From an uncultured bacterium (lineage in GTDB: Bacteria; Electryoneota; Electryoneia; Electryoneales; Electryoneaceae), in contig CAJVXH010000018.1 of assembly GCA_913009835.1 (NCBI GenBank), positions 1 through 32,908 of the forward strand: a stretch of DNA of 32,908 bases. The letters run 5' to 3'. Positions 1-32,908 of this stretch are shown piece by piece. Position 1 is the first letter of the stretch. Every line of letters begins with the position of its first letter. The notes under the pieces were generated by a model. It ran no database searches and had not been told where the DNA came from. It saw only the letters and a program-made list of their open reading frames with translations. The translations under genes were made by a program, and so were the position numbers.

Positions 1-51
1 TGTGTCGGTCGCGGGCGCGTTAAGCTCAATCGATGCAGATGCAGAAGAGCG

Positions 52-798
52 CTAGGAGGGATCACCGGGGGCCAGTATTTCCGTGTGAACTGTCAGAGCA
101 CGAGTGCTGAGACTATCCTCAGCCTGCCCGGCATGAGCGCGAAGATTGATATCCAGTGCCCAATCAGCTCGAGAATATTCTTCGTCTAGTTCTGTTTTCC
201 AAGTGATGTCATCAATCGTCACAAGGGGCACTGATAGTAGTATCACATCAGCGTATATGCCTGACCATGACTGTGGGTCATACAATTTCGGTTTGAGGGG
301 TATCGATTCACGTGCCGAAAGACGATCATCAAGCTCGACTAACAGATCATTGGGGCGATCATATCTGAGAATATCTTCTGGAAGATCTATTACAATACGT
401 GGCCAATCGCCTTCGCTGGTTTTCAGCAGACGACCATTGAGAGTGATGGCGGCATTGGCTCGAACAGCCCAGAATACGATGCGATGGTGATCAAACGCCC
501 TATCCTGCGGGATATCGAATTGACGACGCAGAACCATCTCACCCTGACCCGATTTCCAGCATCCGGGAACCGGAACTCGACGCCACTCATCTGAACCATC
601 ATTCAGTTCCCAGGTTCCGGACAGCGAGAGGGTTCGAGTGGTATCCGCCCCTGTGAGCAAGCCATATTCAGGCAGGTAGGGTTCATCAGACGGCGCAGCG
701 AAGTAAGGGACCTCCGCAAAAGCGGATCCGAGAGAAATAAGGGCGAGAATTACGATCTGTGCCAGAATCGCACTGGACTTGCGTGAAGAATACACCAT
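52..798 (-). CDS. Glycoside hydrolase family 2 N-terminal (sugar-binding) region, C-terminally cut short by an in-frame TAG
   Basis: The product would be an exported or lipid-facing carbohydrate-active protein. From the ATG at 798 it begins with a basic stretch (VYSSRKSS), a hydrophobic core and an AFA-like signal-peptidase site, so it is secreted. The mature part matches the jelly-roll sugar-binding domain of GH2 enzymes: a 'LSGTWEL' opening, 'VPVPGCW', the strand with 'ITLNGRLL', and 'SWSGIYADVILLSVP', which leads into the Ig-like second domain. The catalytic TIM barrel is absent, because the frame meets TAG at 52-54. Beyond the stop the same frame stays open to base 1 (reading RSSASASIELNAPATDT), so this may be a nonsense mutation, a sequencing error at a contig end, or a true short protein. 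An open frame extends upstream to 897, but its extra 33 residues precede the signal peptide, so I prefer 798, preceded by AGGA. Confidence 0.6.
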   Translation of the reverse strand: MVYSSRKSSAILAQIVILALISLGSAFAEVPYFAAPSDEPYLPEYGLLTGADTTRTLSLSGTWELNDGSDEWRRVPVPGCWKSGQGEMVLRRQFDIPQDRAFDHHRIVFWAVRANAAITLNGRLLKTSEGDWPRIVIDLPEDILRYDRPNDLLVELDDRLSARESIPLKPKLYDPQSWSGIYADVILLSVPLVTIDDITWKTELDEEYSRADWALDINLRAHAGQAEDSLSTRALTVHTEILAPGDPS

Positions 799-854
799 CT
801 TCCTGCCGTTTCGGGATAGATCTGGAATATAGGTAGTCTGCGAAAATTGTGCAA

Positions 855-873
855 CATGGGGATTGGCCCCATG
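855..873. promoter_or_regulatory. Palindrome in the divergent GH2/NhaC intergenic region
   Basis: CATGGGG and CCCCATG form a 7-bp inverted repeat around a 5-nt centre (ATTGG), in the spacer between the GH2-like gene (start 798) and the antiporter gene (start 915). Its symmetry and place suit an operator for a divergent pair, but no regulator is identified and the site may be chance. Confidence 0.25.
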
Positions 874-914
874 AGTTCGCTTGAGTACTGTATTCAAACG
901 AAAAACTGAGGATC

Positions 915-2561
915 ATGGTTACTCTCAAACGATGGCTGCTCGCCCTGATACTCTTGACCACTGTCTGCGCTATTATGATTCCTGTTCTGAAGACTGGCGC
1001 GGGTATGCCATCCTCAGCAGATCCCTCCTGGACTTCCCTCCTCCCTCCCCTGATAGCCATCGGACTCGCTATCGCTTTACGAGAAGTGATCGGATCATTG
1101 CTGCTGGGAATTCTGGTTGGCGCATTCCTTTTAACCTCAGGGTCGCCCGGACAAGCGCTGATTCTCCTCCCGACTGACTTATTCCTCACCGCGCTGGCCG
1201 ATAAAGGACGCGCGGCTAGTGTTCTCTTCAGCCTGATGCTGGGAGCTATGGTTGGTGTACTCGCAGCCTCGGGTGGAATGGCGGGGATAGTCCAGGCACT
1301 TAGGGGTATGGCAAAAGGGCGGCGTGGTGGGATGCTGATGACCTGGCTGATAGGGCTGATCATCTTCTTCGATGACTACGCAAACAGCCTGCTGGTCGGC
1401 AACACCATGCGTCCATACACCGACAAGCTCAAGGTGAGCCGAGCCAAACTAGCCTATATAGTAGATTCGACATCAGCACCAATAGCCTCAATAGCAGTGA
1501 TCTCGACCTGGGTCGGATTCGAAACCGGGCTTATAAAGGAAGCAACCGCAAATCTGCCCGGCCTGCAGGATGCCTACCTGATCTTTCTGCAATCCATACC
1601 ATACACATCGTACAGCATTTTTACGCTGGTGCTAGCCGGTGCAGTAGCTTTCTGGGCCCGCGACTTCGGACCGATGCTGAAAGCTGAGAGAGCCGCCCTA
1701 ATAGATAGTGATACTAGCAGGGATGATGCCGGAAGGACGATGGTCAGGGCGGAAGCCGGCAGGTTCGGAATGCTGCTTGCCCTGGTGCCGGTAGGGCTGG
1801 TAATTGTGACTACTTTCGCAGGGTTGTACATCTCTGGAAAACTGAACGCCGAGCCCAATAGCCCCCTGTTCGGTATTCTCGGTGCAGCAGATTCATCAGC
1901 CGTCCTGCTGGTCGCATCATTTTTCGGTATGGTCAGCGCCAGCATCCTGGCAATTGTGCCGGGCGGGCTCAAACTCGAACAGGTATCGAGTTCGTTAATT
2001 GATGGTGTGAAAGCCATGATGCCGGCTATGATCATCTTGCTGCTGGCATGGTCGTTAGGGGACATCACTCAACGTCTCGGGACAGCGGAGTTTGTGATAG
2101 AAGCAATTTCCGGGAATCTATCACCGTCATTCCTTCCGCTGACTGTATTCATTATCGCGTCAGTGATAGCATTTTCGACAGGGACCTCATGGGGAGTGAT
2201 GGCGATACTGACCCCCATCGCCATCCCATTAGCCTACGAGATGCCACGCCTGGCGGGGATGACCGGCCCAGGAGTGGATGGGATTCTCTTCGGCACTGTG
2301 GGCGCTGTTCTGGCAGGGGCAACATTCGGAGATCATTGTAGCCCAATCAGCGACACCACTATCCTCTCCTCCATGGCCAGTGGATGCAAACACATTGAGC
2401 ACGTACGAACCCAAATCCCATACGCTCTGCTGGCAGCTGGAGTATCAATTCTTCTAGGCTATCTGCCTTCAGGATTTGGATTGTCACCATGGATTGGATT
2501 GGTGTTAGGGTGCGCGTTTCTTGCGTTGGCACCGCGTTTGTTGATGAAACCGCATCAATGA
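915..2561 (+). CDS. nhaC: NhaC-family Na+/H+ antiporter
   Basis: Polytopic inner-membrane protein of 548 residues expected to exchange sodium for protons. Many hydrophobic spans are visible. The family's polar transport motifs are present: FFDDYANSLLVG at residues 151-162, followed by NTMRPYTD, DSTSAPIASI around 184-193, STGTSWGVMAILTPIA in the last third, and GDHCSPISDTTILSS in the C-terminal quarter. Length fits the longer NhaC-type proteins. The start ATG lies just after GAGGATC. It is divergent from the GH2-like gene and about 190 bases upstream of the polysaccharide genes, so it is probably transcribed on its own. The symbol is by family only: NhaC-like proteins also include transporters of malate/lactate or amines, so the substrate is inferred. 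Confidence 0.85.
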   Translation: MVTLKRWLLALILLTTVCAIMIPVLKTGAGMPSSADPSWTSLLPPLIAIGLAIALREVIGSLLLGILVGAFLLTSGSPGQALILLPTDLFLTALADKGRAASVLFSLMLGAMVGVLAASGGMAGIVQALRGMAKGRRGGMLMTWLIGLIIFFDDYANSLLVGNTMRPYTDKLKVSRAKLAYIVDSTSAPIASIAVISTWVGFETGLIKEATANLPGLQDAYLIFLQSIPYTSYSIFTLVLAGAVAFWARDFGPMLKAERAALIDSDTSRDDAGRTMVRAEAGRFGMLLALVPVGLVIVTTFAGLYISGKLNAEPNSPLFGILGAADSSAVLLVASFFGMVSASILAIVPGGLKLEQVSSSLIDGVKAMMPAMIILLLAWSLGDITQRLGTAEFVIEAISGNLSPSFLPLTVFIIASVIAFSTGTSWGVMAILTPIAIPLAYEMPRLAGMTGPGVDGILFGTVGAVLAGATFGDHCSPISDTTILSSMASGCKHIEHVRTQIPYALLAAGVSILLGYLPSGFGLSPWIGLVLGCAFLALAPRLLMKPHQ

Positions 2562-2751
2562 CCATTCCAGTTGTACGTTAAGTATCAATTGATCAAGGTT
2601 GAAGGATGTGTCTGTGCATCTCAGCGCGAAGTATCGCAGGGCTGCCTGCTTGCAGATTCACATCCCAAGCCGCTACCTTCATCTTTCGTCGTGAAATCTC
2701 AACATGGCACTTTCATCAGTAGGTTACATTGGATCGGAGTTGGTCAGAGAT

Positions 2752-3978
2752 ATGAGTGAATCATCTATCGGAAATCGCGCGGTGACATTCTGGGATCACC
2801 TCGCTATCCTTCTGAAGTACCGACGGTTAGTCGTTATCTACCTTGTAATCATGGTTGCAGCCTCTGTGACTTATGCGTTGCTGGCCGAGCAGTGGTATGA
2901 GAGCAAAGCTCGAATGCTGCCGCCACCATCTGAGATGGGAGGTCTCAGCAGTCTTCTACCTTCCCTGGCAGGTGGAGCCCTGGGGGCAACAAGCATGCTT
3001 TCAGACGATGTCAACCTCGTTTTGTCCATTCTGGAAAGCCGTGAAATACGCGACACTGTCATCGACCACTTCGAATGGATGTCCAATTATGAAATAGAAT
3101 CACGTGTTGAGGCCTACGAGAGGTACGACGCAAATATTACCTGGGAAATCGATGAACGTGGTCTGATAGCGTTGAGCTGTGAAGAAATTGACCCGGAAAT
3201 GGCTGCAGAAACGATCAACTTTGTCGTCGATCATGCTCGCAATAAATACTTGGAAATCTCGCGTGCTCAAGCCCGCAATCAACGTGACTTCCTCGAACGT
3301 CGACTGGAGCAAAACTACGCTGAACTATCTGAGGCTGAAGAAGCGCTGAAGTCGTTCCAGACTGAGAGTGGCGTTGTCGTGCTGGAAGATCAACTCAGAG
3401 CCTCAGTTGAGATTATCAGCGAAATTCACAGCCAGCTCATACTCGCTGAAATTGCGTATGAAGTCGCCCAGGCTACAATGCCCGCCACTTCCTCACAAGT
3501 TGTGCAAGCACAGAAACGAGTTGAGGCAATTCGGCGGCAGTTAGACAGCATGGAAGACAGCGACGAACAGAATATCTCTGACGTGTTAATTAAAATGGAT
3601 AGCGCGCCAGATATAGCTATGCAATACATACGCTTATACCGTGAAGTCGAATTGCAGAGCATGATACTCGAATTCCTGCTCCCGCAATATGAGCAGGCAC
3701 GTATTATGGAACTCAAGGAAGAGAGCAATATATACGTGCTTGACTGGGGTAATGTACCGGATAAACGAAGCAGACCGCGAAGAGCATTCATCGTGCTGGG
3801 TTGGCTGTTCGCCAGTTTTCTGGTGTTGTACCCGATTCTCCTCTTCAAAGAATGGTTAACTCGTACAAGCGAAGAAGATCCTGATCGGTACGAATCTATA
3901 CGGGATACTTTGAACCTGCTAAGACCTTCCGCTTTTTTCGGAAAACAATCCACTGATAGTAAATCGAGACCTAGCTAG
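2752..3978 (+). CDS. Wzz/chain-length-determinant-like polysaccharide co-polymerase
   Basis: Inner-membrane regulator of polysaccharide chain length. There is one transmembrane span near the N-terminus (after FWDHLAILLKYRRLVVIYL). Next comes the Wzz-type motif region with WYESKARMLPPPS and a glycine-rich stretch. A long, heavily charged, coiled-coil-like periplasmic segment follows, with SRAQARNQRDFLERRLEQ typical of Wzz/Wzc N-domains. A second span near the C-terminus (VLGWLFASFLVLYPILLF) is preceded by RSRPRRAF. No C-terminal tyrosine-kinase domain is present, so this is the Wzz/PCP-1 or kinase-less PCP-2 type. The frame is open from an ATG at 2704, but the 16 extra residues look non-conserved. 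I chose MSESSIG at 2752, with GGAG a little far upstream; this start is uncertain. First gene of the polysaccharide locus. Confidence 0.75.
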   Translation: MSESSIGNRAVTFWDHLAILLKYRRLVVIYLVIMVAASVTYALLAEQWYESKARMLPPPSEMGGLSSLLPSLAGGALGATSMLSDDVNLVLSILESREIRDTVIDHFEWMSNYEIESRVEAYERYDANITWEIDERGLIALSCEEIDPEMAAETINFVVDHARNKYLEISRAQARNQRDFLERRLEQNYAELSEAEEALKSFQTESGVVVLEDQLRASVEIISEIHSQLILAEIAYEVAQATMPATSSQVVQAQKRVEAIRRQLDSMEDSDEQNISDVLIKMDSAPDIAMQYIRLYREVELQSMILEFLLPQYEQARIMELKEESNIYVLDWGNVPDKRSRPRRAFIVLGWLFASFLVLYPILLFKEWLTRTSEEDPDRYESIRDTLNLLRPSAFFGKQSTDSKSRPS

Positions 3979-3980
3979 CG

Positions 3981-5411
3981 ATGCAGCGCATGGGCATACT
4001 ATCCAGAGAAGATACACACTTGATAAACAGTGTGATCACCTCATCGATCGTTCTACTGGCGATCACGGTGGCTTCAGTGTATCTGTATCGGGACGACAAA
4101 TACGCAATTCTCGCGTTAGGTGGGCTCGTTTTCCTCGTTCGAGGTTCATGGCGAGTTTGGATGCTGCCTGCTATCTACCTCGCATATGTTATTGCAATAC
4201 CACGTGATGTTAATGAACTCAACTTCCCCGTCTTTTTCCATCCGCTAACTTTTATGCCCGTATTTCTGGTAATGATTATCCTGCTTTTTGCGGATCGTGT
4301 TCTCTATCGCTTCAATACACCACGCTCAGTCATCAGGAGCGATTATGTTGGCACCATCATAGCAGCATTTATATCATGGACGATTCTTATCTATCTATAC
4401 GGCATGTCGGTGGGGAACTCGACAAGGTATCTGTTCTTTGAAATATCGATTATCAGTATGTATCTATCTTATTATTATTGGAGATCACTCTTCCGTCACA
4501 AGGGACATATCGTAGCCTGGAACTGGTTAATTCTGGGTGCTGGAGTAATAGCTGGAGTTGAGTTGTTCTGGTATATTTTCTTAACATTCACCGATATTAT
4601 GGGCTTCATTCTCCTACGTACTTTGAACAGACAGCCCATGATCACTTTGATTTCTGTTCCACTTTCATTAACATTTATTCTCACCCGAAAGACAATTTGG
4701 ACCAAACTTCTTGGGACTGGACTTTTATTAATCACATTAATGCACACTTTCTTATCTCAACAACGTTCAATTTGGCTTGGTGTAGCTATCGTGGGGTTTA
4801 TATATTTTACCCTGTTTCTCTTTCGGAAGGGTTATACAGCTAAAAAATTATTGGTTTGGTCACTCGTAATGTTGATGATTGCAGCTTCCTTCTACGGTAT
4901 GCTGGTTCTCGGAGCCTGGATATTGAAGACTGATCTCACGACTTTGTTGACTCGATGGGAAGATGTGAAGAGTTTAAGCGATTCATCATTTCAGATGAGA
5001 ATATTTGACTTGAATAAAGCAATACACGATGTTGGTGATAACTGGTTTCTGGGTCTGGGCGGTGGTAAATTAACTAATTGGATTCATACTGGCTGGAACT
5101 TCTACTATTTTGATATTTCTTATGGCATGGCCTATTTTAAGGGAGGTATACCCCTATTGTTCCTAATGACATTGGTTTATATTGGCGCTCTCACTAAAAC
5201 ATTTACATTATATATACGTAGTAAAGACACCATATCGCAATTACTCGGGATCACTTATACATCTACATTGTTTGGCGTACTATTTGTCAGTATCTTTAAT
5301 ACAGGTCTTCTATTCTACAGACATATTATTGTCTGGATGCTAATAATCGCATCAACTACCGTTTTGCTTGAGCAGCAGAAAACAAAGAGTGGAGTTTCAA
5401 CTCAACTATGA
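3981..5411 (+). CDS. Wzy/O-antigen-ligase-like membrane polymerase
   Basis: A 476-residue protein made almost entirely of hydrophobic spans, with a larger loop before the last few helices, the layout of O-antigen polymerases and ligases (Wzy_C/PF04932 type). The segment LSQQRSIWLGVAIVGFI matches the 'SxSR..w' signature helix of that family. It is followed by a periplasmic loop with RIFDLNKAIHDVGDNWFLGLGGG and the GMAYFKGGIPLLFLM helix. It would join lipid-linked repeat units at the periplasmic face. It begins two bases after the Wzz-like gene; an alternative ATG is at 3990. The stop overlaps the next gene by ATGA. Its DNA is visibly more AT-rich than its neighbours, as is common for these genes. 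Polymerase versus ligase cannot be decided from sequence. Confidence 0.75.
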   Translation: MQRMGILSREDTHLINSVITSSIVLLAITVASVYLYRDDKYAILALGGLVFLVRGSWRVWMLPAIYLAYVIAIPRDVNELNFPVFFHPLTFMPVFLVMIILLFADRVLYRFNTPRSVIRSDYVGTIIAAFISWTILIYLYGMSVGNSTRYLFFEISIISMYLSYYYWRSLFRHKGHIVAWNWLILGAGVIAGVELFWYIFLTFTDIMGFILLRTLNRQPMITLISVPLSLTFILTRKTIWTKLLGTGLLLITLMHTFLSQQRSIWLGVAIVGFIYFTLFLFRKGYTAKKLLVWSLVMLMIAASFYGMLVLGAWILKTDLTTLLTRWEDVKSLSDSSFQMRIFDLNKAIHDVGDNWFLGLGGGKLTNWIHTGWNFYYFDISYGMAYFKGGIPLLFLMTLVYIGALTKTFTLYIRSKDTISQLLGITYTSTLFGVLFVSIFNTGLLFYRHIIVWMLIIASTTVLLEQQKTKSGVSTQL

Positions 5412-6622
5412 ACAACACCCGACCACTGAATATAGTCAAGATTTGCGCCCGTCACCATCCACTCGATGGACGTGTCTTTCACCTTGAAGCCGCGACCCTC
5501 AGGGACGCGGGACATCACGTGACTATTATTGCGCCAAATCCTGGTAATTTACGTGATAAACAGACAATAGACGGAATTGACATACTGACATTTAACAAGT
5601 CTGGAAACCGGCTGACGCGAAAGCTCAACACTCTACGATCATTATTCAGATTGGCAATTTCCATCAATGCCGATGTATATCACGCTCACGAAGTTGATGC
5701 TGCGCTAATCGCCGGAGCCCTTGCAAAAAGACATCACATCCGACGAGGACGCTGGGCCAAGCTCGTTTTTGATGTTCACGAGGTCTGGCCGTATTTCTAT
5801 GCGGCAGCCACCAATAGCAGCTTTCTCCGCAGGATTATAGTGCATGGGATTCTGGAGTATGAGAATTGGATGCTGGCACGACACGTTGACTTGGTCATCG
5901 CCGCACATGTCCTCGAGACTAATTATTATCGCTGGCAGAATCCTTTCATCAGCGTCCGTCATGTGCAAACCACAATGAAAGTGCCCGACACTTGCCCCAC
6001 CCACTCTGGTGATGTTAAGGTGATAGGTCACGAAGGATTCTTCACACTCAACCGTGGAATGGATGTAATTCTGCAGGCGTTTGAGTTGGTCGCCAGGGAT
6101 TACCCGGATGTCATTTTGCAGACTGCCGGGGATTTCTACAGTGATAAAGACCGTAAATGGTTCGGGCAATGGGCTGAACGGACTGGATTAGGCGATCGGG
6201 TGAAACTAACCGGTTGGCTTGATCGACCTGACCTCACACCCTTGCTGAAAAAGATGGATATCGGTATCGTCGCCCAACGCGAGGATGATCACACTTCCCG
6301 CACCTGGCCTCTAAACAAACTGATGAATTACGCCGGTTATGGGGTAGCTTCTGTGGTCTGTGCTTCCATGCCGTATGCCAAACAGGAAGTCGAAGAACGA
6401 GGTATGGGCAGAGTAATAAATTTGAACGCTCAAGACTTGTATCAGGCACTATGCGATATGATTGAATCGCCTGAAAAGACCCGTGAGATGGGAGTGCGTG
6501 CCTGGGAATTCGCGCATCGAGAGTGGAATTGGGAACGCTATCGAGTGGAATTGCTCCGGGCATATGAAGACCTTATGGAACCAACATATCGTCCACGTAA
6601 AACCGTCAAACTACAGGGATAG
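5408..6622 (+). CDS. GT4-family (GT-B) glycosyltransferase
   Basis: Cytoplasmic sugar transferase of 404 residues. The N-terminal Rossmann half opens with IVKICARHHPLDGRVFHLEA and carries the DVYHAHEVDAALIAGAL strand-helix typical of GT4 acceptor domains. The C-terminal donor domain shows GHEGFFTLNRGMDVILQAF, TGWLDRPDLTPLLKKMDIG and the nucleotide-sugar segment around WPLNKLMNYAGYGVASV, although the usual E-x7-E pair is weak here. It shares a 4-base ATGA overlap with the polymerase gene, which indicates translational coupling, and stops 3 bases before the next glycosyltransferase. Donor sugar and linkage are unknown. Confidence 0.85.
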   Translation: MNNTRPLNIVKICARHHPLDGRVFHLEAATLRDAGHHVTIIAPNPGNLRDKQTIDGIDILTFNKSGNRLTRKLNTLRSLFRLAISINADVYHAHEVDAALIAGALAKRHHIRRGRWAKLVFDVHEVWPYFYAAATNSSFLRRIIVHGILEYENWMLARHVDLVIAAHVLETNYYRWQNPFISVRHVQTTMKVPDTCPTHSGDVKVIGHEGFFTLNRGMDVILQAFELVARDYPDVILQTAGDFYSDKDRKWFGQWAERTGLGDRVKLTGWLDRPDLTPLLKKMDIGIVAQREDDHTSRTWPLNKLMNYAGYGVASVVCASMPYAKQEVEERGMGRVINLNAQDLYQALCDMIESPEKTREMGVRAWEFAHREWNWERYRVELLRAYEDLMEPTYRPRKTVKLQG

Positions 6623-6625
6623 CTC

Positions 6626-7780
6626 ATGCTGGTCTGGCTGTTCTACATACCGCTTGCGCTTCTGGTTTACCAGTTTGTGCTGTTCCCACTCGCGCTTTAC
6701 GTTTTGTCGCGACGTCGCGCGGAACCTGAATATGCGGAACTCTCAGACGATGAACTCCCCACTGTCGCCTTCATCATTGCCGCTCGCAATGAAGAAGACA
6801 TAATCGCTGACAAGATTGACAACAGCCTCAGCCTGCGATATCCGAGTGACAAGATCAGATTCATCGTCATTGCAAACGGTTGCACCGATAGAACGACTGA
6901 AATTGTCGGCAATTACAAGGATGATCGCGTAGAGTTGATTGAGTACGGTGAGATTGGCAAAACTGAAGCACAGAACCGTGCAGTTAAAGATATTGATGAG
7001 GACATTCTCGTTTTCTCAGACGCAAATACCCCCTACGCTGAAGATGCGGTTTATGAACTTGTGAAACCATTCCAAGACCAACAAGTGGGCAGCGTTGCCG
7101 GAAATCACATTTATATGTCTGGAGAGGATTCTCGGAGTTCTACGGAGGGATTCTTTTGGAATAGGATTGAGCTCCTCTATAAGAAGACTGAATCTGTTAC
7201 CGGAGGCGCCTTGGGAGCTATGGGTTCAATCTATGCCGTTCGCAGAGAGCTATACATTCCATTGCCCCCGGACATAGTAAGCGACTTCTGGGAACCTGTT
7301 CTGATTGCTGCTCGCGGGAAACGAACTGTATTCATGGAATCTGCCATCTGTTATGAAGCGGCGGAGAATCCGGACTTAATAATTGAGTTTCAGCGGAAAA
7401 GCCGGATTGTCCATCGTGCGTGCTACAGCTTGGTGCACTATCGCTGGATTTTGAATCCGCTACGTTATCCAAGACTGGCCTGGTTGATTGTCAGCCACAA
7501 GCTGATGCGCTGGTTGACTCCATTCATGCTGGCAATTCCTCTGATGGCAGCGTCGATGAGAATGGTAATCGGTAGAGGACGTTGGCCGCAGGTGTGTTAT
7601 TTTGTCGCGATGAGCCTGTTTGGCTTCTTCGCATTGTTGGGACGTGGATTTGGACGAACAACATCAGTACCTGTTCTCACACCAGCGTATTACGCATCTC
7701 TGATGTTTTATGCTGCTGCAAAGGGTGTTTACACAAGCTTCGCGGGAGACCAATTGTCAACATGGGATCGCGCACGCTAA
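6626..7780 (+). CDS. Membrane-associated GT2-family (GT-A) glycosyltransferase
   Basis: A 384-residue transferase with an N-terminal membrane span (about residues 1-27), a GT-A domain and C-terminal hydrophobic helices. Visible motifs are AARNEE (52-57), VIANGCTDRTTEI (81-93), the DxD-like FSDANT (130-135), GALGAMGSIYAVRREL, and an acceptor/QxxRW-like region EFQRKSRIVHRA before the C-terminal spans. This arrangement is typical of membrane-bound polysaccharide GT2 enzymes that build polymers or elongate lipid-linked sugars. It follows the GT4 gene by 3 bases, and its end overlaps the start of the sugar-phosphate transferase by 19 bases. Substrate unknown. Confidence 0.85.
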   Translation: MLVWLFYIPLALLVYQFVLFPLALYVLSRRRAEPEYAELSDDELPTVAFIIAARNEEDIIADKIDNSLSLRYPSDKIRFIVIANGCTDRTTEIVGNYKDDRVELIEYGEIGKTEAQNRAVKDIDEDILVFSDANTPYAEDAVYELVKPFQDQQVGSVAGNHIYMSGEDSRSSTEGFFWNRIELLYKKTESVTGGALGAMGSIYAVRRELYIPLPPDIVSDFWEPVLIAARGKRTVFMESAICYEAAENPDLIIEFQRKSRIVHRACYSLVHYRWILNPLRYPRLAWLIVSHKLMRWLTPFMLAIPLMAASMRMVIGRGRWPQVCYFVAMSLFGFFALLGRGFGRTTSVPVLTPAYYASLMFYAAAKGVYTSFAGDQLSTWDRAR

Positions 7781-9180
7781 ACTGGATCATCCGGCATCGT
7801 GCGCCGGCGCTGATCCTCCTGGATATTTTCGCGCTTCAGGTAGCCCTCTTCCTCACTTGGTCGCTCCGTTTTGAGACCGACCTGTTCAGAGACCCTCTCT
7901 CTCCGGGATTCAGCATTATCTCCTGGAATTACCTGCTTTCATCGCTGGTAACTGTCCTGTATTGGCTCATCGTCTTCAGCCTCAGGGGTATCTATAGCAA
8001 GAAAACCAGCATCTCTCGTTATGAAGCCTTCATCGAGATAACAAAGTCTGTCTTTCTTGGGCTGATTATCATCTTTATCGTCACCTGGACCGAAAATCCA
8101 TTCACCTCAAGCCGATTGATACTGCTCTCATACGGAATCCTGGTAATACTGGCCACAGGATCAGCTCACGCATTGTTTCGTACCTGGATTAGAACGATAT
8201 ACCAACGCAGAATAGGACAATTTCGCTCCATCATCGCAGGGTATGGACCACGTGGACAGGCTCTGCTCAATCAATTAAACGACTCGCCCGAATTCGGACA
8301 TTCCGTCGAGGCTGTCGCTGGCCTGCCTCACGAAGAGCTGCCTACAGACACCCCATCCCTGTTCATCTCAGAGCTGACGGAATTTATCGACCAGAATCCG
8401 GAACTGGAATTCATCCTCATTGCCATGGAACCGGAAGATCGTGACAAGGCTGTTGAAATCATTGAGATCGCCCACTGGCGAGGTTTACGGGTGATGATTG
8501 TCCCCGACTTCTTCCAGATACTGGTAGGAATGGCGAAGAGCCGCGAATTATACGGTGTTCCACTGCTGGAAGTCTTTCTCGCGCCGATGAGCCTGGCGCA
8601 AAGGTTGCTCAAACGCTCAACAGACATCATGGTCTCATTGACCGTACTGACTCTCGGATTACCCCTTCTGCTGGCGCTTGGGGTGTTGATAAAGCTAAGT
8701 TCGCCCGGTCCAGCACTTTACTGGCAACATCGTGTCGGATTCCGAGGCCGGGAATTCAAGCTGTACAAATTCCGCAGTATGTACCAAGATGCGGAAGATA
8801 AATCAGGCGCGGTCTGGGCGAGCCTGGATGATCCAAGAATTACCCCGCTGGGACGAATAATGCGCATCTCCCGTCTGGATGAACTTCCCCAGGCTTGGAA
8901 TGTGCTGACCGGTACGATGAGTCTGGTCGGGCCAAGACCCGAACGGAGAGTGTTCGTTGACAAATTTGTGGAGGCAATTCCGTTCTATAATCGCCGTCAC
9001 AATGTCAAACCCGGAATAACAGGCTGGGCACAGGTAAGACGTGGATACGATTTAAGCGAAGAGGATGTGCGCGAAAAGCTTCAGTACGACCTTTTCTATC
9101 TGGAGAACATGTCGATCGGGCTGGATATCAAGATCCTGATGCATACATTGATAGTGGTTCTATCGGCGAAGGGACATTGA
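7762..9180 (+). CDS. Polyprenyl-phosphate sugar-1-phosphate transferase (initiating glycosyltransferase, WbaP/WcaJ type)
   Basis: Starts polysaccharide synthesis by moving a sugar-1-phosphate from a nucleotide sugar to undecaprenyl phosphate in the inner membrane. From the ATG at 7762 it is 472 residues: several N-terminal spans (about 15-135), a Rossmann/CoA-binding-like domain beginning SIIAGYGPRGQALLNQL (156-172), and a C-terminal PF02397 catalytic domain from about 283. The catalytic domain has KLYKFRSM (333-340), the Asp-Glu pair in RLDELPQAWN (371-380), SLVGPRPE (387-394) and VKPGITGWAQV (415-425). This is the long two-domain form. The frame is open back to 7582, but that part only reads across the GT2 gene, so I chose 7762 with GGGAG upstream. 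It is the last gene of the locus, followed by a terminator. Confidence 0.9.
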   Translation: MGSRTLNWIIRHRAPALILLDIFALQVALFLTWSLRFETDLFRDPLSPGFSIISWNYLLSSLVTVLYWLIVFSLRGIYSKKTSISRYEAFIEITKSVFLGLIIIFIVTWTENPFTSSRLILLSYGILVILATGSAHALFRTWIRTIYQRRIGQFRSIIAGYGPRGQALLNQLNDSPEFGHSVEAVAGLPHEELPTDTPSLFISELTEFIDQNPELEFILIAMEPEDRDKAVEIIEIAHWRGLRVMIVPDFFQILVGMAKSRELYGVPLLEVFLAPMSLAQRLLKRSTDIMVSLTVLTLGLPLLLALGVLIKLSSPGPALYWQHRVGFRGREFKLYKFRSMYQDAEDKSGAVWASLDDPRITPLGRIMRISRLDELPQAWNVLTGTMSLVGPRPERRVFVDKFVEAIPFYNRRHNVKPGITGWAQVRRGYDLSEEDVREKLQYDLFYLENMSIGLDIKILMHTLIVVLSAKGH

Positions 9181-9209
9181 CCCTAAGTCACATGATAACG
9201 ATCCATTCT

Positions 9210-9231
9210 GGCAGCCACCGGCTGCCGTTTT
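9210..9231 (+). terminator. Intrinsic terminator after the polysaccharide locus
   Basis: GGCAGCC and GGCTGCC pair perfectly (7 bp) around an ACC loop and are followed by GTTTT. It sits 29 bases after the sugar-phosphate transferase stop and before serS, so it separates the polysaccharide operon from the serS-trk operon. Confidence 0.8.
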
Positions 9232-9280
9232 CACTGGTTGGGAAAAGAAATTCCCGGTATGATCTGGAGTTCTACGGCAA

Positions 9281-10558
9281 ATGCACGACATAAAGCGGTT
9301 GCGTCAACACGCAGATGAAGTTAAAGCGGCAATTGCCCGAAAGGGCTTTGATGCCGATGTCAACAGCGCTCTCGCGTTGGACGAGCGATGGCGCGACTTG
9401 ACGAAACAGGGTGACGAACTCAAAGCCGAGCTTAACCCGGCTTCCAAAGCTATCGGCATAGCAAAGAAGGCCGGGAATGACGCACAAGCTGAAATGGATA
9501 AGGCTCGCGGCATACGCGAACAGGCTGCGGAGTTGGATGACCAGAAACGTGACCTGAAGGCCGAATTGGAGACGATCCTTTTAAGCTGGCCAGCAGAGCC
9601 GGATTCAATAGTCCCTGACGGCTTGACGGAGAAAGAAAACGTAGTTGTCCGTGAGTGGTCCCCTGGCGAAGACGAACCTGATTTCGAGCTCAAAGATCAT
9701 CTCGCTCTGGCCGAGGAGCTGGGCATTCTGGACATGCCCCGTGGCGCAAAGGTCGCCGGCGGTGGCTGGCCGTTGTATGTCGGTACTGGCGCACGGCTCG
9801 AACGCTCGCTGATTAACTACATGCTCGACATTCAGACCGGTGAACATAGCTACAAGGAGTTGGCTGTACCGTTCGCTGTCAATCGCGAATCCGTCCTCGG
9901 AACTGGTCAGCTACCCAAGTTGGAAGAGGACATGTACCTGGTCGACAAAGATGATCTTTTCCTGATCCCCACCAGCGAAGTCCCCATCACCAACCTGCAT
10001 CGCGGTGAGATCGTTAATGGTGACGATCTCCCCTTACAGTATACGGCCTACTCAGCCTGCTTCAGACGTGAAGCAGGTGCCTATGGGGCTGATACCCGGG
10101 GCCTGCTCCGTGTCCACCAGTTCAACAAGGTCGAACTGGTGCAAATAGTGAAGCCTGATACTTCTGATACGACCCACGAGGAAATCCTCTCCCATGCGAC
10201 CACTATTCTCGAGAGATTGAATCTTCGATATCGCATTCTCGACCTGTGTTGTGGGGAATTATCCTTCGCGGCGGCACGTTGTTTCGACATCGAAGTTTGG
10301 GCACCGGGGACGAAATCATGGCTGGAAGTGAGCAGCGTAAGCAACTTCCGTGATTTTCAGGCGAGACGATTGAACCTGCGTTTCCGTGGCGAGGCGAAGA
10401 AACCTGAGCTTCCGCACACCCTGAACGGGTCCGGCCTTGCGACCAGCCGCTTGATGGTTGCGCTGATGGAGACCTACCAGACTCCGGAAGGACGCATTCG
10501 TATCCCAGCCGACCTGAAATCATACATGGGCGGACTAGACCAGATATCGGGAGCCTGA
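9281..10558 (+). CDS. serS: Seryl-tRNA synthetase
   Basis: Charges tRNA-Ser with serine in the cytoplasm (class II synthetase). The N-terminal two-helix coiled-coil tRNA-binding arm spans about residues 27-100. The catalytic core shows TSEVP (231-235), motif 2 FRREAG...RGLLRVHQF (261-281) and motif 3 GLATSRLMVALMET (385-398). Length of 425 residues is normal. The N-terminus reads MHDIKRLRQHADEV where bacterial SerS usually has 'MLDIKLIR', so the start is right. The only sites between its upstream terminator and the ATG are a short untranslated leader and presumably a promoter. The stop is followed one base later by trkA, so the two are probably co-transcribed. Confidence 0.96.
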   Translation: MHDIKRLRQHADEVKAAIARKGFDADVNSALALDERWRDLTKQGDELKAELNPASKAIGIAKKAGNDAQAEMDKARGIREQAAELDDQKRDLKAELETILLSWPAEPDSIVPDGLTEKENVVVREWSPGEDEPDFELKDHLALAEELGILDMPRGAKVAGGGWPLYVGTGARLERSLINYMLDIQTGEHSYKELAVPFAVNRESVLGTGQLPKLEEDMYLVDKDDLFLIPTSEVPITNLHRGEIVNGDDLPLQYTAYSACFRREAGAYGADTRGLLRVHQFNKVELVQIVKPDTSDTTHEEILSHATTILERLNLRYRILDLCCGELSFAAARCFDIEVWAPGTKSWLEVSSVSNFRDFQARRLNLRFRGEAKKPELPHTLNGSGLATSRLMVALMETYQTPEGRIRIPADLKSYMGGLDQISGA

Positions 10559-10559
10559 C

Positions 10560-11906
10560 ATGGACATCTTAATAATCGGTGCCGGGGAGGTCGGCAGTCA
10601 TCTCGCAGAACTGCTGAGCAAGGAAAATCACAACATCACGGTTGTCGACAAGGATCCCGAACGCATCGCCAATATCCAGGATCATCTGGATGTGCTGGCT
10701 ATTGAGGGAGCTGGGACAAGTCCGTCCGTCCTGCGTGATGCCAATATCGCCGAAAAGGACATGATCATCGCGGTGACCACTGTCGATGAGGTGAACATCC
10801 TCGCCTGCATGATCGCCAAGCAGTTCGGTGTCAAAACGAAGATCGCACGTGTTCGCAACCGGGAATTCTCATCCGAGCAGTCGTTCCTCAACCCGGCTGA
10901 TCTGGGAATTGATCTGGTAATCCACCCGGAATTGGAAGCGACCAAGGAGATCGTACGTCTCATTCGATACCCACAAGTTCACGAAATGACCACTTTTTGC
11001 GAACAACATATCGCAATCGTCGGGTTGCGCATTAAAGACGAATCTCCAATGATCGGGAAACGGTTGATCGACATTGACGCTCAACAGGGCGCTCTATCGT
11101 TCCGCCTGGTCGCAATCAATCGCGATGAACAATTAATAATTCCGCGAGGAAATGATGTCATCCAGAAGGGTGACGATGTCTATGTTTCAGTCCGAACTGA
11201 ACATCTGAACGAAGTATTCCGCCTGGCTGGCCACACCATTGAGACAAGCCACCGGGTAATGATCTACGGCGCCACCCCAATAGGACGGATGGTCGCTCAG
11301 GAACTGGAAGAATATAAGAATATTCATGTCAAACTGGTGGAATCAGACCGATTGCTGGGCGAAGAAGCAGCGAACGAACTGTCCGGAACCGAGGTCGTTA
11401 TCGGTGATCTTTCCGATATAGATCTGATCGCTCAAGAAGGTATTATTGATATGGACATGTTCGTGGCGCTCAGTAATGACGACGAAGACAACATCGTCAC
11501 CAGTCTGCTCGCCAAACATCTGGAAGTCCAGCGCACGATTACTCTCACTAAAAAGGCTGCCTATCCTCCGATCATCCGTACCATCGGGCTTGAAGTTGCG
11601 ATCAACCCGCGAATCCTGACATCCAACGCAATACTGAAATATATCCGCTTCGGACGTATCGTCTCCCTGCGTCATATGGCAGCCGTCAATGCTGAAACTT
11701 ACGAGTTCCAGGTAAGCGCAGACTCGAAAATCGTGGGCAAAGATATCCGCGACATCAAGTTCCCCGAAGGATCAATTGTTGTTGCGGTTGAACATGATGG
11801 CAACGGAATCATTCCCGTTGGTGACACAAAGATTTTCGTCGGCGACCGAGTAGTGCTGTTCTGCAAACCTGATGCGAGTAGAAACGCAATGAAACTCTTC
11901 GAGTAA
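10560..11906 (+). CDS. trkA: Trk potassium-uptake regulatory subunit TrkA
   Basis: Cytoplasmic NAD(H)-binding gating ring of the Trk K+ transporter. The 448 residues hold two tandem RCK (TrkA-N plus TrkA-C) units, the classic full-length form. The first Rossmann loop is GAGEVG at 7-12 with the ribose-binding acid in VVDKD (D30). The second is GATPIG at 237-242, where the middle glycine of GxGxxG is replaced by Thr, so nucleotide binding may be stronger in the first half. TrkA-C domains follow each unit (for example EFQVSADSKIVGKDIRDI near the end). It starts one base after serS stops and ends 3 bases before the first trkH, consistent with one operon. Confidence 0.95.
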   Translation: MDILIIGAGEVGSHLAELLSKENHNITVVDKDPERIANIQDHLDVLAIEGAGTSPSVLRDANIAEKDMIIAVTTVDEVNILACMIAKQFGVKTKIARVRNREFSSEQSFLNPADLGIDLVIHPELEATKEIVRLIRYPQVHEMTTFCEQHIAIVGLRIKDESPMIGKRLIDIDAQQGALSFRLVAINRDEQLIIPRGNDVIQKGDDVYVSVRTEHLNEVFRLAGHTIETSHRVMIYGATPIGRMVAQELEEYKNIHVKLVESDRLLGEEAANELSGTEVVIGDLSDIDLIAQEGIIDMDMFVALSNDDEDNIVTSLLAKHLEVQRTITLTKKAAYPPIIRTIGLEVAINPRILTSNAILKYIRFGRIVSLRHMAAVNAETYEFQVSADSKIVGKDIRDIKFPEGSIVVAVEHDGNGIIPVGDTKIFVGDRVVLFCKPDASRNAMKLFE

Positions 11907-11909
11907 ACG

Positions 11910-13355
11910 ATGAATATTCGATCAGTATTACGCACGATCGGCTTCATTCTCCTCTTCGTCGCGGCGTCAATGTTGCTATCAGTCGGGGTCGCCTTGATTT
12001 ATGGGGACGGAGACGCCTCCGGCATTCTAATCGCCACGTTAGTAACTGCCGTCGTTGCAATTACATCGATTTACCTCAACAGGCAGCATCGCGAGCTTGA
12101 CGTCAAGGAAGGCTTCGCCATTGTCACATTCAGCTGGATATTGATGAGTGTGGCAGGAATGTTACCCTACTTGTTCACAGGTTCAATTCCTGATCTAACC
12201 AACGCGTTTTTTGAATCAGCCAGCGGATTTACGACGACAGGTGCCACTATCCTCGCGGATGTTGAATCTCTACCGCATGGTGTGCTTTTCTGGAGAAGTT
12301 TTACTCACTGGATCGGAGGGATGGGGATCGTTGTGCTCTCCATCGCCATTCTACCGTTTCTGGGTGTGGGTGGCATGCAACTGTTTAAGACTGAAGCCCC
12401 AGGCCCGACGACTGATAAATTGACGCCGCGTATCCGTGATACTGCAAGCCTGCTCTGGGGAATCTACGCCGGATTGACACTGCTCGAGACGTTACTCCTG
12501 ATGTTCGGCGGTATGGACTGGTTTGATGCCGTCACGCATTCATTTGCTACACTGGCGACCGGTGGATTCTCTACGAAAAACACATCTATCGCCTACTTCC
12601 AGTCACCGTATATTGAGTGGGTGGTGATTATCTTCATGTACCTTGCTGGTATCAATTTCACTCTCCATTATAATGCACTGCGTGGCAAACTCAACAGCTA
12701 CTGGAAAAGTAGTGAATTCCGTTTCTTTTCTGGAAGTATGCTATTCGTTGTAGCAATTATTGTCATTGTTCGTTTGATGAGGGAAGATACAGGGTTCATG
12801 GCTGTCATTCGAGAATCGATGTTTTCAGCCCTCTCAGTGGGGACAGCTACGGGTTTCGCAAACTCTGATTTCGAGCTGTGGCCACTGGTCACTCAAATAC
12901 TGCTGGTGAGCTTGATGGTGATGGGCGGTATGGCGGGTTCAACCGCTGGAGGTATGAAATCCATGCGGGTCCATGTACTCATGCAACAAGCCCGCCTTGA
13001 CTTGTATCATTTAATTCATCCTCATGCCATATACAAGATTCGCCAGGATAACAAGGTGATTCCTGATGATGTGGTGCACAACATCTTGGTCTTCTTCTTC
13101 GTCTACATTCTGATGATGACGATTAGCACAGTCCTGCTTGCGTTCCTGGATATTGATCCTGTGACCGGGATTACTGCCAGCATCGCTTGCCTTAGTAATG
13201 TCGGGCCGGGCCTCGGTCGGGTCGGACCATTGGATAACTACTCACAATTACCAAATGCCGCCAAATGGATTCTGACTTTCATGATGATCGCCGGACGGTT
13301 GGAATTTTTCACCGTGCTCGTGCTGTTTACGAGGAAATACTGGGAGAAATCATGA
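11910..13355 (+). CDS. trkH: Trk potassium channel subunit TrkH, first copy
   Basis: Inner-membrane K+ translocating subunit of 481 residues built from four M1-P-M2 repeats. The four pore-loop segments are visible: SASGFTTTGATI, SFATLATGGFST, ALSVGTATGFAN and CLSNVGPGLG, each with the conserved filter glycine. HWIGGMGIVVLSIAILP, a TrkH/KtrB hallmark, follows the first loop. Length is typical for TrkH. It lies 3 bases after trkA. Its stop overlaps (ATGA) the start of a 31-codon ORF that leads into a second trkH. Confidence 0.95.
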   Translation: MNIRSVLRTIGFILLFVAASMLLSVGVALIYGDGDASGILIATLVTAVVAITSIYLNRQHRELDVKEGFAIVTFSWILMSVAGMLPYLFTGSIPDLTNAFFESASGFTTTGATILADVESLPHGVLFWRSFTHWIGGMGIVVLSIAILPFLGVGGMQLFKTEAPGPTTDKLTPRIRDTASLLWGIYAGLTLLETLLLMFGGMDWFDAVTHSFATLATGGFSTKNTSIAYFQSPYIEWVVIIFMYLAGINFTLHYNALRGKLNSYWKSSEFRFFSGSMLFVVAIIVIVRLMREDTGFMAVIRESMFSALSVGTATGFANSDFELWPLVTQILLVSLMVMGGMAGSTAGGMKSMRVHVLMQQARLDLYHLIHPHAIYKIRQDNKVIPDDVVHNILVFFFVYILMMTISTVLLAFLDIDPVTGITASIACLSNVGPGLGRVGPLDNYSQLPNAAKWILTFMMIAGRLEFFTVLVLFTRKYWEKS

Positions 13356-13447
13356 ACGCAACACCTATGTCCATTATCGTAAATTACATGACAAAACAGA
13401 TGGACTATTATTTGTATCGATCCCACTGGGTATCGGTGAGCAGATGA
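13352..13447 (+). CDS. 31-residue ORF bridging the two trkH genes
   Basis: An ORF reading MNATPMSIIVNYMTKQMDYY and ending LYRSHWVSVSR. Its ATG overlaps the first trkH stop (ATGA at 13352-13355), and its own TGA overlaps the second trkH start (ATGA at 13444-13447). GGGAG lies about 6 bases before its ATG, a better ribosome site than that of the second trkH. It shows no membrane span or known domain. It may be a leader that couples translation of the two channels, a small subunit, or simply a remnant of spacer that happens to be open; 31 codons is too short to decide. Confidence 0.4.
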   Translation: MNATPMSIIVNYMTKQMDYYLYRSHWVSVSR

Positions 13448-14883
13448 ATATTCGTTCCACGCTGAGAACCATTGGCTTTATCCTCGTCTTCCTGGCAAGC
13501 TCAATGCTGCTCTCCGTCATCATCGCCTTGATATATGACGAAGGAGACTGGCTGGGAATTCTTCTCGCCGCCCTCACGACCGCTGTCGCTGGAATCGCGG
13601 GCATCTTCCTTAATCGGCAGCAACGTGACCTGAACCTCAAGGAAGGTTTCGCCGTCGTAACCTTCGGATGGCTGGCCATAAGCCTCTTCGGGATGCTGCC
13701 CTTCCTGTTCACCGGTGCGATTCCATCAATCACAGACGCCTTCTTCGAATCCGCCTCAGGCTTCACAACAACCGGCGCGTCTATTCTCACCGACATCGAA
13801 TCAATTCCGCACGGTGTCCTCTTCTGGAGATCCTTCACTCATTGGATCGGAGGAATGGGAATAATCGTCTTCTCGATTGCGATATTACCCTACCTCGGCG
13901 TTGGTGGAATGCAGATGTTCAAGGCAGAATCACCTGGCCCAACCGCGGACAAACTATCCCCCCGCATCCGTCGCACGGCGGAAATTCTGTGGGTTGTTTA
14001 CGTTTTCATAACTGCAGTTGAAGTCGGCCTGTTAATGCTCGGCGGCATGGATTGGTTCGACTCCATCTGCCACGCCTTCGGCACAATGGCCACCGGCGGA
14101 TTCTCCACCAAGAACGATTCCATCGCCCACTACGACAGCGCCTACATCCAATGGGTGATAACGATCTTCATGTACATCGCGGGAGTTTCGTTCAGCCTGC
14201 ACTACTTCGCGTTGCGTGGGAATGTGAAACGGTACTGGGAGAGTGTCGAATTCAGGTTCTTCAGTACCGTAATGTTCGTGAGTATTATCATCTTAGCCAT
14301 ATTCCAGCTCGTTGCAGGAACCGGTGTTGAAGAGTCAATCCGAAACGCCGCCTTTGTCACCATGTCCATCGGCACAACCACCGGCTTTAGCACGGCCAAT
14401 TTTGAGCTGTGGCATGTGTTTACCCAATTCATTCTCGTCGGGTTGATGTTCATGGGTGGAATGGCCGGATCAACCGGCGGTGGAGTGAAAGCCGTACGGG
14501 TCATGATTCTGCTGCAACAGGCACGCATCGAAATACGCAAGCTGATTCATCCGAACACGGTCTATGTGGTCAGATTAGGGCGCAAAGCTCTACCTCAGAA
14601 CGTTGTCCAGAATGTCCTGGCCTTCTTCCTGCTATACATACTCCTGCTCGGCTTCGGATCGCTGATAATGGCGTTACTGGGCTTGGATCACGTATCCGCA
14701 ATAACAAGTACCGTCGCCTGTCTGTCCAACATCGGCCCGGGACTGGGCGACGTCGGCCCTACCGACAACTACGCTTTCATACCCGCGGTCGGTAAATGGG
14801 TGCTGAGCTTCCTGATGATTGTCGGACGTCTGGAGTTCTTCACCGTCCTCGTCCTCCTGACGAAGACTTATTGGGAACGATGA
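13444..14883 (+). CDS. trkH: Trk potassium channel subunit TrkH, second copy
   Basis: A paralogue of the preceding gene, 479 residues and collinear with it throughout (both begin MNIRS-LRTIGFIL and share HWIGGMGI, APGP/SPGPT-DKL-PRIR and GGMDWFD). Pore-loop segments are SASGFTTTGASI, AFGTMATGGFST, TMSIGTTTGFST and CLSNIGPGLG, so all four filter glycines are kept. The third loop is TTTGFST here against TATGFAN in the first copy. The two proteins are clearly homologous but well diverged, so the duplication is old. A single TrkA serves both. Last gene of the operon; no strong terminator directly follows it. Confidence 0.94.
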   Translation: MNIRSTLRTIGFILVFLASSMLLSVIIALIYDEGDWLGILLAALTTAVAGIAGIFLNRQQRDLNLKEGFAVVTFGWLAISLFGMLPFLFTGAIPSITDAFFESASGFTTTGASILTDIESIPHGVLFWRSFTHWIGGMGIIVFSIAILPYLGVGGMQMFKAESPGPTADKLSPRIRRTAEILWVVYVFITAVEVGLLMLGGMDWFDSICHAFGTMATGGFSTKNDSIAHYDSAYIQWVITIFMYIAGVSFSLHYFALRGNVKRYWESVEFRFFSTVMFVSIIILAIFQLVAGTGVEESIRNAAFVTMSIGTTTGFSTANFELWHVFTQFILVGLMFMGGMAGSTGGGVKAVRVMILLQQARIEIRKLIHPNTVYVVRLGRKALPQNVVQNVLAFFLLYILLLGFGSLIMALLGLDHVSAITSTVACLSNIGPGLGDVGPTDNYAFIPAVGKWVLSFLMIVGRLEFFTVLVLLTKTYWER

Positions 14884-15325
14884 AGTAAAGTATTGATTCT
14901 GTAGATATAGGCATCTTCAATTGTAACGCCATTTATAGTATTGTTCTTAAACCTTATTCAGAGGTGGACCCCATCAGTTGGACAGATGAGTTGAACGGAT
15001 TTGGATATGGCTCAGCAAGCGTGAATGTGGCTGGAACCGCTTCTGATGCCGTGAACACATCAAGAGAATCGCCATGTGAAGCCGGAGCGTCACCCGTGGA
15101 CGTTAGCGCAACTACGTAAATACACAAACGTTCCGATCTACAGGGGAGCTTGTTTCATCATCTCGGACGACAAGATCAACAGATTTCTACGATTTTTGTA
15201 TTATAGAACACTCCATCTCAATTCAGGCTCGCTCACTACTCTGATTAAAACCAGCATATGAATAAGAAAACCGATCTGATTTGATCGGTTTTGAACTACT
15301 CATGAACCTGCTCAGTTAATAATCC
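14884..15325. other. Intergenic stretch with possible insertion-sequence remnant
   Basis: About 440 bases between the second trkH and the FkbM gene. At 14963-14985 the sequence GGTGGACCCCATCAGTTGGA resembles the terminal repeat of IS3-family elements, but no transposase or partner end is visible. A 61-codon plus-strand frame at 15076-15261 (MKPERHPWTLAQLRKYTNVP...) has no recognisable domain and no good ribosome site, and is probably decayed sequence. The stretch ends with a bidirectional terminator, listed separately. Confidence 0.3.
15267..15292. terminator. Bidirectional intrinsic terminator between trkH and fkbM-like gene
   Basis: AAAACCGATC and GATCGGTTTT form a 10-bp perfect stem around TGATTT. 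The stem carries A-run and T-run edges, so it can end transcription on both strands. It lies 33 bases past the FkbM stop on the minus strand and is the first good terminator after the trk operon on the plus strand. Confidence 0.75.
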
Positions 15326-16114
15326 TCATCCCAGCCGGAGCCCTTGAAGACGAGATTCGTGGATGAAGATGTAATTCACTGAGGTTTCACCCTCTTTGCG
15401 TGGAGTAAACTTTCCATCCGCAAACACATAGTCGCTATATCCCACAGATTCGAAATAACGCTTGATCTGATTCGCATCTGTGCCGTCTTCATCAGGATGT
15501 GAACCCAGCTCGATCAACCAGGAAGGGAGCGACTTCTCCACTACCAGCTTCGCCCCATTCACTACCGCCAGTTCATGACCTTCCACATCACACTTGATGA
15601 ATGATGGCGCAGCGAGACCATGATATCGTGTGACAAGAGTATCAACACTAAAAGTTCGCACTTCAAAGCTGTGTGGGCTCTTCCTTTGGTGACGATTATC
15701 CAATGATGCCCGGTAATAGTTTACCCGACCTCGATAATCAGGTACAGAAATGGTTGCTTTCCCATCTTGATCTGAGACTGCTGCGTGGAGCGTTTCGATA
15801 TTCCCAATACCCAGGGAAACCACGCAATATTTCAGGATGTCATAGGTCCGAGGGACTGGTTCAATAGCCAGTACCTTGCCATTCTTTCCTGTAGATTCTG
15901 CAAGAAACCGCGTCCATAGACCGTAATTAGCCCCAATGTCAATAACTGAATCACCTTCCACAACAAGTTGAGGGATCACACTGAGATCTTGATCTGCATC
16001 GCTGCTAATATTACGTAATTTACGAAGATAGTATTTGCGTTGCAGAATGAATGTTAAGCGGTAAGGAAGGCGATCAATCGCGCGTACAAGCAGAGGTTTC
16101 AGACATGTAAGCAA
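15326..16114 (-). CDS. FkbM-family SAM-dependent methyltransferase
   Basis: Predicted O-methyltransferase of 262 residues, probably acting on a sugar or other small molecule. SAM-binding motif I is SVIDIGANYGLWTRFLAEST, followed by VLAIEPVPRTYDILK. The FkbM core then shows SVDTL, FIKCDVEGHELAVVNGA and SLPSWLIELGSH, in the family's usual order. The start is TTG at 16114, supported by GGAG five bases upstream; no ATG gives the full N-terminus. It stands alone between two terminators. FkbM proteins are common in polysaccharide loci, and this one lies 6 kb from one on the other strand, so a link is possible but unproven. Confidence 0.85.
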   Translation of the reverse strand: MLTCLKPLLVRAIDRLPYRLTFILQRKYYLRKLRNISSDADQDLSVIPQLVVEGDSVIDIGANYGLWTRFLAESTGKNGKVLAIEPVPRTYDILKYCVVSLGIGNIETLHAAVSDQDGKATISVPDYRGRVNYYRASLDNRHQRKSPHSFEVRTFSVDTLVTRYHGLAAPSFIKCDVEGHELAVVNGAKLVVEKSLPSWLIELGSHPDEDGTDANQIKRYFESVGYSDYVFADGKFTPRKEGETSVNYIFIHESRLQGLRLG

Positions 16115-16245
16115 TTTTTCTCCAGAATTTAGGGTTTTATAACCGTTTCCTGATTAAAACGAAATTCAACTGAGAATATCGATAAAATAATGATGGACAA
16201 TCAACCATGAGGGACGTTTGTGAGCCCATAAAGATCATAAATAAA

Positions 16246-16269
16246 TCGGGGACACCGAAGTGTCCCCGA
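16246..16269 (-). terminator. groESL terminator with UUCG tetraloop
   Basis: On the minus strand TCGGGGACAC and GTGTCCCCGA pair over 10 bp around TTCG, the extra-stable tetraloop, followed by a T-rich run (TTTATTTATG). It lies about 70 bases past the groEL stop. Confidence 0.85.
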
Positions 16270-16307
16270 CAGGTATGACAACCAACTGTTGATTTCGCTA
16301 ATGAACC

Positions 16308-16329
16308 GCCACGGACTGAAGTCCGTGGC
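16308..16329. repeat. Short perfect hairpin just after groEL
   Basis: GCCACGGAC and GTCCGTGGC pair over 9 bp around TGAA. It starts 8 bases past the groEL stop and has no T-run, so it is more likely an mRNA-end stabiliser or a dispersed palindromic repeat than a terminator. I recall similar 'cacgg...ccgtg' palindromes as repeats in environmental bacteria, but this cannot be checked here. Confidence 0.5.
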
Positions 16330-16337
16330 AAGCAGGC

Positions 16338-17975
16338 TTAGTACATGCCGCCGCCCATACCACCACCTGGCATTGCCGGCATGGCAGGACCAGAGTCTTC
16401 CTTGGCTTCGTAGACAACAGCTTCGCTCATCACCAGAACGCCAGCAACAGAGGCCGCATTTTCCAGCGCGGAACGAGTCACCTTGGTCGGGTCGATGATT
16501 CCAGCTTTCATCATGTCTTCGTATTCGCCGATGAGTGCGTTGAATCCGAAAGAACCCTTACCTTCACGGACTTTCTGCACCACAACAGCACCCTCGAAAC
16601 CAGCGTTGCCAACGATCTGACGCAGCGGCTCTTCGATAGCGCGAAGAACGATCATCCGGCCTGTGTCTTCGTCACCGTCATAGCTGATCTCAGATAAGGC
16701 CGTCTGCGCACGAACAAGCGCTACACCACCGCCTGCGACAATGCCTTCTTCGACAGCGGCACGGGTAGCATGAAGAGCGTCTTCGACACGGGCTTTCTTC
16801 TCTTTCATCTCGATTTCAGTGGCCGCACCAATCTCCAGCACTGCCACACCACCAGCGAGTTTCGCCAAACGTTCCTGGAGCTTCTCACGGTCGTAATCGG
16901 AAGTCGTGGACTCGATCTGCTTCTTGATCTGCTCGATTCGGGCCTGAATATCTTCAGTCTTGCCAGCACCTTCGACGACCGTGGTGTTGTCCTTGGTCAT
17001 CACGATGCGCTTGGCTGAACCCAGATCATCAATCTGTGTGTTTTCAAGCTTGAGACCGGCATCTTCACTGATGACACGAGCACCGGTGAGGATAGCGATA
17101 TCTTCGAGCATTGCCTTGCGACGGTCGCCGAAGCCCGGAGCCTTCACGGCTGCGATCTTCAAGGTGCCACGGATCTTGTTGACAACGAGAGTGGCCAGTG
17201 CTTCGCCTTCAACATCTTCAGCGATGATCAATAAGGCCTTGCCCATCTGGGCAACCTTCTCGAGCACCGGAAGAAGATCCTTCATGGTGCCGACCTTCTT
17301 GTCGTAGATCAGAATCATCGGATCTTCGTGCACGGCTTCCATGTTGTCTGGATCAGTCACGAAATAGGGGCTGAGGTAGCCACGGTCAAACTGCATACCT
17401 TCAACGATTTCCAGACTGGTCTCGATGGACTTGGCTTCTTCAACGGTGATAACGCCGTCGTTGCCAACCTTCTCCATCGCATCGGCGATCAAATCACCGA
17501 TCACATGATCGTTGTTCGCAGAGATTGAACCAACCTGAGCGATACGATCCTTGCTGCCACCAACCTCAACGCTCTGCTTGTGCAGATCTGCAACAACAAC
17601 CTTGATCGCCTTCTCGATGCCACGCTTGAGCATCAGCGGATTGGCACCAGCGACCACGTTGCGCAGACCTTCACTGAGGATAGCCTGGGCTAGAACGGTT
17701 GCGGTTGTGGTTCCGTCACCAGCGATGTCGGAAGTTTTGGAAGCGACCTCACGCACCATCTGGGCGCCCATGTTCTCCACTGGATCTTCGAGTTCGATTT
17801 CCTTGGCGACTGAGACGCCGTCCTTGGTAATCGTCGGAGCGCCGAACTTCTTTTCCAGGATAACGTTGCGTCCACGCGGGCCGAGGGTAACTTTTACTGC
17901 CTTGGCGAGAGTATCAACACCCGCCTTAAGACCGTTGCGAGCCTCCAGATCGAAGGCTATGATCTTATGAGCCAT
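16338..17975 (-). CDS. groEL: Chaperonin GroEL (Hsp60)
   Basis: ATP-driven folding chamber subunit of 545 residues, normal length. The ATP-site motif GDGTTT is at 86-91, exactly as in E. coli GroEL. The N-terminus reads [35 protein letters not shown] follows, and the C-terminal tail ends in GGGMGGGMY, a short form of the Gly-Gly-Met tail. The ATG at 17975 has AGGAGA 7 bases upstream; an in-frame TTG two codons earlier lies between that site and the ATG and is not needed. It is downstream of groES by 48 bases and shares its CIRCE control. Only one copy is seen in the window. Confidence 0.98.
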
Positions 17976-18023
17976 CTTCAATTCTCCTGATTAATCTTTT
18001 GCAAGTTCACCTGAAAACGGATG

Positions 18024-18323
18024 TTACTTCTCCAGAACACCGAGAATATCGGTGCGGTTGACTAACAGGTAATCCTCATCGTCTACGGTTACTTCCGTCC
18101 CACCGTATTTCGCGAATAGAACCTGATCACCAACGCTGACGATCTGGGAGAGCGGCTTGCGCTCCAGATCCTTGTTGACAATGTCATCGCCCAATGCGAT
18201 CACTTCACCAACCTGAGGACGTTCCTTGTTCACTGTGTCCGGAATAATGATTCCGCCAGCACTCTTCTCATCTTTTTCCACTACCTTGAGCAGCACACGC
18301 TCGTCAATCGGACGCACGTTCAT
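18024..18323 (-). CDS. groES: Co-chaperonin GroES (Hsp10)
   Basis: Lid of the GroEL chamber, 99 residues. It begins MNVRPIDERVLLKVVEKDEK, has the mobile-loop segment SAGGIIIPDTVNKERPQVGE (the hydrophobic III contacts GroEL), and ends YLLVNRTDILGVLEK. The ATG has GGAGG about 7 bases upstream. First gene of the groES-groEL operon; its leader carries a CIRCE operator about 140 bases upstream of the start, so heat induction through HrcA is expected. Confidence 0.97.
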   Translation of the reverse strand: MNVRPIDERVLLKVVEKDEKSAGGIIIPDTVNKERPQVGEVIALGDDIVNKDLERKPLSQIVSVGDQVLFAKYGGTEVTVDDEDYLLVNRTDILGVLEK

Positions 18324-18459
18324 TGTGATGCCTCCTCATCATGTTAAGTTTCTACTTCTTCTTGAGATGTTCAAGCTGAGCAAACGATGTCCTGCTCCTA
18401 TCCAGCTACAGAGACACCCTTATCAGCATTTCATGTTTCGTATTATCAATATCTTAGAC

Positions 18460-18496
18460 TTCTGTTAGCACTCCTGTGTGACGAGTGCTAACAGAA
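18460..18496. promoter_or_regulatory. CIRCE operator for HrcA, upstream of groES
   Basis: TTAGCACTC (18465-18473), a 9-base spacer and GAGTGCTAA (18483-18491) match the CIRCE consensus with no mismatch. The symmetry extends by five more pairs on each side, to a 14-bp perfect inverted repeat (18460-18473 with 18483-18496). HrcA encoded at 29318-30370 is the expected ligand. The leader from CIRCE to groES is long; a candidate -10 (GATAAT on the minus strand) lies just downstream, but the promoter is not certain. Confidence 0.95.
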
Positions 18497-18700
18497 GGAC
18501 AGTGTAACTAGAAGCAACCCCATATTCAACAGTCATCAACATCAGTAGAGACACACTTGAGAGGACCGTTGCTGGAAGCCCGACACGAGAAGACAGGCCC
18601 GTGCTCGCTCGTCAAGCGCGGAATATCTCAAGGTCAAAACAGAGATCCTTCTCGCCTACGGCGTCAGGATGACTAATCCAGGAATAATCCCCTCTACCCC
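18497..18700. other. Intergenic stretch upstream of the TonB-receptor-like gene, with repeat fragment
   Basis: Together with the groES leader (18324-18459), this forms a gap of about 380 bases without a gene. At 18641-18673, AGAGATCCTTCTCGCCTACG followed by GCGTCAGGATGAC resembles one arm of a dispersed 'GATCCTTC...TCAGGATGAC' repeat type found between genes in many environmental bacteria. No RNA gene was recognised, and I see no clear plus-strand promoter. Confidence 0.4.
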
Positions 18701-20929
18701 ATGCATCTGGAAGCGGGAAAATGTATATTCACCGCAATGCTACCTCTGCCGCACAACTTTCAAACAGAATCGCGCCCGAATCAGCGCAGTAATACTCCGG
18801 TATCCGGATCGGATAGGGTTGCTGTTGTCTGGACACAATTCAGTGCCCTCCTGCTGCTGATGATGCTGCTTACTCTGCTTTCTACACCATCCGCCTTCGC
18901 AAGTTCCGAGCTCTTGGAGCATCAACGAAACGTTCGTATTCAGCTTTCAGATGAACAGCCCCCACTCTCCTCCGCTCATCAGAACATTGATACAACAATT
19001 GCCAGCCCTACGATCTTATCTACTGAATCAACAGATAGCTCAGCTTCGATGAATAACAGTGAAGTGGACTCGTTGATGGACAGCATGTTCATCAATGAAT
19101 CAGATAGCCTTGCGATGAGTGATTCCATTGAGGTACTTCCCCCACCTCTGCCGCCGATCGTACCTCCAGATTCCGCTAATCCGGTACCATTTTCCCCGAC
19201 ATCTTTCAGGCTGAACAATCGCGAGTTCCATCGCCACGGGTTCAAGGATGCCGTGGAAATGCTCGCTGTTGCGCCAGGCCTGTATCCCCGTCAGACTCAG
19301 TTGTACGGTCAACCCGCCTACCTGATCCCACCTGGCGGGTCAGCACGGGACTTGACCGTTTGGTTCAGGGGCCGCCCATACAATGATCCGATCACTGGCA
19401 CGACCAACTTCACCTCCTTTGAAGCGGAAGAGGTTCAGATCGCTGAATATGAGGCAGCATCTGTTCGAGGGATTCCGACCAGTGGTTATTTGATGCGGCT
19501 GATCCAGCCTTACGCCTATTCGACCAGGCCAGTGACCAAAATCGTGTACCGTCAGGGCTGGTATGGGCTGGGACGTGCTGATTGGCGGATCGCCCACCAG
19601 GTCTCCAACGAAGTGGCCTATCACATAGGCGTTAACATCACAGAGTTCCAGGGCCGCTTTAACAATACTGCTGCAAATACTTCCAATTTGCGAATAGGTG
19701 GGCGACGCACTCTCCGTGGCATTGGACAACTCTCGATTCAATGGATGGAGTTCCGTGATCAATGGTATCGTCCCTTCGATGCTGGTAGATCAGGTATCCG
19801 GCGCAACGACATTGATGTCAGCTTGAGCAGCGGTGTTCCCGGAGATTCTTGCCTGTATCGTGAACTCGGCCTATGGTACGTTCGAAACGAGAGTAGCTAT
19901 CGTTACGGCAATGAAGACGGCAACCGTCTCGGTATGAAATTCGAACAAGGATTCGGCGACCTGAACGGACATGATCTGCTGGCAAGAGTGGATGTAGAAC
20001 GTATAGCAGCGCGTTTCACCCGTCGCCCGACTGAGATCGATCCACATGCTGCCAGAACTACTACCGGACTCAGCCTGACTGACAGGGTGACGTTTGGAAA
20101 GATTGACCTGCAGGGAAGTCTGCGCGCCGAATACAGCACTCTAAAGGTATCGCCTGACACCGTAGAATTCGATGACAACCTGATGGCCGGAGGGTCGGTG
20201 TCGGCATCCTATTCTCTCACTGATTCGCTGAGGCTGTTCGGGCTGGCCTCATCGAGTTGGCGCTACCCGGGGTTGGATGAGACAACTGGCTACTGGTCGG
20301 TCCGTACACCAGACCGCTGGATGGATGTTCTACCTGTTCCGGATTATACCACCTTCTATCATGGTAACCCCGCGCTGAAACCAGTCAAGACGGACTATGT
20401 TGGTGCTGGTGTAGCCATGAGCTGGCCAGAGTACCGACAGATACACGTTCAGAGTGGAATACGTCAATGGCGCGATCAGATCCTGCCATATGCAATGACA
20501 CCGAATGTCTGGACCCGCGACAACTATGAAAATTACAACTCGCTGGAATCCACAGTCTACGCTTGGACTCCCCTCTATGGTCCGGTGAGCGCGGCTGCAT
20601 CCTTCACCTACGCTGAACCTATCACACCTGCGGCACCGGTGCCAGAAATTTTCGGATGGGCAAGCCTGCGATTCATGGATCACTATTACTGGAATCAACT
20701 ACGGATCAGGGCGACGGTAACGGCTTACTTCTGGGATGAATACCAGACTGCCACCTACTATCAGGAATCAGCCTGGACATACGACGCCATCCTGAATTTC
20801 AAGGTGTTCAACTTCGAAGCGTATTATGGAACACGAAATGTCATGGGGGCACCCTACCAGTTCATCCCTTCCTTCCCGAACATGCATAGGGATGAGATCT
20901 GGGGAGTTAGGTGGGTGTTGTTCGACTAG
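18701..20929 (+). CDS. TonB-dependent-receptor-like outer-membrane protein (plug plus beta-barrel)
   Basis: Probable outer-membrane transporter. A hydrophobic signal segment (ALLLLMMLLTLLSTPSAFA) lies about 50 residues in, so the true start may be downstream of 18701; no clear ribosome site decides it. A low-complexity Ser/Asp-rich region and a proline stretch (LPPPLPPIVPP) come next. The plug-like domain has FKDAVEMLAVAPGLYPRQ, LTVWFRGRPYNDPITGTTNF and EVQIAEYEAASVRGIPTSGY, matching the 'vDGrpl.DP.tG' pattern of TonB receptors. The remaining 500 or so residues alternate as amphipathic strands rich in Tyr, Trp and Arg, as in barrels. The C-terminus is VRWVLFD, not a final aromatic residue. 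The barrel is shorter than in most siderophore receptors. Substrate unknown. Confidence 0.65.
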   Translation: MHLEAGKCIFTAMLPLPHNFQTESRPNQRSNTPVSGSDRVAVVWTQFSALLLLMMLLTLLSTPSAFASSELLEHQRNVRIQLSDEQPPLSSAHQNIDTTIASPTILSTESTDSSASMNNSEVDSLMDSMFINESDSLAMSDSIEVLPPPLPPIVPPDSANPVPFSPTSFRLNNREFHRHGFKDAVEMLAVAPGLYPRQTQLYGQPAYLIPPGGSARDLTVWFRGRPYNDPITGTTNFTSFEAEEVQIAEYEAASVRGIPTSGYLMRLIQPYAYSTRPVTKIVYRQGWYGLGRADWRIAHQVSNEVAYHIGVNITEFQGRFNNTAANTSNLRIGGRRTLRGIGQLSIQWMEFRDQWYRPFDAGRSGIRRNDIDVSLSSGVPGDSCLYRELGLWYVRNESSYRYGNEDGNRLGMKFEQGFGDLNGHDLLARVDVERIAARFTRRPTEIDPHAARTTTGLSLTDRVTFGKIDLQGSLRAEYSTLKVSPDTVEFDDNLMAGGSVSASYSLTDSLRLFGLASSSWRYPGLDETTGYWSVRTPDRWMDVLPVPDYTTFYHGNPALKPVKTDYVGAGVAMSWPEYRQIHVQSGIRQWRDQILPYAMTPNVWTRDNYENYNSLESTVYAWTPLYGPVSAAASFTYAEPITPAAPVPEIFGWASLRFMDHYYWNQLRIRATVTAYFWDEYQTATYYQESAWTYDAILNFKVFNFEAYYGTRNVMGAPYQFIPSFPNMHRDEIWGVRWVLFD

Positions 20930-20991
20930 ATCGTCTCACGCATTTCGTCTCTAGTCTCTCGCCACTCATTTACAGCTTGTTATCCTGTTCC

Positions 20992-22389
20992 CTACTCCTC
21001 TTCCCCGTTCAAACGCGCCAGATTGACGCTCCATTTAGCAGATTTCCGATCACCATGCTTTTCTACAAATCCGAGTTTATTCAATTGAGACAAATAACCA
21101 CGCGCAGTGGAATTCACTACGCCCAGCGTCTCAGCTAACTCAGATGTCTTGAAGAGCAGTCTTTCTTTCATCAGCATGAAAGAAATCAAACGCTCAGGCG
21201 CGGAAGATCCGATTCGAAATCCAGCTCGCTCGAGAATACCAACTGCAGTGTGGATTGTATCCTGATCACGGGAATTCAGTGGTAACCAGTCCGACTCGTC
21301 AAAACGTAAATGACTCAGCTGTATCTCACGCGGCTTCATTAATAGTGCACGATCAAGGACTGTGCGCAACTCTGATAGATTCCCCGGCCACGAATAACCT
21401 TCAAGACGATGCATAGCATCTGGATGTACCTTTGGCTTCTGGATGCCGTACTTCCGTGACAACTGGTCGAGGTAATGATTTGTCAGTACAGGAATATCCT
21501 CACGACGCTGTCTGAGGGATGGTAAGTCAATCTGTAAGATAGCCACTTCAAGAAACAGATCGTGACGGAATAACTGCTGGCGTGCGAGTAAATTCAAGTC
21601 ACAGCTCGATGATACGAGGATCCGTGGTGGAGAATCAGCACTACTATCTATGAGATTGGGCTTGTATCTCTCACGGACCTGCTCAACAACCAATGGCTGC
21701 AAAGGCATAGGCAACTGGTCAATATCAGAGAGATAGATGGTACCAAAGGGACAAAACATCTCTTTGAGGATCATCTGGTCAGAAGGGTGACCGTGTTCAG
21801 CAACCATCTCGCGGATCTGATTTCTGAAACTCTCATGGGACAAGTAATTGCATGAAATAGGTAAATACGGTCTGTTAGACCTATTACCGGCTTCATGGAT
21901 AACTCTTGCGACCGTGGCTTTTCCAGAGCCCACCTCGCCACAAATCAACGTAGGCACACTGCTGAAAGCAGCAACCTGTACCATGCTCACGACTTCACGC
22001 CATATCCTCGATTCGCCGATCAGCGACCTTATTCCATGCTCCAGCCGCGGTCTGGTATCTCGAGGATATTCTGGAACGAACGCCTCACGTTCTCTGAGAA
22101 ATTGCTGGAAAGGAGACCTGATTTTACCATCAGCTCGATAACCTGCAGAGGACTCATGTAACCTGCCCTGTAGAGATGTGCGCCAACGCATATACTCATC
22201 AAGCTGAGTGACGACATATGCGAATTCTTCTGGAAGCTTTCGCTGGGAATTCTCGGAGCCTACCCACCATTCGCAGGCTTTGTTAATAACACCTGCATCT
22301 ATTTCAGGTAGTTTCAGCAATTCCGGGATGGCTTCCTGAGAAAGCTGAATTCGAGAAGTGTATTTGGAAGACGAACTGTTCTTGTCCAT
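20992..22389 (-). CDS. Degenerate AAA+ regulator of the sigma-54-activator fold with C-terminal winged-helix-like domain
   Basis: A 465-residue protein. Residues 1-120 are an unrecognised, mostly helical domain. An AAA+ module of bacterial enhancer-binding type follows: Walker A GEVGSGKA (151-158), Walker-B-like GTIYLSDIDQL (216-226), FRHDLFLEVAILQIDLPSLRQRREDIP (274-300 overall) and GYSWPGNLSELR (331-342). Several functional residues are changed: no GAFTGA loop is present, Walker B has SD where DE is usual, the arginine-finger position (FRxDLYyR) is Glu, and sensor II Arg in GNVREL is Ser. Instead of a Fis-type helix-turn-helix the C-terminus (about 404-457) looks like a winged helix (SELAETLGVVNSTARGYLSQ, then a wing). 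It is therefore probably a sigma-54-independent DNA-binding regulator with little ATPase activity. Target unknown. Confidence 0.7.
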   Translation of the reverse strand: MDKNSSSSKYTSRIQLSQEAIPELLKLPEIDAGVINKACEWWVGSENSQRKLPEEFAYVVTQLDEYMRWRTSLQGRLHESSAGYRADGKIRSPFQQFLREREAFVPEYPRDTRPRLEHGIRSLIGESRIWREVVSMVQVAAFSSVPTLICGEVGSGKATVARVIHEAGNRSNRPYLPISCNYLSHESFRNQIREMVAEHGHPSDQMILKEMFCPFGTIYLSDIDQLPMPLQPLVVEQVRERYKPNLIDSSADSPPRILVSSSCDLNLLARQQLFRHDLFLEVAILQIDLPSLRQRREDIPVLTNHYLDQLSRKYGIQKPKVHPDAMHRLEGYSWPGNLSELRTVLDRALLMKPREIQLSHLRFDESDWLPLNSRDQDTIHTAVGILERAGFRIGSSAPERLISFMLMKERLLFKTSELAETLGVVNSTARGYLSQLNKLGFVEKHGDRKSAKWSVNLARLNGEEE

Positions 22390-22393
22390 TCTG

Positions 22394-22420
22394 ATTATAT
22401 ATTCTCAGTGTGAAAGTCAA
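22394..22420 (-). promoter_or_regulatory. Candidate sigma-70 promoter of the AAA+ regulator, possibly leaderless
   Basis: On the minus strand TTGACT (22415-22420) and TATAAT (22394-22399) are separated by 15 bases, shorter than the usual 16-18. The -10 ends only 4 bases before the ATG at 22389, so a transcript from it would start at or within the first codon. No Shine-Dalgarno sequence is seen, which agrees with a leaderless message. Confidence 0.45.
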
Positions 22421-22729
22421 TCCGCTGGGCACAATTCTAATACACACTATAGTAGTTCTTGAAAGTCCGACTTGATCGAGGTCATTCTGAATGAAGATCG
22501 GCGTCTGTTTGCCGAACGGAATGAAGAAGATCCAGCTTATCAAACGGTCTGTGCAAGTCGCAACAGATTGCGAAGTTCGATCTTTCCTTCACTTCGTTCA
22601 GGACATGCTTCAAACGCGGATGGTAAAGACTCCATCCTCGTTTTCAGAATGACACACATAGCGTTGAACTTTTGAGAATGACCATAGTTTACGTGTTATC
22701 CATATTAAAGTCAATCCAAATAGTAGTTC
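22413..22729. repeat. Gene-free patch: inverted-repeat-bounded element between short direct repeats
   Basis: This covers most of the 440-base gap between the AAA+ gene and the FAH-family gene. GTCATTCTGAA (22481-22491) and TTCAGAATGAC (22643-22653) are a perfect 11-bp inverted repeat around 151 bases. The interior includes a 'GATCTTTCCTTCACTTCGTTCAGGAC'-type segment (about 22578-22604), like the dispersed repeat fragment upstream of the TonB-receptor-like gene. Outside lie two imperfectly spaced direct repeats: AAAGTCAATCC at 22413 and 22707, and TAGTAGTTC at 22450 and 22721. No protein is encoded. It looks like a small non-autonomous element or repeat insertion. Confidence 0.5.
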
Positions 22730-22763
22730 ATTAACTGGAATGAATACCGCCCTCATGAAGAAA

Positions 22764-22777
22764 AGTAATACGTTACT
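22764..22777 (-). terminator. Weak candidate terminator after the FAH-family gene
   Basis: On the minus strand AGTAA-CGTA-TTACT forms a 5-bp stem followed by TTTCTTC, about 54 bases past the FAH-family stop. The stem is short and AT-rich, so this is only a possibility. Confidence 0.25.
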
Positions 22778-22830
22778 CTCATACTTGAGGTGGGCGAGCG
22801 TAACCTGATTCAGAGTGTTTATTAAAGCTT

Positions 22831-23709
22831 TCAGAACATCTCTGTTCGCAACGTACCTATTACAGTACTATTTAGCTCAACCACATCACCAGGCTTCAGC
22901 GGCCCCACGCCGGCAGGAGTTCCCATTGAAATCATATCACCACATTCCAAACCCACTGACTCACTCAAGTCTTGGACGATTGTCTCAGCATTCCACAGCC
23001 ATAAGGAGGGTTCGCCATTCTGGACAATCTCACCATTCAGACTCGTAGTGTAGCGGAACTCAGACAAGGGAATACCGCTATCAATGAATCTCAAGTATGG
23101 ACCAACTGGAGCGAATCCGATCCGTCCCTTGGCGCGAAACCAGGGTTTACCCTTTTCCTTGGCTTGCTGCTGCTGAGCGCGATCGGTAATGTCATTCAAT
23201 AGAGTAACTGCGACAATTGCAGAACGCGCCTGCACAAGGGATATTGGGCCGCGTAAATCTCGCCCCACTACCAATGCGAGCTCGCCTTCATAATCGACAC
23301 GATCACTCTCAGAGGGAATGGCGACTTTCTGTTCGTTTGCCGCCAGGCATCCACGCGGTTTCATGAAGAAGAGTGGTTTACCGGGAACCTTGTTACCTAA
23401 CTCGCTGGCGTGAGCGGCATAGTTGCGCCCAACGCAGAATAGTGATCCGCCGGTATCTGGCGTTGCCCAGGTCCAATCCCTGGTGTTGACTGAATGTGCC
23501 GATGACGTACGCTCTTCCAGCCATCTCAGGGCAGCAGGTATATCAGTTGAGGAGAATAGATCTTTGATGGTTGGATGTGAGGAATTTCGTATGTAAAAGG
23601 GAATATCTGTCGTTCCATGAATCAGATCGGCGACTTGATAGTGAAGACCATTGTCATCGCAAAGCAGCATCTCTGGCATGTTATCGGTGGACATCATGGT
23701 CAGTCGCAT
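22831..23709 (-). CDS. Fumarylacetoacetate hydrolase (FAH) family enzyme
   Basis: Metal-dependent C-C bond hydrolase, isomerase or decarboxylase acting on a 2-oxo or beta-diketo acid. The 292 residues include the family core: FCVGRNYAAHASELG, PLFFMKPRGCL, DYEGELALVVGRDLRG with the two metal-binding Glu residues, LLNDITDRAQQ with the metal-binding Asp, RAKGRIGFAPVGPYL, and GDMISMGTPAGVGPLKPGDV. The start ATG is preceded by GGGAGT at good distance. It lies 62 bases after rsmD on the same strand and could be the last gene of that operon. Exact substrate cannot be told; family members include fumarylpyruvate hydrolase, HpcE-like enzymes and oxaloacetate decarboxylase. Confidence 0.9.
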   Translation of the reverse strand: MRLTMMSTDNMPEMLLCDDNGLHYQVADLIHGTTDIPFYIRNSSHPTIKDLFSSTDIPAALRWLEERTSSAHSVNTRDWTWATPDTGGSLFCVGRNYAAHASELGNKVPGKPLFFMKPRGCLAANEQKVAIPSESDRVDYEGELALVVGRDLRGPISLVQARSAIVAVTLLNDITDRAQQQQAKEKGKPWFRAKGRIGFAPVGPYLRFIDSGIPLSEFRYTTSLNGEIVQNGEPSLWLWNAETIVQDLSESVGLECGDMISMGTPAGVGPLKPGDVVELNSTVIGTLRTEMF

Positions 23710-23771
23710 AGATACTCCCTGTATTCGCTCTTTTTAAATAGCATGAAGCGTTCAGCGGATATTGGCTGATT

Positions 23772-24332
23772 CTATTGCGTAGGTGTTTCACTCAACCGGA
23801 CAAAATATAGTACCGTTCCCCCGATAGTCCTTTTGTCGAACATTGTCCAGCCCTCAACATCCACCCATTTCTCTTTCAGCTGCGTCTCGTAGATAAAAAC
23901 TCCGTCCGGCACCATGAGTTGATTGTCTCGCAGCGATTCAAGCAAGGCAGCGAGAGTGTCTTCCCTATAAGGTGGATCGGCTAGCACCAGATCGAATGGT
24001 CCGCCCAAATGGAAAGGCCTGCGCAATAACCGGAACACATCTCCCTGAATTACATTCGCCCGGTCAGTGAATTTGCAACGATCCAGATTGGATTTTGTAA
24101 CTCGAATCGACTCGCGATCCTTGTCGACAAAGGTTGCCTGTCTGGCACCGCGCGCCAGCGCTTCAATGCCAAGCGAACCAGTCCCGGCAAAGAGATCGAG
24201 CACATTCGCGTCTTCGAGATATTCCAGTAGCATGAAGAAGAGTTGTTCACGGATGCGGCCTGAGGTGGGACGAACGTGATCTGGAGCGTCGAGAAGACGA
24301 CGACCTTTCCCCTCCCCGCCGGTCAATCTCAT
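23772..24332 (-). CDS. rsmD: 16S rRNA (guanine966-N2)-methyltransferase RsmD
   Basis: Methylates G966 of 16S rRNA during small-subunit assembly. From ATG 24332 it has 186 residues, normal for RsmD, beginning MRLTGGEGKGRRLLDAP and PTSGRIREQLFFML. SAM motif I is VLDLFAGTGSLGIEALARGA, followed by ATFVDKDRESI, and the catalytic motif is LADPPY. The start overlaps the upstream gene's stop as ATGA (24329-24332), so translation is coupled. An in-frame upstream start at 24389 would only add residues inside the neighbour. rsmD is often next to coaD, but no coaD is seen here. Confidence 0.93.
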   Translation of the reverse strand: MRLTGGEGKGRRLLDAPDHVRPTSGRIREQLFFMLLEYLEDANVLDLFAGTGSLGIEALARGARQATFVDKDRESIRVTKSNLDRCKFTDRANVIQGDVFRLLRRPFHLGGPFDLVLADPPYREDTLAALLESLRDNQLMVPDGVFIYETQLKEKWVDVEGWTMFDKRTIGGTVLYFVRLSETPTQ

Positions 24333-25702
24333 GGAAGCATCATGACATAGTAGGAATTGTTGCCATTCAGGTGTATCGAAAGTCGCCACGGACGGGCACC
24401 AGTCTCATCAATCCTGAGGATGAGTGCGTCAACCATTGCACGTGTGGCCGTGTACACCTGCTGGCCCTCGGAGGTCATACCAAGGTCTACTGCCCATTGG
24501 TCGAACTGCATCACGCTCAAATTGGTCTCGTCCGATTCAGGCAGATTGAAAGAAACTAACCCATACGAGGCACCACGCGACGGTAGAATGTCGAGCGTTC
24601 CCGGGATACTAGTCGATAGTGAATTTCTCCAGCCATCGAGGTTGCCTGCGTTCCCAGAAGCCTCAACCAGCAATTCAGATCCCTGCAAAACGATTGAGGT
24701 TAATTGAACGCCATGGGTCGAAGCGGATGTGAAAAGCGACTCCAGCGTGGTGCCGGTAATTCCCTGGATGACAGCTGGATCCGCTGAGCTTGTGGTCTGA
24801 AGTTCCAAGTCACTCTCAGCCACAACAGGCGGCACCGCATCCTCGCCATCTGCGAGTTCGATATCGTCCGGTGGGGCAGAGGAAAATATCCCTGAAATTG
24901 AATCCCGGAGCAGCCAGCCAGCCCCGGCAAGCAACAACACAAATACAGCAGGCAAAATCCAGATTAAGGGAAACTTGAAGCGGCGACGAATGTCGTGCAG
25001 TCTATTAAACAATTCTGTATCATCAGAATCAGAGTCCTCAACACCTTCTTCTGGTGCAACTTCATCGAGAATATCAGGACTGTGAAACTCGACCTCGAAA
25101 TCCTCACCAAGATCAGGAGACTTGTCACTCTCCTCCCACAAATGAAGCAGAGGTAACAGATCAGCCTGCTGTTCAACCCTGGAATCAACGAGTCCCGAAC
25201 TCAGAGTCACGGAGGATAAGTCGATCCCGTGCTTGGTGAAAATACTTTGCCAGAAAGTGAGTAATTCGGGGTTAATGACTACCGCGTACGCGTCACCGTT
25301 TACACGACTCCACGCAAAAATGTTGTTATTGAGCGGGTCTTTCAAACGTTGTTGAAGTTCCCATTCAATGTACTCTCGAAGATCTTCGCCGGATAATGTA
25401 CCTATAGGGATTTTCCATGCATTCCCCCAGGGTGGCGAAAATGCCAGCGCAATTCGTTTAGTATCATGCAACCATCCCCGGACAAACTGATCAATAGTAC
25501 TCTCGACCATCTTTCCAAGTTCAGGGTGGGATATAGCCAGGGGAGTTGGTGGAAACGAAATGGCAGAGGACGCCCGCTCAGCATAAACTAAGTCGGATTC
25601 GCGCTCCTCAAGAACCAGCCCCCGAGAATCCCAGCTGAGACGCCATCTTGGGGGGCTGTTCGCTTCTGTCGTACTCGCTTCGTTCAGCGGCTTTCGCTCC
25701 AC
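24329..25702 (-). CDS. Single-span membrane protein with PilM/GspL-like cytoplasmic domain
   Basis: A 457-residue protein with a cytoplasmic N-terminal part (about 1-240), one membrane span (FPLIWILPAVFVLLLAGAGWLL, about 244-265) and a periplasmic C-terminal part. The N-terminal part has WRLSWDSRGLVLEERES, a helix with LREYIEWELQQRLKDPLNNN and AYAVVINPELLTFWQSIFTKHGIDLSSVTLSSGL, which resembles the actin-like PilM/GspL domain, including the 'hEaqq.ip' helix (here EWELQQRL). An acidic linker (about 196-230) joins it to the span. The periplasmic part (VIQGITGTTLESLFTSASTH onward) recalls PilN/PilO- or GspM-like ferredoxin folds. Its start overlaps the preceding gene by 19 bases, and it is coupled to rsmD. 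Assignment rests on pattern and topology only. Confidence 0.45.
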   Translation of the reverse strand: MERKPLNEASTTEANSPPRWRLSWDSRGLVLEERESDLVYAERASSAISFPPTPLAISHPELGKMVESTIDQFVRGWLHDTKRIALAFSPPWGNAWKIPIGTLSGEDLREYIEWELQQRLKDPLNNNIFAWSRVNGDAYAVVINPELLTFWQSIFTKHGIDLSSVTLSSGLVDSRVEQQADLLPLLHLWEESDKSPDLGEDFEVEFHSPDILDEVAPEEGVEDSDSDDTELFNRLHDIRRRFKFPLIWILPAVFVLLLAGAGWLLRDSISGIFSSAPPDDIELADGEDAVPPVVAESDLELQTTSSADPAVIQGITGTTLESLFTSASTHGVQLTSIVLQGSELLVEASGNAGNLDGWRNSLSTSIPGTLDILPSRGASYGLVSFNLPESDETNLSVMQFDQWAVDLGMTSEGQQVYTATRAMVDALILRIDETGARPWRLSIHLNGNNSYYVMMLP

Positions 25703-26964
25703 GAAAGGTCATTATTCTCAATGTTGCCCGGATTTTCGATCGGGCCCACGCTGAAAATTTTATCCAGGAAACTGTCGCTTGCAAGCTTGTATGTGTCATC
25801 CATCGGGGGACGAATTGTCACCCCAACGGTGTCTATCTTCGTGATACCAACACTTTCAGTGAAGCTAAGACTGGCAATAATATCCTGAGTGGCCTGTTCT
25901 TCAGTCCAAACACGAATCAGGCTGTCGCTCATCGTGGTAAACAACATGTCACGCAGACGCAGGGAATCCTGGTAAGCATACACTGAATCCACCGGAACCA
26001 CTATTTCGGTGTTAGACTCAACCGTAGTTGTCTTCCGAGGGGTTAATAACTCGATCTCAACATCGAAGTAATCACTCTGTAGCTCGAGCTGCATCGCATA
26101 TAGAGTCGAGTCCCTCTGCATGTCGGTATCCAGACGAGCACGAGCCTGCCGGGCCAGCCGGTTTACGAACAAGTTGGTGTACAATTCTTTGCCAAGGACG
26201 GGATTCTCAGGTTCGCCGTCGGCAGCCAATTTATACTCCAGCTTGCCTTCGATGTCCAAACTAGCGTTGAGATTGAGACGGTATTCTTCACCACTGATCG
26301 GGTCTATCTCAATACCCTCAAGAGGCACCGTTAACACATATTCAGTTGAGGGAATCAGATACTCCTCAAATGGCAGGTAATCACGCTCCAACTTGCCATC
26401 ACCCCAGACTATTACCGTCTTGTCCTCAACTCCCCTTTTCGGGTAATAGTAGTGAATGCCTGATGTAGAGACCATCTTATAAAGAATTGGCTTAACTGAA
26501 TTCTCGAACTCAGGCTTTGGAATCATTTTCAAGACGAGCGAATCCACTGTCGCCGTTTCGGCTTCCTCCGCACCGACTGCACGTCCCTGGCTGAAGGGAA
26601 GAACCTCTATTTCGGTGAAATGGAATTTGTCAGCAAAGCCAACGATGAAGGAGTCGTAGGGCGCGTTGTAGAGGGACATCTTGTCCATCTCAAACGCTGC
26701 ACGCCTGACCATAATCGAGTCACTCTGAATGAAGCGAATGAGGCTGTCCAGGTCAGAAACATATGTCTGATGCACCTTATAGTGACGCTGCACGATGAAG
26801 TTGATATTATCCATCTTCAATCGGCTCGCTTCAATCAAACTATCCTGCTTTTTCCAAAGTTTTTCAGGATAGAGAACGCTCGCGATCAAGACAACTATCA
26901 AGATCACGCTGAGAATCTTCAGAATTAAACTACCGCGTGGCTCATAATGCCGGGTTTCTGCCAT
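25684..26964 (-). CDS. Membrane-anchored protein of unknown function
   Basis: I do not recognise this 426-residue protein. It has a short basic N-terminus, one membrane span at about 12-31 (LILKILSVILIVVLIASVLY), then an extracytoplasmic part rich in Asp, Glu, Ser and Thr. The region just after the span (SLIEASRLKMDNINFIVQRH and on to YVSDLDSLIRFI) is helical and resembles the segment following the first helix of pilin-like proteins. The rest alternates beta-type strands with acidic repeats such as TTTVESNTEIVVPVDS. There is no lipobox or peptidase motif. It lies between a ComEA-like gene (21 bases upstream) and the PilM/GspL-like gene (19-base overlap), so a role with them in an envelope or pilus-like machine is inferred. 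Confidence 0.6.
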   Translation of the reverse strand: MAETRHYEPRGSLILKILSVILIVVLIASVLYPEKLWKKQDSLIEASRLKMDNINFIVQRHYKVHQTYVSDLDSLIRFIQSDSIMVRRAAFEMDKMSLYNAPYDSFIVGFADKFHFTEIEVLPFSQGRAVGAEEAETATVDSLVLKMIPKPEFENSVKPILYKMVSTSGIHYYYPKRGVEDKTVIVWGDGKLERDYLPFEEYLIPSTEYVLTVPLEGIEIDPISGEEYRLNLNASLDIEGKLEYKLAADGEPENPVLGKELYTNLFVNRLARQARARLDTDMQRDSTLYAMQLELQSDYFDVEIELLTPRKTTTVESNTEIVVPVDSVYAYQDSLRLRDMLFTTMSDSLIRVWTEEQATQDIIASLSFTESVGITKIDTVGVTIRPPMDDTYKLASDSFLDKIFSVGPIENPGNIENNDLSWSESR

Positions 26965-26985
26965 CGTGCAATGCCCCCTGCTCCA

Positions 26986-27519
26986 CTAGTTGCCGGGATT
27001 AACAAAAGCATGCTGCTTCAATGTTGCCAGCCGTTTTTCGCCAATATTATCAATCAGCAGAAGATCTTCAATTCTTTCGAATCGACCATGTGCATCGCGC
27101 CAACTTACTATACGTTGAGCGAGAACAGGTCCAATTCCAGGAATTCTCTCAAGATCTTCCGAGGATGAGGTGTTCAGATCAAACCATTCGCGAGTTTGAT
27201 CGCCCTCCCCAAGTTTCAAATTATCCACTGTATCAGGAATCGAGACACCCGCATCCGATACGGAAGGTACATCGGGAGACGTGGAAAGTGCCAGTGAATC
27301 TGAGGCATTACCACCCTGGAGGGTGTCCGAGTTGCCCTCTAAAGAATTAACGGTGGCAACAGGAAAATCACCCTGAACGATCACCACATGCTCAGACTCG
27401 CTCCAGCGAGGGACCTGTTTCGCGATCAACCCGATTACCAGCAAGATTCCCAGCACAAAAAGTGTGCGCCGCTCGACATCGGTAAGAGCGAACCTCGACT
27501 TGTGCTGGATATCTTTCAT
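26986..27519 (-). CDS. ComEA-like helix-hairpin-helix membrane protein
   Basis: A 177-residue protein with an N-terminal membrane anchor (LFVLGILLVIGLIAKQV, about 20-36), a Ser/Thr/Asp-rich linker and a C-terminal ComEA-type tandem helix-hairpin-helix. The domain reads DLNTSSSEDLERIPGIGPVL, then AQRIVSWRDAHGRFERIEDL and NIGEKRLATLKQHAFVNPG. The conserved IPGIG and (N)IGEKR turns are present, as in proteins that bind double-stranded DNA during competence. I chose ATG 27519 (MKDIQHKSRF), preceded by AAGGGA; the open frame reaches 27555. It follows dnaJ by 42 bases on the same strand. DNA uptake is the family role, but some members have no known link to competence. Confidence 0.8.
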   Translation of the reverse strand: MKDIQHKSRFALTDVERRTLFVLGILLVIGLIAKQVPRWSESEHVVIVQGDFPVATVNSLEGNSDTLQGGNASDSLALSTSPDVPSVSDAGVSIPDTVDNLKLGEGDQTREWFDLNTSSSEDLERIPGIGPVLAQRIVSWRDAHGRFERIEDLLLIDNIGEKRLATLKQHAFVNPGN

Positions 27520-27561
27520 CACCGATCCCTTCGGTGAAAACCTATATGTCACCAAATGAGT

Positions 27562-28719
27562 TTACTTGAAGAAAGCGTCCTTCATCTTCCCGAAAATACT
27601 GCGATCGCTGTCCTTCGGAGCACAAATACCATCCATATCACGTAGTTGTTCGAATACTTCACGCTCTTCGTTACTCAGCCTGGTCGGAACAAAAATATCA
27701 ACCTGAACCAGCAAATCGCCACGACTGTTGCTATTCAAGTGACGCAGACCCTTGCCACGAAGTCGCAATATTTTCCCAGCCTGTGTGCCGCTGGGGATGT
27801 CGATCTCAGCCGAACCGTTGAGGGTTGGTATCTCGACTTTGCCGCCCAGAACAGCTTCCGGGATCGAAATGTTCAGGCCATAGAGAAGATCATCGCCGTG
27901 ACGCTCGAAATTATCATGCTTCTTGACATCGAAGACAATGATCAGATCGCCGGACGGGCCGCCTTGCTGACCGGCATGGCCCTCGCCACGCATGGTCATG
28001 TAGTTGCCCTTCTCCACCCCCGCAGGAACCTCGATTTCAATAGTCGAGGAACCGCTTACCCTGCCCTCGCCATTGCATTCACGACAGGGGTCCTTTATCA
28101 CCTCACCCCGTCCATTGCAGGCCGGGCAAGTGGTCACATTGACCATCTGACCGAGCAACGAACGAGTAACTCGTCGGATTTCACCGCTGCCGTGACAGGT
28201 TTGGCAGGTATTCATCGAGGTTCGGTCACGAGCGCCGGAACCACCACACTCAACACAACGTTCGTGCCGATTAACCTTGATCTTTTTCGTGGTGCCTTCG
28301 GCTACTTCTTCAATGGTGATTGCCAGATCAATGCGAAGATCGCGCCCTTTAAAGATTCGACGTCCGCCCCTCTGCCCCCCGGCACCACCAAAGATATCTC
28401 CGAAACCCATCCCGCCGAAAATGCTGCTGAACAGGTCCATCGGATCAATGTCCATGCCCATGCCGCCAAAGCCACCACCGCCACCTGCCGCACCACCGAG
28501 GCCGGCATGGCCGAAACGGTCGTAGCGCGCGCGTTTGTCGGCATCGGACAGCACTGAATAGGCCTCACCGACTTCCTTGAACTTCTCTTCCGCGGACGCA
28601 TCACTCTCATTACGGTCAGGGTGGTATTGCATTGCCAGCTTGCGATAGGCTTTTTTGATTTCGTCCGGGCCGACGTTGCGCTCGACACCGAGAGTCTCAT
28701 AGTAATCACGTTGAGCCAT
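27562..28719 (-). CDS. dnaJ: Chaperone DnaJ (Hsp40, type I)
   Basis: Stimulates the ATPase of DnaK and delivers substrates. From ATG 28719 it has 385 residues. The J-domain carries HPD at 33-35, followed by a Gly/Phe-rich linker (about 70-120). Four zinc-binding CxxCxGxG repeats lie at 155-162, 172-179, 198-205 and 212-219, and the C-terminal substrate-binding barrels follow. All features of a full type I DnaJ are present. AGGAGAA lies 5-6 bases before the chosen ATG and inside the end of grpE. The 14-residue extension to 28761 is not conserved. It starts one base after the grpE stop. Confidence 0.97.
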   Translation of the reverse strand: MAQRDYYETLGVERNVGPDEIKKAYRKLAMQYHPDRNESDASAEEKFKEVGEAYSVLSDADKRARYDRFGHAGLGGAAGGGGGFGGMGMDIDPMDLFSSIFGGMGFGDIFGGAGGQRGGRRIFKGRDLRIDLAITIEEVAEGTTKKIKVNRHERCVECGGSGARDRTSMNTCQTCHGSGEIRRVTRSLLGQMVNVTTCPACNGRGEVIKDPCRECNGEGRVSGSSTIEIEVPAGVEKGNYMTMRGEGHAGQQGGPSGDLIIVFDVKKHDNFERHGDDLLYGLNISIPEAVLGGKVEIPTLNGSAEIDIPSGTQAGKILRLRGKGLRHLNSNSRGDLLVQVDIFVPTRLSNEEREVFEQLRDMDGICAPKDSDRSIFGKMKDAFFK

Positions 28720-28720
28720 T

Positions 28721-29299
28721 CTAATTCTCCTCTTCAGACTTGGCTGCAACGATGATAACACGGCTCGGACGGATCAACTTCGGCCCCAGCTTGTAGCCCT
28801 TCTGATGCACGCTCACGATAGTGCCTGGCTCCGCATCTTCGCTGGGTGTTTCCATCAGAGCTTCATGAACTTCCGGATCAAACTGCTGCCCCTCGGCTTC
28901 AATCTCTTCCAAGCCACGCAATTTGAGCAGATTAAGGAATTTCTGCTGTATCAATCTCGCGCCATCCATCAAACTGGAAATATCGTTCTTGTCTTCCCCG
29001 CTATTCAGCAGAAGTCCAAGATCATCCAGGACAGGAAGCAAGTCTTCGATCAGGCTCTCATTTGCCAGTGCCCGGTATTCTTCGAGTTCACGGTTTCTGC
29101 GGCGACGAAAGTTTTCAAATTCCGCGCGTGCCCGAAGCGCCTGGTCGCGAAGTCGATCATTCTCTTCTGTCAGATCACTCTGTTTTGAAGCGAGAGCGCC
29201 TGACTCGATAGAGATCTCAACGGTATCACCAGAGTTCTCACTCTGTTCTTCCTTCAGATCCGTCTCCGGCTCTGAACTGTTACGCTTTTTATCTTTCAT
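28721..29299 (-). CDS. grpE: Nucleotide exchange factor GrpE
   Basis: Exchange factor for DnaK, about 192 residues. An acidic disordered N-terminus is followed by the long coiled coil (ENDRLRDQALRARAEFENFR, then RRRNRELEEYRALANESLIE) and the beta-wing domain with GQQFDPEVHEALMETPSE and TIVSVHQKGYKLGPKLIRPS. I chose ATG 29299 (MKDKKRNSS). A GTG at 29317, directly after the hrcA stop, would add six residues, and neither has a strong ribosome site, so coupling to hrcA is likely. It is the second gene of hrcA-grpE-dnaJ. Confidence 0.95.
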   Translation of the reverse strand: MKDKKRNSSEPETDLKEEQSENSGDTVEISIESGALASKQSDLTEENDRLRDQALRARAEFENFRRRRNRELEEYRALANESLIEDLLPVLDDLGLLLNSGEDKNDISSLMDGARLIQQKFLNLLKLRGLEEIEAEGQQFDPEVHEALMETPSEDAEPGTIVSVHQKGYKLGPKLIRPSRVIIVAAKSEEEN

Positions 29300-29317
29300 G
29301 AAGCTGGATAATCTCAC

Positions 29318-30370
29318 TCAGTTTTCGACACGAAGTTGAATCGCCTCAGCGGCAAATTTGACCAATGATGAGAGGTGAGCGTAGTTCATACGTGTCGGCC
29401 CGATTACACCGAGCGTGCCTTCGGTGTCACCTATGCTGTAACTGGCCGACACCACGCTGCATCCCTCTAAAATAGAATTCCCGATCTCCTTGCCGATGCT
29501 GATCCGGACACCTTCCTCAGTCTCATGCTGACCAGCATGCAACAAATGAAGGATAACATCTCGATCCTCAAGGATTTCGATTACTCCCCTGGTCTGATCC
29601 AGATCTGCAAAATCGGGTTGATTAAAAACGCTACTCGTACCATCCAGATGAATCTCACCAACTCGATCCTCGGTAAAGATGAGATCCGCCGAATCCACTA
29701 CCAACTTCAACAGCGGACGTCCGCTGTCCAGTGTGCCCACCATCCTCTGGGCGATACTCCTGCGAACCTCACCCAGTTTCAACCCGGTAAGGCGTTCGTT
29801 GAGGATGCGGGTCGCAGCATCTATCTCTGAATCCTTCAAGGTCGAAACGATGTTAAGCATGATGTTGCGCACGAAACCGTTACGGATTGTCAGGATGACC
29901 AGCAAGCGACCGGAAGCAATCCGGATCATATCGATTTGATGCAGGATACCCTCGGTGAGTTTCGGCGTCAAGACCACTGAGATCAGAGCGCTGGTACGTG
30001 CCAGAGCGTCACTGGTGCGATCCAGAACGTCACTCATCCCGCCAATCGCCACCTCTTCCAGAGCCTGCATGATGGTACGCTGGTCAGCTCGGCGGACATC
30101 CACCCGCTCCATCATCTCATCAACGTACAGACCATAGCCCATATGAGTAGGAACCCGTCCTGCAGAGGTGTGCGGTTGCTTGAGCAGCCCCATCTCCTCC
30201 AGATCAACCATGACATTGCGGATTGTCGCTGCCGACAAATCCATGTTGAGACGCTTGCTCAGAGTGCGTGAACCCACCGCCTCAGCGGTGACCAGGTACT
30301 CGTGGATCAGAGCGGTGAAAACCGCCTTCTCCCTCTCACTCATGCTTCTTGCGAGACCTGATGATTTCAT
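29318..30370 (-). CDS. hrcA: Heat-inducible transcription repressor HrcA
   Basis: Represses chaperone genes by binding CIRCE, with GroEL helping to keep it active. The N-terminal winged helix is clear: MSEREKAVFTALIHEYLVTA, EAVGSRTLSKRLNMDLSAAT, IRNVMVDLEEMGLLKQPHTS, then AGRVPTHMGYGLYVDEMM. The GAF-like dimerisation body follows, with the C-terminal VIGPTRMNYAHLSSLVKFAA signature. I chose ATG 30370 (MKSSGLARS, 350 residues); MSEREK at 30340 is also possible, and the open frame runs back to 30439. No CIRCE lies in front of hrcA itself, so its own control may differ from that of groESL in this window. Confidence 0.94.
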   Translation of the reverse strand: MKSSGLARSMSEREKAVFTALIHEYLVTAEAVGSRTLSKRLNMDLSAATIRNVMVDLEEMGLLKQPHTSAGRVPTHMGYGLYVDEMMERVDVRRADQRTIMQALEEVAIGGMSDVLDRTSDALARTSALISVVLTPKLTEGILHQIDMIRIASGRLLVILTIRNGFVRNIMLNIVSTLKDSEIDAATRILNERLTGLKLGEVRRSIAQRMVGTLDSGRPLLKLVVDSADLIFTEDRVGEIHLDGTSSVFNQPDFADLDQTRGVIEILEDRDVILHLLHAGQHETEEGVRISIGKEIGNSILEGCSVVSASYSIGDTEGTLGVIGPTRMNYAHLSSLVKFAAEAIQLRVEN

Positions 30371-30465
30371 GAACCCACAAACTCTAAGGTTAACGTGATC
30401 CGGCTTGAAAACGAGTGCCGGAGGGTATGCCCATAACATTTACGTCATGGATAATCCGCCCAAAT

Positions 30466-30550
30466 ATAGGCCCGTGTTTGCTTGCAGACGCGGGTTATCC
30501 GATGGTCAGGCTATTTGATCAGCCGCGTCTGCAAGCAAACACGGGCCTAT
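30466..30550. repeat. 28-bp perfect inverted repeat between ftsX and hrcA
   Basis: Positions 30466-30493 and 30523-30550 are exact reverse complements over 28 bp, separated by a 29-base loop. The core is CCCGTGTTTGCTTGCAGACG. In RNA this would form a very stable hairpin. There is no proper T-run on either side, so a simple terminator is not the obvious reading; it may be a dispersed palindromic or MITE-like repeat. It sits in the 260-base gap between the ftsX stop (30633) and the hrcA start. Confidence 0.85.
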
Positions 30551-30632
30551 CTCACAACAACTGAGCTACCGAATCATCCATAGCCTTACAACTTAAGTGA
30601 AACTGCGAAACTGAGTCAAGAGACCGAGATAT

Positions 30633-31478
30633 TCAGTTGCGCATCTTCCACGCCCCAGACGCACTAAGCCACCCCACCAGCACAGGCAATGCCAGAGCGA
30701 CCACCATCGCCCTCCAGTCAGGCGAAGCTACCCACTTGGATGATGCCAGCAAACTCTGGGTCACCGTCACCAGCAACACGCCTATCCCACCTCCGAGAAG
30801 ACCACTTATCATCCCGCTGACCGCCAGAGGCCTACCTACCTGCCCACGTGTTCCGCCGATCAGAAACACCGCTTTTGCCCATGATTCCCCGGTCCTGGCA
30901 GCTATCCGTACTGACTGCATGGTCAGGAGAATTGAAATCAACATAATGACCGCACCGACAGTTCCGGCGATCAACAGGGTTCGATCACTTACCTCTTCGA
31001 AGCGAGATAGTAACTCACCTTCAAACGCCACATCCTCAATATCCGGATCAGCCAGAATTTCGGACGCTTCCAATGCCAACCGTTCAGCTGTGATTGCACC
31101 CGGATCATATGATAGAATCACCGATGCCGGCAGAGGGTTTTCTTCGAGCAGGGCGACCAGATCCTCACCGTGTCGTTCAGCGAATAATTCCGCGGCCTGT
31201 TCTTTGGTGACGGTGTCAGCCGAAGCCACACCATCTCTCGAGGCCAGCCGTGCGCTGACTTCGGTGAGATTCCGTTCCCTGCCGGGAGTGACAAAGGCTT
31301 CGATCTCGAAGCCACCGAGAAGACTATCACGAGCTATCTCAACTGATTGGTGCAATCCCCAGAATATCAGCAGAGACGAGGCGAGTATCATCAGCGAAGC
31401 TACCGCCAAGCCGCCCGCCAAAGTGCTGCGACGCCAGGCGCGCCATCCTTCACGAACCATGAATCCAGCAAAGCTCAT
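30633..31478 (-). CDS. ftsX: Cell-division ABC transporter permease FtsX
   Basis: Inner-membrane partner of FtsE that couples ATP hydrolysis to activation of cell-wall hydrolases at the division site. The 281 residues show the FtsX layout: a cytoplasmic N-terminus (MVREGWRAWRRSTLAGGLAV), a first membrane span, and a large extracytoplasmic domain (about 50-155) containing FEIEAFVTPGRERNLTEVSA and TVTKEQAAELFAERHGEDLV. Three further spans follow, with MQSVRIAARTGESWAKAVFL IGGT between them, the conserved coupling region. Its start overlaps the ftsE stop as ATGA (31475-31478). Confidence 0.92.
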   Translation of the reverse strand: MSFAGFMVREGWRAWRRSTLAGGLAVASLMILASSLLIFWGLHQSVEIARDSLLGGFEIEAFVTPGRERNLTEVSARLASRDGVASADTVTKEQAAELFAERHGEDLVALLEENPLPASVILSYDPGAITAERLALEASEILADPDIEDVAFEGELLSRFEEVSDRTLLIAGTVGAVIMLISILLTMQSVRIAARTGESWAKAVFLIGGTRGQVGRPLAVSGMISGLLGGGIGVLLVTVTQSLLASSKWVASPDWRAMVVALALPVLVGWLSASGAWKMRN

Positions 31479-32131
31479 GATTCCTCCCGAACTTCCCCAT
31501 CCTCTATCAGCAGACGGCGGACCGGATAACCATCGAATAATTCACTTCGATGCGTCGCCAGCAATATGGATGTGCCCTGTGCGTGGATCTTCTCCAACAG
31601 CTCAATGATCGAGCCCGCGGTTTCAGTGTCCAGGTGAATCAGGGGTTCGTCAGCTATCAACACAAAGGGCTGAGCGACTAACGCACGCGCTATGGCTAAA
31701 CGCCTCAGCTCGCCACGGCTGAGTTTTGTCGGGAGTTGATCGAGGTGAGCGTGCAAGCCAACCCGGTTCAGAACCCGTAACGACTGCTGTTTCGTTTTCT
31801 TCTTCGACCAGCCGTGCACTTCACCAACCAATGAAACATTGCGATACACTGATCTATCATCGACAAGTGTAAGATCCTGATCTATAATACCCATTTCGCG
31901 ACGAAGTGACGGAAGGCTGTTGTCATTGACTTGTGAGAGACGCTTCGATGCCACAATCAAATCCCCGGAGTCAGGACGCACAGCGCCATATATCATCCGC
32001 AGAATTGTTGATTTTCCAGCGCCTGAATCCCCAACGAGGAGAACCCATTCCCCTTTGCTGATGCGAAAGCTGACATCGTGGACGCCTCGTCCCCGAGAGT
32101 ATTGCTTGCTTACTTGCATCAGCTCGATCAT
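31475..32131 (-). CDS. ftsE: Cell-division ABC transporter ATPase FtsE
   Basis: Cytoplasmic ATPase of the FtsEX complex, 218 residues as usual. Walker A is GDSGAGKST (34-42), the Q-loop is IIDQDLTLVDD (Q85), Walker B is VLIADEP (157-163) and the switch His is H194 (LATHRS). The signature motif reads LSRGELRR (137-144), where FtsE proteins usually have LSGGEQQR, and the D-loop reads IHLD instead of GNLD. Both are unusual for a core ABC motif. Overlaps upstream (methyltransferase, 4 bases) and downstream (ftsX, 4 bases) show tight translational coupling. Alternative: a related LolD/MacB-type ATPase, but the FtsX partner argues for FtsE. Confidence 0.88.
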   Translation of the reverse strand: MIELMQVSKQYSRGRGVHDVSFRISKGEWVLLVGDSGAGKSTILRMIYGAVRPDSGDLIVASKRLSQVNDNSLPSLRREMGIIDQDLTLVDDRSVYRNVSLVGEVHGWSKKKTKQQSLRVLNRVGLHAHLDQLPTKLSRGELRRLAIARALVAQPFVLIADEPLIHLDTETAGSIIELLEKIHAQGTSILLATHRSELFDGYPVRRLLIEDGEVREES

Positions 32132-32757
32132 ACCCGCTCCGCCACGATGTGTACCCGGTCGCTCGTTTCATCTCCTTGACGGAAAGTGAGTTCATGATAG
32201 ATTGCGAGTACATTGAAACCGTTCGCATTCGCCAAATCGACTGCTGACTGTATCGGATATATGCGCTGCCGATGGTGTTCCATATATACCACATCCTCAC
32301 CATCCGGGCAGATGCTGAAAACATTATGCTGGATACGTTCCTCTTCATCATAACGGGTAACCCGGCGATAGAATGCCCCCGTCACCTGCTCCTCGAGGAC
32401 AGATCCATCAAAGTGCATGCGGCTGTTAAGGTCTGTGCTCAGATCGAACACCAGCAGTCCGTGATGGCGAATGACCTTGTGGGCTGATTGAAAGAACTTG
32501 GCAACCTGTTCAGGCTCCAGCAGGTAATTGAGGGAATCATACACACATATGCCCAGATCGCAGGGGGCAACATCCGGCGTAGTCAGGAAATCCGCTACAT
32601 CCCATTCCATGATGCGATTTCGAGGATGACGAATATTTCGTGCTGCCTCGACCATCTCCGCAGATCCATCCACACCAACAGTATCCCAACCCAACTTGAC
32701 CAAGAAGCTGAGTAGTGATCCGGTGCCGCAGGCGAAATCGATTGCACGTCCGCGTTT
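32128..32757 (-). CDS. Class I SAM-dependent methyltransferase, 5' end lost at the adapter junction
   Basis: The gene is cut at the adapter junction (32759), so its N-terminus is missing. The true reading begins inside motif I: RAIDFACGTGSLLSFLVKLG, then WDTVGVDGSAEMVEAARN. DVADFLTTPDVAPCDLGICV, YDSLNYLLEPEQVAKFF and HKVIRHHGLLVFDLSTDLNS complete a methyltransferase fold of the small-molecule type (Methyltransf_25/11). The distal half (YRRVTRYDEEERIQHNVFSI and ELTFRQGDETSDRVHIVAERV) is typical of the same family. A TTG at 32703 is not the start; upstream codons in the same frame are clearly coding. The stop overlaps the ftsE start by ATGA. Substrate unknown. Confidence 0.85.
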   Translation of the reverse strand, partial: KRGRAIDFACGTGSLLSFLVKLGWDTVGVDGSAEMVEAARNIRHPRNRIMEWDVADFLTTPDVAPCDLGICVYDSLNYLLEPEQVAKFFQSAHKVIRHHGLLVFDLSTDLNSRMHFDGSVLEEQVTGAFYRRVTRYDEEERIQHNVFSICPDGEDVVYMEHHRQRIYPIQSAVDLANANGFNVLAIYHELTFRQGDETSDRVHIVAERV

Positions 32758-32758
32758 C

Positions 32759-32816
32759 AGATCGGAAGAGCGTCGTGTAGGGAAAGAGTGTAGATCTCGG
32801 TGGTCGCCGTATCATT
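32759..32816. other. Illumina P5/universal adapter (sequencing artefact)
   Basis: These 58 bases are the exact reverse complement of the Illumina universal (P5) adapter, starting AGATCGGAAGAGCGTCGTGT and ending GTCGCCGTATCATT. They are not genomic. Confidence 0.98.
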
Positions 32817-32908
32817 AAAAAAAAAATAACAAAAAAAAATAATAGAACACGTCTGAACTCCAGCAACAATCACCACATACACGCTCTCTGCATAACAAGT
32901 TTCTCGCC
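32817..32908. other. Low-quality read-through after the adapter, with index-adapter fragment
   Basis: An A-rich run (32817-32840) typical of reading past the end of a library molecule is followed by ACACGTCTGAACTCCAG at 32847-32863, an exact 17-nt piece of the Illumina index adapter. The remaining 45 bases are a degraded match to the rest of that adapter. No biological feature should be called here. Confidence 0.9.

Follow-up and report, generated by a model that had tools for sequence, protein, structure and literature searches.

A relative of sigma-54 activators with a degenerate ATPase site that may persist as a non-remodelling, DNA-binding regulator

What becomes of a sigma-54 activator when the residues by which it activates are gone and the gene is still there? 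The question is raised by a regulator gene located at positions 20992..22389 (minus strand) of a 32,908 nt stretch of DNA from an uncultured bacterium; this whole analysed stretch is called the window below, and the genome that it belongs to is G000. The ORF starts with ATG and encodes a protein of 465 aa, with an ortholog in genome G001. The original prediction, made from the sequence alone, was that of an AAA+ regulator of the sigma-54-activator type that had lost its activating parts and whose fold seemed to be reused in a nucleotide-sensing or purely structural DNA-binding regulator.

The window protein consists, in order, of a helical N-terminal domain, a degenerate sigma-54-activator AAA+ core with its lid and a C-terminal winged helix. 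The N-terminal domain (residues 1-118; 22036..22389, minus strand, as are all features of this gene) has a conserved W41-W42 pair and gave no match in searches against Pfam and the PDB. The core is recognized by the Pfam profile Sigma54_activat (E-value 6.8e-16; 58.8 bits versus a cutoff of 20.2) and the lid (residues 291-365; 21295..21519) by AAA_lid_14 (8.5e-19; 67.6 bits versus a cutoff of 27), and the C-terminus (residues 396-460; 21010..21204) has a FaeA/IclR-like winged-helix match above the cutoff (E-value 5.3e-05). The top sequence matches in the PDB are NtrC1, FlrC, VpsR, ZraR, NtrX and FleQ. Judged by its sequence, the window protein is a descendant of sigma-54 activators. An AlphaFold2 model built from an alignment of 41 sequences (mean pLDDT 83.8, superseding an earlier run with 3 sequences and a pLDDT of 51) retains the AAA+ fold with good confidence. 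Foldseek matched this model to NtrX, NtrC1, FleQ, PspF and VpsR, and the target-normalised TM-score was about 0.7-0.8 against the single AAA+ domains of PspF, NtrC1, NtrX and FleQ; a preserved fold, as originally proposed, is thus what the model predicts. Both the Pfam match and the model agree with the claim of a C-terminus that is winged-helix-like rather than Fis-like.

To describe the motifs we used a comparison set of 37 sigma-54 activators from G000 and its relatives; excluded from it were the window protein, the two homologues close to it and an independently degenerate activator (L086). At 19 of the 43 positions conserved at ≥90% in the other activators the window protein has a replacement. 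Walker A (GEVGSGKA, residues 151-158; 21916..21939) retains its lysine as K157. The region of the expected GAFTGA L1 loop (residues 183-215; 21745..21843) lacks the motif: the column of PspF T86, a threonine in 37/37 activators, holds G, and, as far as the alignment tells, the sigma-54 contact mediated by GAFTGA is lost. Conservation within the core is at its lowest in this region (36% identity to G001), which is also modelled with low confidence, the low-confidence part of the core (about residues 190-210) coinciding with the expected position of L1. The degenerate Walker B (GTIYLSDI, residues 216-223; 21721..21744) has S221 and D222 in the columns of PspF D107 (D in 37/37) and E108 (E in 36/37). 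In the arginine-finger segment (FRHDLFLEVA, residues 274-283; 21541..21570) R275 and D277, the equivalents of PspF R162 and D164, are retained and E281 replaces the arginine of the R168 column (R in 37/37), which turns RxDxxxR into RxDxxxE. The sensor II segment (WPGNLSELR, residues 334-342; 21364..21390) carries S339 in a column that is R in 37/37. The glutamate-switch asparagine (PspF N64) and the sensor I asparagine are replaced by S179 and S262, and conserved core residues beside Walker B have eroded too (R236E and others). The original prediction had, then, correctly read the intact Walker A, the missing GAFTGA, the SD in place of DE and the serine of sensor II. Its statement that the arginine finger is a glutamate stands for the R168 position and falls for the finger proper, as the genuine R-finger of PspF is R162 (PMC3419264).

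Single replacements at such positions nearly abolish the ATPase of PspF: the wild-type rate of 39.5 per min drops to 0.23 in D107A, 0.11 in R168E and 1.5 in N64Q (PMC3419264). This argues strongly for the absence of ATPase activity, and the window protein most likely does not hydrolyse ATP. It is very unlikely to remodel sigma-54 polymerase, in support of the inability that had been proposed for it. The sigma-54 system itself is still in use, given that rpoN is present in the G000 genome along with about 14 other activator matches. Sigma-54 −24/−12 matches are not in excess in the window (15 versus 15.7 expected), and none of them stands out.

The original prediction had counted the winged helix among a set of coordinated losses, and this part of it does not hold. 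A profile built from the C-terminal domain detected further copies of it, likewise attached to sigma-54 cores, in other families of the phylum (the later profile included sequences already found; an earlier three-sequence profile had already detected G010, G034 and G027 at 7e-7 to 3e-5), and intact winged-helix activators are present in at least four of these other families. The winged-helix activators of the phylum (L075-L084, L087) have the architecture and the C-terminal domain in common with the window protein; unlike it, nearly all of them keep the GAFTGA-type loop, the D-E of Walker B (D-D in one), both arginines and the sensor II Arg. Since activators that are mostly intact carry the winged helix, it is an older state and not a sign of loss. 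Where the full translation of a profile match from outside the phylum was read, it was another kind of protein. In the core tree the winged-helix rows fall on one side of a branch with support of 89/80, where, however, long branches meet, the stem leading to the window protein and G001 being very long (2.89); the placement of the window protein among winged-helix activators therefore leans on gene order and on the C-terminal match.

Altered motifs also occur in other activators. L086 (412-1755, genome G021, another family) is an independently degenerate winged-helix activator without GAFTGA, with Walker A K to R, Walker B S-E, R162 to K and D164 to E; it sits between adenine-deaminase-like and hisS-like genes (identified by eye), the same flanks as in its intact relatives. 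Many activators of this family (L007, L012, L026, L033, L034, L041 and others) have GAFTDA, GAFTSA or GAFTHA for GAFTGA, and their ATPase site is otherwise intact.

How widely is the disarmed form shared? Among the 61 genomes searched, G000 included, only two genomes other than its own match the regulator at E ≤ 1e-40. In the family, whose seven genomes are all draft assemblies, the regulator is recognizable in four (G000, G001, G003 and G005). A scan of named genomes gave distant matches only, of which L015, the one translated, proved to be a response regulator of the ordinary GAFTGA kind. The ortholog in G001, a genome of the same genus, is 53% identical to the window protein and agrees with it in E281, S339, D222 and the missing loop, with A rather than S at 221; 16 of the conserved positions replaced in the window protein are also replaced in G001. 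Chance or sequencing error is thereby excluded. The homologue in G005, of the same family and about 30% identical, also lacks GAFTGA and has D-D in Walker B (E to D), with the equivalents of R162 and R168 and the sensor II Arg retained. In G003 most of the AAA+ core is gone: about residues 191-338 are deleted in frame, and the retained N-terminal domain and Walker A continue in frame to the likewise retained winged helix; this form is seen on one contig and could be strain-specific.

Gene order ties these forms to an intact activator. The convergent neighbour of the regulator gene (18701..20929, plus strand), by eye probably an outer-membrane beta-barrel protein and without a Pfam match, is present in 7/7 family genomes and adjoins the regulator in all four genomes where the latter is recognizable. 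The upstream neighbour (22831..23709, minus strand), a gene of the FAA-hydrolase (FAH) family, is also at the locus in G001 and G005. In G002, G004 and G006 the order is FAH, cheY-like, nfi, GGDEF; G000 and G001 have FAH and the regulator with no cheY-like, nfi or GGDEF gene in between. Orthologs of REC-GGDEF (E ≤ 1e-60) are present in G002, G004, G005 and G006, and none was found at this threshold anywhere in the genomes G000, G001 and G003. In G012 an intact winged-helix activator lies directly after nfi (endonuclease V) and REC-GGDEF, the same order as in G005. A gene fragment 3′ of the GGDEF gene in G006, at a contig end, is where a regulator would be expected; its similarity is not significant, and we did not accept it as a member. 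Elsewhere in the window, positions 11910-13355 and 13444-14883 hold two similar genes in tandem that look, by eye, like TrkH-type potassium transporters. At L018, two secreted proteins encoded side by side (15878-16684 and 16979-17857) have C-terminal domains of the sorting type that are nearly identical (YPNPFNASATVSV...KKVMLVR).

Comparison of the sequences establishes the losses, their conservation, the absence of the neighbours and, as a prediction, the retention of the fold. The reading that we prefer, to which we assign a probability of about 0.6, is that a winged-helix sigma-54 activator has been disarmed stepwise and kept as a non-remodelling DNA-binding regulator. The ancestor would be a phylum-specific activator made of a helical N-terminus, an AAA+ core and a winged helix, in the gene order nfi, REC-GGDEF, activator. 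In the order of steps that we infer, the sigma-54-contacting GAFTGA loop would have been lost first, the state seen in G005, and the Walker B Asp, the second trans arginine and the sensor II Arg next, as in G000 and G001; it is this lineage, presumably without catalysis, whose locus is devoid of the cheY-like, nfi and GGDEF genes. In one sister lineage, that seen in G003, the whole middle of the AAA+ core would have been lost. The winged helix would bind DNA, and the N-terminal domain and the dead AAA+ fold may serve as a scaffold for oligomerisation or ligand binding. The protein would not use ATP hydrolysis for remodelling; it would act at promoters that depend on other sigma factors, presumably sigma-70, most simply as a repressor that blocks or as a class-I-like activator that makes contact. 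A stricter version, which we offer tentatively, sees a series within one family, in which first the loop (G005), then catalysis (G000 and G001) and then the core (G003) went, with the DNA-binding and N-terminal domains still under selection and the dead AAA+ part only a scaffold that could be dropped.

Searches for a DNA target or operator of the regulator found none, and comparison of the regions upstream of the regulator revealed nothing in common beyond chance. Two candidates were considered and rejected. One, a 17/18 palindrome match that both G000 and G003 have upstream of the barrel gene, belongs to a REP-like palindromic repeat, TGCTTGCTCGTCAAGCGCGG (18602-18621 in the window), which occurs at 79 places in G000 (with ≤1 mismatch; 0 in the control) and at 150 places in G003 and is nearly absent from G001 and G005; being a dispersed repeat, it is not an operator. 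On contig 78 of G000 the repeat forms an array with a spacing of about 91 bases. The second candidate, an inverted repeat located between the divergent groES and barrel genes, is a perfect CIRCE element, TTAGCACTC-N9-GAGTGCTAA (18465-18491), also found in G001; the same window has a probable hrcA gene (by eye) at 29318-30439 on the minus strand.

A special case of the preferred reading, rather than its opposite, is a nucleotide sensor, whose Walker A would still bind ATP or ADP and whose oligomeric state and DNA binding would depend on this binding instead of on hydrolysis. The lysine and the GxxGxGK pattern of Walker A are kept in 4/4 family members (G000, G001, G005 and even G003), and precedents exist: PspF D107A has a near-normal Km of 300 µM (PMC3419264), and NtrC of Rhodobacter capsulatus needs binding of ATP and not its hydrolysis (PMC10274813). 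On the other hand, R168E, the very replacement seen at E281, pushes the Km of PspF above 3000 µM (PMC3419264), the sensor II Arg is gone from the window protein, and a Walker A motif by itself does not show that nucleotide is bound. We consider this version somewhat unlikely.

The main rival to a regulator kept for a changed role is plain decay: an activator left without operon partners and without a task, of which the window copy happens not yet to be broken. In G002 and G004 no copy of the regulator was found beside the linked GGDEF gene or the barrel gene, an absence as compatible with a slowly decaying regulator family as with a changed role; the core deletion of G003 shortens the protein; and the regulator evolves somewhat faster than most of its neighbours (53% identity between G000 and G001 versus 60-68%, with one neighbour at 51%). 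Against this, the frames of G000 and G001 are both intact at a pS of 0.80, which is saturated, and a pN of 0.31, whereas neutral drift over this distance would have given stops and a much higher pN. The best-kept parts, moreover, are the lid (61% identical) and the winged helix (62%, the highest in the protein). Saturated pS, low pN and this distribution of identity point to purifying selection since the split of G000 and G001, and the expectation that the losses would be conserved in homologues is met by the G001 ortholog, which shares them under such selection. The original prediction had named homologues with intact motifs around an isolated decaying gene as what would speak against it; homologues with intact motifs do exist, one of them linked by gene order, but the window copy does not look like an isolated decaying one. 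Decay thus appears improbable.

Quite doubtful is a c-di-GMP-dependent regulator in the manner of FleQ or VpsR, with the AAA+ surface as dinucleotide site. The idea draws on the regulator gene lying directly 3′ of a REC-GGDEF diguanylate cyclase gene in G005 and G012 and on VpsR and FleQ being among the structural matches. For the FleQ pocket, which we take to be R144, R185, N186, E330 and R334, R185 is retained, but N186 became V and E330 became H in both the window protein and G001, the R334 column has R in the window protein and S in G001, and R144 is outside the reliably aligned part; with N186 and E330 replaced, we rejected a FleQ-type pocket in the window protein. Also, the genomes that lack the cyclase ortholog are precisely those whose regulator is most degenerate. 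Least probable of all is a non-catalytic subunit that tunes or poisons mixed rings with a paralogous activator: the many paralogous activators in G000, the retained trans residues R275 and D277 and the mutual complementation of cis- and trans-defective PspF subunits (PMC3419264) would allow it, but core residues beside Walker B are eroded, the protein has a winged helix of its own and no cognate partner gene is apparent.

A disarmed regulator of this kind can be set beside several known proteins. The AAA+ domains of PspF, NtrC1, NtrX and FleQ have the same fold as the window protein; GAFTGA and the ATPase site are both present in PspF, NtrC1 and FleQ and both lost from the window protein. The Pfam name 'Sigma-54 interaction domain' and the NtrC-type matches would, indeed, mislabel the regulator gene. 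VpsR of Vibrio cholerae, both a sequence and a structure match to the window protein in its AAA+ core, lacks GAFTGA and regulates sigma-70 promoters (PMC10274813). The solved VpsR binds c-di-GMP (PDB entry title), a difference from the window protein, where the FleQ-type pocket is not retained. The NtrC proteins of R. capsulatus and Caulobacter are GAFTGA-less sigma-54-type activators at sigma-70 promoters (PMC10274813); they differ in having a REC domain and an HTH, and Caulobacter NtrC needs both Walker A and Walker B. Activators of sigma-70 promoters without GAFTGA are therefore already known, with the ATPase site kept in TyrR and needed in Caulobacter NtrC; the present family appears to have given up the ATPase site and yet kept the protein. 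Intermediates survive in related genomes, so one can test directly in which order the parts were lost and what an AAA+ regulator continues to require once it has ceased to remodel polymerase.

The closest parallel is TyrR of E. coli, which ends in a Fis-type helix-turn-helix where the window protein has a winged helix. Walker A, the DE of Walker B, both arginines, N64 and the sensor II Arg are all kept in TyrR; at the eight catalytic positions checked it has K, N, D, E, R, D, R and R, of which the window protein retains only K, R162 and D164. TyrR derives from the sigma-54 activator PhhR by a change of role with loss of the genes of the old one, and its AAA+ core, too, is of the sigma-54-activator type and lacks GAFTGA, a motif retained by the relatives of its lineage (PMC1173090). 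As TyrR keeps all eight positions, the regulator family described here has gone further than the path from PhhR to TyrR. TyrR also offers the model for how it may act, as a regulator that, like TyrR after PhhR, exerts its effect at promoters of other sigma factors through blocking or contact (PMC1173090).
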